From assembly GCF_022378355.1 (NCBI RefSeq), contig NZ_JAKMAJ010000004.1:62001-126000 (forward strand): 64,000 nt of DNA, written 5' to 3'. Below are positions 1 to 64,000 of this stretch, piece after piece. Below the pieces are notes generated by a model. That model made no database searches and had not been told where the DNA came from. It saw only the letters and a list, made by a program, of their open reading frames with translations. A program made the position numbers and the translations under genes. Each line of letters starts with the position of its first letter. Within the stretch, counting starts at the first letter, position 1. This DNA comes from Brenneria bubanii. GTDB taxonomy: Bacteria; Pseudomonadota; Gammaproteobacteria; Enterobacterales; Enterobacteriaceae.

Positions 1-949
1 TAATGGTGACGATGTCGCTATAGGCGCCGGCCGGCTGATTGGGCTGACTGCCGTTGATGCGCGCGGTGTAGGGGATGCTCTGGGTCAAGCCGGTGCCGGT
101 TGCGGCATAATCGGTGTTTTCGGTCCAGGCGGTATTATCCGCATGGTATAGCTGATATTGCAGATAATAGGCGCCGCCGTCGACGGCGGCGCTCATTCTG
201 CGCCAGTTGGCGTCATCAGGATGCGTGCTGGTCAGCTTCACCGTATAGGCGCCCAGATTGGTACAGTTGACGCCCAGACTATTGCTGACCGCCGGGAACT
301 CAGCCGGCAGCGCCGCCGAGCCGAAGCTGACATCCGGCGCGCGGGTGATCTGGCAGTCGTTGCTGATGGTCATCGACAAATTGAGCGTCGAGGTGAGCGT
401 GCCGGTATCGTAGATGCACAGACCCAGCGCACCGACCGCGCAAAGACTGTAATCCCATTGAATGGTCACCGTATCGGTATAGGTTCCTGCCGACACATTG
501 TTGCCTACGCTGGTTCGGATATATATCGGCAAGGTGCCGTCGCTGGCGTTGAACAGGCCTAATATGCCCAGAAAAGAGGTTTTCCTCCAGGTATAGCTTG
601 AGCCAATGCCATAGAGCGTTCCGCAACCGGAGTCCATACACAGATCGTAAGCAATGGCGTCGTTGCCGCTGGCGCCGCCTTTCAACCTCATGGCGCCGCC
701 GCTGGCGTTGGTATCGCCGATTACGGTGGCGGTGATGGTATTGGTGCTGATAAGGCTCAGCGCGCTGCCGCTACAGCTAAAACCGCTGCCTGATGTGATG
801 ATTTGCGGCGTCCCGTTGGCGCCGACCACGGAAGAGGCGTATGCGCCCAGCGCGGTTGCGCTGGCGGGGACGGTGCAGCTTGCCATGGCGTAGTGCGCGC
901 TAACCAGTCCCAACAGCATCACCAGCAGGCGAAGTCCTAATCTATTCAT
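1..949 (-). CDS. csuE: Csu-type fimbrial tip protein (CsuE-like), C-terminus cut by window edge
   Basis: The gene reads leftward from an ATG at 949 and is still open at base 2, giving 316 codons. A signal peptide ends near residue 23 (AMA before SCTV). Two consecutive spore coat protein U (SCPU) domains follow, each ending in the Y-(S/T)-D-x-V-T-I strand typical of these pilins. The two-domain layout is that of CsuE, the tip subunit of archaic Csu pili, which is about 340 residues in Acinetobacter as I recall; roughly 20 residues would then be missing. The start overlaps the end of the usher gene by 8 bp, so the two are translationally coupled. The tip role is inferred from layout and position, last in the operon. 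Confidence 0.82.
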   Translation of the reverse strand, partial: MNRLGLRLLVMLLGLVSAHYAMASCTVPASATALGAYASSVVGANGTPQIITSGSGFSCSGSALSLISTNTITATVIGDTNASGGAMRLKGGASGNDAIAYDLCMDSGCGTLYGIGSSYTWRKTSFLGILGLFNASDGTLPIYIRTSVGNNVSAGTYTDTVTIQWDYSLCAVGALGLCIYDTGTLTSTLNLSMTISNDCQITRAPDVSFGSAALPAEFPAVSNSLGVNCTNLGAYTVKLTSTHPDDANWRRMSAAVDGGAYYLQYQLYHADNTAWTENTDYAATGTGLTQSIPYTARINGSQPNQPAGAYSDIVTI

Positions 950-3347
950 GTTGATCTCTTTGAGCCGATATCTGGCACGTCAACGGACCGATAAGGGACA
1001 TCATCTGGGCCGATTTCGGCAGGGAAAATTCCACCCGGCAGCGTTGACCGTCTTCCTGTTTGAAATGTAATCGATTAAGCGGACGAAGGTCGGAAAAATA
1101 GACCAACCCGTCATGGCCGCTAAGGGTGGTGGCGCCGCTGGATTCGTCGGTGATCCAGGTGCCGACCGCCAGCGGCTCGCCTTGGCTATTGCGTAAGGCG
1201 ATATTGGCGGAAAGCACGTTGCGCACCGGGAATTTCACCACAATGCCGCTGCCTTCTTTCACCGACACGCGCGCCTCTATGCTGGGCGTCTCTGCGTTCG
1301 CGGGGAGCGGCATCGGGTCGATCTCAACCTTTGCCGGATAGTTAGACGTCACCCAGGGCACCAGTAAATGACCGTTATCGTTGGTGGCGCCCACAAGCTG
1401 GTTTTCATATTTAACCGGCACGCCCGGGTAGCCTGCGGTATCGACGATGATAAATGCGTCGTTGATGCGATTGCTGGGGTAGATGCCGCCATCCATATAG
1501 ATCAACGAACCGCTGAGCTCTCCCCAGCGGGTGCTATCGCCTTCATTACCGTAAACCCCGCCCTGTACCAGGTTATAAGGTCCACGCCAGCTTACCGTTC
1601 CTTGCCGGTAGGGATTTCTGCCCGCGGCGTAGGCCATATTCCAGCCGAATCCGCCTTCGGACGGCGTGGCGTGCGTCACGCCGACTCGCGTCGAATAGTC
1701 GCCGTTGGCGTCGCGTTGAATCCCGGAACTGACGGTGTTTTTGGTGCCGAAGGGAATAACGAACTGAACTTGTACGCTGTAGTCATTTTCGCCCAGCGTT
1801 TTATTAAGCGCGGCGTAAACCGAACTGTTTTGCCATAGCTGCCGACTGTAAGACACATTCAGCAGCTTGACCTGCGAGCGGTCGAAAGACTGAATGTCGA
1901 AATAGCCGACGCCGACGGTGCCGTTTCCTTTACCGAACAGCTGGCTGCTCAGGGTTGCCTGATTGCTCTGGCGGCTGAGCCGCCCGCCATTATTGACGGC
2001 GGATAAATCCCGGTATCCCGCATCGCGTCCGCTGTGTTGAACATTGAGGCCAAATCGCTGGGTATAGAAGGAGTAGCCCAATGTATATTGCTGTCCACGC
2101 TCATCTTTATCACTATGGCTGTAAGACGAGCTGAGGGTTCCCCAGCGGCCGACGGTAAAATCGGCGCCGATGCCAGCCAGATAAAGATCCCGCGCCGTTT
2201 CCGCGTGGGTTGACAAGGTTAGCCAATTTGTTAATCCATAACGATAAATGCCGCTGAAAGCCGGTTCGGACGCATAGGATTCGTTTTTGAACCCGTAGTC
2301 CTGACGCAGCGCGCCGATAGCAAGATCGAAGTCGCTTAATCCTGCGCGCAGCAGGGTATTGGACACATAAAACGGCACGGTGGTGGCGATGCGACGGCCC
2401 TGAGCGTCCGTAGTGACCACGGTCGCTTCACCGGCGCCGTTAAGATAAGGCGTGTTCGTCAGGGTGAAAGGGCCGGGGTTGAGGGTTGAACTGTTCGCCT
2501 TATAGCCGTTGATAAACAGATCCAACGTGCTGGGAACGGCGGCGGAGCCGGCGTATTGCAATAGCGGATAGGTTACGATATCGGGACGCAGGCCGAAATT
2601 GCGGCTGATGCGTACGCCGCCCATGCGCACGGAGTTACTCCAGGTCAGCGAGTTACTGACCAGATCGCCTGCCTGATATGAGATCATTCTCTCGCTGTCG
2701 CTATATCGCCAGTAGGTATCATAGCGCCGATAACGATTATATTGATCTGAACCGGGCCCCGTAGAGACGTCATAAATACCGGTGTTGAACAGGGTGCCGT
2801 TGTCGCTGAAAATACGCTGTTCCATCCAGGTACTCAGCGCGTCGCCGCCGCCGGATGGCGAGGAATAGTAGGCGTTATAGTTAAACAACAGTCCCGGGCT
2901 ACTGCGCGGCACAATGCGTTCCGTGCCGGTACCGTCGTTTGCCACCTGCTGCGCCGGAAGCCAGTCGACCGGTACGGTCAGCTTTAGCTGCTGTTGGCTG
3001 GCATCATACTCCGCTTTGACCTGGGGCAAACGGTTTACGTTAACCTGACCCTGGGCGGGTTCGGGCAAACGAATATTATTTTCGCGCAGCACGCTGGCTG
3101 CCACATAATAATTTTCATTACGATAATTAACCGGCACGACGCTATGGTCGCTCTGACCATTAACCGAAAGGGTTAAATAATAGATAGCCTCGTTGATTGA
3201 CGGTTTAGAGCGGGGCGGAGCAGGGAGGTCGGTATATTCTTGCGCACAAAGCGGTGTGGAATAAAATAATAAGCAGGCAAATATATTGAATAAAAAATAC
3301 TGTCCCGCCGCGATAAATGTTCTTACACTGATGGCACGCCTCTTCAT
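942..3347 (-). CDS. csuD: Csu-type outer-membrane usher
   Basis: This is an outer-membrane usher of the FimD/PapC superfamily that receives chaperone-bound pilins and extrudes the fibre. The protein is about 801 residues with an N-terminal signal (MKRRAIS start, hydrophobic stretch, cleavage near LCAQ), a long aromatic-rich beta-barrel centre, the NGYKANSSTLNPGPFTLTN plug-region sequence and a C-terminal domain with two Cys residues. I chose the ATG at 3347 because GGGGA and AGGG lie just upstream; an in-frame ATG at 3365 has no clear ribosome-binding site. It lies between the chaperone and the tip gene in a tight minus-strand operon. Its neighbours, more than the barrel itself, assign it to the archaic Csu class. 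Confidence 0.9.
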   Translation of the reverse strand: MKRRAISVRTFIAAGQYFLFNIFACLLFYSTPLCAQEYTDLPAPPRSKPSINEAIYYLTLSVNGQSDHSVVPVNYRNENYYVAASVLRENNIRLPEPAQGQVNVNRLPQVKAEYDASQQQLKLTVPVDWLPAQQVANDGTGTERIVPRSSPGLLFNYNAYYSSPSGGGDALSTWMEQRIFSDNGTLFNTGIYDVSTGPGSDQYNRYRRYDTYWRYSDSERMISYQAGDLVSNSLTWSNSVRMGGVRISRNFGLRPDIVTYPLLQYAGSAAVPSTLDLFINGYKANSSTLNPGPFTLTNTPYLNGAGEATVVTTDAQGRRIATTVPFYVSNTLLRAGLSDFDLAIGALRQDYGFKNESYASEPAFSGIYRYGLTNWLTLSTHAETARDLYLAGIGADFTVGRWGTLSSSYSHSDKDERGQQYTLGYSFYTQRFGLNVQHSGRDAGYRDLSAVNNGGRLSRQSNQATLSSQLFGKGNGTVGVGYFDIQSFDRSQVKLLNVSYSRQLWQNSSVYAALNKTLGENDYSVQVQFVIPFGTKNTVSSGIQRDANGDYSTRVGVTHATPSEGGFGWNMAYAAGRNPYRQGTVSWRGPYNLVQGGVYGNEGDSTRWGELSGSLIYMDGGIYPSNRINDAFIIVDTAGYPGVPVKYENQLVGATNDNGHLLVPWVTSNYPAKVEIDPMPLPANAETPSIEARVSVKEGSGIVVKFPVRNVLSANIALRNSQGEPLAVGTWITDESSGATTLSGHDGLVYFSDLRPLNRLHFKQEDGQRCRVEFSLPKSAQMMSLIGPLTCQISAQRDQHE

Positions 3348-3370
3348 ATCCCTATTCCCCGTCATTAAAA

Positions 3371-4162
3371 CTACCGGCGTTTAATCAGGACTGGATCGGC
3401 TATGTCCGATAAATGGGTAAATAGATTCAGGGATGCGCCGGGTGCGGATATTCCCGAGGGTAACGGCCAACGCATTTCCTGTTCCGGTAATACATATCCT
3501 AAAAAGCCTTGGGCCATTGCGATATTATGGCCTTTCCCATTCGGCGCTGATGACCAAAACACGTTACTTAAGCGCGCATGCACCTTGCCTCGATTATGGA
3601 CGTAAAGATAGGGTTTCCCTGCGACAGCGGCGATGTTCCAGTACAGGTCCGGCATGGTCGGTTCACTGTCGAGACGTTTTTTCCCCGGACGCACCTGCGT
3701 CCATATTCCTTCGCCATCAATAAACAGCGGCAGCAGGTAGCGCATTTGGAACTGGAGCCCCATTTGGGGCGTGTCCTGCTGCTGGGCGTACGGCGTGCTG
3801 ATTTCATCGATGATGATACGGTAAGATAGCTCCGTAACCGCCGGCGCCGGCTTGGTGCGCATCAGCCTCACCATATGGCGTTTTCCCGGCTCCAGCGTGG
3901 TAAATGGCGGCGTGCCGATAACGTCTTTTTGCTCCGCGTAACGATCCTGAAAGTTAATTTGTTTCCAGGCCATAATGCGAATTTGCAGGCTGACCGGCGC
4001 GTTGCCTTTATTTTCCAGCCATAACGCAGAGCCGTTTTCGTCTGATTCAATAACCTGATAAATCGGCCAGACAAGCAGGCTGCTGGCGGCGAAACATGGC
4101 GTGCATATAATGAGTGAAATTAATATAACCAATTGAATAAAAGAGACTAATATTCTTTTCAT
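3371..4162 (-). CDS. csuC: Csu-type periplasmic fimbrial chaperone
   Basis: This is a 263-residue periplasmic pilus chaperone of the PapD superfamily. It has an N-terminal signal peptide of about 25 residues (cleavage near CFAAS), an immunoglobulin-like first domain containing the TLEPGKRHMVRLMR segment that corresponds to the conserved chaperone edge strand, and a second domain after YRIIIDEI. Such chaperones donate a strand to folding pilin subunits and deliver them to the usher. The gene sits between the second SCPU pilin (17 bp upstream) and the usher (short gap downstream), as in csu operons. Confidence 0.9.
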   Translation of the reverse strand: MKRILVSFIQLVILISLIICTPCFAASSLLVWPIYQVIESDENGSALWLENKGNAPVSLQIRIMAWKQINFQDRYAEQKDVIGTPPFTTLEPGKRHMVRLMRTKPAPAVTELSYRIIIDEISTPYAQQQDTPQMGLQFQMRYLLPLFIDGEGIWTQVRPGKKRLDSEPTMPDLYWNIAAVAGKPYLYVHNRGKVHARLSNVFWSSAPNGKGHNIAMAQGFLGYVLPEQEMRWPLPSGISAPGASLNLFTHLSDIADPVLIKRR

Positions 4163-4179
4163 ATTTATTTGTGCTTATT

Positions 4180-4704
4180 TTAGTAAGTCAGACTGACGGT
4201 TACGCTATCGGTGTATTCACCAGCCGGCGGCAGCGGCGAAGCGCCGAAATATCGCGCATAAACGGTGTAGGTCTGGGTCGTGGCGGGAAACGCGCCGATA
4301 CTCATCGCCAGCTCTCCGGTACCCCACACCAGCGTTCGGGCTGAATCACGGTAAAGTTGGTAAGGCAGCAATCTGGAGCCGGAGGTGCTCATCAGGTAAC
4401 GCTGCGAACTGCTTCCGCCGTGCAGTCCATAATCCAGCGCAATGGATACGGTTATGCCCGGCGTACAGGTAACGACAACAGAACCGCCGCCGACCGTACT
4501 GGCCACGTCCGTATTGACGCTTGATGCGCTTTGGGTGCCGAAATCGATAGTGCCCATGTCTGATTGGCCGGCGTTGATATTGCTGCCAAAGGCACAGCCT
4601 TTTTCGATATCGGCGCTAACGGTAAAGGTATCGCTTACCGTCAGCGCCATCGCCGGGAAAGAGAACAAGGCGATAGGCAAGAGCAAATTCCGCGGAGAAA
4701 TCAT
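4180..4704 (-). CDS. SCPU-domain pilin, minor subunit (CsuA/CsuB-like)
   Basis: A 174-residue secreted protein with a signal peptide (cleavage near AMA-LTVSD) and one spore coat protein U domain covering the rest. Visible SCPU hallmarks are an early CAFG cysteine paired with CTPG, the GTIDFGTQS strand and the terminal YTDSVTVSLTY strand. In Csu operons several such small pilins precede the chaperone. I infer a minor or adaptor pilin. I give no symbol because csuA and csuB cannot be told apart by eye. It is the second gene of the operon, 66 bp after the first pilin, and that spacer contains a strong hairpin. Confidence 0.82.
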   Translation of the reverse strand: MISPRNLLLPIALFSFPAMALTVSDTFTVSADIEKGCAFGSNINAGQSDMGTIDFGTQSASSVNTDVASTVGGGSVVVTCTPGITVSIALDYGLHGGSSSQRYLMSTSGSRLLPYQLYRDSARTLVWGTGELAMSIGAFPATTQTYTVYARYFGASPLPPAGEYTDSVTVSLTY

Positions 4705-4735
4705 CCTAATTTATGCTCATCAATGACCGCAAACC

Positions 4736-4760
4736 GGCCAGAGCCTATTGGGCCCTGACC
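4736..4760 (-). other. stem-loop between the first pilin gene and the rest of the csu operon
   Basis: On the minus-strand transcript, two 10-nt arms (4760-4751 and 4745-4736) pair fully if two G-U pairs are allowed, around a 5-nt loop. No U tract follows. It lies 10 bp after the stop of the first pilin gene, the position where many fimbrial operons use a hairpin to protect the 3' end of the major-pilin message or to reduce downstream transcription. The role is inferred. Confidence 0.5.
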
Positions 4761-4770
4761 TTAAAAGGCG

Positions 4771-5316
4771 TTACCACTCGACGGTGGCGGCCACCGTATC
4801 GGTATAGGTGCCGGCGGTCGGAGACTGGACCGTCTGATCGGCGGGCAGAATGCGGGCATAGACCGGGATCGATTGGGCGATGCCGGTAGCGGTAAGGGCA
4901 ATACCATTGGTGTCGTTAAGCGGTATTTCTGTTGTCCGGGCGGCATCGCTGTATAAACGATAAGGAATGTTATAGCTGCCGCTGCTGGGCGCTAATGTTC
5001 TTAGCGTTGAGGAGTCGTTGGCGCCGGAACCAATGTAGACGGTCGCCGGCGTGCCTTCCGAACAGGTTACCGCCAGACCGTTTCCTGCGGTATTGGTTAT
5101 TTGTCCGTCGATATTGGCGGTCAGGCTGCTGTATGAGCCAAAATCAATGGTGCCCCACGTGCTGCCGGAGCTGGCGCCATTCTCCACCGTACAGGCCGTG
5201 GTAATGGTTAATGTTACGCCTATCTGGCCGGTTACGGTTGCGCCGTGAGCCGTCGAAGCGACACCTAGCGTTAACAACGCCGCCAGAGTGGACAGTATTT
5301 TTTTCTTGGCATTCAT
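4771..5316 (-). CDS. csuAB: SCPU-domain pilin, likely major subunit (CsuA/B-like)
   Basis: A 181-residue secreted protein and first gene of the pilus operon. The signal peptide begins MNAKKKILSTL and cleaves after AHG. The mature part is a single spore coat protein U domain with the TACTVENG cysteine, the WGTIDFGSYSSL strand, a second cysteine in TCSEGT and the closing GTYTDTVAATVEW strand. The first-gene position and the hairpin just downstream suggest the abundant fibre subunit. The 700-bp spacer upstream must contain the operon promoter. The major-subunit assignment is inferred from position. Confidence 0.83.
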   Translation of the reverse strand: MNAKKKILSTLAALLTLGVASTAHGATVTGQIGVTLTITTACTVENGASSGSTWGTIDFGSYSSLTANIDGQITNTAGNGLAVTCSEGTPATVYIGSGANDSSTLRTLAPSSGSYNIPYRLYSDAARTTEIPLNDTNGIALTATGIAQSIPVYARILPADQTVQSPTAGTYTDTVAATVEW

Positions 5317-6038
5317 AGGGATTCCCTTATATGTGCATCACATTTATTTCATCAGCATGGAAAAAGGCTAAATAATCCACGTTGGTATTTTTATTAATAA
5401 CGATAAAATCGCCAAGAAAGTTGATGGGCGAATATCTTATTAATTAAATATCCTGTGTCTGAAGTGTATTTAGAGATTTTCCCATTGGGTGCGGAGTAAA
5501 TAAAATGTCACGCAAGGAAAATAATCCTCCCGCAAGGTTTTATTTGCAAACCGGTATATATAAAAGTGATATCAACAATATCGCTGTGATAAATAATTCG
5601 AGCGTGAGCTTTTATAATTAGAATCTTAAGTCATCTATAGCTGTGTCTTATTGGACTATTGATAAATAACGTTAACTATTTTCTGTAAAGATAGAAGTAG
5701 AACCCATGTTTAACAACATGTGCCGCCCAATATGTGATAAAAAAGATTAAAATAATGAAATGTGTTTTTTTTTGATTTTTTATGTCAATTATTAGTGTTT
5801 TTATAGGGTTTTAGACCATAGCCTCAATCTTGTCGCTACTCGTCACCGGCCAATCCGGACAGGGCGAATGGGGGGGGGAAAGGGGGGACTTCATTTAGTG
5901 ATTAAATTAGCATCAGAAATCTGCGATAATTGTTTTCCTTTATGGGGCGAGGTAGAGCTGGCTTGAGGCTGAAGTGAATTCAAGCTATTGCTTTAAATCG
6001 TTTTCATTGCAATATTTTTATCAACATAGCGGTGTGAT
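5317..6038. other. intergenic region upstream of csu operon and sixA, with poly-G tract
   Basis: This 722-bp divergent spacer has no convincing gene. Bases 5320-5815 are strongly AT-rich, as expected for a silenced fimbrial promoter region, although I cannot pick one promoter with confidence. At 5870-5887 there is a run of nine G, three A, then six G. The last 100 bp before sixA must hold the sixA promoter. Nothing else stands out. Confidence 0.6.
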
Positions 6039-6524
6039 ATGCAAGTTTTGATTATGCGTCATGGTGATGCAGTACCTGATGCTGCCAGCGATTCGCTGCG
6101 GCCCCTGAGTGCGCGTGGCTATGATGAGTCGCAGACAATGGCGTTTTGGCTGAATAGCCAGTCGATAAATATCGATCGTGTTCTGGTCAGCCCATACCTG
6201 CGCGCACAGCAAACGTTGGCAGCGATGAGAGATGTTTCGCCATTGCCCGCAGAGGATGAATGTCTGCCTGAACTGACCCCGGGCGGCAATGCCAAATTAG
6301 TGAGCTATTACCTGCAAACGTTGGCGAAAGAGGGAACTGACGGGGTGCTGGTGATCTCTCATTTACCCCTGGTGGGGTATCTGGTGGCGGAGTTATGTCC
6401 TGCCGAAACCGCGCCCATGTTTGCAACCTCGGCCATTGCCTGCGTCAGCGTGGATTCGCAATCGGGCCGCGGAACCTTTGACTGGCAGGTCGGCCCATCT
6501 CAATTAGCGCACAAAATCTCCTGA
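6039..6524 (+). CDS. sixA: phosphohistidine phosphatase SixA
   Basis: A 161-residue member of the histidine phosphatase superfamily, matching SixA in length. The catalytic RHG motif is at residues 7-9 and the second active-site histidine is in VISHLPLVGYL (His108). In E. coli SixA removes phosphate from histidine phosphotransfer proteins: the ArcB HPt domain was reported first, and the nitrogen phosphotransferase protein NPr later. It converges on smrB with a 12-bp gap. In E. coli a different fimbrial cluster (yfc) adjoins sixA, so a fimbrial operon at this site is a shared feature with different content. Confidence 0.95.
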   Translation: MQVLIMRHGDAVPDAASDSLRPLSARGYDESQTMAFWLNSQSINIDRVLVSPYLRAQQTLAAMRDVSPLPAEDECLPELTPGGNAKLVSYYLQTLAKEGTDGVLVISHLPLVGYLVAELCPAETAPMFATSAIACVSVDSQSGRGTFDWQVGPSQLAHKIS

Positions 6525-6536
6525 CGAAGGGAGAGG

Positions 6537-7079
6537 CTACTTTAACGACGGAGCATCCAGCGCGACCAGCACCAGCAACGCCGCATCCCCGCCAAATTCC
6601 TTAGGCGCCTGATGGAAAGCCAGCACGTCGGGATGCTGAGCCAGCCACAGCGGCGTTTGCTGTTTCAGAATGTGTTTGCCGTGGCCGTGCATCACGCAGG
6701 CGCAATAGACTTGCTCTCGGCGGCAGGCGGCAAGAAGCGCCCCCAGCTCCTGTTTGGCCTGTAATTGCGTCAGGCCGTGCAGATCGAGAAACAGTTCGGG
6801 CGCGTAATCTCCGCGCCGCAGCTTTTTCAGTTCATAGTGGCTGGTGCCGGAGCGAACGTAACGTGTTGGACCGTCGTTTTCCAACTGCGGTTGAAATTCG
6901 TCTGAAAAATAAAAGCTGGCGTCCACCTGTTCCCGCAAGGCGCGTCTGGGCGACAATTCGCTGAGTTTGCGGCGCGCCGGCATAGGACGATAGGTATCCT
7001 GGCGCAACTTTTTAGTACCGGAGACGGATGTGCGAAAAAGCTGCAGTTCTTCGTCATTCAGCGAGTATTTATTCTTCAT
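6537..7079 (-). CDS. smrB: SmrB, ribosome-rescue endonuclease
   Basis: A 180-residue protein with a basic N-terminal tail and a C-terminal Smr domain. Diagnostic motifs are [15 protein letters not shown], starting at about residue 98, and [11 protein letters not shown], at about residue 134. In E. coli SmrB cleaves mRNA between stalled, collided ribosomes. The gene is divergent from prmB, as in E. coli, and the 170-bp spacer between them must carry both promoters. Confidence 0.94.
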
Positions 7080-7249
7080 TGGTCGTTCACTCTACATCAA
7101 CATTGCGCCAGTTTACCTTTTCTCTCTTCCTCTGCTAAATAAATGTCGGCCTAACCTTAGCTCAGCAGGTTATAACTACTGATTTGTTACGGGCTTCATG
7201 GCAAACTAGGCGTCAATTTTCCATTCAGATATGTCTGCGGAGGATAACC

Positions 7250-8182
7250 TTGGACAAAATTTTCGTCGACGAGGCCGTCAACGATCTTCATACCATACAG
7301 GATATGTTGCGTTGGTCGGTAAGTCGGTTTAACGCAGCCAATATCTATTATGGTCACGGAACGGATAATCCCTGGGATGAAGCGGTTCAGCTGGTATTGC
7401 CCAGTCTGTATTTGCCCCTTGATATTCCTGAAGATATGTATACTTCCCGCTTAACGTCCAGCGAGCGTCACCGCATTGTCGAACGCGTTATTCGCCGGGT
7501 CAATGAGCGCATCCCTGTCGCTTATCTGACCAATAAAGCCTGGTTCTGCGGTCTGGAGTTCTATGTTGACGAGCGGGTTCTGGTGCCGCGCTCGCCGATT
7601 GGCGAGCTGATCAATGACTATTTCGGCGACATCCTGCCCAAAGCGCCGACGCATATTCTGGATATGTGCACCGGCAGCGGCTGTATTGCCATTGCCTGCG
7701 CTCAGGCGTTTCCTGAGGCGGAAGTGGACGCCGTCGACATTTCCAACGATGTGCTGGCGGTTACCGAACAGAATATTCAGCAGCACGGCTTGGAATACTG
7801 CGTGACGCCTATTCGCTCCGACCTGTTCCGCGAACTGCCCGCCATCCGCTACGACCTGATTGTGACCAATCCGCCTTATGTCGATGAAGAAGATATGTCG
7901 GATCTGCCGCAGGAATTTCGCTATGAGCCGGAACTGGGACTGGCGGCGGGGAGCGACGGTCTGGCGCTGGTGCGGCGTATTCTGGCCTGTGCGCCGGATT
8001 ATCTCAGCGACGACGGCGTACTGATTTGCGAAGTGGGCAACAGCATGGTTCACCTGATCGAACAGTACCCCGAGATCCCGTTCACCTGGCTGGAGTTTGA
8101 TAACGGCGGTGATGGCGTATTTATGTTAACTAGAACTCAACTGGTTGATTGTCAAAAGCATTTCAGCATCTATCGTGACTGA
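7250..8182 (+). CDS. prmB: 50S ribosomal protein L3 glutamine methyltransferase PrmB
   Basis: An S-adenosylmethionine-dependent methyltransferase that modifies a glutamine of ribosomal protein L3. I chose the TTG at 7250 as start: a perfect GGAGG lies at 7239-7243, six bases upstream, and the product then begins [10 protein letters not shown], exactly as E. coli PrmB, which also uses TTG. An upstream in-frame ATG at 7184 would add 22 non-conserved residues. The protein is 310 residues with the SAM-binding segment [14 protein letters not shown] and the NPPY motif ([10 protein letters not shown]) that binds the target glutamine. aroC follows 46 bp downstream, as in E. coli. Confidence 0.95.
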
Positions 8183-8228
8183 TTCGATGCATGAGTTAAC
8201 ACTATTATTGATAGGCTAAGGAGTTGTG

Positions 8229-9314
8229 ATGGCAGGAAACAGTATTGGGCAGTTTTTCCGCGTCACCACATTTGGTGAGTCCCACGGCATTGCCCTGGGC
8301 TGTATTGTTGACGGCGTTCCGCCTGGGATCCCGCTGACGGAGGCGGATCTGCAACGCGATCTGGATCGTCGCCGCCCGGGGACGTCACGCTATACGACTC
8401 AGCGTCGTGAAGCCGACCAGGTGCGCATTCTCTCCGGCGTGTTTGAAGGCGTGACCACCGGCACCAGCATCGGTCTGCTGATCGAAAATACCGATCAGCG
8501 TTCCCAGGATTACAGCGCCATTAAGGACGTTTTCCGTCCCGGTCATGCCGATTACACCTATGAACAAAAATATGGTCTGCGTGATTATCGCGGCGGCGGA
8601 CGTTCTTCGGCGCGCGAAACCGCAATGCGCGTCGCGGCCGGGGCGATTGCGAAAAAATATTTGCAACAAACCCATGGCGTCAAGATCCGCGGCTACCTGT
8701 CTCAGATCGGCGATGTGGCCTGTGAACTGAAAGATTGGGATCTGGTGGAACAGAACCCTTTTTTCTGTCCGGATGCCGATAAGCTGGAAGCATTAGATGC
8801 GTTGATGCGGGCGCTGAAAAAAGACGGCGATTCAGTCGGCGCCAAGGTCAGCGTGGTGGCGGAATCGGTTCCCGCCGGATTGGGCGAGCCGGTGTTTGAT
8901 CGCCTCGATGCCGATCTGGCGCATGCGCTGATGAGTATCAACGCGGTGAAAGGCGTCGAAATTGGCGACGGTTTTGCGGTGGTGACGAAACGCGGCAGCG
9001 AAAATCGCGATGAGATTACCCCTCAGGGTTTTCAGAGCAATCATGCCGGCGGTATTTTAGGCGGCATCAGCAGCGGACAACAGGTTATTGCCCATCTGGC
9101 ATTGAAACCGACGTCCAGCATCATGGTGCCGGGAAAAACGATTAATCGTCAGGGCGAGGCCACGGAAATGGTGACCCGCGGGCGTCACGATCCCTGCGTC
9201 GGTATCCGCGCGGTGCCGATTGCCGAAGCCATGATGGCGATTGTGTTAATGGATCACCTGCTGCGCCAGCGTGCGCAGTGCGGCGATGTTGAAAGTCAGG
9301 TTCCCCGCTGGTAA
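8229..9314 (+). CDS. aroC: chorismate synthase
   Basis: A 361-residue enzyme, the same length as E. coli AroC. It converts 5-enolpyruvylshikimate-3-phosphate to chorismate, the last shared step of aromatic amino-acid, folate, quinone and enterobactin synthesis, using reduced FMN. Signature segments are TTFGESHG near the N-terminus, [15 protein letters not shown] and [11 protein letters not shown]. The ATG at 8229 is preceded by TAAGGAG at a good distance; a GTG one codon earlier is less likely. mepA and yfcA follow closely and are probably co-transcribed. Confidence 0.97.
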
Positions 9315-9320
9315 TACATA

Positions 9321-10151
9321 ATGAAAATAGGGTTAATTGGGTTTATCGCTTTGGCATGCAGTGCTCCGCTATGGGCGAAAACCCCCTGGCAGGAAATCAC
9401 GCACCCGGTCGCGGGTGCGCCTCAGGCCATCGGCGGCTTTGCCAATGGTTGTATCATCGGCGCGCAGCCGCTGCCGTTGCAATCACCGGATTATCAGGTG
9501 ATGCGGGTCGATCAACGTCGTTATTATGGTCATCCCCATCTGCTGGCTTTTATCAACCGTCTGAGCGCAACGGTTAAACGCCGTACATCCGCCAATGTAT
9601 TGATCGGCGATATGGGTATGCCTGCCGGCGGACGGTTCAGTAGCGGTCATGCCAGCCATCAGTCCGGTCTGGATGTCGATATCTGGCTGCAATTACCGAA
9701 ACAACGCTGGAGTCAGCAACAGCTTCTTAAGCCGCAGCCTATCGATCTGGTTTCGGAGAATGGCTGGCAGATTAATCCTCGCGTCTGGCAGCCCGAAGTG
9801 ACGACGCTGGTGAAGCTCGCGGCGAAGGATAACGACGTCACGCGTATTTTTGTTCATCCGGCAATCAAAAAGCAGCTGTGCGCCGATGCGGGCCAGGATC
9901 GTGACTGGTTGCGCAAGGTACGACCGTGGTTTGGTCATCGCGCGCACATGCACGTCCGTCTGCGCTGCCCGGGCGATAGCCGTGAATGTCAGGAACAGTC
10001 ACCGCCGCCGGCCGGCGATGGATGCGGCGCCGAATTAACCAGTTGGTTCCAACCTAAGGAGCCGGGGCAAGATGCGCCGACGAAAACGTCGCCTCCGCCT
10101 CTACCGGCTTCCTGTCAGGCATTAATCGATAGGCATTTTTCAGCGGAATAA
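9321..10151 (+). CDS. mepA: penicillin-insensitive murein endopeptidase MepA
   Basis: A 276-residue periplasmic zinc peptidase that cuts D-alanyl-meso-diaminopimelyl cross-links in peptidoglycan. It has a 19-residue signal peptide (cleavage after LWA) and the metal-ligand segments [15 protein letters not shown] and [12 protein letters not shown]. Several cysteines (for example CPGDSREC and GCG) match those forming disulfides in E. coli MepA. It starts 6 bp after aroC, so it is likely in the same transcript. The proline-rich tail before the last Cys is ordinary for the family. Confidence 0.95.
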
Positions 10152-10154
10152 TTT

Positions 10155-10955
10155 ATGGACTGGTTTGTTGTTGGCCCGGAAATGTTGGGCATTCTTTTCC
10201 TGGTCGCCGTATTGGCGGGATTTATTGATTCGATTGCCGGCGGCGGGGGGTTGCTGTGCGTTCCGGTGCTGATGGCCGTCGGGTTATCGCCTGCGCAGGC
10301 GCTGGCGACCAATAAGCTGCAATCGGTCGGCGGCTCATTTTCAGCCAGTCTCTATTTTATCCGTCGCCGGGCGGTTGATCTAAGCGAACAGAAATTGGCG
10401 ATTGCCTTGACGTTTGTCGGGTCAACCTTCGGCGCCTGGCTTATTCAGCAGATTCACGCGGATTTTTTGCGGCAGTTGTTGCCGCTGCTGATCATTGGCA
10501 TCGGGCTCTATTTTTTGCTGTCGCCGAAGATCGGCGATGAAGATCGGCAGCGCCGGTTGTCCGGCCTGCCTTTCGCCTTGATCGCCGGTGGCTGCGTCGG
10601 GTTTTATGACGGTTTCTTCGGCCCCGGCGCCGGATCGTTTTATGCGCTGGCGTTCGTCACTCTGAGCGGTTTTAACCTGTCGAAGGCGACGGCGCATGCC
10701 AAAATTCTCAACTTCACCTCTAATTTCGGCGGCCTGCTGTTTTTCATTATCGGCGGAAAAGTGGTCTGGGCGCTGGGACTCATCATGCTGCTGGGGCAGA
10801 TCATCGGTGCGCGCATCGGCGCCAAAATGGTGCTGAGCAAGGGACAGAAACTGATTCGACCCATGCTGGTCATGGTTTCGGCTATCATGAGCGGCAAACT
10901 GATCTATGACAGTCACGGCAATGAGATTATCCACTGGCTGGGGCAATTTTTCTGA
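10155..10955 (+). CDS. yfcA: TSUP-family inner-membrane transporter YfcA
   Basis: A 266-residue membrane protein of the TauE/SafE (TSUP) family. It begins with a transmembrane segment followed by the family signature IDSIAGGGGLLCVPVLMAVG, contains about eight hydrophobic segments, and repeats a related motif in the second half (GFYDGFFGPGAGSF). TSUP proteins move small sulfur- or carbon-containing anions such as sulfite or sulfoacetate; the substrate of YfcA is unknown. It starts 3 bp after mepA and its stop overlaps the epmC start (TGATG). Confidence 0.92.
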   Translation: MDWFVVGPEMLGILFLVAVLAGFIDSIAGGGGLLCVPVLMAVGLSPAQALATNKLQSVGGSFSASLYFIRRRAVDLSEQKLAIALTFVGSTFGAWLIQQIHADFLRQLLPLLIIGIGLYFLLSPKIGDEDRQRRLSGLPFALIAGGCVGFYDGFFGPGAGSFYALAFVTLSGFNLSKATAHAKILNFTSNFGGLLFFIIGGKVVWALGLIMLLGQIIGARIGAKMVLSKGQKLIRPMLVMVSAIMSGKLIYDSHGNEIIHWLGQFF

Positions 10956-11518
10956 TGACGGCAAAGCGAGAAATGACCTCCCATCATTACCAGCAACTTA
11001 TCGATATTTTCAATGATTGTTTTAGCGGCGACTACAATACCCGTCTGGTAAAGGGCGATGATGAACCCATCTATCTGCCTGCAGACGATCAGGTGCCGTA
11101 TCATCGGATTATCTTTGCGCACGGCTATTATGCCAGCGCGCTACACGAGATTTCACATTGGTGTATCGCTGGTGAGCAACGGCGCCAGCAGGTTGATTTC
11201 GGCTACTGGTATTGCCCGGACGGACGCGATGCCATGACGCAATCCCAGTTTGAGGCGGTGGAGATTAAGCCGCAGGCGTTCGACTGGCTATTCTGCATTG
11301 CGGCGGGGTTTCCGTTTAACGTCAGCTGCGACAATCTGAATGGCGACGTCGAGCCGGATCGGATCGCGTTTCAACGCCGGGTGCATGAGCAGGTGATGCT
11401 TTATTTGCAGCAGGGGATCCCGAGCCGGCCGGCGCGCTTTATTAATGCGTTACAATTGTTTTACAATACGCCGCCGCTGACGGCGGCAAGCTTTCCGTAT
11501 CCGGCCGATCTCTGTTGA
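10955..11518 (+). CDS. epmC: elongation factor P hydroxylase EpmC
   Basis: A 187-residue protein collinear with E. coli EpmC (formerly YfcM), which hydroxylates the modified lysine of elongation factor P after EpmA and EpmB have attached beta-lysine. A putative metal site H-E-x-x-H is visible at residues 64-68 in LHEISHWC, followed by FGYWYCPDGRDA. The start overlaps the yfcA stop, so translation is coupled. An internal in-frame ATG at codon 7 is an alternative start. epmA and epmB lie outside this window. Confidence 0.93.
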   Translation: MTAKREMTSHHYQQLIDIFNDCFSGDYNTRLVKGDDEPIYLPADDQVPYHRIIFAHGYYASALHEISHWCIAGEQRRQQVDFGYWYCPDGRDAMTQSQFEAVEIKPQAFDWLFCIAAGFPFNVSCDNLNGDVEPDRIAFQRRVHEQVMLYLQQGIPSRPARFINALQLFYNTPPLTAASFPYPADLC

Positions 11519-11552
11519 GTCGCGCTGAACACCGATGAATAGAGGATGATAA

Positions 11553-11840
11553 ATGATCGCAGAATTTGAGGCGCGTATTCTGGCGCTGATTGATGACATG
11601 GTGGAACATGCCAGCGACGACGAACTTTTTGCCGGCGGTTATCTGCGTGGTCATTTGACGGTATCGGTGGCTGAAGCCGAGGAAAACGGCGAACATACTC
11701 CGGAAGCGCTCTATGCGCGGGTTAACGACAGCATTAGCACTGCAATAAAAAACGGAGAGCTTTCGCCGCCGGACCAGGCGCTGGTGAACGGCATGTGGGA
11801 AACCTTATTTCAGCAGGCGAAGCGTTCGCCGACGCATTAA
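11553..11840 (+). CDS. yfcL: YfcL family protein
   Basis: A small 95-residue acidic protein of the enterobacterial YfcL family, with no known function. It begins [21 protein letters not shown], is predicted soluble and has no metal or nucleotide motifs. It lies 34 bp after epmC and is probably the last gene of the aroC-mepA-yfcA-epmC-yfcL run. A strong hairpin at 11850-11875 follows its stop. Confidence 0.88.
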
Positions 11841-11849
11841 GTCTGTGGT

Positions 11850-11875
11850 GGTTCTGGCGGATTGCCGCCAGAACC
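11850..11875. terminator. hairpin between convergent yfcL and azlD
   Basis: Two perfectly complementary 11-base arms (11850-11860 and 11865-11875) around the loop ATTG, between two convergent genes. GC-rich stem, but no clear T tract on either side, so it may act as a 3' stabiliser or a weak bidirectional terminator. Confidence 0.5.
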
Positions 11876-11891
11876 CATCGCGCCTGTTTCC

Positions 11892-12203
11892 TTAAAGAAA
11901 CGAACACAACAGATAGAAGAACAGCAGGCTGACCAGCACGCAAATAACCATACTGCGAATAAAAAATGCGAAAATGGCGCTAAACACCGCTCCCCAAAAA
12001 TAAGGATTATCAGGAAAAGGCCGTAATTCGCCGTGCGTCAATAAAATAACCGGACCGCAAATGGCGCTGAGCAGACAGGGGGCGGAATACTTCAGCGCGT
12101 CATGCACCAATGCAGGCAGCTTCACCGGTGTGCTGGGCTCAAGAAAAATATACCGATTAAAGAATACGATCCCTGCCAGCGTACATAGCAATAACCAGCT
12201 CAT
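11892..12203 (-). CDS. AzlD-family branched-chain amino acid transport subunit
   Basis: A 103-residue, very hydrophobic protein with about four membrane segments, matching the AzlD/YgaH family in size. The segment SAPCLLSAICGPVIL fits the family's alternating small and hydrophobic residues. Its ATG at 12203 overlaps the stop of the AzlC-type gene by 4 bp (ATGA), so the two are translationally coupled and most likely form one transporter. In E. coli the equivalent pair YgaZ-YgaH exports L-valine; the substrate here is not shown by the sequence. Confidence 0.85.
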   Translation of the reverse strand: MSWLLLCTLAGIVFFNRYIFLEPSTPVKLPALVHDALKYSAPCLLSAICGPVILLTHGELRPFPDNPYFWGAVFSAIFAFFIRSMVICVLVSLLFFYLLCSFL

Positions 12204-12937
12204 ATTTTCTCCCTCGCGATACGGGCCGTCATGACGGAAAATAGCATTCCGCCCAGACCGGAAATAATAATGGCGCCTTCAATGTGATAATAAGACAGCA
12301 GCATGGAGCAGGATACGGAGAACATCACGCCGGAAAAAACGCTGAGCCGATTAATCATGGGAACAATCAGCGTGATAAAGGTGGCGATAATTGAAAAGTC
12401 GAGATGATATTTCCCCAGGTCGGGAATGGCGTTCGCCATAAAAATCCCCAGCAAGCTGCATATATTCCAGCAAAGATAAAATATTAATCCAGCGCCAATT
12501 AAATAGCCCGGCGTCATCGCTCTTTTACCCTTTTGCGCCATGCTCAGGGCGAACAGTTCATCCGTAAGCAGAAAGCCAATCGGAATCCGGTAACGAACCT
12601 GCAGCAGGGAAACAAACTCCCGCAGCGTCAGGCCATAGATGAAATGTTGGGCGGTGAGAAAAAAGATGGAAATAATAATCGTCAGCATGCTGGCCCCGGA
12701 TAGCAGCAGACCGATAGTGACAAGCTGCGCGGCGCCGGCAAAGATGATGGCGGACATTCCGATGGCCTGCCACAGGCTCAGCCCTGATTGCACCGCCATC
12801 GATCCGGCGAGGACTCCCCAGGGAATAACCGATAAACACAGGGGCAGCATTGCCAGCGCCCCGGCGATAAAACCGCTCCACGGGGACGGCGCTTTATTCC
12901 TCTCCGGCGATAACGAGCCAGTATCCGGCGTATTCAT
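12200..12937 (-). CDS. AzlC-family branched-chain amino acid exporter
   Basis: A membrane protein of about 245 residues of the AzlC/YgaZ family. The family signature is visible early (PLCLSVIPWGVLAGSMAVQSGLS), followed by FAGAAQLVTIGLL and FIYGLTLREF. I chose the ATG at 12937; a TTG two codons upstream is possible. With the small AzlD partner it should form an amino-acid efflux system. It points away from the broken AraC-family gene at 13140-14006, which may once have controlled it. E. coli K-12 has no transporter at this position between yfcL and mnmC, so the block is accessory. Confidence 0.87.
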   Translation of the reverse strand: MNTPDTGSLSPERNKAPSPWSGFIAGALAMLPLCLSVIPWGVLAGSMAVQSGLSLWQAIGMSAIIFAGAAQLVTIGLLLSGASMLTIIISIFFLTAQHFIYGLTLREFVSLLQVRYRIPIGFLLTDELFALSMAQKGKRAMTPGYLIGAGLIFYLCWNICSLLGIFMANAIPDLGKYHLDFSIIATFITLIVPMINRLSVFSGVMFSVSCSMLLSYYHIEGAIIISGLGGMLFSVMTARIAREKI

Positions 12938-13139
12938 AAACAATCAGATCCCAAGAAAAATACTGTTGATACAGCTTACGGTGACGGCGTGAGGATGTAT
13001 TGAATAAAATTGCCCAGCTTGGCGAATAAAGGCGAAATGCCATGATCGGTCAATGGCAAAATACCGTACGGCGTTCGCGAAAGTTAAGGCCGTCGCCGCG
13101 TGAGCGGCAAGGATGGGGATTCATGATGATGAGATTTCT

Positions 13140-14006
13140 TTAATTTGCGGGTAAATGTAATGAACGTATAAATTCACCGGGCGTAATTCCCTGCGCTTTT
13201 TTAAAGTGACGATTGAAATGGCTTTGATCGGAAAAACCGCACAGTGAAGAAACCGTTAATATGCTTTGTCCCGCCAGCAGCAACGATTTGGCTTTGCGCA
13301 GCCGCGCCTGCGTTAAATAGGCGTGCGGGGTCATTCCCACCATTTTTTTGAACTGACGTAAAAAATGCCAGGGGCTGAGCGTGGCGATATTCGCCAGTTC
13401 GATTAACTACAGATCCTGTTCCGGGCAGGCATCAATTAACGCTTTCACCTTGAAGATGTGGTTCGCTGAATCCGGCAGGTCACGTTGACAAATACGGCTT
13501 TTCCCATAGCGCATCATCAGCCAGGCGAGCGATGAGAAGAGCAGGGTCTCTTTCAGCAGCGAGTTGCCCTCCTGGGTCAACAGGGTGAATGTCAGGCGCA
13601 GCTGCTCCGACAGGCCGGGGTCGTGCACCACGGCGTCCGGAAACCAGGGGATCGCGCCCTGAGGCTGCTGAAAATCGCGGGAAAGGGAAAGCAGCAAATC
13701 CGGACCAGGGTATATGGCGCAGTATGACCACCCGCTTGCTACCGCGGAATGTCCGGTGTGAACTTCATCGGCATTCACCAGGATAATGTCGCCTTTGGGC
13801 GCCACGTGTTCGCCGCCGGTACGATAAAATCGCTGGGCGCCTTCTTCGATGACGCCGATACAAAAATTCTCATGAGCGTGGCGAGAAAAACGCTGTTGCT
13901 TGTATTGCGCATGCAGCATTTCCAGACCGCCGAATTCTTTTAACTGGCGGAAATGGGTGTGTTCGCGCGCTTTTTTCTTTTCCGGCATTATTGCTTGCTT
14001 CCCCAT
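13140..14006 (-). pseudogene. AraC-family regulator interrupted by an in-frame amber codon
   Basis: Read leftward from the ATG at 14006, this frame encodes an N-terminal cupin-type sensor domain (HAHENFCIGVIEEG) and then a two-helix-turn-helix AraC domain. Codon 200 is TAG (13407-13409). After it the same frame continues without another stop as LIELANIATLSPWHFLRQFKK and on to FSDQSHFNRHFKKAQGITPGEF. A single base change in one codon therefore separates sensor plus linker from the DNA-binding domain; no frameshift is needed. The undamaged protein would have 288 residues, normal for the family. Position suggests it regulated the adjacent AzlC/AzlD exporter. A sequencing error is the alternative. 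Confidence 0.85.
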
Positions 14007-14058
14007 GATTTTTTCCGTTTTGTACAAAATTGCTGTCGGCAATTAACCGTTTTAATGC

Positions 14059-16077
14059 TTAAACCGGTCTGCCTTTCAGCAGTTTTCTGATCCAAAAACG
14101 ATTAGGGTTCAGCGCCGCCAGCGTTTCTCTATCCAATGGCAGCGGCTCATCATAAATTTGAGCGGCCAGTAGCTCGGCCGCCAAAGGCGCCGAACACAGT
14201 CCCCGCGATCCCAGTGCGCCGATAAGGAAGAGGTTAGGGTAGACCGGCGCCGACGGCAGGTTATCCGCCTGGCGCTGTCGTTGCCGTAAGCCCTGATAAC
14301 AGACCAGCGTCTGCTTATAATCGGCCACCGCGCCCACGAGCGGCAGATGATCGCGCAGCGCGCAGCGTACGCCCTGACGCGCCTGACGGTCGCGCATATC
14401 GATGTGCTGCGCCCATTCCGCCCGCGGCAGGCAGTTCAGCAGACGCTGGCGATTCTCCTGCTGTTCGTCTTCCCGGTAGTCGGTGGCGGCATCCCCGCGC
14501 CGATAGCTGGCGCCGATGCAGTGCGCCTGATGCCGCGGGCTGATCGGCGTCAGGTAACCATCATAGCAGAGCACCTGTTTTAACCGCTGCAACGCCGGCG
14601 TCGTCGGGATATGGCTAACCTGGCCGCGGACCGCGGAACACGGCAGATGTTGGGTCTGACTCCAGCCCGACAGCTGATGGCCATTCGCCAGAATCAGCGC
14701 GGCATGTTCAACCCGCCGCTGATTGTCCAGGGTCAAGCGCCAGCCCGCACGGGTTTGCTCAAAAGCGGAAACCGCAGTGTTCATGCGTGCGACGAGCCCT
14801 TGCCGCTGAGCCAGCGCCAGCGCGGATGCGGTTAGCTCCGCCGGGCATAGCCAGCCGCCTTCTGGATAGGTAATGCCGCCGGCGCCCAACGTCAGGCCGT
14901 TCAAGGCTTCAAGCTGCTGCGCCGTGACGGCGGAGACCAGTTCGTCCGGCCATTCACCCTGGAGGAGGTGTGCGATTTTTTCGGCGCTTTTGGCATCATA
15001 GGCCAACTGACTCACGCCGCACCATTGATGTTCAAAATCAATGTCCTGTGCCGCCAGTTGATCGTATTGGCGGCGCGCGAAAGTGAACGCGGCGGCAAAA
15101 AAGCGAGACAGCGGGTCATGCTTATTATTAAGCAACGGGTAGAGCGCGCCCTGACGGTTGCCCGAGGCGCCTTGCGCCGGCTGCGGGTCGGCGCAGTACA
15201 GCGTGACTAAGGCGCCGCGTCGCTGCAGCGCCAGCGCGGTTAATACGCCGGCGATGCCGCCGCCGATGATGGCGATATCCTGCGGGGCGTCGGCAGGCGG
15301 CCGTGCATACCAGGGCGCGAGGGATGGCGCCGGAACGCATTCGGGAAGATAGCCGCTCAGCATCTCGCGTTTTTGCCCGAACCCCTTGATTTTACTGGCG
15401 CAGAAACCCGCCTGCTGTAGCCCGCGACGGACAAAGCCGGCGGCGGTGAAGGTGGCGAAAGTGCCGTGTCGACGCCCGAGCCGCGCCATGGCGTGAAACA
15501 GATTCTCCGTCCACATGTCCGGATTCTTGGATGGCGCAAAGCCGTCGAGAAACCAGGCGTCGACTTTATGATTCAGTGATGCATCCAGGTCGGGCAGCAG
15601 CGCGTTGACGTCGCCGAACCAGAGGTCGAGCGTCACGCTGCCCTGCGCCAATAGCAGACGATGACAGCCGGATAAAGGCAGGGGCCATTGTTGGCGTAAC
15701 TGCTGCGCATATTCCGCCAGTTCGGGCCATTGGGCGTGAGCCGCTTCCAGATCGTGCCGGCGCAAAGGAAACTTCTCGAAACTGATGAAGTGCAGGCGAC
15801 GTAATGGCGCTTGCGGCGACCGGGCGCGAAAATGGTCAAAAGCCTGCCATAGCGTCAGAAAATTCAATCCGGTGCCAAAGCCGGTTTCCGCCACCACGCA
15901 ATTTTCCCGCTGGTGGGTGAGGAAGCGTTCGGGGAACCGGTTGCCGGTTAAAAACACATAGCGGGTTTCCGCCAGTCCATCCTGATTCGAGAAATAGACG
16001 TCATCAAACTGTTGCGATACAGGTGTACCCTGTTCGTTCCAACCTAATGTCGCATGCTGGATGGGGCGGTTATTCAC
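14059..16077 (-). CDS. mnmC: bifunctional tRNA mnm5s2U biosynthesis protein MnmC
   Basis: A fusion enzyme completing the mnm5s2U modification at tRNA position 34. The C-terminal FAD oxidoreductase removes the carboxymethyl group and the N-terminal methyltransferase adds a methyl from SAM. The SAM motif [15 protein letters not shown] lies at about residues 58-72 and the FAD motif [17 protein letters not shown] starts the second half. I chose GTG at 16077 because the product then starts at the same point as E. coli MnmC, which also starts with a valine codon; the longer frame begins with TTG at 16110. Length is about 672 against 668 in E. coli. It is divergent from fabB. Confidence 0.94.
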
Positions 16078-16153
16078 GGCAACTAACTCATTATTCAAGC
16101 GGTGCCGCAATTTTAACGAGCTGAATGTCGAGGCGCAAATTTAGTAAAAGTTC

Positions 16154-16170
16154 GGCTGATCGGACTTGTT
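16154..16170 (+). promoter_or_regulatory. putative FadR activator site of fabB
   Basis: The 17-mer matches the FadR operator AACTGGTCGGACCAGTT at 12 of 17 positions, keeping the central TCGGAC. It lies directly upstream of a FabR-type palindrome, the arrangement known for E. coli fabB, where FadR activates. Assignment is by motif and position. Confidence 0.6.
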
Positions 16171-16171
16171 C

Positions 16172-16189
16172 AGCTTACAACTGTACGCT
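16172..16189 (+). promoter_or_regulatory. putative FabR operator of fabB
   Basis: The sequence AGCTTACAACTGTACGCT is palindromic apart from one base pair and the two central bases, and closely resembles the FabR site AGCGTACA-N2-TGTACGCT upstream of E. coli fabB. FabR represses fabB in response to unsaturated acyl chains. The spacing to the fabB start (48 bp) fits promoter overlap. Confidence 0.72.
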
Positions 16190-16236
16190 AAAGTGCGATG
16201 CGAAATCCCAAACTATATAAGTGGAAGAGGTATTGA

Positions 16237-17451
16237 ATGAAACGTGCAGTGATTACAGGTCTGGGGATCGTATCAAGCATCGGTAATAACCAGCAGGAAG
16301 TTCTGGCATCTTTGCGGGAAGGCCGCTCGGGTATTACTTTTTCTCAAGAGCTGAAAGATTCCGGCATGCGTAGTCACGTCTGGGGTAACGTCAAACTGGA
16401 CACCACAGGCCTCATCGATCGCAAAGTTGTGCGCTTTATGAGTGATGCATCGATCTATGCCTATCTGTCTATGGAGCAGGCGATTAAAGACTCTGGCCTG
16501 AGCGCCGATCAGGTTTCCAACGATCGCACTGGTCTGATCGTTGGTTCCGGCGGGGGCTCTCCGCGTAATCAGGTGGCGGGGACTGACGGCATGCGGGCGA
16601 AAGGTCTGCGCGGCGTGGGGCCTTACATGGTCACCAAATCCATGGCTTCCGGCGTGTCCGCCTGTCTGGCGACGCCTTTCAAAATCCGTGGCGTTAACTA
16701 CTCGATTAGCTCCGCCTGCGCTACGTCCGCGCACTGTATCGGCAACGCGGTGGAAATGATTCAGTTGGGCAAGCAGGACGTTGTATTTGCCGGCGGCGGC
16801 GAAGAGCTGTGCTGGGAAATGGCCTGTGAATTTGACGCCATGGGCGCACTATCTACCAAATATAACGAAACCCCGGAAAAAGCGTCCCGTACTTATGACG
16901 CGGATCGCGATGGGTTTGTTATCGCCGGCGGCGGCGGTATCGTGGTGGTTGAAGAGCTGGAACATGCGCTGGCCCGCGGCGCGCATATCTACGGCGAGAT
17001 CATCGGCTACGGCGCGACGTCCGACGGCGCCGACATGGTTGCGCCGTCAGGCGAAGGCGCGATGCGCTGCATGAAAATGGCATTACAGGGTGTGGACGCG
17101 CCTATCGACTACATCAACACGCACGGCACCTCGACCCCGGTCGGCGATGTGAAAGAACTGGGCGCAATCCGCGAAGTGTTTGGTGATAACATTCCGGCGA
17201 TTTCCGCCACTAAAGCGATGACCGGACATTCGCTTGGCGCGGCCGGCGTGCAGGAAACGATTTATACCCTGTTGATGCTGGAACACGGCTTTATCGCACC
17301 GAGCATCAACGTTGAAACGCTGGACGAGCATGCGGTGGGGATGAATATCATCACCGAACCGACGGAACGTAAACTGAAGACCGTGATGTCGAACGGTTTC
17401 GGTTTCGGCGGAACCAACGCCACGCTGGTTATGAGCAAGTTCGACAAGTAA
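16237..17451 (+). CDS. fabB: 3-oxoacyl-[ACP] synthase I (FabB)
   Basis: Beta-ketoacyl-ACP synthase I, the condensing enzyme needed for unsaturated fatty-acid synthesis. The 404-residue protein is very close to E. coli FabB (406). Catalytic residues are visible: Cys161 in [10 protein letters not shown], His296 in [11 protein letters not shown], Lys326 in ATKAMTGHS and His331; the two-residue shift from E. coli numbering (163, 298, 328, 333) reflects a small upstream gap. FadR-like and FabR-like sites precede the gene and a strong terminator follows at 17500-17541, so it is probably monocistronic. Confidence 0.98.
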
Positions 17452-17499
17452 AACGCCTAAACGGGTGACGGCCTGCAGGATGCGGGCTGACATCATTGC

Positions 17500-17541
17500 A
17501 CGCCCCGTGGACGTAATGTCGACGGGGCGTTTCGCTTTTTT
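17500..17541 (+). terminator. rho-independent terminator of fabB
   Basis: GC-rich arms ACGCCCCGT (17500-17508) and ACGGGGCGT (17522-17530), with extra inner pairing GAC/GTC, are followed by TTCGCTTTTTT. It lies 48 bp after the fabB stop. The remaining 200 bp to the next gene show no gene. Confidence 0.88.
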
Positions 17542-17750
17542 ACGGCGGTTGTCTGCCGAATCTTGACAGTCTGCCGGCTTCAGCGTTTACTCACCGCGTT
17601 CAACCGTAGCCTGTTCTGACCCCTGCGTAAGCGTTCACGTGATCCAACGCACCGTAATCTGCGGTCTCTCGCGGGTTGACGGGGGCGGCGTAAGTGAACG
17701 ATTCCCCGCCTGCCCCTCTATCTTCATTGGTTGCCGATGTGGAGTAAGCG

Positions 17751-18950
17751 ATGTCTCTCAGCCTGTTCCGTGCAAATAATGATCGGTCGGCGCGTTCGTT
17801 GCTGATTGTGACCTGTGCCGTATTTCTTTCCTATTTGACCGCCGGTATGGCATTGCCGGTGATCCCAATTTATGTGCATAGCGAGTTGGGGTTAAATAAT
17901 ACGATGGTGGGAATTGCCGTCGGCGTGCAATTTTTAGCCACGGTTCTGACGCGTGGATATGCCGGCCGTTTAGCCGATCAGCGGGGAGCCAAACGATCAA
18001 CCTTACAGGGCATCTGCGCTTTTTCCCTGGCCGGCGTGACCTATCTGCTGGCGGCGTTTGTGCCGCTGCCGGTGATGGGCAAGTTCGTATTGCTGGTGCT
18101 CGGGCGTCTGATTCTGGGGTTTGGCGAAAGCCAGATGCTGACCGGCAATCTTATTTGGGGCATCGGGCTGGTCGGACAACAGCGTTCGGGCAAGGTTATG
18201 TCGTGGAACGGCATGGCGATTTACGGCGCTCTGGCCGCCGGCGCGCCTCTGGGGTTATGGCTGTATCAGTCCTGGGGATTTATGGCGCTGGGTATCGTTT
18301 CCCTGTTCCTGCCCTTGATTTCCCTTCTGCTCGACAGGCCTGTTCGCGCGGTGAAACCCTATGGCGGGGTGCGTGAGTCGCTGTGGAAAGTGGTGGGTTT
18401 GATCTGGCGACCCGGCCTGGCGCTGGCGTTGCAAGGCGTCGGCTTCGCCGTTATCGGTACTTTCGTTTCGCTCTATTTCTCCGCGCAACAGTGGGGGAAT
18501 GCCGGTTTTGCGCTAACGGCTTTTGGCGTCGCCTTTGTGCTGATGCGTCTGGTATTCGGCCATTTACCGGACAAAATCGGCGGCGTAAGCGTCGCCATCA
18601 TCTCGTTGATGATTGAAACCACGGGGCTGGTGCTGCTGTGGCTGGCGCCGTCGGCGGTTCTGGCCCTGAGCGGCGCGGCCCTGACGGGCTTTGGTTGTTC
18701 GCTGATTTTTCCCGCGCTGGGGGTTGAGGTGGTCAAGCGAGTGCCTGAATCGGTGCGAGGTACGGCGTTGGGCGGCTATGCCGCTTTTCAGGATATTTCA
18801 TACGCCTTCACCGGTCCGTTAACCGGCGTCCTGGCCACCTCGCAGGGATACGCTTCCGTGTTCGTCGCCGGGGCGATTTGCGCCGTATTGGGCATTGCCG
18901 TCACGCTGAGTTTTTCCGCTAACCGGCGCTTAAAAGAGAATCCACAATAG
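17751..18950 (+). CDS. yfcJ: MFS transporter YfcJ
   Basis: A 399-residue major facilitator superfamily protein with about 12 membrane segments. The loop between segments 2 and 3 carries the family motif [12 protein letters not shown], and the corresponding loop in the second half reads [10 protein letters not shown]. Position between fabB and flk and overall length match E. coli YfcJ, an uncharacterised member of the YhhS/YfcJ (arabinose-efflux-like) subfamily. Substrate unknown. Its last 21 bp overlap the end of flk on the opposite strand. Confidence 0.9.
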
Positions 18951-20099
18951 GCATATCACGATGCAGACGCTGACGATGCCGACAAACATTGGTTTTTGGC
19001 CTAGCGATTGCCAACTGGGCGGCAGCGAGGCGATGAGCGGATTCAGCAGCGGCGTCGGCGCCGTCCAGTCGGTTTCGTGCGCGCGTTGAATGCGCCTACT
19101 GAACAGGAAAGCGAGCGCGTCGCTGAGTTGCGCCGGCATGAGCGGTACCGTCGGGCTGGCGTTAAGGCGATTTTGCATATAGTCCAGCAGTAGTTGCTGT
19201 TCCTGCGCATCAAGAGGATGCGGCAGAACGGACTGCAATAGCGAGAGATGCGGCATCAGCGTACTGGATGCGGTCGGCTGCGTCATCGTCGCGCTTGCCG
19301 CGGCGGCTGAATCGTTAGCGGCCGATGCCGTCTGCCTCGCCAGTTGCCCGGCGTGCGATTGGGCTTGCGTCTGTTGCAATGCGCTTGACGCCTGCAGAAA
19401 CTGAGTCAGTAATTGCAAGTTTTTCAGCGGGATGGCGTCGCCGGCATGCAAATTCTGCATCGTCATCAGCGAAGCCCAGATCTTAGCCGGTTGTTCCGCG
19501 GTTTGGGCGGCTAAGCGAATGACCAACTGGTTCAGGCTATTTTGCTCTGAAGGCAGCAGAGGACGGTCGGAAGCGTTGGCCGCCGCCGGCTGCTGAGTGG
19601 CCGCGGCACTGGCTGACGATTGCGGGATTTGTCCATTTTGCAACAGCGTGACGACCTGCTGTAGCTGGTTATTATTAAGCGAGCTCAGAACGGTGTGACC
19701 AAACTGCTGGCGGATAAAATCACTCACTGCCTGACGATTATCGCCTTCCGGCAGCATCGCCGTTACGCGCTGCATCAATGGCTGGCGGCCGGCATTTTCC
19801 TGGTTCTGTATTTCGCTTAGTCGTGTTTGCAGTAACTGCTCGGCTGGCTGATAGTGGCGTGACGTTAGCTCGGCGCTTTGCGTTAATCCCAATCCCTGTT
19901 TCAACCCGTTCCAGATATCGGCGGCTTTTAACGTGCTTAGCGTCGTGATTTTAACGATCAGGCTCTCAAGGGTCGTCCGTTGCGCCGGCGTCAACGGTTG
20001 ATCGCCGCCGTCGGCATTGGCGGCGTGGGGCGCCGTTGCGGAAACCCCCACGGCGCGCTCGCCCGTGACAGGCGCGCCAGGACCGCTTACAGGTTGCAT
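18930..20099 (-). CDS. flk: flagellar biosynthesis regulator Flk
   Basis: A 389-residue protein resembling E. coli Flk (331 residues). It has an N-terminal [10 protein letters not shown] segment, a central region with [23 protein letters not shown], an Ala/Gln/Ser-rich linker of about 60 residues, and one C-terminal membrane helix after [12 protein letters not shown] ending in LLWILF. Flk is a tail-anchored inner-membrane protein linked to control of flagellar substrate export. I chose ATG 20099, which has GAGG just upstream and starts as E. coli Flk does; an upstream ATG at 20150 lacks this support. The longer linker accounts for most of the extra length. Confidence 0.88.
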
Positions 20100-20280
20100 A
20101 CTTTTGTCCTCACCGCTGGCAGCTAATAACGGAATCATAGCAAGCTCCATGAGCGACGGATAGCCCTGGAACCATGCCGGCGGTTAACTGCCGGCGACCA
20201 ATAGCGTTGGGCTTCCTGCCCATTCAGTGGCAAAATAAGCTCCCTATTTTGAACTGGGTAACAGGTTATCGGGGAAGACA

Positions 20281-21417
20281 ATGAAAATTCTGGTTGATGA
20301 AAATATGCCGTATGCACGCGAGCTATTTAGCCGGCTGGGTGATGTTCAGGCGGTGACGGGACGTCCGCTGCCGCGTGAGGCGCTCAGTGGCGCGGACGCA
20401 TTAATGGTGCGATCGGTAACCAAAGTCAACGCCGAACTCCTGACCGGTACGTCCGTCAGGTTTGTCGGCAGCGCGACGGCGGGCACCGATCACGTCGATC
20501 AGAACTGGCTTGACGCCAACGGCATCCGCTTTTCGGCCGCGCCGGGCTGCAATGCCATCGCCGTCGTCGAATACGTCTTTTCTTCCCTGCTGATGCTGGC
20601 GGAGCGCGATGGATTCCAACTGCGTGATAAAACCGTCGGGATTGTCGGCGTGGGCAATGTGGGCGGACGGCTGAATGCGCGGCTGAAAGCCTGGGGCGTC
20701 AAAACCTTACTGTGCGATCCACCGCGGGCGGAACGGGGCGACGACGAAGACTTCCGGTCATTCGACGAACTGGTGCGTGACGCCGACATCCTGACATTGC
20801 ATACGCCGCTATACCGCGACGGATCTTATAAAACGCATCATCTGGTTGATCGGGCGGTGCTGAATGATTTTGCCGCAGGCCGTATTCTGATTAATGCCTG
20901 TCGTGGGCCGGTAGTGGATAACGCCGCTTTGCTTGAGATTTTAAACCAGGGGAAAAAGCTCCGCGTGATTCTTGATGTCTGGGAGCCGGAACCGGCGTTA
21001 TCCAAGGAACTGCTGGCGTTGGTCGATGTCGGCACGTCGCATATCGCCGGATATACGCTGGAAGGCAAGGCGCGGGGCACTACGCAGGTGTTTGAGGCCT
21101 GGAGCCGGTTTATCGGCAATCCGCAACAGGTGGCGCTATCCTCCCTGTTGCCCACGCCGGACGTCGCCGAAGCGATGCTGACGTCGCCGTTGAATGAAGC
21201 GTTACTAAAGCGTCTGGTGCATCTGGTGTATGATGTGCGCCGGGATGATGCGCTGTTGCGGCATGCGGCGCATCAGGAAGGCGGATTTGATCGCCTGCGT
21301 AAGAATTATCAGGAACGACGCGAGTGGTCGTCACTTCATGTTGTCTGCGCCGATAATGACAGCGCGGACTGTCTGAATAAGCTGGGGTTCAATGCCTCAG
21401 TCGTGGTTGATGGCTAA
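20281..21417 (+). CDS. pdxB: erythronate-4-phosphate dehydrogenase PdxB
   Basis: A 378-residue NAD-dependent 2-hydroxyacid dehydrogenase family enzyme for the second step of pyridoxal-5'-phosphate synthesis. The nucleotide-binding motif is [16 protein letters not shown]. The catalytic arginine sits in [10 protein letters not shown], the acidic residue in DVWEPEP and the histidine in [14 protein letters not shown], as in E. coli PdxB. The C-terminal PdxB-specific dimerisation domain is present. It is followed 97 bp downstream by usg, and that spacer holds a small hairpin (21459-21477). Confidence 0.96.
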
Positions 21418-21514
21418 TCACCTTTATCATAAAACCTGTTAAAGACTACTGAGTACACGGGCGATGGGTTATCGCCCATGGATGTTTCATTCATAAGTTT
21501 GGGGAGAGAACCAA

Positions 21515-22525
21515 ATGTCTGACGGCTGGAGTATTGCTCTGCTGGGCGCAACGGGTGCTGTGGGCTCGGCGTTGCTGGAGTTATTGCAGGAGCGTGAATT
21601 TCCGGTGGGTGAACTGCATCCGCTGGCCAGTGAGCGTAGCGTGGGTGAAATCATCCGTTTTAACGGCAAGTCTTGTCCGGTGGAGGATGCGGCCGGTTTT
21701 GACTGGTCGCAGGCGCAACTGGCGTTTTTCGTCGCCGGTCAGGACGCCAGCGCGCGATACGCTGAAGAAGCAGGAAATGCCGGGTGTCTGGTTATCGACA
21801 GCAGCGGCCTGTTTGCGTTGGAGCCGGATGTTCCGCTGGTCGTGCCGGGCGTGAACGCCCATACGTTGGCCGATTACCGCAATCGCAATATCGTTGCGGT
21901 GGCGGATAGTTTGACCAGCCAATTGCTTAAGGCGATTAAGCCCCTGACGGATGCCGCAGGTTTGTCCCGGCTGCACGTAACGAATATGCTGTCGGTTTCC
22001 GCTCGCGGCAAAGCGGCGGTGGATGATCTGGCCGGGCAAAGCGCGCGATTATTGAACGGTATTCCGCCGGAAACGGGGCTTTTCCCCAAACAGCTGGCGT
22101 TCAACCTTTTGCCGCTATTGCCGGATAATGAAGGCAGCGTTCAGGAAGAGCGTCGCTTAGTGGATCAGGTGCGCAAAGTATTGCAGGACGATGGATTACC
22201 GGTTTCCGTCAGCTGCATCCAGTCACCGGTTTTTTACGGCCATGCGCAGGTGGTTCATCTTGAATCGCTGCGTCCGATATCCGCCGAAGAAGCCCGGGAT
22301 GAACTGTTGCAGGCCGGCGATGTACAGGTCAGCGACGAACAGGACTATCCCACACAGGTTGAAGACGCCTCCGGCAACACGCAGTTGAACATCGGTTGTT
22401 TACGTAATGATTACGGCATGCCCGAACTGTTGCAGTTCTGGTCGGTGGCGGACAATGTGCGTTTCGGCGGCGCGCTGATGGCTGTGGAAACGGCGGAATG
22501 TCTGATGCAGGAGTATTTGGGGTAA
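21515..22525 (+). CDS. usg: Usg, aspartate-semialdehyde dehydrogenase paralogue
   Basis: A 336-residue protein homologous to aspartate-semialdehyde dehydrogenase. The N-terminal nucleotide-binding segment [18 protein letters not shown] is intact. At the position where active Asd enzymes have the nucleophilic cysteine (PNCxT context) this protein reads ADSLTSQLL, so the catalytic cysteine is absent, as in E. coli Usg. A role as an active Asd is therefore unlikely and the function is unknown. Its stop overlaps the truA start (TAATG), a conserved arrangement with translational coupling. Confidence 0.93.
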
Positions 22526-23352
22526 TGTCTGAATTGATTCAGGCGGAGGAAAATGCTCCGCTGAAAATTGCGCTGGGGATTGAGTATGACGGCAGCCGCT
22601 ACTATGGCTGGCAACGTCAGGCCGAGGTCGGCAGCGTTCAGGCGTGTCTTGAAAAGGCATTAAGCAAAGTCGCCAATGCGCCGATCGTCGTCTTTTGCGC
22701 CGGGCGTACCGACGCCGGCGTGCATGCGACCGGGCAGGTTGTCCACTTCTCCACGCATGCCGTACGCAAGGATGCCGCCTGGACGATGGGCGTCAATGCC
22801 AATTTACCGTCGGATATCGCGGTACGCTGGGTAAAAACGGTCGATGATGATTTTCATGCCCGCTTCAGCGCCACGGCACGCCGTTATCGCTATATTATCT
22901 ATAATCATCGCTACCGCCCGGCAGTGCTGGCGCGGGGCGTTACGCATTTTTATCACCCGCTGGATGCGGAACGGATGGCGCGCGCCGGTCAGTGTCTGCT
23001 GGGAGAAAATGATTTTACTTCATTCCGCGCCGTTCAATGTCAGTCGCGCAGCCCCTGGCGTAATGTAAATCATTTAAAGGTTACACGTTATGGCGCTTAT
23101 ATCGTGGTAGATATCAAGGCTAACGCGTTTGTGCACCACATGGTGCGTAATATCGTCGGGAGTCTGATGGAAGTCGGATGCGGTAATCAGCCCGAGGCGT
23201 GGATCGCGGAACTGCTGGCGGCAAAAGATCGCTCGTTGGCGGCGGCGACGGCCAGGGCCGAAGGGCTGTATCTGGTCGCCGTCGATTACCCCGCGCGTTT
23301 TGCACTGCCGCAGCCGGCGATGGGCCCGCTGTTTTTGAATGACGAATGTTAA
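22525..23352 (+). CDS. truA: tRNA pseudouridine(38-40) synthase TruA
   Basis: A 275-residue enzyme forming pseudouridine at positions 38, 39 and 40 of many tRNA anticodon arms. The catalytic aspartate is Asp63 in [15 protein letters not shown]. Other conserved parts are [14 protein letters not shown] and [17 protein letters not shown] chose the ATG at 22525, overlapping the usg stop, since the product then begins like the family; a frame opening at 22498 lies inside usg. Compared with E. coli there are a few extra residues before [10 protein letters not shown]. Confidence 0.96.
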
Positions 23353-23434
23353 CTGATTATCGGGTAAGTGACGCGTTTCCGATCGGCCCAGACGGCGGTC
23401 GGAAGCAGAAAGTGGCGCCAAGAGAGATACTTTA

Positions 23435-24097
23435 ATGGAATTCATACATTTTATTATTGATTTTATACTCCATATCGATGTGCACCTGGCTGAACTGGTT
23501 GCGCAATATGGAGTCTGGGTTTATGCCATTTTGTTTGTGATTTTGTTTTGTGAAACCGGGCTGGTGGTGACGCCGTTTTTACCCGGCGATTCCTTGCTGT
23601 TTGTCGCCGGCGCTTTGGCCGCATTGCCGTCGAACGCACTGGACGTTCATCTGATGGTTGTCCTGATGTGTATCGCGGCGATCCTGGGCGATGCGGTGAA
23701 CTACACTATCGGCCGCCTGTTCGGCGAAAAATTGTTCAGCAATCCGAACTCGAAAATTTTCCGCCGCAGTTATCTGGATAAAACGCACCAGTTTTATGCC
23801 CGCCACGGCGGTAAAACAATAATTCTGGCTCGCTTCGTGCCTATTGTGAGAACATTCGCGCCGTTTGTTGCAGGCATGGGACACATGAGTTACCGGCACT
23901 TCGCCGCCTTCAATGTCGCCGGCGCTTTGCTGTGGGTGTTATTATTTTCCTATGCGGGCTACCTGTTTGGCGATTTGCCTATAGTGCAGCAAAATTTGAA
24001 ATTACTGATTGTCGCGATTATTGTCGTTTCTATTCTGCCGGGCGTAATTGAGATCATCCGTCACAGAAGAGCGGCGGCGCGTGGCAATGTAAAGTGA
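23435..24097 (+). CDS. dedA: DedA-family membrane protein
   Basis: A 220-residue inner-membrane protein of the DedA/VTT superfamily, collinear with E. coli dedA between truA and accD. Family features are [24 protein letters not shown]-type sequence near residue 30, the [15 protein letters not shown] segment and a conserved [18 protein letters not shown] with its key arginines. DedA proteins support envelope integrity; relatives have been implicated in undecaprenyl-phosphate or phospholipid movement. The exact activity of this paralogue is not established. Confidence 0.93.
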
Positions 24098-24327
24098 ATG
24101 AAATAAACTTTAACATCCGGTTTTACTAGTTTTTTATCCACAGTACCGGATCGTTATGGTTTAATGGGCAGCATTTATGGTCTGTTCCTGGAACAATCCT
24201 TGGTGCCAATGTTTGGTATCGCAATTAACGCGCGTCCCAGGCATTTGTTAATTGGCAGTGTTGTCAGGGAAACGTAACGCATGAACAGTGGACTGGCGTG
24301 TGCCAGGTTCAAGCAGAAAGGTTATCA

Positions 24328-25245
24328 ATGAGCTGGATTGAACGAATTCTTAACAAAAGCAATATCACGCCGACCCGTAAAGCGAATATTCCTGAAGGCG
24401 TTTGGACAAAGTGTGATAGCTGCGGCCAGGTTCTTTATCGCGCAGAGCTGGAGCGTAATCTGGAAGTTTGCCCCAAGTGCGATCATCATATGCGCCTCTC
24501 CGCGCGTGCTCGCCTCCAATCTTTCCTAGATAAGGAAGGAACCGTGGAGCTGGGGAGCGAACTGGAGCCGAAAGATATCCTGAAGTTCAAGGATTCTAAA
24601 AAATATAAGGATCGCTTGGTTGCCGCGCAAAAGCAATCGAACGAGAAAGACGCGCTGGTGGTGATGAAAGGCACTTTATACGGCATGCCTATCGTAGCGG
24701 CGTCGTTTGAATTCGCCTTTATGGGCGGTTCGATGGCATCGGTCGTCGGCGCGCGTTTCGTTCGCGCCGTTGAGCAGGCGCTTGAAGAGGGTTGCCCGCT
24801 GGTCTGTTTCTCCGCCAGCGGCGGCGCCCGTATGCAGGAAGCGCTGATGTCGCTGATGCAGATGGCGAAAACCAGTGCGGCGTTGGCGAAAATGCGCGAC
24901 CGCGGTTTACCTTATATATCCGTACTGACCGACCCGACCATGGGCGGCGTATCCGCCAGTTTGGCGATGCTGGGCGATCTGAACATCGCCGAACCCAAAG
25001 CGCTGATTGGCTTTGCGGGGCCGCGGGTGATTGAGCAAACGGTACGCGAAAAACTGCCGCCGGGCTTCCAGCGCAGTGAATTCCTGATCGAAAAGGGCGC
25101 CATCGACATGATCGTTCGTCGCCCGGATATGCGTTATAAGCTGGCGACGATTCTCGCCAAGCTGACCAACTATCCGGAGCCGGGCCAGGAAATCGTAGAG
25201 CATCATCAAGACGCCGCCCCTGATGAATTGCAGGACGAAGCGTAG
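24328..25245 (+). CDS. accD: acetyl-CoA carboxylase carboxyltransferase subunit beta
   Basis: Beta subunit of the carboxyltransferase that, with AccA, moves CO2 from biotin-AccB to acetyl-CoA to make malonyl-CoA. The 305-residue product begins [10 protein letters not shown]; the ATG at 24328 has AAAGG upstream, while an upstream frame adds residues absent from the family. The zinc ribbon cysteines are Cys29, Cys32, Cys48 and Cys51. The catalytic core includes [19 protein letters not shown] and [12 protein letters not shown]. folC follows after 90 bp containing an imperfect hairpin. Confidence 0.97.
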
Positions 25246-25260
25246 TAGAACGCATGAACG

Positions 25261-25299
25261 GGAAGCATGAGCGCTGCGCTGAGCAGACTTTATGCTTCC
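25261..25299 (+). other. stem-loop in the accD-folC spacer
   Basis: Arms GGAAGCAT (25261-25268) and ATGCTTCC (25292-25299) pair perfectly around a 23-base loop that has some inner pairing. No T tract follows. It could limit readthrough into folC or protect the accD message. The role is inferred. Confidence 0.4.
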
Positions 25300-25335
25300 T
25301 GTATAAAATGAACCGTAAGTCAGTGAACGGGACTC

Positions 25336-26604
25336 ATGGATAATCTTCACATACCCCAAGCCACGTCGCCTTTGGTCACGTGGCTTCATTATCTTGAGCA
25401 CCTGCACGGTCAGGCCATTGATTTGGGACTGGCGCGCGTAAAGCAGGTTGCTGAGAATCTTCAATTATTACAGCCGGCCAATGTGGTGTTTACCGTCGCA
25501 GGAACCAATGGCAAGGGGACGACCTGCTGTACGCTGGAGTCCATACTGCTGGCCGCCGGGTTACGGGTCGGCGTATACAGTTCTCCGCATTTGTTGCGTT
25601 ATACCGAACGGGTCAGAATTCAGGGCAAAGAATTACCTGAGTCTACGCACTGTCAGGCTTTTGCCGACATCGAAGCCGGGAGAGGGGAGGTTTCACTCAC
25701 CTACTTCGAGTTCGGAACGCTGGCCGCCTTGCAGATGTTTAAACAGGCGAATCTGGACGTGGTTATTCTGGAGGTCGGTTTAGGCGGGCGTCTTGACGCG
25801 ACCAATATTATCGATGCCGATGTCGCCGTGGTGACCAGTATTGCGTTGGACCATACCGACTGGCTGGGTAGCGACAGGGAAAGTATCGGCAGGGAGAAAG
25901 CCGGTATTTTCCGCCAGGGACGACCTGCGGTTGTCGGCGAGCCGGATATGCCGGGGTCGATCGCCGCCGTCGCCGAGGAAAAAGCCGCCCTGCTATTACG
26001 GCGCGGACGGGACTGGGACTTTTCCATTCAGCGTGACGGATGGAGCTGGCAGAACAAACAGCGCGAGCTGTCAGGGCTGCCGCTGCCGAATGTTCCGTTG
26101 GCCAATGCGGCAACGGCGCTAGCTGCATTGAACGTCTCCCCTTTGAACGTGAATGAAGAGGCGATTCGCCAGGGATTACGCATGGCGGCGTTGCCCGGTC
26201 GTTTCCAGATCGTCGGCGAACATCCGCTGCTGATACTGGACGTCGCCCACAACCCCCACGCCGCCGCCTATCTGGCGCGCAGGCTATCCATGCTGCCCAA
26301 AACCGGGAAAATTCGCGCGGTGGTGGGAATGCTGGCGGATAAAGACATCGGCGGGACCTTGGGCCATCTGAAGCCCCTGGTTGATGAGTGGTACTGCGCA
26401 CCGCTGGAAGGCCCGCGCGGTGCGACGGCGCAACAATTGGCCGAGCATCTGGATGATTGCCAAGGGTTCTCCGATGTGGCCAGTGCTTGGCGGCAGGCGA
26501 TGGCGGTGTCGTTAAAACAGGATATCGTCATTGTCTGTGGTTCTTTTCATACGGTAGCGCACGTCATGGAAGCGCTGGATGAGGGGAGTACGTATGGCGA
26601 GTAA
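25336..26604 (+). CDS. folC: bifunctional dihydrofolate / folylpolyglutamate synthase FolC
   Basis: A 422-residue Mur-ligase-like enzyme that makes dihydrofolate from dihydropteroate and then adds glutamates to folates. The ATP-binding loop is FTVAGTNGKGTTCCTLE; other conserved parts are SPHLLRYTERVRI, VILEVGLGGRLDATN and LDVAHNPHAA. The length matches E. coli FolC. The last 11 bp overlap the start of dedD, so the pair is probably co-transcribed and coupled. Confidence 0.96.
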   Translation: MDNLHIPQATSPLVTWLHYLEHLHGQAIDLGLARVKQVAENLQLLQPANVVFTVAGTNGKGTTCCTLESILLAAGLRVGVYSSPHLLRYTERVRIQGKELPESTHCQAFADIEAGRGEVSLTYFEFGTLAALQMFKQANLDVVILEVGLGGRLDATNIIDADVAVVTSIALDHTDWLGSDRESIGREKAGIFRQGRPAVVGEPDMPGSIAAVAEEKAALLLRRGRDWDFSIQRDGWSWQNKQRELSGLPLPNVPLANAATALAALNVSPLNVNEEAIRQGLRMAALPGRFQIVGEHPLLILDVAHNPHAAAYLARRLSMLPKTGKIRAVVGMLADKDIGGTLGHLKPLVDEWYCAPLEGPRGATAQQLAEHLDDCQGFSDVASAWRQAMAVSLKQDIVIVCGSFHTVAHVMEALDEGSTYGE

Positions 26605-27307
26605 ATTTCAGAATCGGCTGGTGGGCACCATCATCCTGGTCGCGCTGGGCGTCATCGTATTGCCCGGCCTGTTGGATGGTAAGAAAAAACATTATGAAGA
26701 TGAATTCGCGGCAATCCCGCTGGTTCCTTCAGCGGATGAAAGCAATGAAATGGATTCTCTGCCCGCGCTGACCCAGTCTTTACCCAGCCAACCGCCGGAG
26801 GGCGCCGAGGCGGCGATGAGCGGCAGCGCAGCGGAGACAGGGACGGAAAATGTCGATAGCGGCGTCAAGCCAGAGAGTCCTCCGCCTGCGGTCAAGGCGC
26901 CGCCCGTAGTGACTGCGCCGCCCGCCGTGATTGAACGACCGGCGCAAAAGCCGGTTGAGACAAAGCCGCAGCCGAAACCAGAGGTTAAACCTAAACCCGA
27001 ACCCAAGCCCGAACCTAAACCAGAGACCAAACCTGAAGCCAAACCGGCTGAGCAAGCGCCTGTCGGACAGGCTTATGTTGTACAACTCGGCGCGTTGAAA
27101 AATGCGGACAAGGTTAATGAGATTGTCGCCAAGCTCAGACTTTCAGGCTACCGGGCGTATACCCTGCCGGCGACGCCGGTTCAGGGGCAGATTACCCGAG
27201 TTTATGTCGGCCCTGATGCGTCAAGAGCGAAATTACAGTCATCGCTGGCGGAACTTCATCAGATCAGCGGGCTGAACGGTCAGGTAAAATCCTATAGCGT
27301 GCGTTAG
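26594..27307 (+). CDS. dedD: cell-division SPOR-domain protein DedD
   Basis: A 237-residue inner-membrane protein of the division septum. It has a short cytoplasmic start (MASKFQNRLVG), one membrane helix, a long periplasmic linker rich in Pro, Lys and Glu, and a C-terminal SPOR domain beginning AYVVQLGALKNADKVNEI that binds glycan strands stripped of peptides. I chose the ATG at 26594, identical in context to E. coli DedD, rather than the one 15 bp upstream. The linker contains a near-perfect PKPEPKPE tandem repeat. Confidence 0.95.
   Translation: MASKFQNRLVGTIILVALGVIVLPGLLDGKKKHYEDEFAAIPLVPSADESNEMDSLPALTQSLPSQPPEGAEAAMSGSAAETGTENVDSGVKPESPPPAVKAPPVVTAPPAVIERPAQKPVETKPQPKPEVKPKPEPKPEPKPETKPEAKPAEQAPVGQAYVVQLGALKNADKVNEIVAKLRLSGYRAYTLPATPVQGQITRVYVGPDASRAKLQSSLAELHQISGLNGQVKSYSVR
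26941..27052 (+). repeat. Pro-Lys-Glu coding repeat in the dedD linker
   Basis: A stretch of degenerate 6-base units encoding alternating Lys-Pro and Glu-Pro (for example PKPEPKPEPKPETKPEAKP). It forms the extended periplasmic linker of DedD. Length is expected to vary between strains because the unit is repetitive. Confidence 0.7.
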
Positions 27308-27373
27308 GCAACTGACGCGCCGGTTTGCGTTTTTTGTTTGATTTCCGATTAATCAAATCGGCGGAAATACGCT

Positions 27374-27389
27374 ACGCAAACGTTTTCTT
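27374..27389 (+). promoter_or_regulatory. PurR operator upstream of cvpA-purF
   Basis: ACGCAAACGTTTTCTT matches the PurR consensus ANGCAANCGNTTNCNT at every defined base. A plausible -10 element TAGAAT lies at 27397-27402, so bound PurR would cover the promoter, as at E. coli cvpA-purF. Purine-dependent repression is therefore expected. Confidence 0.9.
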
Positions 27390-27464
27390 TTTCTGTTAGA
27401 ATGCGCCGCGAACAGGATGACGTGGCGACCTGACGGTTGGTATCGCTCATTATTAGGATAACTC

Positions 27465-27965
27465 ATGATCTGGGTTGATTACGTTATTATTGGCATCATC
27501 GGGTTTTCGGCGTTGGTCAGCCTTATCCGGGGGTTCGTGCGCGAAGCGTTGTCGCTGGTAACCTGGGGATGTGCGTTTTTTATCGCCAGCCACTACTATG
27601 TTTACCTCGCTGTGTATTTCACCCGTTTTGACGATGCACTGGTACGTAATGGTATTGCTATCGCCATTCTGTTTATTGCGACATTGATTGTGGGTGCGAT
27701 CGTCAACTATGTGATTGGTTCGCTGGTTGAACGCACCGGACTCTCAGGCACCGACCGCGTATTGGGCATTTGTTTCGGTGCGCTGCGCGGTGTGCTGATC
27801 GTTTCCGCGCTGCTATTCTTTTTGGATACCTTCACCGGTTTTTCACAGAGTACTGACTGGAAGCAGTCCCAGTTAATACCGCAGTTCAGTTATATCATCA
27901 GGTGGTTTTTTGACTACCTGCAAAGCACGTCAAGTTTCTTGCCGCAGCATCTAGATCTGCGGTAG
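27465..27965 (+). CDS. cvpA: colicin V production family protein CvpA
   Basis: A 166-residue inner-membrane protein with about four hydrophobic segments, matching CvpA. Conserved parts include the start [20 protein letters not shown], the [13 protein letters not shown] segment and [13 protein letters not shown]. It was first described as needed for colicin V production in E. coli; its basic role is unresolved, with later links to envelope stress and bile resistance. It is the first gene of the PurR-controlled cvpA-purF operon, 21 bp before purF. Confidence 0.94.
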
Positions 27966-27986
27966 CGCTGATGAGGAAAAAACACC

Positions 27987-29504
27987 ATGTGCGGTATTGT
28001 CGGTATCGCCGGTTTTACACCGGTCAACCAGTCGATTTATGACGCGTTAACGGTGTTGCAGCACCGTGGGCAGGATGCCGCAGGCATCATCACCATAGAT
28101 GCCTTGAACTGTTTTCGCCTGCGCAAGGCCAATGGCCTGGTGAAGGATGTGTTTGAAGCTCGGCACATGCAACGTTTACAAGGCAACATGGGTATCGGCC
28201 ATGTGCGTTATCCCACTGCTGGCAGTTCCAGCGCTTCGGAAGCGCAGCCTTTCTACGTAAACTCGCCGTTCGGCATCACGCTGGCGCATAACGGTAACCT
28301 GACTAACGCGCACGAACTGCGTAAAAAGCTGTTTGAGCAAGAGCGTCGTCATGTGAATACCACGTCAGATTCTGAAATTCTTCTGAATATTTTTGCCAGA
28401 GAGCTGGATCGTTTTCAGCACTATCCGCTGGAAGCCGATAACATTTTTGCGGCGGTTGCCGCGACGCACCATCAAATTCGCGGGGCTTACGCTTGCGTAA
28501 GCATGATTATCGGTCACGGAATGGTGGCTTTCCGCGATCCCAATGGGATTCGTCCTCTGGTGATTGGCAAACGCGATCTGGACGACGGCCGCTGCGAATA
28601 TATGGTGGCGTCGGAAAGCGTCGCGCTGGATACGCTGGGCTTTGAGTTTCTACGCGACGTAGCGCCGGGAGAGGCGATTTACATCACTGAGAAAGGGCAG
28701 CTGTTCACCCGTCAGTGCGCCGAGAACCCGAAAAGCAATCCGTGCCTGTTCGAATATGTCTATTTTGCGCGTCCTGATTCTTTCATCGATAAAATTTCTG
28801 TGTATAGCGCCCGTGTGCGAATGGGACAGAAGTTAGGCGAAAAGATTGCCCGACAATGGGAAGATCTGGATATCGACGTGGTGATTCCCATTCCCGAGAC
28901 CTCTTGTGATATCGCACTGGAAATCGCGCGTATTATCAACAAACCGTATCGTCAGGGCTTTGTGAAAAACCGCTATGTGGGCCGTACTTTTATCATGCCG
29001 GGCCAGCAGGCGCGCCGTAAATCAGTACGCCGCAAGCTGAACGCCAACCGCGCCGAGTTCCGTGATAAGAACGTCCTGCTGGTTGATGACTCCATTGTTC
29101 GCGGAACGACCTCCGAACAGATTGTGGAAATGGCGCGTGATGCGGGCGCCAAGCGTGTTTATCTGGCCTCGGCTGCGCCGGAAATTCGTTTCCCCAACGT
29201 TTACGGCATTGATATGCCAAGCGTTAATGAGCTGATCGCCCACGGTCGCGAAGTGGAAGAGATTCGCCAGCTTATCGGCGCGGATGCGCTGATCTTCCAG
29301 GATCTTGACGATCTGATCGCCGCTGCGCGTGAAGACAACCCGGATATCACCCAGTTCGAATGTTCGGTCTTTAACGGCGTGTATGTCACCAATGACGTCG
29401 ATCAGGGTTACCTGGACTATCTGGAAGTGTTGCGCAATGATGATGCGAAAGCGATGCGCAGCCAGAATGAAGTCGAAGATCTGGAGCTGCACAACGAAGG
29501 TTGA
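27987..29504 (+). CDS. purF: amidophosphoribosyltransferase PurF
   Basis: A 505-residue enzyme that makes 5-phosphoribosylamine from PRPP and glutamine, the committed step of purine synthesis. After Met removal Cys2 of [10 protein letters not shown] is the N-terminal nucleophile of the glutaminase domain. The phosphoribosyltransferase domain has the PRPP loop [17 protein letters not shown]. Length matches E. coli PurF (505). Control by PurR is expected from the operator before cvpA. A hairpin with a short T tract follows the stop (29531-29566). Confidence 0.97.
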
Positions 29505-29530
29505 CCGAGAGAATCTTTAGCGGTGTAACC

Positions 29531-29566
29531 AAAGGGGGAGTTCGCTCGGGCGTACTCCCCTTTCTG
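29531..29566 (+). terminator. probable purF terminator
   Basis: Arms AAAGGGGGAGT (29531-29541) and ACTCCCCTTT (29554-29563) pair with one bulged G around a 12-base loop; the second arm ends in TTT and continues CTGT. It lies 26 bp after the purF stop. The short T tract makes efficiency uncertain. Confidence 0.55.
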
Positions 29567-29653
29567 TCACTGCGTCATTCCTGCAAAGGCCGGCGTGATG
29601 ATGGTGGATACAATCAAAAGGACTTACACAGCAGTCGGTCAGAGGCAATATTG

Positions 29654-30223
29654 ATGAAACGACTTATTATAGGTATTTCCGGCGCCAGCGGCGTGATTTA
29701 TGGCGTTCGCCTGTTACAGATTTTACAGGCGCTTGAGGATGTCGAAACGCACTTGATTATGAGTCAGGCGGCACGGCAGACGCTGTCGCTTGAAACGGAT
29801 TTCAGCCTGCGTGACGTGCAGGCTCTGGCCGATGTGGTGCATGACGCCAGGGATATCGCCGCCACGATTTCTTCTGGTTCGTTTAAAACCGATGGTATGG
29901 TGATTTTACCCTGCTCGATAAAAACCCTATCGGGAATCGTCCACAGCTATAGTGATAACCTGCTGACGCGCGCCGCCGACGTGGTGCTGAAAGAGCGTCG
30001 GCCTCTGGTGCTTTGCGTGCGTGAAACGCCGCTTCATCTGGGCCATTTGCGCATAATGACCAGCGCAGTAGAGTTGGGCGCGGTTATCATGCCGCCGGTG
30101 CCGGCTTTTTATCATCGCCCGCAAAGCGTGCAGGATATCGTCGACCAAACGGTGAACCGCGTTCTCGACCAGTTTGATATTGGCTTACCCGTCGATCTGT
30201 TTACCCGCTGGCAAGGCGCGTAA
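29654..30223 (+). CDS. ubiX: flavin prenyltransferase UbiX
   Basis: A 189-residue enzyme (same length as E. coli UbiX) that attaches a dimethylallyl group to FMN, making the prenylated flavin cofactor needed by the ubiquinone decarboxylase UbiD. The FMN-binding start is LIIGISGASGVIYGVRLL, and the family segments VILPCSIKTLSGIVHSYSDN and LVLCVRETPLHLGHLR are present. I chose ATG 29654; a longer open frame upstream starts inside purF and adds 51 unrelated residues. A hairpin follows at 30260. Confidence 0.95.
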   Translation: MKRLIIGISGASGVIYGVRLLQILQALEDVETHLIMSQAARQTLSLETDFSLRDVQALADVVHDARDIAATISSGSFKTDGMVILPCSIKTLSGIVHSYSDNLLTRAADVVLKERRPLVLCVRETPLHLGHLRIMTSAVELGAVIMPPVPAFYHRPQSVQDIVDQTVNRVLDQFDIGLPVDLFTRWQGA

Positions 30224-30259
30224 ACGCCGCATTTTTTTGCGCGCCAGTTGGAGTCAGGA

Positions 30260-30290
30260 GCAATGACGCTGTCGGTCATTGCCCCATTTT
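30260..30290 (+). terminator. candidate ubiX terminator
   Basis: Perfect 8-base arms GCAATGAC (30260-30267) and GTCATTGC (30275-30282) around a 7-base loop, followed by CCCATTTT and a further T run at about 30296-30302. It lies 37 bp after the ubiX stop. The T tract is displaced, so confidence is moderate. Confidence 0.5.
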
Positions 30291-30329
30291 GATGCTTTTT
30301 TATCTTGTTGCATCATCCCACTCCACAAC

Positions 30330-30346
30330 CGCCCCGCCATGGTGCA
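30330..30346 (+). promoter_or_regulatory. possible NtrC site upstream of hisJ
   Basis: This 17-mer matches the NtrC consensus TGCACCAAAATGGTGCA at 12 positions. The right half ATGGTGCA is perfect and the left half (CGCCCC) is degenerate. Its centre is about 180 bp upstream of the start point predicted from the sigma-54-like element, within enhancer range. Confidence 0.4.
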
Positions 30347-30492
30347 AATCATTCGTCATACTTATTGGTCGGCGACTGAATTTCTCTTGTTTTTACTCCC
30401 TCTGATATTTTAATTCATTTAATTATCAACTAATTATAGCTTTCCCCCTGTCGGCGGCATGCGGTTATGCCGTTAATTCGGCTTGCTTATTG

Positions 30493-30508
30493 TGGCATGA
30501 AAACTGCA
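30493..30508 (+). promoter_or_regulatory. sigma-54-like promoter of hisJQMP
   Basis: TGGCATGAAAACTGCA keeps the invariant GG and GC exactly 10 bases apart and differs from TGGCAC-N5-TTGCA at two positions. The predicted start is near 30519, giving a leader of about 110 bases to the hisJ ATG. Nitrogen control of periplasmic amino-acid permease genes at this locus is established in Salmonella, which supports the reading. Confidence 0.55.
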
Positions 30509-30630
30509 AGGATTGCGGTGTGGACGACGGTGGTAATGGAATTACGTGAGCTGTTTTTTAAAGCAATAACGCATCCGGCTATCGACAAATGATTTTTGAC
30601 CTTCAATCACTCATTGGTAAAGGTATCAAT

Positions 30631-31410
30631 ATGAAAAAAATGATAAAAGTTTTGCCGCTGGCATTAATTCTGGCCGCAGGAAGCGCGATGGCCGACATCC
30701 CAAAAAATATTAAACTGGGCACCGATCCCACCTACGCGCCCTTTGAATCTAAAAATGCCAACGGCGAACTGGTCGGCTTTGATATCGATCTGGCGAAAGA
30801 ATTATGTAAACGTATTGCCGCTAACTGCACTTTTGTCGAAAGTGATTTTGATGCGCTAATCCCGTCGCTGAAAGCTAAGAAAATTGACGCCATCATCTCT
30901 TCACTGTCCATCACGGAAAAACGTCAACAGGAAATCGCCTTTACGGACAAGCTTTACGCGGCCAACGCGCGCCTGATTGCGAAAAAGGGGTCCGGCATGC
31001 AACCGACGCTGGCGTCTCTGGCCGGTAAACGCGTTGGCGTATTACAGGGAACCACTCAGGAATCATACGCCAATGCCAACTGGCAGCCGAAGGGCATCGA
31101 TATTGTCGCTTATCAAAACCAGGACTTGGTCTACGACGATTTAACCGCCGGCCGCATTGACGCCGCATTTCAGGATGAAGTCGCCGGTAGCGATGGTTTT
31201 CTTAAACTGAATGCGGGCAAAGACTATGAATTTGCGGGACCGGCGGTGAAAGACGATAAATACTTTGGCGTCGGCACCGGGATGGGATTACGCAAAGAGG
31301 ATTCGGAACTGAAGGCCGCGCTGAATAAAGCATTTGCCGCCATGCGTGCCGACGGCACTTACCAAACCTTTGCGAAAAAATATTTCGATTTTGATGTCTA
31401 CGGCGGCTAA
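30631..31410 (+). CDS. hisJ: histidine ABC transporter substrate-binding protein HisJ
   Basis: A 259-residue periplasmic binding protein with a 21-residue signal peptide (cleavage after AMA). The mature protein starts [20 protein letters not shown] and ends [20 protein letters not shown] and [13 protein letters not shown] favour HisJ over its paralogue ArgT. It delivers histidine, and more weakly arginine or lysine, to HisQMP. E. coli and Salmonella carry argT and hisJ side by side here, whereas this genome has only one binding-protein gene. The ATG at 30631 is chosen because the signal peptide starts there. Confidence 0.9.
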
Positions 31411-31455
31411 GCCTGATTATTTGCTTCGTCAGCAACGGCGCGGCGTTCTTCCAGA

Positions 31456-31477
31456 CCCCCTCTGCGCGAGGAGGGGG
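31456..31477 (+). other. hairpin in the hisJ-hisQ spacer
   Basis: Arms CCCCCTC (31456-31462) and GAGGGGG (31471-31477) around an 8-base loop, 46 bp after the hisJ stop, with no T tract. In Salmonella a palindromic element in the same spacer lowers expression of membrane components relative to the binding protein. A similar role is inferred. Confidence 0.5.
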
Positions 31478-31646
31478 CTGTTGCCGTGCCTGCTCGTGCC
31501 GTTTCTGAGCGTCGTCCTTTGAGGCGTTACGTCGGCGTTTAAATAATATCGATGCGGCTGAGTATCGGCGGGCATGACAATGAGCTCAGATGTCGACGCG
31601 TGCTCATTCGTTATCCATTGGGTTTCATCTTAAGCGGAAATAAGCA

Positions 31647-32336
31647 ATGTTCTACGGCTATGCCCAATTAATTCTGAATGGCGCCGCGATGACGCTGGAG
31701 CTGGCCGTAAGCTCGCTGGTTCTGGCGCTGGTCATTGGCCTGATTGGGGCTGGCGCAAAGCTTTCCGCGCATCGGCTGCTGTCCGGCGGCTTTTCCTGCT
31801 ACACCACATTGATTCGCGGCGTGCCTGATTTGGTGTTGATGCTGCTGATTTTTTATGGCCTGCAAATTACGCTCAACGGCCTGACGGAGACCTTGGGTTT
31901 TAGCCAAATAGATATCGACCCTCTGACCGCGGGCATTATTACGCTCGGTTTTATTTACGGCGCCTATTTTACCGAAACATTTCGCGGCGCCTATCTGGCG
32001 GTGTCTCGCGGTCAGATCGAAGCGGCGGTTGCCTTTGGGTTTACGCCGATGCAAATATTCCGCCGCATCATGTTTCCCTCGATGATGCGCTTTGCCTTGC
32101 CCGGTATCGGTAACAACTGGCAGGTGATACTAAAGGCGACGGCCCTGGTCTCGTTACTGGGTTTGAATGACGTGATTAAGGCTACGCAACTGGCGGGCAA
32201 AGGGGCGCATGAGCCTTTCTATTTCGCCTTGGTCGCCGGAGGCATGTATTTGATTTTCACCACCCTCTCCAATGGCGTGCTGTGGTGGCTGGAGAAGCAT
32301 TATTCGCAGGGCGTCAGGAAGATAGATTATGAGTGA
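31647..32336 (+). CDS. hisQ: histidine ABC transporter permease HisQ
   Basis: A 229-residue inner-membrane permease with about five membrane segments and the EAA loop that contacts the ATPase (EAAVAFGFTPMQIFRRIMFP). It forms the transport channel with HisM. It starts 236 bp after hisJ and overlaps hisM by 8 bp, so hisQ and hisM are coupled. The wide gap behind hisJ, with its hairpin, fits the need for far more binding protein than permease. Confidence 0.95.
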   Translation: MFYGYAQLILNGAAMTLELAVSSLVLALVIGLIGAGAKLSAHRLLSGGFSCYTTLIRGVPDLVLMLLIFYGLQITLNGLTETLGFSQIDIDPLTAGIITLGFIYGAYFTETFRGAYLAVSRGQIEAAVAFGFTPMQIFRRIMFPSMMRFALPGIGNNWQVILKATALVSLLGLNDVIKATQLAGKGAHEPFYFALVAGGMYLIFTTLSNGVLWWLEKHYSQGVRKIDYE

Positions 32337-33045
32337 GATCCTGCAACAATATTGGCAGTCTCTGCTGTGGAGCGACGGCTATCGAGTGACCGGTTTGGCG
32401 ATGACTTTGTGGCTGCTGATTTCATCCGTGGTGATCGGCGGCGCCTTGGCGCTACCGCTGGCGGTGGCCAGAGTTTCGCCTCGGCGTAGATTGATCCTGC
32501 CGGTTTGGGCATTTACCTACGTTTTTCGCGGTACGCCGCTGTATGTGCAGCTATTGGTTTTCTATTCCGGCGTTTATAGTCTGGAGATTGTGCGCGGAAC
32601 CGATCTGTTAAATGCATTTTTTCGTAGCGGCTTGAATTGCGCCATCCTGGCGCTATCGCTGAATACCTGCGCCTACACTACGGAGATTTTCGCCGGTGCG
32701 ATTCGCTCGGTTCCCCATGGCGAAATCGAGGCCGCCCGAGCTTATGGTTTCTCTCGTTTCAAACAGTACCGCTGCATTATTTTGCCGGGCGCCTTGCGTA
32801 TCGCGCTGCCGGCGTACTGCAATGAAGTCATTCTGATGCTGCACTCTACCGCCTTGGCGTTTACCGTTACCGTACCGGATATTCTGAAAATTGCTCGCGA
32901 TATCAATGCGGCGACCTATCAGCCATTTTATGCGTTTGGCATTGCCGCGGTGATCTATCTGATCATTTCTTTTTCGCTAATCAGTCTGTTCAGAAAAGCG
33001 GAACAGCGCTGGTTGCGTCATCTTTCTCCCCGTTCATCCAACTAA
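32329..33045 (+). CDS. hisM: histidine ABC transporter permease HisM
   Basis: A 238-residue permease paired with HisQ. It has about five membrane segments and the EAA-type loop EAARAYGFSRFKQYRCIILPG. The N-terminal part has the FRGTPLYVQLLVFY sequence common to polar amino-acid permeases. It overlaps hisQ at its start and is followed after 15 bp by the ATPase gene hisP. Confidence 0.95.
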   Translation: MSEILQQYWQSLLWSDGYRVTGLAMTLWLLISSVVIGGALALPLAVARVSPRRRLILPVWAFTYVFRGTPLYVQLLVFYSGVYSLEIVRGTDLLNAFFRSGLNCAILALSLNTCAYTTEIFAGAIRSVPHGEIEAARAYGFSRFKQYRCIILPGALRIALPAYCNEVILMLHSTALAFTVTVPDILKIARDINAATYQPFYAFGIAAVIYLIISFSLISLFRKAEQRWLRHLSPRSSN

Positions 33046-33060
33046 ACGCAGGAATAACCG

Positions 33061-33834
33061 ATGTCGGATAATAAACTGGTGGTGACAGCGCTGCGTAAGC
33101 GCTATGGCCAGCATGAGGTATTGAAAGGGATTTCGTTGCAGGCGAAAGCCGGGGACGTGATTTCAATTATTGGTTCATCCGGTTCAGGCAAGAGTACCTT
33201 GCTGCGCTGCATTAATTTTCTGGAAAAACCTTGTGAGGGAGCTATTTACGTCAACGGTCAGGAAATCCGCATGGTGCGCGATAGTGATGGTCAGTTGAAG
33301 ATTTTTGATAAAAAGCAGCTTCAATTGTTGCGTACGCGGCTGACCATGGTGTTTCAGCATTTTAATCTATGGAGCTTCATGACGGCGCGGGAAAACGTGA
33401 TGGAAGCGCCGGTTCAGGTCTTGGGGCTGAGCAGGGCGGAAGCGCGTGAGCGGGCGATTTTTTATCTGAATAAAGTCGGCATCAGCGGCGATACGCAGGA
33501 TAAATATCCGGCTAACCTGTCCGGCGGTCAGCAGCAGCGGGTTTCCATCGCCCGCGCGCTGGCGATGGAGCCAGAGGTGCTGTTGTTTGATGAGCCGACA
33601 TCGGCGCTGGATCCTGAACTGGTGGGCGAGGTGCTGCGTATCATGCAGCAACTGGCGGAGGAGGGAAAAACCATGGTGGTGGTTACGCATGAAATGGAAT
33701 TTGCTCATCATGTTTCCAACCATGTGATTTTTCTTCATCAGGGCGTAGTTGAAGAGCAGGGGCCACCGAGCGAGCTGTTCGGTAACCCTAAAAGCCCGCG
33801 GTTGCAGCAGTTTCTCTCGGGTTCTTTGAAGTAA
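33061..33834 (+). CDS. hisP: histidine ABC transporter ATP-binding protein HisP
   Basis: A 257-residue ABC ATPase that powers HisQM, and in bacteria with ArgT also lysine/arginine/ornithine uptake. Walker A is GSSGSGKST (residues about 39-47), the ABC signature is LSGGQQQR, Walker B is [12 protein letters not shown] and the switch histidine is in [12 protein letters not shown]. It is the last gene of the operon and converges on yfcH with a gap of 9 bp. Confidence 0.96.
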
Positions 33835-33843
33835 ATCTGTCAG

Positions 33844-34749
33844 TCAGGCCGATTTTTTCGTTACGTCTTCCAGCGCTTCTTTCAGTTCAAAGAAGCGAAA
33901 GCCGAAACCCGCCGCCTCCAGCCGCGTCGGGATCGCGCGCTGCCCGCCGAGCACCAGCGTCGAGGCTTCGCCCATCAGCAGCTTTATGGCAAATCCGGGC
34001 GCTCGAAAAATGCCGGGGCGGTGCAAAACCTGAGCCAGCATGGCGGAAAACTGCTCGTTGCGCACCGGGTAAGGCGAAACCATATTGAAGGGGCCGCTGA
34101 GCACATCGCTATCCAACAGATAAATAATCCCGTTCACCATATCGTCAAGATGGATCCACGGCATGTATTGTCTACCTGAACCTAGCGGGCCGCCCAGTCC
34201 CAGGCGAAACAGCGGTAACATTTTTGCCAGCGCGCCGCCCCGGCTGGAAAGCACGATGCCGGTTCGCAGCAGACAGACGCGGGTTTTGTCACTTTCGGCC
34301 GATTGCGCCAGCGCCTCCCAGCGTGCGCACAGGTAATGAGTGAACTCGTGGGCGGGCGTTTCATCTTCAGTTACCAGCGCCGCGCCCTGATCGCCATAAT
34401 AGCCCACGGCGGAACCGGATATGAAGACGGCGGGCGGCTGGCTGCCGGCGTTAATCAGTGTCGCCAGTCGTTCGGTGATTCCCCAGCGGCTTTGGCTTAA
34501 TCTCTGTTTCTGAGCCGCTGTCCAGCGTTTGTCGGCGATAGGTTCGCCAGCCAGGTTAATGACGCCGTCAAAACCGTCCAGCGATGTTTTATTGTCTAGC
34601 GTCGACCAGCACTCCACCCGCTCGCCCAGTACCTTTCGAGCGCGTTCAGGATTGCGGGTCAGAACGGTAATCTGGTGAGACATTGATTGTAATCGCGGAA
34701 TCAAATGACGTCCGATAAGACCGGTGCCGCCGGTAATTAATAATTGCAT
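33844..34749 (-). CDS. yfcH: YfcH, SDR-family epimerase-like protein
   Basis: A 301-residue member of the TIGR01777 group of atypical short-chain dehydrogenases. It starts with the nucleotide-binding motif [18 protein letters not shown] and carries the family DUF1731 domain at the C-terminus (ending in [14 protein letters not shown]). Related proteins include the chloroplast and cyanobacterial SulA-like factor; the substrate of YfcH is unknown. It shares the minus strand with folX, which starts upstream after a 76-bp gap. Confidence 0.93.
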
Positions 34750-34825
34750 GTCTGGCCTCGCTTATACCTTCATTGTTATGTCGGGCAGTCTTGCCCGCCG
34801 CTCTTCGGCTCGCCGTATGCGACGT

Positions 34826-35242
34826 TTAAAATCGCTTCTTTACTGATTTCCGGGTACGCAGCGCGATAGGCAACGCTTTGTAATAACGCAAGCTAATGGA
34901 CACGGAATCGGCGTACCGCAGGGCAAATAATTTATCCACTTCAACTTCAGCATAGGTGATCCAGGGATGATTGCTGGCAATATCAAGCACATCCTGCGTT
35001 AATTTTTCCAGCAGGGCAAAGCGATTCTCCTCCACATGACGAATAATGTTCTTGGTGACGGTGCGGTAATTCAACGCGTCGTCGATATCATCGCTATCGC
35101 GTGATTTTTCCGCCGGGTAGTGAATCTCAACATTGATGACAACGTCCTGCCGGTTGCCGATTTCCTCTTCTTTAATACCGATGAAAGTGCGTAATCGCAG
35201 ATTTTTAATCCGAATAATGGCATCCGTATTAGGCTGTGGCAT
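34826..35242 (-). CDS. folX: dihydroneopterin triphosphate 2'-epimerase FolX
   Basis: A 138-residue protein homologous to FolX and FolB, which epimerises dihydroneopterin triphosphate to the monapterin form. The core [19 protein letters not shown], the [13 protein letters not shown] segment and the [17 protein letters not shown] helix match E. coli closely. The ATG at 35242 is supported by GGAG six bases upstream; a TTG at 35266 also opens the frame. The C-terminus continues about 18 basic residues beyond the E. coli protein (after SISLRYYKA). Confidence 0.94.
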
Positions 35243-35495
35243 GCATCGCTCCTGTGTGGCCTGCAATTGTCGGGTTATAGACGTTACCGCGGACGTGTCC
35301 GCGCCCCTTTAATACGTTTTATCTTAGGGATTTCTTTTGATTCCGCCACCACGCCCATTGTCGGGCGGTCGGCGTTCGCTGTTTTCCGGGGGCGTCTCTG
35401 CACCTTTCGCTGGTGATTGGCAATAAAAGACGTCTTTTATCGGCGATGGCCGACATGGCATCGGTGCCCGCAGACAAGGGACTCAATGGCGCAAA

Positions 35496-35512
35496 AGCAT
35501 CAAAATGGTGCG
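35496..35512 (+). promoter_or_regulatory. NtrC-like enhancer site 1 upstream of eat
   Basis: AGCATCAAAATGGTGCG matches the NtrC consensus TGCACCAAAATGGTGCA at 14 of 17 positions, including the whole core CAAAATGGTGC. Its centre is about 155 bp before the start point predicted from the sigma-54 promoter. Confidence 0.7.
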
Positions 35513-35522
35513 CGACCTTAAA

Positions 35523-35541
35523 TGAGGCGCGACGCGCATCA
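35523..35541 (+). promoter_or_regulatory. 19-bp palindrome between the NtrC-like sites
   Basis: TGAGGCGCGACGCGCATCA is a dyad with arms TGA-x-GCGCG and CGCGC-x-TCA and only one mismatched pair. It does not resemble an NtrC site, so it may be the operator of a second, unidentified regulator of eat-eutBC. Confidence 0.45.
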
Positions 35542-35554
35542 CGATGGATCATGC

Positions 35555-35571
35555 TGCATTGGCGCAGTGCA
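35555..35571 (+). promoter_or_regulatory. NtrC-like enhancer site 2 upstream of eat
   Basis: TGCATTGGCGCAGTGCA keeps the outer TGCA and GTGCA of the NtrC dyad (TGCACC-N5-GGTGCA), with nine of the twelve defined bases. Its centre is about 59 bp from site 1 and about 96 bp upstream of the predicted start, typical enhancer positions. Confidence 0.5.
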
Positions 35572-35632
35572 TGACGGGGGGCGGCGGGTTTTTGAGCGCC
35601 ATATCTTTCTGCTATTTGAGCCCATCGAAGCT

Positions 35633-35648
35633 TGGTACGCTCTTTGCA
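35633..35648 (+). promoter_or_regulatory. sigma-54 promoter of eat-eutBC
   Basis: TGGTACGCTCTTTGCA fits TGGCACG-N4-TTGCA with one mismatch and has GG and GC exactly 10 bases apart. The transcript would start near 35659, 33 bp before the eat ATG, which is itself preceded by AGGGG at 35679-35683. Confidence 0.8.
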
Positions 35649-35691
35649 ACACCCTGCACAGTTTATTGAAATCAGGTCAGGGGATGGCTAT

Positions 35692-37077
35692 ATGAAAAAC
35701 AATAGGGCGGAACCGGGATTAAAACGTACTCTGGGCAGTTTTCATCTATGGGGAATTGCCGTTGGATTGGTTATTTCGGGAGAATATTTCGGCTGGAGTT
35801 ACGGCTGGGCGCAGGCCGGTACGCTGGGCTTTCTGATTACCGCGTTGGCTATCGCCGCCATGTATTGCGCCTTTATCTTCAGCTTTACTGAGCTGACCAC
35901 ATCAATACCTCATGCCGGCGGGCCTTTTGCCTATGCTTATCGCGCTTTTGGCCCTACCGGCGGTTTTATCGCCGGGTTTGCCACGCTGATTGAATTTGTG
36001 TTTGCGCCGCCGGCTATTTCGATGGCGATCGGCGCCTACCTGAATGTGCAGTTTCCCTCGTTGGATCCTAAATGGGTCGCCGTCAGCGCCTACCTGATTT
36101 TTATGGGCCTCAATATTCTTGGCGTTGGCATCGCCGCCACCTTTGAATTACTGGTCACGCTGTTGGCGATTTTTGAACTGCTGGTGTTTATGGGGGTGGT
36201 CGCTCCCGGTTTCGAATGGCGCAACTTTACTCATCTGGGATGGGCGGGCTCCGACGAATTCGGCGCGGTGGCGCTCTCTGGTATTTTTGCCGCGATTCCG
36301 TTCGCCATCTGGTTCTTTCTGGCGATTGAAGGCGCGGCGATGGCGGCGGAGGAAGCGAAAGATCCGCGCCGCACCATTCCTCGCGCGTTTATCTGCGGTA
36401 TCCTGACGTTAACCCTTCTGGCCGTCGGCGTCATGTTGTTTGCCGGCGGGGTGGGCGACTGGCGTCAACTCTCTAATATCAACGACCCGCTGCCACAGGC
36501 GATGAAGATGATTGTCGGTCATAACAGCGGTTGGCTGCATATGCTGGTATGGCTTGGGCTGTTTGGTTTAATCGCCTCCTTCCACGGCATCATCATGGGC
36601 TATTCCCGTCAAATTTTTGCGCTGGCGCGCGCCGGATATTTACCGCGTCCGCTGGCGCGTATCCATTCCCGTTTTCGCACGCCTCATCGGGCGATTCTGG
36701 CCGGCGGCGTTGTCGGTATCGCCGCCATTTTCTCTGATTCGCTGATAACCATAGGCGGGCAGCCGTTAACCGCCAATATTGTTACCATGTCGGTGTTCGG
36801 TGCGATAGTCATGTATATCACTTCAATGGCTTCGCTCTTCAGGCTGCGTCGCAGCGAACCTAATCTGAATCGTCCTTTTCGTGCGCCCTGGTATCCGTTT
36901 GCCCCGGCGTTTGCGCTGGTGATGGCGGTAATCTGCCTGGCTGCTATGGTTTACTACAACACGCTGTTGGCGATAATTTTTGCCGCCATGATGCTGATTG
37001 GCTATGGGTGGTTCCGTTTGACCCGCGGCGCGCGCGATTCCGCTGAGTTTGATCCGCAACTGACGACATCCAGGTAA
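35692..37077 (+). CDS. eat: ethanolamine permease (APC superfamily)
   Basis: A 461-residue permease with about twelve membrane segments. The start GLKRTLGSFHLWGIAVGLVI is typical of the Eat/ethanolamine permease family, as is the segment ISGEYFGWSYGWAQAG. The permease assignment is supported by its position directly upstream of eutB and eutC, a trio known from pseudomonads and other bacteria lacking the ethanolamine microcompartment. I chose ATG 35692, which has AGGGG upstream; a longer frame starts inside the sigma-54 promoter. Related APC transporters for other amines or amino acids are the alternative. Confidence 0.88.
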   Translation: MKNNRAEPGLKRTLGSFHLWGIAVGLVISGEYFGWSYGWAQAGTLGFLITALAIAAMYCAFIFSFTELTTSIPHAGGPFAYAYRAFGPTGGFIAGFATLIEFVFAPPAISMAIGAYLNVQFPSLDPKWVAVSAYLIFMGLNILGVGIAATFELLVTLLAIFELLVFMGVVAPGFEWRNFTHLGWAGSDEFGAVALSGIFAAIPFAIWFFLAIEGAAMAAEEAKDPRRTIPRAFICGILTLTLLAVGVMLFAGGVGDWRQLSNINDPLPQAMKMIVGHNSGWLHMLVWLGLFGLIASFHGIIMGYSRQIFALARAGYLPRPLARIHSRFRTPHRAILAGGVVGIAAIFSDSLITIGGQPLTANIVTMSVFGAIVMYITSMASLFRLRRSEPNLNRPFRAPWYPFAPAFALVMAVICLAAMVYYNTLLAIIFAAMMLIGYGWFRLTRGARDSAEFDPQLTTSR

Positions 37078-37242
37078 GCGTCCGGTTTTTCTCGAGGGGG
37101 GGAGATTGGAATGCGCTGAACGGTCACCGATTGTGGCGCCTTTATCGCGCCTCATTTTTTGTTCAGCCTGAGCATTGAATACTGAATGTGCAGAGGCCGT
37201 TCTCCCGATAGCGGACTATGTCAATATGAACGAGGCGAAAGC

Positions 37243-38634
37243 ATGTATCAGACTACGCTGAGTCACCGCAGTTACCGTTTTAATGATTTGCGTGAACTGA
37301 TGGCAAAAGCGTCACCCGCACGCTCCGGCGATATGCTGGCCGGCGTGGCGGCAGAAAGCGCGGAAGAGCGCATGGCCGCGCGCATGGCGCTGGCCGATCT
37401 GCCGTTGGAAACCTTTCTGCAGCAGGCGTTGATTCCTTATGAACAGGATGAGGTCACAAGACTGATTATCGATAGTCATGATCGACAAGCATTCGGTTTC
37501 ATCTCTCACCTGACGGTGGGGGATTTTCGCAACTGGCTGTTAAGTGAAAGCACGGATAGCACGCGGTTGGCGCAGGTCGCGCCGGGCATCACGCCGGAAA
37601 TGGCGGCTGCCGTCAGTAAAATTATGCGCAACCAGGATCTGATCCTGGCGGCTAAAAAGTGTCGGGTAACCACAAAATTTCGCAACACCATTGGTTTGCC
37701 GGGCCATATCAGCGTACGGTTGCAGCCGAATCACCCCACTGACGACCTGAAAGGTATTGCCGCCAGCATGTTGGATGGGCTGTTGTACGGCAGCGGCGAT
37801 GCGGTGGTCGGCATAAATCCGGCCAGCGATAGTTTGCCGCTGCTGGAGAAGCTGAACTACATGCTGGATGATGTGATCGGCCGCTTCGAGATCCCCACGC
37901 AGTCCTGCGTGCTGACGCACGTGACGAATACGCTGCAATTGATGGAAAAAGGGGCGCCGGTTGATTTGGTGTTCCAGTCGATTGCCGGTACCGAAGCCAC
38001 CAACGCCAGCTTTGGCTTTAATCTGGCGACGTTGGAAGAGGCACAGCAGGCGGCGTTAAGCCTGAAACGCGGTACGTTGGGCAATAACGTGATGTATTTT
38101 GAAACCGGGCAGGGCAGCAGCCTCTCGGCCAATGCGCATCATGGCGTAGATCAGCAAACCTGTGAGGCGCGAGCTTACGCGGTGGCTCGGCGCTTTTCTC
38201 CGCTGTTGGTGAATACCGTCGTCGGGTTTATCGGTCCTGAATATCTGTATGACGGAAAACAGATTATTCGTGCCGGTCTGGAAGATCATTTCTGCGGCAA
38301 ATTATTGGGCGTTCCCCTGGGCTGTGACGTGTGCTACACCAACCATGCCGAAGCCGATCAGGATGATATGGATACGCTGTTGACTCTGCTGGCCAACGCC
38401 GGATTGACCTTCCTGATGGGGGTTCCCGGCGCCGATGATATTATGCTCAACTATCAGAGTACCTCTTTTCATGATGCGCTTTATATTCGCGAGCTGCTGG
38501 GGCTGAAACATGCGCCGGAATTCGGCGTTTGGCTGGAGAAAATGAGAATTATCGATACGCAGGGCCGCTTATGCGATACCGGCAGTCACCACCCGTTATT
38601 ACAGCATCAGCCTTATCTGGAGGAAAGCGCATGA
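37243..38634 (+). CDS. eutB: ethanolamine ammonia-lyase large subunit EutB
   Basis: The 463-residue large subunit of adenosylcobalamin-dependent ethanolamine ammonia-lyase, which splits ethanolamine into acetaldehyde and ammonia. It is collinear with known EutB proteins over its whole length (LADLPLETFLQQALIPYEQDEVTRLI, TTKFRNTIGLPGHISVRLQPNHPTDD-type barrel sequence, FETGQGSSLSANAHHG). The ATG at 37243 has a GAGG upstream and lies 165 bp after eat. The stop overlaps the eutC start (ATGA). No eutA reactivase or shell-protein genes follow. Confidence 0.95.
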   Translation: MYQTTLSHRSYRFNDLRELMAKASPARSGDMLAGVAAESAEERMAARMALADLPLETFLQQALIPYEQDEVTRLIIDSHDRQAFGFISHLTVGDFRNWLLSESTDSTRLAQVAPGITPEMAAAVSKIMRNQDLILAAKKCRVTTKFRNTIGLPGHISVRLQPNHPTDDLKGIAASMLDGLLYGSGDAVVGINPASDSLPLLEKLNYMLDDVIGRFEIPTQSCVLTHVTNTLQLMEKGAPVDLVFQSIAGTEATNASFGFNLATLEEAQQAALSLKRGTLGNNVMYFETGQGSSLSANAHHGVDQQTCEARAYAVARRFSPLLVNTVVGFIGPEYLYDGKQIIRAGLEDHFCGKLLGVPLGCDVCYTNHAEADQDDMDTLLTLLANAGLTFLMGVPGADDIMLNYQSTSFHDALYIRELLGLKHAPEFGVWLEKMRIIDTQGRLCDTGSHHPLLQHQPYLEESA

Positions 38635-39431
38635 GTACAGTGATCCACGCGAATCCCTGGCAAGCGCTGCGCGAGTATACGGCCGCCCGAATTGCTCTGG
38701 GGCGAACCGGCGCCAGTATGCCGACCAGCGAGCTGTTGAAATTCGGCATGGCGCATGCCCAGGCCAGGGATGCGGTTCATCAGGCGTTCGATAGTGAAGC
38801 GCTGTCCGAACAGTTGGTGCAGGCAGGGTTGAAAACCCTGACGGTGCACAGTGCGGCGGAGAACCGACAACAATATCTGTGTCGGCCCGATTTGGGGCGT
38901 CGGCTGTCAACATCAAGCCGAGAGTTACTGTTGGCCATGGCCGGCAACCCCGCGGATATACTGCTGGTGGTGGGGGATGGTTTATCGTCTAAAGCGGTAC
39001 ACCGGCAGGCGGTGCCTTTGATTAAGGCCCTGTTGCCCTATGTGAGCCAGTTGGGGATCTCGCTGGCGCCCATCCTGCTGGCGCATCAGTCCCGCGTGGC
39101 GCTGGGCGATGAGGCGGGAGAGTGTTTGCAGGCGAAGGCGGTCGCTATCCTGATTGGCGAGCGTCCCGGACTGTCTTCACCGGATAGCCTGAGCGTATAT
39201 ATGACCTGGGGGCCGAATACCCGGCGGCTTGAATCAGAGCGTAACTGTATCTCCAATATTCGCCCGGAAGGGCTGGATTATCCTCTGGCGGCGTTTAAGC
39301 TGGCCTGGTTGCTGGAGCAGAGCTTCCAGCGCCGGTTATCGGGCGTTCTGCTCAAAGATGAAAGCGACAACCCCGCGCTTCATGGACGCATTAAGCCGCC
39401 TTTATCCTGGCTGCCGTCCCGCTCGCGCTAG
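38631..39431 (+). CDS. eutC: ethanolamine ammonia-lyase small subunit EutC
   Basis: The 266-residue small subunit, which helps bind adenosylcobalamin in the EutBC complex. Recognisable segments are ARIALGRTGASMPTSELLKF, DILLVVGDGLSSKAVHRQA and IGERPGLSSPDSLSVYMTWG. I chose the ATG at 38631, which overlaps the eutB stop by four bases; an open frame further upstream is out of frame inside eutB. It is the last gene of the eat-eutBC operon. Confidence 0.95.
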   Translation: MSTVIHANPWQALREYTAARIALGRTGASMPTSELLKFGMAHAQARDAVHQAFDSEALSEQLVQAGLKTLTVHSAAENRQQYLCRPDLGRRLSTSSRELLLAMAGNPADILLVVGDGLSSKAVHRQAVPLIKALLPYVSQLGISLAPILLAHQSRVALGDEAGECLQAKAVAILIGERPGLSSPDSLSVYMTWGPNTRRLESERNCISNIRPEGLDYPLAAFKLAWLLEQSFQRRLSGVLLKDESDNPALHGRIKPPLSWLPSRSR

Positions 39432-39519
39432 TTCCGGCCGCGCGGTGGCAAAAGGGACGTTGCGGGGTGATGATTTATCTTGAATGGGGAGTAAGACCCG
39501 CCCCGCAACTTTGTTAAAC

Positions 39520-39555
39520 TATACCCAAACTGCAACTTCAAACGAGAAGGGTATA
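39520..39555. repeat. short inverted-repeat element just before yfcE
   Basis: TATACCC (39520-39526) and GGGTATA (39549-39555) bound a 36-bp unit that includes TGCAACTTCA. I recall similar TATACCC...GCAACTTCAA...GGGTATA units as common intergenic repeats in Pectobacteriaceae and relatives. The right end supplies the AAGG ribosome-binding site of yfcE. Confidence 0.45.
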
Positions 39556-39559
39556 AACG

Positions 39560-40111
39560 ATGAAATTGATGTTTGCATCAGATATTCATGGGTCGCTAAC
39601 CGCCACGGATCGCATCCTGGATCTATTCGAACAACATGGCGCCGATTGGTTGATTCTCCTGGGGGATTTTCTTAATCACGGTCCTCGAAATCCGCTGCCG
39701 GAAGGTTATCAGCCCGGCGACGTTGCCGCCCGCCTGAATGCTTACGCCTCACGTATTATTGCCGTGCGGGGCAACTGCGACAGCGAAGTCGACCAGATGT
39801 TGATCAACTTCCCGATCACGGCGCCTTGGCAACATGTGCTATTGCCGCAGAACCGCCTTTTCCTGACGCATGGACATCTCTATCATCCAGATAACCTGCC
39901 GCCGTTGAATGACGATGACGTGCTGGTTTATGGTCATACGCACATTCCGGTGGCAGAGAAAAGAGAGAGCCTGTATTACTTTAATCCTGGTTCGACCAGC
40001 CTGCCTAAAGGCGGCTATCCCGCCAGTTACGGGATGCTGGAGCAGGGCGTCTTGCGGGTTCTTCCACTGCTTGGCGGGGAGCCTATTGCGCAGGTGACCA
40101 TTAGGCATTAA
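39560..40111 (+). CDS. yfcE: phosphodiesterase YfcE
   Basis: A 183-residue metallophosphoesterase of the YfcE/MJ0936 family. All metal motifs are visible: SDIHGS (Asp8, His10), LGDFLNHGPRN, RGNCDSEVD, THGHLYHP and YGHTHIP. E. coli YfcE hydrolyses artificial phosphodiester substrates in vitro; its natural substrate is unknown. It has the same orientation as yfcD and is separated from it by 74 bp. Confidence 0.94.
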   Translation: MKLMFASDIHGSLTATDRILDLFEQHGADWLILLGDFLNHGPRNPLPEGYQPGDVAARLNAYASRIIAVRGNCDSEVDQMLINFPITAPWQHVLLPQNRLFLTHGHLYHPDNLPPLNDDDVLVYGHTHIPVAEKRESLYYFNPGSTSLPKGGYPASYGMLEQGVLRVLPLLGGEPIAQVTIRH

Positions 40112-40185
40112 TTTAGCGTGCAGTAAAATCGATTATTCAAAACAGACGCGCGTAGCAACGCGCCCACACTAAAGGGTTTCAGAGG

Positions 40186-40803
40186 ATGGCGGAACAAAGT
40201 CAGTCAGCAGGCACAGAGTGGGTTGATATTGTCGATGAAAACAACGAGGTTATCGCCCAATCAAGTCGTCAGCAGATGCGTGCCCAGTGTCTGCGCCATC
40301 GGGCTACTTATATTGTTGTGCATGATGGTATGGGTAAAATCCTGATTCAGCGCAGAACTGAAATCAAAGATTTCTATCCGGGATGGCTGGATGCGACGGC
40401 TGGCGGCGTGGTGCAAAGCGGGGAGCATATGCTGGAGTCCGCCCGTCGCGAAGCGGAAGAAGAGCTGGGGATCGCAGACGTACCCTTTGCCGAGCATGGT
40501 TTGTTTTATTACGAAGGGGATAACTGCCGGGTTTGGGGCGGACTTTTCAGCTGCGTGAGTCATGGGCCGTTTGCGCTACAGGAATCGGAAATCGATGAGG
40601 TAAGCTGGCTGTCGCCAGAAGAGATCACGGCGCGTTGCGATGAATTCACCCCCGATTCGCTCAAAGCATTGTCGCTGTGGCTGACGCGTTACAATGAGCA
40701 GAACTATGGTAAACCGCTGGCGCGCGAAAACAGCGTCAACAGCGTCAACAGCGACGATCAGAGCAGAACGGAAGATCAGGATCCTATCGAATTGGAAAAA
40801 TGA
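40186..40803 (+). CDS. yfcD: Nudix hydrolase YfcD
   Basis: A 205-residue Nudix protein. The Nudix box spans about residues 74-96, with REAEEELG at 88-95 preceded by the conserved glycine and glutamate of GGVVQSGE. An N-terminal segment [17 protein letters not shown] is typical of the isopentenyl-diphosphate isomerase-like Nudix branch. The substrate is unknown. The C-terminus is extended by an acidic tail containing [10 protein letters not shown], encoded by three 9-base repeats (40729-40755). A bidirectional terminator follows. Confidence 0.93.
40729..40755 (+). repeat. 9-bp tandem repeat in the yfcD tail
   Basis: Two exact copies of AACAGCGTC followed by AACAGCGAC, in frame, encoding NSV-NSV-NSD. 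The copy number may vary by slippage without breaking the frame. Confidence 0.75.
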
Positions 40804-40847
40804 GTTTGTTCTTGATATTGCGTCTGACTGAAAAATAAAGGCAGGCG

Positions 40848-40879
40848 AAAAAAATGCCAACCCTTGGGTTGGCATTTTT
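40848..40879. terminator. bidirectional terminator between yfcD and pta
   Basis: AAAAATGCCAACCC and GGGTTGGCATTTTT form a perfect 14-bp dyad with only two unpaired bases. It has an A run on the left and a T run on the right, so it can stop both yfcD (rightward) and pta (leftward). It lies between the two convergent stops. Confidence 0.92.
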
Positions 40880-40899
40880 GTGTCCGTCAGGCGGAGAAA

Positions 40900-43041
40900 T
40901 TACAGCTGAGTCGCCTGAATCGCCGTCAGTGCAACGGTGTAAACGATATCGTCTACCAGCGCGCCGCGGGACAGATCGTTAACGGGTTTGCGCATGCCTT
41001 GCAGCATAGGCCCGATGGAGATCAGATCGGCTGAACGCTGTACCGCTTTATAGGTGGTGTTGCCGGTGTTCAAATCAGGGAAGATGAACACGGTGGCTTT
41101 ACCCGCAACCGGAGAATTCGGCGCCTTGGATTTCGCCACGTCGGCCATGATAGCGGCGTCATATTGCAGCGGACCGTCAATAACCAGATCCGGGCGTTTT
41201 TCCTGCGCCAGACGAGTTGCTTCACGCACTTTCTCTACATCGCTACCGGCACCGGAGTTGCCGGTGGAGTATGAGATCATGGCGACACGCGGGTCGACGC
41301 CGAAGGCCGTTGCGGAGTCTGCGGACTGAATCGCGATTTCGGCCAGTTGTTCTGCGGTCGGATCCGGGTTGATGGCGCAGTCGCCATAAACCAAGACTTG
41401 TTCAGGCAACAGCATGAAGAATACGGAAGAGACCAGCGAACTGCCCGGCGCCGTTTTGATCAGCTGCAACGGCGGACGGATGGTATTCGCCGTGGTATGT
41501 ACCGCACCGGAAACCAGACCGTCAACTTCGCCCTGCTCCAGCATCAGCGTACCCAGAACAACGTTGTCTTCCAACTGTTCACGGGCAACGACTTCGGTCA
41601 TGCCTTTGTTCTTACGCAACTCGACCAGGCGCGGCACGTAACGTTCGCGAACGGCTTCCGGATCGACTATTTCAATCCCCTTGCCCAGTTCGACGCCTTG
41701 TGCGGCCGCCACGCGCTGAATTTCTTCCGGGTTGCCCAGCAGCACGCAATGAGCGATGCCGCGATCGGCGCAAATTGATGCCGCTTTAACGGTACGCGGC
41801 TCGTCACCTTCCGGCAGAACAATACGCTTGCCCGCTTTACGCGCCAGTTCGGTTAACTGATAACGGAATGCCGGCGGAGACAGGCGGCGTGAACCTTCGG
41901 ATGCCGCGCTCAGTGAGTCAATCCAGCTTGGATCGATGTGGCGAGCGACATACTCCTGCACTTTTTCCACACGCTGGTGGTCGTTTGACGGAACTTCAAG
42001 GCTGAAGCTTTGCAGGCTGAGAGAGGTCTGCCAGGTGTTGGTCTTAACCATAAAGACGGGCAGACCGGTCTGGAATGCACGTTCGCACAGTTTGCTGATG
42101 CTCGGATCCATTTCGTAGCCGCCGGTCAGCAGAAGAGCGCCGATTTCCACGCCGTTCATGGCCGCCAGGCAGGCCGCAACCAGTACGTCAGGGCGGTCAG
42201 CCGAGGTAACCAGCAGTGAACCCGGACGGAAATGCTCCAGCATATGGGGAATGCTGCGTGCGCAGAAGGTCACGGACTTGATGCGACGCGTCTGAATATC
42301 GCCTTCGTTAATGATATTGGCGCCCAGGTGATTGGCCATATCAATAGCGCGAGTGGCAATCAGATCAAAGTTCCAGGGAATGGCGCCCAAAACCGGCAAC
42401 GGACTGTTGGCAAACAGCTGACGCGGGTCGATGTTCGCAATGTTGGCCTTGTTGGAATCATCAAAAATTTCAGACAGGTCAGGACGCGTGCGGCCTAACT
42501 CATCCACCGGCGCGTTCAGTTTGTTGATGATCACACCGGTGATGTTTTTATTCTTGCTACCGCCGAAGCTGGAGCGAGCCAGTTCGATACGCTCTTTTAA
42601 TTGATCCGGCGAGTCGTTGCCCAGCGCAATGACAAACACGATTTCCGCATTTAGCGTTTTTGCGATTTCATAGTTCAGCGCATTGGCGAACTGGTGTTTG
42701 CGGGTGGGCACCAAACCTTCAACCAGGATGACTTCCGCATCTTTGGTGTTTTCATGATAGCGGGCGATGATCTCTTCCATCAGCACGTCTTGCTGGTTGG
42801 AACCCAGCAGGGACTCAACGTGGTTCATCTGTAGCGGCTCGGCCGCGTTGATAGTGGAGGAGTTGGCGCGAATAATGGTGGTGGTCTGGTCTGGGGACTG
42901 ATCGCCAGAGCGTGGTTGAGCGATAGGTTTGAACACGCTCAGGCGCACGCCTTTTTGTTCCATGGATCGAATGACACCCAGGCTGACGCTAGTCAGACCG
43001 ACGCTGGTGCCCGTAGGGATTAACATGATTGTTCGAGACAC
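40900..43041 (-). CDS. pta: phosphate acetyltransferase Pta
   Basis: A 713-residue enzyme that interconverts acetyl-CoA and acetyl phosphate. It is the long enteric type: an N-terminal dethiobiotin-synthetase-like P-loop domain ([18 protein letters not shown]), a middle DRTGG domain (about residues 220-330, [20 protein letters not shown]) and a C-terminal catalytic PTA domain ([14 protein letters not shown] onward, with [13 protein letters not shown]). It follows ackA on the same strand after 77 bp that contain a strong hairpin. With AckA it drives acetate overflow and uptake. Confidence 0.97.
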
Positions 43042-43077
43042 GGCTAAACCTCTTTACGGTTGCTCGTTAGTCAAAAG

Positions 43078-43107
43078 CAACTCCGTCAGCCTGGGCTGAC
43101 GGAGTTG
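43078..43107 (-). terminator. intercistronic hairpin between ackA and pta
   Basis: Two perfectly complementary 14-base arms (43107-43094 and 43091-43078 on the minus strand) with a 2-base core are followed by CTTTTGAC. It lies just after the ackA stop and looks like an attenuating terminator allowing partial readthrough into pta. Pta may also have its own promoter. Confidence 0.6.
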
Positions 43108-43118
43108 GGATTCATTTT

Positions 43119-44321
43119 TTACGCAGTCAGACGGAGGGCGTCTTGTGCAATAACCAACTCTTCGTTGGTTGGGATAACCAGTGCCGGACGGCTACTGTCT
43201 GTGGCGATATTACCGCTGTTGCCAAAGCGAGCCGCCAGGTTGCGTTCGTGATCGACTTCAAAGCCCAACAGGCCCAGTTTATTCAGCGTCAGTTCACGCA
43301 CCATTGCCGCGTTTTCACCAATGCCGCCGGTGAAGACGACCGCATCCAGACGGCCTTCCATCAGTGCGCAGTATGCGCCGATGTATTTGGCCAGACGGTG
43401 GCAGAATACGCTCATCGCGCGCTTCGCGTCTTCTTTGGTCGTGTGGTTTTCTTCAACATAGCGGCAATCGCTGGTGACTTCCGTCAGACCTAACAGGCCG
43501 GACTCCTTGGTCAACAGCTTATTGATTTCATCTATGCTCATGCCCAGAGAATCGTGCAGGTGGAAGACGATAGCCGGGTCGATATCGCCGCTGCGCGTCC
43601 CCATCACCAAGCCTTCCAGCGGGGTCAGCCCCATGGAGGTATCAATACATTTACCGTTACGCACCGCGGTAACCGAACCGCCATTACCCAGGTGGCAGGT
43701 AATTACGTTAAGTTCTTCTACCGGTTTGTTCAGCGCTTCAGCCGCGCGTTGGGTTACAAAATAGTGGCTGGTGCCGTGCGCGCCGTAACGGCGAATATGG
43801 TGGTCTTTATACAGTTTGTACGGCAGTGCATAAAGGTAGGATTCTTCCGGCATGGTCTGATGGAACGCGGTATCGAATACAGCCACGTTTTTATCAGCCA
43901 GTTTCGGGAATGATTTCAAGGCTTCGGCGATACCGATCAGGTGTGCCGGGTTATGCAGTGGTGCAAAAGGTACGGAATCTTTGATACCCTGCAAAACGTC
44001 GCTGTCGATGACCGCAGACTGGGTGAATTTTTCACCGCCGTGGACAATACGATGACCAATGGCAACCAGCTGAGCGGACAGATCCGGTTTCTGGGAAAGA
44101 ATGGTATTGACGATGAAGTTCAGCGCCTCGCTGTGAGCAGCGCCAGCACCCAGTGCGGCTTCTTGTTTACCACCGTCGATTTTCCATTTGATACGGGCTT
44201 CAGGAAGGTGGAAACACTCGGCCAAACCTGACAGGTATTCCTCCCCGTTAACCGCATCGATGATGGCAAACTTCAGGGATGAACTACCACAGTTAAGAAC
44301 CAGTACTAACTTACTCGACAT
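43119..44321 (-). CDS. ackA: acetate kinase AckA
   Basis: A 400-residue enzyme, same length as E. coli AckA, that makes ATP from acetyl phosphate and reverses this to activate acetate. The phosphate-binding start [16 protein letters not shown], the [20 protein letters not shown] segment, the [22 protein letters not shown] region and [10 protein letters not shown] are conserved. It is the promoter-proximal gene of ackA-pta. Its leader contains two hairpins with U tracts (44349-44430). Confidence 0.97.
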
Positions 44322-44348
44322 GGAAGTACCTACTTGTTATATATGGTT

Positions 44349-44398
44349 AAAAAAATGCCAAACGGAAGATAGCGTATCTTATCTCGTGGTTGGCATTT
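44349..44398 (-). terminator. terminator-like hairpin in the ackA leader
   Basis: On the minus strand, AAATGCCAA and TTGGCATTT enclose an inner hairpin AAGATA-CGC-TATCTT, and the outer stem runs into seven consecutive T (44355-44349). It ends 27 bp before the ackA ATG, with no gene upstream that it could serve. This suggests leader attenuation rather than ordinary termination. Confidence 0.6.
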
Positions 44399-44404
44399 AT
44401 GATT

Positions 44405-44425
44405 AAAATCACACCCTGGTGTGAT
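44405..44425 (-). promoter_or_regulatory. second ackA leader hairpin or operator dyad
   Basis: ATCACACC and GGTGTGAT form a perfect dyad with a 2-base centre. On the minus strand it is followed by TTT, like a short terminator. It overlaps a further dyad GGTGT-GAT-ACACC. It could be an RNA hairpin, a protein operator, or both. Confidence 0.5.
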
Positions 44426-44674
44426 ACACCTGATATGACGGTGGAAAAGCGCTAAATTTATCAAGAATGTTATACCGTATTTACAGTATAATAACATGAT
44501 ATCGGCCTTAAGCGGTCCGCATTGCAGGCGCGCTAAATCACACCGCCGATGTTTGTTTACAGTACCTGTTGCGCAGGGCAGCCTACCCCTGCTCAAGCCA
44601 CACCGCATCAGTAATCAGGCGGCTTCAAAGGCCGGAATAGAATACCGATAGCGTAGGGCAAACACAAAATATAT

Positions 44675-44688
44675 TTGAACATTATCAA
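44675..44688 (+). promoter_or_regulatory. FNR-like site in the ackA-yfbV region
   Basis: TTGAACATTATCAA matches the FNR consensus TTGAT-N4-ATCAA at nine of ten defined positions. It lies 60 bp before the yfbV ATG and about 350 bp upstream of ackA. FNR influence on ackA-pta is known in E. coli; which gene this site serves is unclear. Confidence 0.5.
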
Positions 44689-44747
44689 ATTGAGTTGTTG
44701 ATTTGTGCGAAATTTTTATTTTTTGTCTGTAAAGTTGAGGGGTAACG

Positions 44748-45203
44748 ATGGCAACAAAGCCTAGCGGTCGAATCAGTTGGCTACAGTTACTTCAGCGTGG
44801 ACAGCGTTATATGAAAACCTGGCCGGCGGATAAACGCCTGGCGCCGGTCTTTCCTGAAAATCGCGTCGCGCGCGCTACGCGGTTCGCCATTCGGTTCATG
44901 CCCCCGCTGGCGATATTTACCATGACGTGGCAGATCGCCCTCGGCGGGCAGCTCGGACCGGCCATCGCCACCGCGCTCTTTGCCTGCAGTCTGCCGATGC
45001 AGGGACTATGGTGGTTAGGCCGCCGTTCTGTTACGCCATTGCCTCCGACCCTACTGCAGTGGTTTCACGACATTCGCCATAAGTTGCTTGAATCGGGTCT
45101 GGCGCTAGCTCCCCTCGAAGACGCGCCGACTTATCAAACGTTGGCGGATGTGTTGAAGCGCGCTTTTAAGCAGCTAGACAAAACATTTCTGGACGATCTG
45201 TGA
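44748..45203 (+). CDS. yfbV: UPF0208 membrane protein YfbV
   Basis: A 151-residue inner-membrane protein of the UPF0208/DUF412 family. It has two hydrophobic segments in the middle ([18 protein letters not shown] and [18 protein letters not shown]) and soluble ends. In E. coli YfbV has been linked to insulation of the Ter macrodomain from its neighbours. It is divergent from ackA, as in E. coli, with GAGGGG just before the start. Confidence 0.92.
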
Positions 45204-45359
45204 TCTTCATCCGAGGGACGACGCGCGGAATATTATTTTTTCCTTCCTGCTGTTTCAAATCAAAGATCCGGGCGCTACCGCTATCTTGACCGGATTCAGT
45301 ATGCGATTCTGCTGTCAAAATAACAGTTGGTATGCCGGAATGAGGTTCAGGAGAGCACC

Positions 45360-45854
45360 ATGGAAATGACGAATGCCCAGAGATTGATCCTTTCAAATCA
45401 ATATAAAATGATGACGATGCTTGATCCGGAGAATGCTGAACGCTATCGCCGGCTGCAAACTATCATAGAGCGCGGTTATGGCCTGCAAATGAGAGAGTTG
45501 GATCGCGAGTTTGGCGATTTGAGCGAGGATGTCTGCCGTACGATCATCAACATCATGGAAATGCATCATGCTTTACAGGTCTCCTGGGGGAATCTGAAGG
45601 ATACGCAGGGAATCGACGAACGCCGTCTGACCTTCCTCGGGTTTGATGCCGCCACGGAGGCCCGTTATCTTGGGTTTGTCCGCTTTATGGTGCATGTAGA
45701 AGGGCGTTATCCGCATTTCGATGCCGGAACGCATGGTTTTAACTCTCAGACCAAAATGTGGGATAAATATGGCAGAATGTTGGCTATCTGGCAGTCTTGC
45801 CCGCGTCAATATCATCTGAGCGCGGCCGAGATTGCACAAATCATTAATGCCTGA
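45360..45854 (+). CDS. yfbU: YfbU family protein
   Basis: A 164-residue cytoplasmic protein, nearly identical in its first half to E. coli YfbU ([19 protein letters not shown]). The function is unknown; YfbU overproduction was reported in a screen for E. coli cell-death genes. I chose ATG 45360, preceded by AGGAG; the frame opens 33 bp earlier. The alpha-helical protein has no enzyme motif that I recognise. hxpA follows after 17 bp. Confidence 0.92.
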
Positions 45855-45871
45855 TTGCCAAGGAGCCCGCA

Positions 45872-46525
45872 GTGGAGTGTAAAGGTTTTCTGTTCGATTT
45901 GGATGGTACGTTGGTTGATTCATTGCCGGCCGTAGAGCGAGCCTGGCGTTCCTGGGCGAAAGCTCACGACATAGAACCTCAGGAAGTCTGTGATTTCATT
46001 CATGGCAAACAGGCGATAACGTCGTTGCGTCATTTTCTTAAAGGCGCAAGCGAGGAAACCATTCAGCGGGAATTTGAGGCGCTGGAGAAAATTGAAGCGA
46101 CGGACACGCAAGGCGTCGTCGCCATGCCGGGCGCTAAGGCATTACTGGCCCGGCTGGACGAATTAGGCATCCCCTGGGCGATTGTCACCTCAGGTTCGAT
46201 ACCCATTGCCAGCGCTCGCCATAAAGCAGGTCAGTTGCCTGCGCCAAAAGTCTTCATTACCGCAGAGCAGGTGGCGCGGGGTAAACCGAACCCCGACGCC
46301 TATTTATTAGGCGCAAGGCGGCTGGGATTGAAACCTGAGGATTGTGCCGTCGTTGAAGACGCGCCGGCCGGGGTGCTATCCGGACTGGCCGCCGGCTGTC
46401 AGGTTATTGCCGTCAAGGCGCCGACGGATACGCCGAAGCTGGATCAGGTTGACCTGGTATTGAATTCACTGGGGCAATTGCGAATAGACGCTTTTTCCGA
46501 CGGTGCCCGCATCGTGGTTGATTAA
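45872..46525 (+). CDS. hxpA: HAD-family sugar/hexitol phosphatase HxpA (YfbT)
   Basis: A 217-residue haloacid dehalogenase superfamily phosphatase. The nucleophile motif is FDLDGTLVDS (Asp9, acid-base Asp11), motif II is VTSGS and motif IV is VVEDAPAGVLSGLAAG. E. coli YfbT acts on small sugar or hexitol phosphates. The start is GTG at 45872, supported by AAGGAG upstream and by the family-like opening MECKGFLFDLDG. A good terminator follows at 46574. Confidence 0.92.
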   Translation: MECKGFLFDLDGTLVDSLPAVERAWRSWAKAHDIEPQEVCDFIHGKQAITSLRHFLKGASEETIQREFEALEKIEATDTQGVVAMPGAKALLARLDELGIPWAIVTSGSIPIASARHKAGQLPAPKVFITAEQVARGKPNPDAYLLGARRLGLKPEDCAVVEDAPAGVLSGLAAGCQVIAVKAPTDTPKLDQVDLVLNSLGQLRIDAFSDGARIVVD

Positions 46526-46573
46526 TGGTGATATCTCGCTAACTTACTGATAAAAGCGCGACTAAATATGATC

Positions 46574-46599
46574 AAACCTCGCATCTGCGAGGTTTTTTT
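46574..46599 (+). terminator. rho-independent terminator after hxpA
   Basis: AACCTCGCA and TGCGAGGTT form a perfect stem with a 2-base core, followed by a run of seven T in total. It ends the yfbU-hxpA unit, 49 bp after the hxpA stop. Confidence 0.92.
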
Positions 46600-46796
46600 A
46601 TGGCAAACTGCCTATGTCTGTCACCTTTCGGACCGGGGCTGAACTTGGTTGAAATACTGCTGTATTTTAACGCAAACCATTTCCTGCCGCTCTTCGGACT
46701 GAAACCGCGTGGAATAAGAAAATGCGCCTGTGTTTTCTATGGCAATCTGTAGTCGTGCGAACCTATTAATGAATCTCTTCCGTCAGGGGAACCGTT

Positions 46797-48629
46797 TTGA
46801 ATAGCGAACTTCTCTGGGTTTTATCCCTGTTGCTGATCGCCATTGTGTTGTTTACCACCAATAAATTACGCATGGATGTTGTTGCACTGTTAGTCATTAT
46901 CGCTTTTGTTCTTAGCGGGACATTGACGCTGTCTGAGGCATTGGTCGGTTTCAGCGATCCCAACGTTATTCTGATCGCCGCCTTGTTTATTATCGGCGAG
47001 GGACTGGTTCGTACCGGCGTCGCCTACCAGGTCGGCGAATGGCTGGTGCGCGCCGCCGGTAATAGCGAATTAAAAATGCTGGTGCTGTTAATGGTCACCG
47101 TCGCGCTGTTGGGCGCGTTTATGAGCTCGACCGGCGTGGTGGCCATTTTCATTCCGGTGGTGCTTAGCGTTTCGGCGCGGATGAAGGCATCGCCGGCGAG
47201 GTTGCTGATGCCGCTGAGTTTTGCCGGATTAATCAGCGGCATGATGACGCTGGTGGCCACGCCGCCCAATATGGTGGTGAGCAGCGAACTGATGCGGGAA
47301 GGTATCGATGGGTTTCGATTTTTCAGCATGACGCCGATTGGCATTGTCGTACTGTTGGTCGGCGTCGCTTATATGATGATGGCCCGCTACTGGCTGGGCG
47401 GCGCAACCGAGGAAACGGCGAAAGATAGCTGGAAAAGAAGAACGTTCCGCGACCTGATTCGGGACTATAAACTGACGGGCAGGGCGCGGCGTTTGGCTAT
47501 CCGTCCGGGGTCCCCGCTTATTGGTCATCGACTCGACGATCTGCGGTTGCGTCAAGGGTACGGCGCAAATATCGTCGGGATTGAACGCTGGCGTAAATTT
47601 CGCCGCGTCATGGTCAGCGTGGCGGGCAACACGGAACTGCGTCTGAATGATGTTCTGTTGATCGATATGTCGACTTCGGAAGTCGATTTACGGGAATTTT
47701 GTATAGCGCAGCGTCTGGAGCCGATGGTATTGCGCGGCGAGTATTTTTCCGAGCAGGCGCGTGATGTTGGCATGGCGGAAGTGTCTTTAATTCCTGATTC
47801 CGAGCTGTTGGGAAAAACCCTTTATGAGGTCGGCTTTCGCAGCCGCTATGGCCTGAGCGTCGTTGGCATCCGCCGTAATGGTGAGGCGATGGAGGGGATC
47901 CTGGCCGACGAACCTCTTCAGTTGGGTGATATTTTGCTGGTTATCGGCGACTGGCGGATGATCCGCCAACTGCACATGCAGAAAAATGACTTTCTGTTGC
48001 TTAATTTACCCGCCGAGGTGGATGACGTGGCGCCGGCCGTTAGTCAGGCGCCGCATGCGCTATTCTGTCTGGCGTTGATGGTGGCGATGATGCTGACGGA
48101 TGAAATTCCCAATGCGATCGCCGCGTTGATCGCGTGTTTGCTTATGGGCAAATTCCGCTGCATCGATATGGAAAGCGCTTACCGTTCGATTCACTGGCCC
48201 AGTATCATACTGATTGTCGGAATGATGCCGTTTGCGCTGGCGTTACAAAAAACGGGGGGCGTTACGCTGATTGTCGATGGGCTGATGGACATCGCCGGCG
48301 GATCCGGGCCACATGTGATGCTGGTGTGCCTATTCATCCTGTGCGCCGTTATCGGTTTGTTTATCTCCAACACGGCGACAGCGGTGCTGATGGCGCCCAT
48401 TGCCGTTGCCGCGGCAAATCAGATGGGGGTCTCGCCTTACCCCTTTGCGATGATCATCGCAATCGCAGCTTCCGCGGCATTTATGACGCCCGTTTCATCA
48501 CCGGTGAATACCTTGGTGCTGGCGCCGGGAGGATATAGGTTTGGTGACTTTTTGCGTATCGGAATACCCTTCACTGTGCTGGTTATGGTCATCAGCGTGA
48601 TGATGGTGCCGTGGCTTTATCCTTTCTGA
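46797..48629 (+). CDS. yfbS: SLC13-family anion transporter YfbS with two TrkA_C domains
   Basis: A 610-residue inner-membrane transporter of the divalent anion:sodium symporter (SLC13/CitT) family. Two hydrophobic halves of about 180 residues flank a soluble middle of about 200 residues with two TrkA_C (RCK_C) domains ([21 protein letters not shown] and [22 protein letters not shown]). Membrane signatures include [19 protein letters not shown] and [17 protein letters not shown]. The start is TTG at 46797, preceded by AGGGGA, and aligns with E. coli YfbS (MNGELIW). The substrate is not known. Confidence 0.92.
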
Positions 48630-48652
48630 CAGGCATCGGCATTAATTGATTA

Positions 48653-49252
48653 TTACAGCGGCGAATCCTGGCTTATTTCATCCAGCGATAAGCTGAAGCT
48701 GGGGATGAACACCGTCATAAAGTAGTCCATCTCCGGGCTTTGTCGCTGTTGTAATGTTTTTTCCAGCCTGGCTTTCGCCAGCGTGAATTCCGTGTTGCCC
48801 GCCGACAACTCTTCCAGACATTTCAGATAGGCGCATAGCGCATCGGCCTGTTTGACGATAGCGCGTTCCTCTTCACTCATATGCTGCTCATCCAACAATG
48901 ACTGATAATCCTGCTGTAGTTCTGGCGGCAGCATATCGATCAGCTTCTGTCGGGCTATCTTTTCGATCTTTTTATATTCGTGAGCGATCTGGTCGTTGTA
49001 ATACTTGATGGGCGTTGGCATATCCCCCGTCAGCACCTCGCTGGCATCGTGATACATCGCCAGCAGGGCGATGCGTTCAGCATTGATGCCGCCATTGAAC
49101 TTGCGGTTTTTTATTACCGCCAAAGCGTGGGCGACGAAAGCGACCTGTAGGCTGTGCTCCGATACATTTTCCGTGCGCACATTGCGCATCAGCGGCCAAC
49201 GGCTTATGAGTTTCAGACGGGATAAATGGGCAAAAAAGTGACTCTGATTCAT
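48653..49252 (-). CDS. yfbR: 5'-deoxynucleotidase YfbR
   Basis: A 199-residue HD-domain phosphohydrolase that removes phosphate from deoxyribonucleoside 5'-monophosphates. Metal ligands are His33 in [12 protein letters not shown] and His68-Asp69 in [12 protein letters not shown]. It matches E. coli YfbR (199 residues) in length. It is on the same strand as alaA, 126 bp downstream of it; that spacer contains a GC-rich dyad (GCGCCGG/CCGGCGC, 49334-49362). Confidence 0.95.
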
Positions 49253-49378
49253 GGCGATCTCTCAGACAACGGCACGATGGGAATCTATTGTGGCACTTGG
49301 CGGAGATTATGCAAACCATCCGATAAAGCCGCAGCGCCGGTGCTATGGCAGCAGCCCGGCGCCGGGAGGGGAAATACG

Positions 49379-50593
49379 CTATTGGTGGTAGTGCTCCAGA
49401 AAACGGCCCAGCTTATGTACCGCCATATCCAGTTCGTCAACGCGGGGTAGCGTGACGATACGAACATGATCCGGATAGGGCCAGTTAAATGCCGAGCCCT
49501 GCACCAGCAAGACTTTTTCCTGTAAAAGAAGATCCAGCACCAACTTTTGGTCGTCATGGATATTGAAGCGTTTGGCATCGATGCGCGGGAACATGTAAAG
49601 CGCGCCTTGCGGTTTGACGCAAGAAACGCCGGGAATTTGATTGATCAACTCCCAGGCTCGGTTGCGCTGTTCATATAAGCGGCCGCCGGGCCGGATGAAT
49701 TCGCTGATGCTCTGATAGCCGCCTATGGCCGTCTGAATGGCATGCTGCATCGGCACGTTGGCGCATAAACGCATGGACGCCAGCATTTCCAATCCTTCTA
49801 TATAGCCTTTAGCGTGCTTTTTCGGCCCGTTCAACACCATCCAGCCCTGACGAAAACCGGCGACGCGATAGGTTTTCGATAAGCCGTTAAACGTGATGGT
49901 CAGCAAATCCGGGGCCAGTGCGGCGATGGAGTGGTGCTGAGCATCGTCGTAGAGAATTTTGTCGTAAATCTCGTCGGCGAAGATAATCAGCTTATGCTCG
50001 CGGGCGATCGCCACAATCTCCAGCAGCAGTTCTTTGCTATAAACCGCGCCCGTTGGGTTATTGGGATTGATGATGACAATGCCGCGGGTATGTGGGGTGA
50101 TTTTTTTGCGAATGTCGTCCAGGTCGGGAAACCAGTCCGATGTCTCGTCACACAGATAATGCACGGCATTGCCATTAGATAGCGAAACCGCCGCGGTCCA
50201 TAACGGATAGTCTGGCGCCGGCACCAGCATTTCGTCGCCCGCATTCAGCAACGCCTGCATAGACTGCACAATCAGCTCGGAGACGCCATTGCCGATGTAC
50301 ACGTCTTCGACGGTCATATCACGCATTCCTCTTGCCTGATAGTGCTGGACAATGGCTTTGCGCGCGGAATAAAGACCTTTGGAGTCGCAGTAACCTTGTG
50401 CAGTCGGTAAATTTCGGATCACATCGACCAGAATTTCGTCTGGGGCGTCAAAACCAAAAGGCGCTGGGTTGCCAATGTTCAGCTTAAGTACTTTATTACC
50501 TTCTTCTTCAAGACGTTTGGCTTCCTTTAGAACTGGACCGCGAATGTCATAACAAACATTCTCCAGCTTCTTGGATTTTTCAATCAGGGACAT
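49379..50593 (-). CDS. alaA: glutamate-pyruvate aminotransferase AlaA
   Basis: A 404-residue class I/II aminotransferase that makes alanine from pyruvate and glutamate. The PLP lysine is Lys240 in NGLSKTYRVAGFRQGW; NPNNPTGAVYS and ADEIYDKILYDD carry other cofactor contacts. I chose ATG 50593 (MSLIEKSKKLENV), which agrees with E. coli AlaA, rather than the frame opening at 50644. It is divergent from lrhA across a 488-bp regulatory region. Confidence 0.95.
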   Translation of the reverse strand: MSLIEKSKKLENVCYDIRGPVLKEAKRLEEEGNKVLKLNIGNPAPFGFDAPDEILVDVIRNLPTAQGYCDSKGLYSARKAIVQHYQARGMRDMTVEDVYIGNGVSELIVQSMQALLNAGDEMLVPAPDYPLWTAAVSLSNGNAVHYLCDETSDWFPDLDDIRKKITPHTRGIVIINPNNPTGAVYSKELLLEIVAIAREHKLIIFADEIYDKILYDDAQHHSIAALAPDLLTITFNGLSKTYRVAGFRQGWMVLNGPKKHAKGYIEGLEMLASMRLCANVPMQHAIQTAIGGYQSISEFIRPGGRLYEQRNRAWELINQIPGVSCVKPQGALYMFPRIDAKRFNIHDDQKLVLDLLLQEKVLLVQGSAFNWPYPDHVRIVTLPRVDELDMAVHKLGRFLEHYHQ

Positions 50594-51081
50594 AAATATT
50601 ACAGACCTTTTGCGGGAAAAGCGTATTCCTGTGTGGAATAGCACAACCTGCTCAATGTACTCCTCCTATAGTACCTTTTGAAGAATGATTATCGCTTTCT
50701 CTGCAAATTATTCCGCTTATGCACTATATGGTTGTGTACTAGTCTGATGGTGCGTTACTGTAGATGAGTGACTGCCGCTGTGTCCGTCAGGTCATTTTCT
50801 CTATGAAAATACGTGGTTTGTTATTTAGAAAAGTGAAGATCATTTATTTTTCAAAATGAAAAAACAAAGGCGGCGCTATCAGATTAAGAATTTAAGGGGG
50901 TGTAGCATTTAAAACAATGACAACTCATGAATTGAAAAGACGATTTTGGTAGCGAAATATAAGTATTTTTTTTGCCCTTATGCTGCGTCTGCGATAGTGT
51001 CTTTAAAGTGTATGGGTTGTTACCATTACATGTAATAAAACACCAGGAATGTTTTTGTTTAAAAATTAAAATAGATAAGTG
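50594..51081. other. divergent alaA-lrhA regulatory region
   Basis: 488 bp with no gene. The lrhA side is AT-rich and has a perfect 12-bp palindrome ATTACATGTAAT at 51025-51036, 46 bp before the lrhA start. A TAAGAATTTAAG segment (50885-50896) partly resembles an RcsB half-site but is too weak to claim. Confidence 0.5.
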
Positions 51082-52002
51082 ATGAATCGTATGACCAACG
51101 CAAATCGACCAGTAATTAATCTCGATCTTGATCTATTGAGAACGTTTGTCGCTGTTGCAGATTTGAACACTTTTGCAGCCGCTGCTGTTGCTGTACGTCG
51201 GACTCAATCGGCCGTCAGTCAGCAAATGCAACGTTTAGAGCAACTCATCGGAAAGGAGCTTTTCGCCCGGCATGGGCGCAATAAGCTATTGACCGAACAC
51301 GGTATCCAGTTTCTGGGCTACGCCAGAAAAATATTACAGTTCAATGACGAGGCCTGTACCTCATTAATGTTCAGTGATATTCAGGGGGCGCTGACCATTG
51401 GCGCGTCGGATGATACTGCCGATACCATTCTCCCTTATATTTTACACCGGACAACCTCTCTCTTCCCTAAATTATCCATCGACGTTAGCGTGAAGCGTAG
51501 TGCGGAAATGTTGGAACTGCTACATCAAGGGAAAATTGATCTGGTGATTACCACAATGAATACTATGGTATTTCCCCATGTCTTATTACGAACTTCCCCG
51601 ACGCTGTGGTATTGCGCCGCAGATTATCAATTTAGGCCGGAAGAACCCGTACCGCTAGTGGTGCTGGATGAACCCAGCCGTTTTCGGACGTTGGCGCTGG
51701 AGTATCTTAATGCGATGGGGATCCCATGGAGAATTTCCTATGTCGCATCCTCGCTGTCAGCCGTTCGCGCGGCGGTCAAGGCGGGTCTGGGCGTGACCGT
51801 ACGCTCGGTTGAGATGATGAGTCCGGGCTTAAGGGTATTGGGCGAGGAGGATGGATTGCCTAGACTACCGGAAACCCGCTACTTCCTGTGCAAAAATCCG
51901 AATCATGAAAATGAACTGGCAACCGCGGTTTTTAACGTGATCGGTTCAGGAAATAAATCTTACGGGTCCGACATGGATACTTCATTGAAGGACGCAATAT
52001 AA
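51082..52002 (+). CDS. lrhA: LysR-type regulator LrhA (HexA/PecT)
   Basis: A LysR-family regulator of about 306 residues. The N-terminal helix-turn-helix ([40 protein letters not shown]) is almost identical to E. coli LrhA; the C-terminal third differs more and lacks E. coli's longer tail. In E. coli LrhA represses flhDC and motility; the orthologues HexA (Pectobacterium) and PecT (Dickeya) repress exoenzymes and motility. Starts at 51082 or 51091 are both possible, since MTNANRP aligns with the E. coli start. It lies upstream of nuo, as in E. coli. Confidence 0.94.
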
Positions 52003-52019
52003 TTGCGTAGCAGGTCAGA

Positions 52020-52055
52020 CATTATTCGGGTCAAAAGGACTCGTCCCGAATAATG
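52020..52055 (+). other. stem-loop downstream of lrhA
   Basis: CATTATTCGGG (52020-52030) and CCCGAATAATG (52045-52055) are perfectly complementary over 11 bases with a 14-base loop. No T tract follows, so it is at best an atypical lrhA terminator or a 3'-end stabiliser. Confidence 0.5.
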
Positions 52056-52390
52056 GCGGCGGCCGACTTGGCTTAGCCTGCCGTCATCAGCCTTTGTTAT
52101 CGGCAAAGGATGCTCATCTATCCCTCCCTTCCTCCTTTTCTGGATTCAGCCCGGTGAAAAACGGATGAATGTCGCTAATCATCATTGATGAAACGCCGGT
52201 TCGTTATTTTTACGCCATCGTGCAAAAAATACGCTACCAGTTCAAATTTTATTCTCATCAGTTTTTTTACTAACTAAATTAGCAAAAATGTGTGGCGGAT
52301 CAAAAATTGCCCCTAATAACACTATGGGTGAACAAGCAATCCCATTGAAAATGGTATAGTGCCTGAGTAAACCTGAGTTGGGCGTAATTT

Positions 52391-52408
52391 TGCTTTGTTA
52401 ACAAAGCA
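52391..52408. promoter_or_regulatory. perfect 18-bp palindrome in the nuo upstream region
   Basis: TGCTTTGTTAACAAAGCA equals its own reverse complement. It lies 254 bp before nuoA. The core GTTAACAAA recurs at 52450-52458. It is a strong candidate operator for a dimeric regulator that I cannot name; a symmetric ArcA-like reading (GTTA) is one possibility. Confidence 0.55.
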
Positions 52409-52662
52409 GCAAACACTGACTCGATTTAGCGGAAAACAAGAATGTGAGTGTTAACAAAACTGTGTGCATGTAAACTTATATACTGTTACCTTTAGTAAGG
52501 TTGAAAAAAGGTTACAAAATTAGGGGCTCGACCAACTTAATGCCCGTTGACCTGACACGTTTCCGTGCATATTGTGTGGTCTTTTATCCTTCCTTTTAAT
52601 CGATGTGGTGCTTAGCTGCCGAAAAAGAGCAGATGTTACTAGCCACTTTTGATGAGTAAGCA

Positions 52663-53109
52663 ATGAGTATGTCAACAACTACAGAAATCCTCGCCCATCA
52701 TTGGGCATTTGCGTTATTCGTGCTTATCGCCGTGGGTCTATGCGGCTTCATGCTGACGGGTGGTTTTTTACTCGGCGGCAGGGCAAGGGCCAGAGCCAAA
52801 AACGTACCCTATGAATCAGGAATCGATTCGGTAGGCTCGGCACGTTTGCGTCTGTCCGCCAAATTTTATCTGGTCGCCATGTTTTTTGTCATCTTCGACG
52901 TTGAAGCTTTATATCTCTACGCCTGGGCCGTCTCAATCAGAGAAAGCGGCTGGACTGGCTTTATCGAAGCCGCCATTTTCATTTTGGTGTTGCTGGCCGG
53001 TTTGATCTATCTGGTTCGAATTGGCGCACTGGACTGGATCCCTGCGCGTTCCAAGAGACAGGTCGTTAAGTCAGACATCGTAAACATTACCAACAATCAT
53101 CAGCAGTAA
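52663..53109 (+). CDS. nuoA: NADH-quinone oxidoreductase subunit A
   Basis: A 148-residue membrane-arm subunit of complex I with three hydrophobic helices. The conserved loop [20 protein letters not shown] and the acidic [15 protein letters not shown] helix near the quinone end are intact. It is the first gene of the nuo operon and the start [16 protein letters not shown] matches E. coli. nuoB follows 16 bp later. Confidence 0.97.
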
Positions 53110-53125
53110 CAGCGAGGCATTTAAG

Positions 53126-53800
53126 ATGGACTATACGCTCACCCGCATAGAGCCGGACGGTGAGAATGACCGTTATCCCCTGCAACGAAAGGAGATCGTT
53201 TCCGACCCTCTGGAGCAGCATGTTCACCGCAGCGTTTATATGGGCAAGCTGGAGCATGCTCTTCACGATACGGTGAACTGGGGTCGTAAGAACTCTCTTT
53301 GGCCTTATAACTTCGGCCTTTCCTGTTGTTACGTTGAAATGACCACCTCTTTTACTGCCGTACATGACGTCGCGCGTTTCGGTTCCGAAGTTATCCGCGC
53401 CTCGCCTCGTCAGGCTGATTTTATGGTGGTTGCCGGTACGGTCTTTACCAAAATGGCGCCGGTTATCCAGCGTCTGTATGAACAAATGCTCGAGCCGAAG
53501 TGGGTCATTTCCATGGGGGCCTGTGCGAATTCCGGCGGTATGTACGACATTTATTCTGTTGTGCAGGGCGTTGATAAATTCCTGCCGGTTGACGTTTATA
53601 TCCCGGGCTGTCCGCCACGTCCTGAAGCCTATATGCAAGCGCTGTTGCTGTTGCAGGAATCAATCGGTAAAGAGCGTCGCCCTCTGTCATGGACCGTGGG
53701 GGAGCAGGGCGTTTATCGCGCCAATATGCAGTCTGAGCGGGAACGTAAACGCGGTGAGCGTATCGCAGTGACCAACCTGCGTTCGCCCGATGAGATTTGA
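53126..53800 (+). CDS. nuoB: NADH-quinone oxidoreductase subunit B
   Basis: A 224-residue peripheral subunit holding cluster N2, the last iron-sulfur centre before ubiquinone. The four ligands are visible: adjacent Cys67 and Cys68 in [10 protein letters not shown], Cys133 in [10 protein letters not shown] and Cys162 in [11 protein letters not shown], each four residues later than in E. coli. A 98-bp spacer separates it from nuoC, longer than elsewhere in the operon. Confidence 0.97.
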
Positions 53801-53898
53801 CCTGTAAATGATGAATATTGTGGTCGCGGAATATCACGATAACAGTGCGCGGCCCTATTCAGATACAGAAATAGCACATTTAATGTGGTGACATATTT

Positions 53899-55698
53899 AT
53901 GACAGATTTAACGACGCACGATATCGCTCTGCCTGCCTGGCAAACCCGCGATCACCTTGATGATCCGGTTATTGGCGAACTGTGTAACCGTTTTGGGCCC
54001 GAATCATTTACTGTACAAGCCACGCGTACCGGCGTTCCCGTGGTGTGGGTTAAGCGTGAGCAATTACTGGAAGTGGTGTCCTTCCTGAAAAAACAGCCGA
54101 AGCCTTATGTGATGCTGTTTGATTTACATGGTATGGACGAGCGTTTACGAACCCATCGTGAAGGTTTACCCGCTGCTGAATTCTCTGTTTTTTACCACCT
54201 GATTTCCATCGACCGCAATCGCGACATTATGTTGAAAGTCGCCCTGGTCGAAAATGATATGCACTTGCCTACCATGACCAGTTTGTTCCCGAACGCCAAT
54301 TGGTATGAGCGGGAAACGTGGGAAATGTTCGGTATCACCTTTGACGGTCATCCGCATTTGACGCGTATCATGATGCCGCTGACCTGGGAAGGTCATCCGT
54401 TGCGGAAAGACTACCCGGCTCGCGCCACCGAATTCGATCCTTTTGTGCTGACCAAGCAGAAAGAAGATTTGGAGATGGAGTCGCTGACGTTCAAGCCTGA
54501 AGAGTGGGGCATGAAACGCAGTACCGAAAACGAGGACTTCATGTTCCTCAATATGGGGCCCAACCACCCCTCGTCGCACGGCGCTTTTCGTCTGATCCTG
54601 CAATTGGATGGCGAAGAAATACTCGACTGCGTGCCGGATGTCGGCTATCACCACCGCGGCGCGGAAAAAATGGGCGAACGGCAGTCCTGGCATAGCTACA
54701 TTCCTTATACCGATCGCGTTGAATACCTGGGCGGCTGTGTTAATGAAATGCCTTATGTGCTGGCCGTTGAAAAACTGGCGGGTATTGAGGTGCCGGAACG
54801 CGTCGAGACTATTCGCGTGATGTTGTCCGAGCTGTTCCGCATTAATAGCCATCTGCTGTATATCGGCACTTACATTCAGGATGTCGGCGCGATGACGCCG
54901 ATTTTCTTCCTGTTCACCGATCGTCAGAAAATCTACGATCTGATCGAGGCTATCACCGGGTTCCGTATGCATCCGGCATGGTTCCGTATCGGCGGCGTGG
55001 CCCACGACCTGCCGCGCGGCTGGGAACGCTTGCTGCGTGAATTCCTCGACTGGATGCCCTCTCGCCTGGATACCTACGTTACCGTTGCGCTGGAGAACAG
55101 CATTCTGAAAGGCCGTACCCAGGGTGTTGCCGGCTACAATGCGAAAGAAGCATTGGAGTGGGGAGTCACTGGGGCCGGTCTTCGTGCGACCGGTGTTGAT
55201 TTCGACGTGCGTAAACGCCGCCCATATTCCGGTTATGAAAACTTTGATTTTGAAGTGCCGCTCGGCAATGGCGTCAGCGATTGCTATAGCCGCGTGATGC
55301 TGAAAGTCGAAGAGTTGCGCCAGAGTTTGCGCATTTTGGAACAATGTCTGAAAAATATGCCGGCAGGGCCGTTTAAGGCCGATCATCCGCTGACGACGCC
55401 ACCGCCGAAAGAACGCACTTTGCAGCACATTGATACCCTGATTAACCACTTCCTCCAGGTTTCCTGGGGACCGGTAATGCCCGCGAATGAATCATTCCAG
55501 ATGATTGAGGCAACCAAGGGGATCAACAGTTACTACCTGACCAGTGATGGCGGCACCATGAGCTATCGTACCCGTATTCGCACGCCGAGTTATGCACACT
55601 TGCAGCAGATTCCTTCAGTCATCCGCGGATGTCTGGTATCCGACCTGATCGTGTACCTCGGCAGTATCGATTTTGTCATGTCTGATGTGGACCGCTAA
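53899..55698 (+). CDS. nuoC: NADH-quinone oxidoreductase fused subunit C/D
   Basis: A 599-residue fusion of the 30-kDa (NuoC, about residues 1-190) and 49-kDa (NuoD) subunits, as in E. coli and other enterics. The NuoC part has [20 protein letters not shown] and HPLRKDYPA; the NuoD part starts near [19 protein letters not shown] and contains [15 protein letters not shown], which lines the quinone site. The joint is continuous with no stop. nuoE starts 2 bp after the stop. Confidence 0.97.
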
Positions 55699-55700
55699 TT

Positions 55701-56252
55701 ATGCACGATCATAACAACACTACTCCCGATCATATCGACGCTCAGGGGCAGCCTGCCGCCGATTCACTGACGAAAGAAAATGTTTTTGTGCTGAGCGACG
55801 CTGAGCGTGACGCGATTGAGCAGGAAAAACACCATTATGAAGATGCCCGCGCCGCGTCGATTGAAGCACTGAAAATCGTGCAAAAGCAGCGCGGTTGGGT
55901 GCCTGATGGCGCGATCAAAGCCATCGCCGATGTGTTGGGTATCGCAGACAGCGATGTAGAAGGCGTGGCGACGTTTTACAGTCAAATCTTCCGTCAGCCG
56001 GTGGGACGCCACATTGTGCGCTATTGCGACAGCGTCGTTTGCCATATCAACGGCTACGAAGGCGTCAAGGCGGCGCTGGAGCGCAAACTCAGCATCAAGC
56101 CGGGTCAGACTACGTTCGACGGCCGCTTTACCCTGCTGCCGACCTGCTGTCTGGGGAACTGTGATAAGGGCCCGTCAATGATGATTGACGACGATTTGCA
56201 CAGTCACGTGAAGCCTGATGATATCGAATCGTTATTGGAGCAGTATCAATGA
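55701..56252 (+). CDS. nuoE: NADH-quinone oxidoreductase subunit E
   Basis: A 183-residue subunit of the NADH-oxidising arm carrying the [2Fe-2S] cluster N1a. Ligands are Cys109 and Cys114 ([15 protein letters not shown]) and Cys150 and Cys154 ([13 protein letters not shown]). It is 17 residues longer at the N-terminus than E. coli NuoE, with a polar, acidic start. Its stop overlaps the nuoF start by four bases. Confidence 0.96.
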
Positions 56253-57598
56253 GTAAAAACATTGTTCTGACTGCTGAACAGCATCCTCTGACCTGGCGTT
56301 TACGTGACGATAAACAGCCGGTGTGGCTGGATGAGTATCGCAGCAAAAACGGCTATGCCGGCGCGAAAAAAGCGTTAAGCGCTATGGCGCAGGATGAGGT
56401 GGTTTCCCTGGTGAAGGACGCCGGTCTGAAAGGCCGCGGCGGCGCCGGGTTCTCGACCGGGCTCAAATGGAGCCTGATGCCGAAAGACGAAAGCATGAAC
56501 ATCCGCTATCTGCTGTGTAACGCGGATGAAATGGAGCCGGGAACCTATAAAGACCGTCTGCTGATGGAACAGCTTCCACATCTGCTGGTGGAAGGCATGC
56601 TAATCAGCGCGTTTGCTCTGAAAGCCTATCGCGGTTACATCTTTTTGCGCGGCGAATACATTGAAGCGGCGGTGAATTTGCGCCGCGCCATCGAGGAAGC
56701 CAGGCAGGCCGGTCTGTTGGGCAAAAACATTCTGGGCAGCGGATTTGACTTCGAGCTTTTTGTTCATACCGGCGCAGGGCGTTATATCTGTGGTGAAGAA
56801 ACCGCGCTGATCAACTCGCTGGAAGGGCGTCGCGCCAATCCGCGTTCCAAGCCGCCGTTTCCGGCGTCCGCCGGGGCATGGGGCAAGCCGACCTGCGTCA
56901 ATAACGTGGAAACCCTGTGCAACGTTCCGGCCATTATTGAGCACGGCGCCGAGTGGTACCAGGGGCTGTCCGCCGGTAAAAGCAAGGATGCCGGCACCAA
57001 GCTGATGGGCTTTTCCGGCCGGGTCAAAAATCCGGGGCTGTGGGAGTTGCCGTTTGGCACCACCGCGCGCGAGATTCTGGAGGATTACGCCGGCGGTATG
57101 AGAGACGGACTGACGTTGAAAGCCTGGCAGCCTGGCGGCGCCGGCACCGATTTTCTGACGGGCGACCACCTTGATTTGCCGATGGATTTCGAAAATATAG
57201 GCAAAGCGGGGAGTCGTCTGGGGACCGCGCTGGCGATGGCGGTCGACAACGAAATAAATATGGTTTCTTTGACCCGCAATCTGGAAGAGTTTTTTGCCCG
57301 TGAATCCTGCGGCTGGTGCACCCCCTGCCGCGATGGTTTGCCCTGGAGCGTAAAACTGCTGCGGGCATTGGAGCGCGGTGAGGGGCAGCCTGGCGATATC
57401 GAAACGCTGGAGCAGCTTTGTCGCTTTCTGGGACCAGGCAAAACCTTCTGTGCGCATGCGCCGGGCGCCGTGGAGCCATTGCAAAGCGCCATCAAATATT
57501 TCAGAAATGAGTTCGAAGCCGGTATTTCTTCGCAATATCTGGGTAACACCAAAGCGATTGGCGGTATTCAACCTAATTTGTTGAAAGAGCGCTGGTAG
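56249..57598 (+). CDS. nuoF: NADH-quinone oxidoreductase subunit F
   Basis: A 449-residue subunit with the NADH and FMN sites and cluster N3. The glycine-rich nucleotide loop is [16 protein letters not shown], the FMN region includes [14 protein letters not shown] and [15 protein letters not shown], and the [4Fe-4S] ligands are Cys354, Cys357 and Cys360 in [12 protein letters not shown] plus Cys401. A 127-bp spacer with two hairpins separates it from nuoG, unusually long for this operon. Confidence 0.97.
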
Positions 57599-57640
57599 CT
57601 AATTATCTGATGAGCTTGAGATGCAGTAAATGTATCCGCC

Positions 57641-57704
57641 GGGCGGCACCGACAAGCCGCCCTCATAAATAGAATTTTTGATTAGCGCCTGTGGCGACAC
57701 AGGC
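57641..57704 (+). other. two hairpins in the nuoF-nuoG spacer
   Basis: Hairpin one has arms GGGCGGC (57641-57647) and GCCGCCC (57656-57662) and a T5 run 12 bases later. Hairpin two has arms GCCTGTG (57687-57693) and CACAGGC (57698-57704) closed by the GNRA-type loop GCGA, ending 21 bp before the nuoG ATG. They could tune termination, mRNA decay or nuoG translation. Confidence 0.55.
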
Positions 57705-57725
57705 CATTATGGAAGCATGCTGACT

Positions 57726-60452
57726 ATGGCTACTATTCATGTAGACGGCAAAGAGTATGAAGTCAATGGCGCGGACAACCTTCTTGAGGCTTGCCTGTCC
57801 CTGGGACTCGATATTCCTTACTTTTGCTGGCACCCCGCGCTGGGAAGCGTTGGATCCTGCCGCCTCTGCGCGGTAAAGCAATACCAGAACGCGGAGGATA
57901 CCCGCGGTCGACTGGTGATGTCTTGTATGACACCGGCTACCGAGGGCACGTTCATTGCGATTGAAGACGAAGAGGCGAAGCTATTTCGTAAAACGATAGT
58001 CGAGTTTCTGATGACCAACCACCCCCACGACTGTCCGGTGTGTGAGGAAGGGGGAAACTGCCATCTGCAGGATATGACGGTGATGACAGGACAGAACTTT
58101 CGTCGTTATCGTTTTACCAAGCGTACGCATCGTAATCAGGATCTCGGCCCCTTCATTTCTCATGAGATGAACCGTTGCATCGCCTGTTATCGCTGTGTCC
58201 GTTATTACAAGGATTACGCTGATGGCACCGACCTCGGCGTTTATGGCGCGCACGATAACGTCTACTTCGGCCGTCCGCAGGATGGCACGCTGGAAAGCGA
58301 ATTTTCCGGCAACCTGGTTGAGGTTTGTCCAACCGGCGTATTCACCGACAAAACGCATTCAGAACGTTATAACCGTAAATGGGATATGCAGTTTGCCCCC
58401 AGCGTCTGCCAGCAGTGCAGCGTGGGCTGCAATACCAGCCCGGGTGAACGCTATGGCGAGCTGCGTCGTATTGAAAACCGCTTCAACGGCAGCATCAATC
58501 ATTACTTCTTGTGCGATCGCGGCCGGTTTGGCTACGGCTACGTCAACCTGAAAGATCGCCCGAAACATCCGCTTCAGCGTCGAGGCGCCGACTGGATTGA
58601 ATTGACGGCCGAACAGGCGGCGCAGGAGGCGGCCGGCGCGTTGCAGCAAGCGAAAAAAACCATCGGAATCGGTTCGCCGCGCGCCAGCATTGAAAGCAAT
58701 TTCGCTTTACGCGAGCTGGTGGGAGCGGAAAACTTTTATACCGGCATCGCCCGCGACGAGCAGCAACGTCTGCAGTTGATCCTGCAAGTCTTGCAGGACG
58801 GTGGTGTTCGTACCCCGACGCTGCGTGAGATTGAAAGCTATGATGCCGTGCTGGTGCTGGGTGAGGATCTGACGCAAACAGGCGCGCGCATTGCATTGGC
58901 GATACGTCAGGCAGTAAAAGGCAAAGCGCGTGAAATGGCGGCGGCGCAAAAGGTGGCGGACTGGCAGATTGCGGCCATCCTGAACATTGGACAACATGCC
59001 AAACATCCGTTGTTCATCACCAACGTCGACGATACCCGGCTGGACGATATCGCCGCCTGGAATTACCGCGCGCCGGTCGCCGATCAGGCCCGGCTCGGCT
59101 TCGCCATCGCCCATGCGCTGGATGAAAACGCGCCGGCGGTAACGGATCTGGCCGATGGCCTCGACCAGAAAGTGGATGTCATCGTTCAGGCGCTGGCCGG
59201 GGCGAAAAAACCGCTGATCATTTCCGGAACCCATGCGGGCAGCGATGATCTTATCGCCGCGGCAGCCAACGTGGCTAAAGCGCTTAAGGCTCGCGGTTCT
59301 GATGTGGGCGTCACCTTTGTCGCTTCCGCGGCCAACAGCATAGGCCTGTCGATGATTGCCGGCGGCTCGCTGGATGATGCGCTGGCGCAGTTGGAAAGCG
59401 GCGCAGCCGACAGCGTGGTGGTCATGGAAAACGATCTCTATCGCCAGGCGCCCGCGGCGCGCATCGACGCGGCGCTGGAGAAAGCCGGCAATGTCATCGT
59501 GCTGGACCACCAGCGCACGCGCCTGATGGATAAGGCCGACTTCATTCTGTCAGCGGCGAGCTTTGCCGAAAGCGATGGAACATTGATCAATCAGGAGGCC
59601 CGCGCCCAGCGGTTTTTCCAGGTCTATGATCCCGCCTACTACGATAACAGCGTGGTGATGCTGGAGAGCTGGCGTTGGTTGCACGCGCTCAGCGCCACCT
59701 GTAACCGCCGCCGAATCGACTGGACTCAGCTTGATCACGTCATCGACGCCTGTATTGAGGCCATGCCGCAACTGGCGGCGATTAAACAGGCCGCGCCTGA
59801 TGCATCGTTCCGCATTCTCGGACAGAAGCTGGCGCGTTCGCCGAACCGTTCAAGCGGACGTACCGCGATGCGCGCCAACATCAGCGTGCACGAGCCGCGC
59901 CAACCGCAGGATAAAGACACCATGTTTGCCTTCTCCATGGAAGGGAACAACAGTCCGTCGGCCGATCGTCAGCAGATTCCGTTTGCCTGGGCGCCAGGTT
60001 GGAACTCGCCGCAGGCATGGAACAAGTTTCAGGATGAAGTGGGCGGCCATATCCGCCACGGCGATCCGGGCATCCGCATGATTGAGGCCGGTGAAAGCCG
60101 CCTGGGTTATTTCGATAACATCCCGGCGGCGTTTATCGCCCAATCGGGAAGCTGGCGTGTCGCGCCCTATTATCACCTGTTCGGCAGCGATGAAATGTCG
60201 CAGCGCTCGGCGGTGATTCAAAGCCGCATGCCCGAACCTTACGTTATGGTTAATCCGGCCGATGCGGCCGCTCTGGGCGTTAACTCCGGAACGCTGGTCG
60301 AGCTGAGCTGCGGTGGTCAGACGTTGCGCTTGCCGATTCGGTTAAGCGATGGGTTGAGTCAGGGACAGGTTGGTTTACCGCTGGGGCTGCCGGGTATCGC
60401 GCCGGCGCTGGCCGGTGCAACCGTTGACAATCTGCGGGAGGCTGCACAATGA
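57726..60452 (+). CDS. nuoG: NADH-quinone oxidoreductase subunit G
   Basis: A 908-residue subunit carrying most iron-sulfur clusters of the peripheral arm and an inactive molybdopterin-oxidoreductase-like domain. N1b ligands are Cys34, 45, 48 and 67; the N5 region is [14 protein letters not shown] (Cys103, 106, 112); N4 uses Cys151, 154, 157 and 201; the off-path N7 ligands begin CQQCSVGC (228, 231, 235), as in E. coli. I chose ATG 57726, with GGAAG upstream; a longer frame starts inside the hairpin spacer. The stop overlaps the nuoH start by four bases. Confidence 0.97.
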
Positions 60453-61426
60453 GTTGGTTGACACCAGAGCGCCTGGAAATACTGATTGCTGTCGGAAAAG
60501 CGGTGGTTATCCTGCTGGTCGTCGTGACCTGCGGGGCATTCATGAGTATGGGCGAACGTAAGCTGCTGGGCTTGTTTCAGGGGCGTTACGGACCGAACCG
60601 GGTAGGTTGGGGCGGTTCGCTGCAGCTTGTCGCCGATATGATCAAAATGTTCTTCAAAGAAGACTGGGTGCCAAGATTTACTGACAAAGTGATCTTTACG
60701 CTGGCGCCGATGATCGCATTTACCTCTTTATTACTCTCCTTTGCCATTGTGCCGGTCAGCCCGACCTGGGGCGTATCGGATCTCAACATCGGGATTCTGT
60801 TTTTTCTGATGATGGCGGGTCTGGCGGTTTATGCCGTGCTGTTTGCCGGTTGGTCGAGTAACAACAAATACTCTCTGTTAGGCGCGGTGCGTGCTTCCGC
60901 CCAGACGCTGAGTTATGAAGTGTTTCTCGGTCTGTCGCTGATGGGCGTGGTTGCCCAGGCGGGATCTTTCAACATGAATGATATTGTTGAATCGCAGGCG
61001 CATTTGTGGAACGTCATTCCACAGTTCTTTGGCTTTGTCACTTTCGCCATTGCGGGCGTGGCCGTGTGTCACCGACATCCGTTTGACCAGCCGGAGGCTG
61101 AACAAGAATTGGCGGATGGTTACCATATTGAATATTCCGGTATGAAGTTCGGTCTGTTCTTCGTTGGTGAATATATCGGCATCGTTACGGTTTCCGCACT
61201 TATCGTCACCCTGTTTTTCGGCGGCTGGCATGGTCCTTTCTTACCGCCATTTGTCTGGTTTGCGTTGAAAACGGCCTTCTTCATGATGATGTTTATTCTG
61301 ATTCGTGCCGCGTTGCCCCGTCCGCGTTATGACCAGGTGATGGCCTTCGGCTGGAAAGTTTGTCTGCCGATAACGTTACTGAACCTGTTGGCGACAGCCG
61401 CGGTCATTTTGTACAACGCTCAATAA
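60449..61426 (+). CDS. nuoH: NADH-quinone oxidoreductase subunit H
   Basis: A 325-residue membrane subunit with about eight helices at the junction of the two arms, forming much of the quinone chamber. Conserved parts are [19 protein letters not shown] and the loop [19 protein letters not shown] with its line of acidic residues, then [15 protein letters not shown]. Length equals E. coli NuoH (325). Confidence 0.97.
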
Positions 61427-61440
61427 GGGGTGAGTGAACC

Positions 61441-61983
61441 ATGACATTAAAAGATTTAGTGATTGGTTTCGGCACCCAGATACGCAGTATCTGTATGGTG
61501 GGCTCGAACGCTTTCAAAAAGCGCGAAACCAGAATGTATCCCGAAGAACCTGTCAATCCGCCGCCGCGCTATCGCGGCCGTATTGTGCTGACGCGCGATC
61601 CGGACGGCGATGAACGTTGTGTAGCCTGTAATCTGTGCGCAGTGGCTTGTCCGGTCGGCTGCATCTCCCTGCAGAAAGCGGAAACCAAAGATGGCCGCTG
61701 GTATCCCGAGTTTTTCCGTATCAACTTCTCGCGTTGTATTTTCTGCGGCTTTTGTGAAGAAGCCTGTCCAACCACGGCGATTCAACTGACGCCCGATTTT
61801 GAGATGGGGGATTACAAACGTCAGGATCTGGTTTACGAAAAAGAAGATTTGCTGATATCGGGGCCGGGTAAGTATCCGGAGTATAACTTCTACCGGATGG
61901 CCGGCATGGCAATCGATGGGAAAGATAAGGGCGAAGCTGAAAACGAAGCCAAACCCATTGATGTTAAAGGCCTATTGCCCTAA
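61441..61983 (+). CDS. nuoI: NADH-quinone oxidoreductase subunit I
   Basis: A 180-residue ferredoxin-like subunit with two [4Fe-4S] clusters (N6a, N6b) leading to N2. The motifs are Cys60-x2-Cys63-x2-Cys66-x3-Cys70 ([15 protein letters not shown]) and Cys99-x2-Cys102-x2-Cys105-x3-Cys109 ([15 protein letters not shown]). It lies 14 bp after nuoH and 9 bp before nuoJ. Confidence 0.97.
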
Positions 61984-61992
61984 GGAGCTAGC

Positions 61993-62553
61993 ATGGAATT
62001 CGCTTTTTATATTGCGGGCCTGATTGCAGTATTGGCGACGTTGCGCGTCATCACTCATACCAATCCCGTGCATGCACTGCTATATCTGATAGTTTCTCTG
62101 TTGGCCGTCGCGTGCGTGTTTTTCTCGTTGGGGGCTTACTTCGCCGGCGCGTTGGAAATCATCGTTTACGCAGGCGCCATTATGGTGCTGTTCGTGTTTG
62201 TGGTGATGATGCTCAACCTCGGAAATTCCGTGGTCGAGCAAGAACGCGCATGGCTTAAACCCAGCGTCTGGATTGGCCCTTCATTACTCTCGCTGATATT
62301 GTTGATCGTTATCGTCAAGGGCATTTTCAGCCTGGACGACCAGGGCATCGCCGGGAATATGGTGGACGCCAAATCAGTGGGCATCACGCTATTCGGCCCT
62401 TATGTTCTCGCCGTTGAGCTGGCCTCGATGTTGCTGCTGGCAGGGTTGGTCGTCGCTTTCCACGTAGGTCGCGAAGAAAAACGTGGCGACGTCGTCAGTA
62501 AAGAAACCGCGAACCAGGATGTTGATAACAAAATAACAGGGGAACGCGCATGA
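61993..62553 (+). CDS. nuoJ: NADH-quinone oxidoreductase subunit J
   Basis: A 186-residue membrane subunit with about five helices. The glycine- and valine-rich helix around [20 protein letters not shown], including the conserved Tyr-Ala-Gly-Ala bend important for coupling, is intact. The C-terminal tail after [12 protein letters not shown] is polar and variable. Its stop overlaps the nuoK start by four bases. Confidence 0.96.
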
Positions 62554-62852
62554 TTCCGTTACAACATGGGTTAATTCTAGCCGCCGTGCTATTCGCGCTG
62601 GGGCTGACCGGATTACTCATTCGCCGCAACTTGCTGTTTATGCTGATAAGCCTCGAAATTATGATCAACGCGGCTGCGCTGGCGTTTGTTGTCGCCGGCA
62701 GCTATTGGCAGCAGGCGGACGGTCAGGTGATGTATATTCTGGCGATTACGCTGGCAGCCTCCGAAGCAAGTATCGGGTTGGCGCTGTTGTTGCAACTTTA
62801 TCGCCGTCGTCAGACCCTGAATATTGATACAGTCAGTGAGATGCGCGGATGA
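62550..62852 (+). CDS. nuoK: NADH-quinone oxidoreductase subunit K
   Basis: A 100-residue, three-helix membrane subunit related to MrpC. Buried glutamates needed for proton transfer are visible in [17 protein letters not shown] and in [19 protein letters not shown]. It has the usual NuoK length and overlaps both neighbours (nuoJ stop and nuoL start) by four bases. Confidence 0.96.
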
Positions 62853-64000
62853 ACTTACTCTATTTAACAATACTATTACCGCTGCTTGGGTTTCTGCTGT
62901 TGGCATTTTCCCGCGGTCGTTGGTCAGAGAATGTATCCGCGACGGTAGGCGTGGGGTCCGTTGGGCTCGCGGCGCTGACGGCAGCCTGGGTCGTGGCCGA
63001 TTTTCTGGGTCAGCAACACACCGGCGTGAGCGTATTTGACCAGCATCTGTGGACATGGATGGCGATTGGACACTTCAACATCGGCGTTACGCTGACGCTT
63101 GACGGTCTATCGGCTACCATGCTCTCCGTCGTCACCGGCGTTGGTTTCTTCATCCACCTGTTCGCCTCCTGGTATATGCGCGGTGAAGAGGGCTATTCGC
63201 GCTTCTTTGCGTACACCAACCTGTTTATCGCCAGTATGCTGGTGCTTGTTCTGGCGGATAACCTGATGCTGATGTACCTCGGGTGGGAAGGCGTGGGGCT
63301 GTGCAGCTATCTGCTGATCGGCTTCTACTATACCAATCCGAAAAATGGCGCGGCGGCAATGAAGGCCTTTGTGGTGACTCGCGTCGGGGATGTGTTTCTG
63401 GCGTTTGCGCTGTTTATTCTTTACCGGGAACTGGGCACGCTTAACTTCCGCGAACTGATGGTGCTGGCGCCACAGCAACTGGCTGAAGGTTCTCCGGCGA
63501 TCACCTGGGCAACCCTGATGCTGTTGGGCGGCGCGGTCGGTAAATCGGCTCAGCTGCCGTTGCAAACCTGGCTGGCGGATGCGATGGCGGGGCCGACGCC
63601 GGTATCCGCGCTGATCCATGCCGCGACCATGGTTACCGCCGGCGTCTATCTGATCGCCCGCACCCACGGTTTGTTCCTTATGGCGCCGGACGTTTTGCAT
63701 CTGGTTGGCGTGATTGGCGCGGTAACGTTGGTATTGGCCGGATTTGCCGCGCTGGTGCAAACGGATATTAAACGCGTCCTCGCTTATTCTACGATGAGCC
63801 AGATTGGTTATATGTTCCTGGCTTTGGGCGTTCAGGCCTGGGATGCGGCGATTTTTCATCTGATGACCCACGCGTTTTTCAAAGCGTTGCTGTTCCTCTC
63901 TTCCGGGTCGGTGATTCTGGCCTGTCACCATGAGCAGAACATTTTCAAAATGGGCGGACTGCGTAAGACCATTCCGCTGGTCTATGTCTGCTTCCTGGTG
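62849..64000 (+). CDS. nuoL: NADH-quinone oxidoreductase subunit L, C-terminus beyond window
   Basis: The distal antiporter-like proton-pumping subunit. The ATG at 62849 overlaps the nuoK stop, and 384 codons are open to the window edge. E. coli NuoL has 613 residues, so about 230 residues, including the long lateral helix, lie outside. Visible conserved parts are [40 protein letters not shown] with the key lysine, [20 protein letters not shown] and [14 protein letters not shown]. nuoM and nuoN are expected next. Confidence 0.96.

Follow-up and report, generated by a model that had tools for sequence, protein, structure and literature searches.

The window, by which we mean the whole 64 kb stretch of Brenneria DNA analyzed here, contains an operon in the order eat-eutB-eutC, encoding an ethanolamine permease and the two subunits of ethanolamine ammonia-lyase, and flanked by yfcH/folX on one side and yfcE/yfcD on the other. 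The operon and the spacer that precedes it hold the following features:

35496..35512, no strand assigned: predicted distal NtrC dyad AGCATCAAAATGGTGCG, centered at about -155, 18.6 bits on a matrix of Brenneria glnA and glnK sites
35535..35551, no strand assigned: middle NtrC-like dyad CGCATCACGATGGATCA, centered at about -116, weak alone (2.4 bits)
35555..35571, no strand assigned: proximal NtrC-like dyad TGCATTGGCGCAGTGCA, centered at about -96, weak alone (-0.1 bits; 9 of 12 specified bases)
35633..35648, plus strand: sigma-54 -24/-12 element of the eat promoter, TGGTACG-CTCT-TTGCA, TGGTACGCTCTTTGCA, read directly in the sequence
35659, plus strand: predicted transcription start, placed from the -12 GC at 35646-35647
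35692..37077, plus strand: eat, ethanolamine permease (TIGR00908, 634.9 bits against a cut-off of 381.75)
37243..38634, plus strand: eutB, ethanolamine ammonia-lyase large subunit (NF011649, 739.5 bits, the match beginning at residue 21 of the ORF)
38631..39431, plus strand: eutC, ethanolamine ammonia-lyase small subunit (NF003971, 319.2 bits, the match beginning at residue 35 of the ORF at 38529)

The eat gene starts at the ATG at 35692, and an alternative longer ORF opening with TTG at 35632 would cross the promoter. The eutB ORF opens at 37186, with a predicted start at 37243, and eutC most likely begins at the ATGA that overlaps the eutB stop. A genome search found a single eutB relative, making a long eut locus unlikely. 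A second eut locus was considered and rejected on the same count, together with the neighbors of the microcompartment shell genes: three such genes (L183, G000:C3:384001-402000) adjoin genes resembling UbiX/UbiD decarboxylase and adenine deaminase, an EcpD-like fimbrial gene is also close by, and judged by these neighbors the cluster is not a eut locus. Thus, the second eutB and eut-linked microcompartment genes expected of a EutR-type long locus were not found in the genome. Within the operon no gene for an aldehyde dehydrogenase was observed, and no regulators were seen among its identified neighbors. The genome also encodes a cob(I)alamin adenosyltransferase and carries cbiG, suggesting that the B12 cofactor may be home-made.

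The gap between eat and eutB measures 165 nt in the window, 175-177 nt in two congeners (G395 and G396), and 75-79 nt in the seven others, and in the window it holds a terminator-like stem (GGCGCCTTTATCGCGCC then TCATTTTTTG, 37135-37151). It also holds a hairpin at 37192-37218 that is imperfect in the window and aligns across 10 Brenneria species. Using a structure drawn from one of the aligned sequences, 89.9% of 109 cells are paired and the covariation score is 0.315, compared with 0.220 for shuffles and at most 0.139 when the structure is slid, although both-side changes occur in just 2 of 11 pairs, not above shuffles (mean 1.6). No T-run follows this hairpin, which might affect the levels of eat relative to eutBC.

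An earlier note on this DNA proposed a GG-N10-GC element with exact spacing upstream of eat, and direct reading of the sequence bears this out. The GG lies at 35634-35635 and the GC at 35646-35647, separated by exactly 10 nucleotides, and the element ends 43 bp before the eat ATG. The predicted +1 near 35659, also claimed in that note, agrees with the position of the GC. The spacer thus combines a GG-N10-GC core, flanks resembling TGGCAC-N5-TTGC, and a plausible distance before a gene, as expected of a sigma-54 promoter, and RpoN is encoded in the genome. The pattern TGGYRYRNNNNTTGCW is matched once in the window, by the eat element itself, and 43 times in the genome, compared with 17 matches for the reversed control pattern. 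Two other candidates for the spacer were rejected: a sigma-70 promoter (a scan of 35000-40000 gave two consensus sites where 4.0 were expected, and neither of them precedes eat) and a known RNA (across the window, Rfam gave one match at gathering score, the nuoG RNA at 57672).

To score the element in relatives we used 13 specified positions, with GG and GC required, of what we take to be the sigma-54 consensus. The relatives (L013-L092) are the best 80 of at least 591 eat relatives. All 26 Enterobacterales loci among them (L013-L038) carry an element scoring 10-12 of 13 upstream of eat. The same holds for 34 of 34 loci in a non-redundant close set composed of the window, nine Brenneria congeners (92-95% protein identity), and 24 other Enterobacterales (L015-L038; L013 and L014 were omitted as apparent duplicates of L114 and L116), while 5.6% of 3,400 shuffled spacers reach a score of at least 10. 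The scan covered 320 nt for the 34 loci and 300 nt for the controls, and in none of the 34 loci does the best site begin further than 272 nt from the first matched codon or ATG. Outside Enterobacterales, 5 of the 54 relatives (L039-L092) within the best 80 of at least 591 reach the threshold of 10. In a separate draw of 394 Enterobacterales genomes, eat relatives reaching E 1e-100 or better turned up in 15, counting the window's genome, and 13 that were neither the window nor a detected duplicate were examined (L105, a second gene fragment, was omitted, and L094 is a duplicate of L020). All four close eat matches in this draw (81-83% identity) have an upstream element scoring at least 10, compared with four of nine divergent matches (47-74% identity), suggesting that the promoter belongs to one eat clade and not to every eat gene.

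The genes around the operon are less constant than its promoter. A folX or yfcH gene lies upstream in 9 of 9 congeners, and the Symbiopectobacterium operon is flanked by yfcH and yfcE, but the yfcH/yfcE neighborhood is absent from the fetched flanks in 23 of the 26 loci L013-L038. The combination of one promoter type with differing neighbors suggests that the operon kept its promoter type across chromosomal settings.

The earlier note also described a 14 of 17 match to the NtrC consensus at 35496-35512 and a second dyad at 35555-35571, centered at -155 and -96. The match and both positions were confirmed by reading the sequence. The distal dyad AGCATCAAAATGGTGCG agrees with TGCACCAAAATGGTGCA at 14 of 17 positions (spacer counted) and with TGCACC-N5-GGTGCA at 9 of 12 specified bases, both strings being what we take to be the NtrC consensus. 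It corresponds to a GCACY-N5-RGTGC dyad located about 80-160 bp upstream of the start, as at NtrC-controlled promoters, with one core mismatch: it reads GCAT-N7-GTGC where 30 of 30 glnA and glnK sites read GCAC-N7-GTGC. These 30 sites, two per glnA and one per glnK from each of ten Brenneria, were picked with the presumed consensus and form the scoring matrix. On this matrix the 18.6 bits of the distal dyad fall within the training range (16.8-25.1) and are the best score in the window, where the next two sites reach 16.2 bits; the shuffle p of 0.002 is the floor of 500 shuffles. The dyad is centered 129 bp upstream of the sigma-54 element. When 30 of the 43 sigma-54-like sites in the genome were scored for NtrC sites upstream of them, glnK alone surpassed eat. 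The second dyad is present, but its score makes it unremarkable alone. The middle dyad, which we add to those listed in the earlier note, lies 20 bp from the proximal one inside a block conserved in the Brenneria alignment, and the two may therefore act as a weak pair.

Two other arrangements were observed in the window. First, a perfect 18-bp palindrome, ATAAAAGACGTCTTTTAT, occupies 35423-35440, in the spacer but farther upstream than the NtrC sites, and was not seen in aligned relatives in the genus alignment, in which the G394 and G400 rows are on the wrong strand. Second, another GG-N10-GC element, TGGCATGAAAACTGCA, lies at 30493 before a hisJ/argT-like gene (stretch 30280-30508), preceded by NtrC-like dyads TGCCCCATTTTGATGCT at 30280 (13.2 bits) and CGCCCCGCCATGGTGCA at 30330 (9.5 bits). 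The argT promoter of Salmonella is nitrogen-controlled and resembles this arrangement, so the hisJ/argT-like gene may mark a second Ntr operon nearby.

The NtrC sites are less well conserved than the sigma-54 element. Three of ten Brenneria species, namely the window, G395 (13.1 bits), and G396 (16.8 bits), have a clear distal dyad at the corresponding position. This dyad is weak in G398 (7.5 bits), and the matrix scan found nothing comparable at that place in the other six congeners; in these seven species no NtrC site of comparable strength was found. For the aligned proximal dyad, the scores are 7.8 bits (G395) and 6.6 bits (G396). The expectation that orthologous spacers would conserve the element and both dyads was therefore borne out for the element, but for the dyads only in part. 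Across the 34 close loci, the best NtrC-like site within a 150-bp zone reaches a shuffle p below 0.05 in 25, at varying positions. The nine loci above this value are four Brenneria (G394, 0.086; G402, 0.112; G399, 0.068; B. izbisi, 0.216), K. spallanzanii (0.433), K. grimontii (0.611), two Kosakonia (0.068 and 0.076), and Escherichia sp. ESNIH1 (0.269). K. spallanzanii and K. grimontii (L026 and L029) keep the sigma-54 element upstream of eat with no good NtrC site, and L026 has a palindrome, AACACTCTGTGAGTGTT, in its place. Combining the medians of 14 genera gives p-values of about 8e-11 against dinucleotide shuffles and 6e-11 against flanking DNA, values that overstate the evidence because genera are treated as independent and the flanking control windows, just 31 for the nine Brenneria loci, overlap. 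Together, these comparisons suggest that the enhancer sites may turn over while the sigma-54 core stays.

It could be argued that the dyads are chance and that the sigma-54 element alone matters, since only one of the three dyads is strong and 7 of 10 Brenneria species have not kept it. We consider this very improbable. Promoters of the sigma-54 class require an activator, the distal score is of glnA/glnK grade and unsurpassed in 64 kb, and NtrC-like sites are enriched across genera.

If an activator acts at these dyads, which one is it? The Sigma54_activat family has 12 matches in the genome, eight of them strong, and these eight correspond to NifA, FhlA, GlrR, NtrC, TyrR, PspF, and two NifA-like proteins under the NifA cut-off, one of which appears degenerate from its sequence. 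The ntrC gene (L004; NF008176, 1030 bits) is located off the window's contig. The genome-wide family search placed no sigma-54 activator gene on that 314-kb contig (C4), and tblastn with NtrC and NifA queries found none in 25692-47000, in agreement with the earlier observation that no dedicated activator gene adjoins the operon. Searches with tblastn likewise found none in the fetched flanks of the best 80 of at least 591 eat relatives, which extend about 4 kb on each side for most and less at contig ends; when repeated at a looser cut-off, the search recovered all eight positive controls. A local EatR was accordingly rejected, as the adjacent sigma-54 activator gene that defines an EatR-type locus was found neither on the contig nor in 25692-47000. 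Control by NifA was also rejected: NifA and NifA-like activators are encoded, but 35267-35691 contains no TGT-N10-ACA site. With no activator on the contig, no NifA-type site, and both RpoN and NtrC encoded, NtrC is the best candidate.

A different enhancer-binding protein driving the sigma-54 promoter, either an unlinked EatR-like activator that senses acetaldehyde or a NifA-like protein, nevertheless has some grounds. The short locus of P. aeruginosa is described as controlled by RpoN and an adjacent acetaldehyde-sensing EatR in the passages concerned (PMC5821096), and a NifA-like activator with 477.5 bits against the NifA cut-off of 528.85 (L005) is encoded in the genome. The NCBIfam matches of the activators included no EatR model, such that an unlinked EatR would not be recognizable by name, and an EatR-like protein bearing another name is conceivable. 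Against such control stand the lack of activator genes on the operon's contig and in the flanks of the best 80 of at least 591 relatives, the strong NtrC site in a spacer devoid of a NifA-type site, and the NtrC dependence reported for the K. pneumoniae ortholog (PMC11101070, relevant passages). We consider it improbable, though slightly less so than chance dyads.

The NifA gene and two adjacent NifA-like genes (L001, L005, and L008) bear on the host as well. An ORF at L159, which we take to resemble the nitrogenase iron protein, is preceded by a sigma-54-like site about 7 kb from the NifA-like pair, and the host may be a nitrogen-fixing Brenneria.

Taken together, the evidence favors NtrC as the activator and leads us to propose that 35496-35691 is the promoter-enhancer of eat-eutBC. 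Under nitrogen limitation, phosphorylated NtrC would bind the strong distal dyad at 35496-35512, probably assisted by the two weak dyads (35535-35551 and 35555-35571). NtrC would then reach, by looping, the sigma-54 RNA polymerase poised at 35633-35648, and the promoter would open at about 35659. The permease and lyase made as a result would release ammonia from ethanolamine. We assign a probability of roughly 0.85 to this reading of the spacer as a sigma-54/NtrC promoter-enhancer switched on by nitrogen limitation, which draws on the sequence and on analogy with a characterized ortholog. The headline of the earlier note, sigma-54 and NtrC control, is thus supported by the element conserved in 34 of 34 loci, by a site of glnA/glnK grade 129 bp upstream, and by the tests on the K. 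pneumoniae ortholog. We regard the promoter as real and NtrC control as a supported prediction, already known in kind from K. pneumoniae.

NtrC control of eat-eutBC was published in 2024 for that orthologous locus (PMC11101070), the only paper linking NtrC to a short eut locus among the literature matches listed. In its passages on the locus, no regulator was found beside the short eat-eutBC genes and putative RpoN and NtrC sites were noted before them (PMC11101070). Expression increased solely with ethanolamine as the nitrogen source, was lower in an ntrC mutant, and was lowered, although not to zero, by replacing a GCGC in the putative NtrC site (PMC11101070). Dependence on rpoN went unmeasured there because the rpoN mutant failed to grow in the medium used (PMC11101070, same passages). 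The K. pneumoniae spacer in our set (L032) has a GCGC within an NtrC-like dyad, which may differ from the GCGC changed by those authors (PMC11101070).

The residual expression of that K. pneumoniae mutant (PMC11101070, passages concerned) is what one would expect if, besides NtrC as the gate, the operon required a second input that responds to the substrate, in which case the promoter would not be a pure nitrogen-limitation promoter. The palindrome at 35423-35440 upstream of the enhancer and the hairpin between eat and eutB could serve such an input, but the identified neighboring genes include no regulators and the palindrome was not seen in aligned relatives. We view a second input as possible but doubtful, and retain nitrogen limitation acting through NtrC as the preferred reading.

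The single eutB, the operon lacking an aldehyde dehydrogenase gene, the B12-related genes, and the predicted NtrC control together favor a nitrogen-source role, while use as a carbon source is also possible; we infer that ethanolamine in Brenneria is chiefly a nitrogen source. A broader hypothesis, to which we give even odds, is that in one Enterobacterales clade eat-eutBC keeps its own nitrogen-limitation promoter wherever it sits, with the sigma-54 core frozen while the NtrC sites change in how strong they are and where they lie, ranging between a single strong distal site and weak pairs. If true, nitrogen hunger, and not the substrate, would govern ethanolamine use throughout a large group associated with plants and guts. 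No report on the Brenneria eat-eutBC promoter was found in our literature searches, among the matches listed. A 2022 review notes short operons, and its passages concerned do not mention NtrC control of them (PMC9397018). The present analysis would extend NtrC-RpoN control from K. pneumoniae to Brenneria and, through promoter conservation, to other Enterobacterales with the same eat clade. It suggests that ethanolamine from phospholipid is mainly a nitrogen source for these bacteria, and it provides a modest natural collection of loci in which to follow how enhancers turn over under a fixed sigma-54 core.

The Brenneria locus can be compared with several known systems. The long eut operon of Salmonella and E. 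coli has the EutBC chemistry in common with it (PMC5821096, passages concerned). That operon is controlled by EutR with ethanolamine and B12 and carries microcompartment genes (PMC5821096, same passages), whereas no second eutB was found in Brenneria. The P. aeruginosa eat-eutBC genes form, as in Brenneria, a short locus with a sigma-54 promoter (PMC5821096, relevant passages). They differ in the adjoining EatR gene and the aldehyde dehydrogenase gene within the operon (PMC5821096, relevant passages), neither of which was seen in Brenneria. The short locus of K. pneumoniae is similar in having the same genes, no reported local regulator, a sigma-54 element (CTGGCACTCTCTTTGCA), and upstream NtrC-like sites, and the eat proteins are 81% identical. 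K. pneumoniae has an additional long EutR-controlled locus (PMC11101070, passages concerned), whereas the search of the Brenneria genome yielded a single eutB; the yfcH/yfcE neighborhood was not seen around the K. pneumoniae locus, and the best Brenneria NtrC site outscores that of K. pneumoniae and lies further upstream. Finally, the glnA and glnK promoters of Brenneria itself share with eat the sigma-54 element and upstream NtrC dyads. Brenneria glnA has two sites 31-32 bp apart; the further dyads of eat score 2.4 and -0.1 bits, and its distal dyad has GCAT in place of the GCAC of the glnA and glnK sites.
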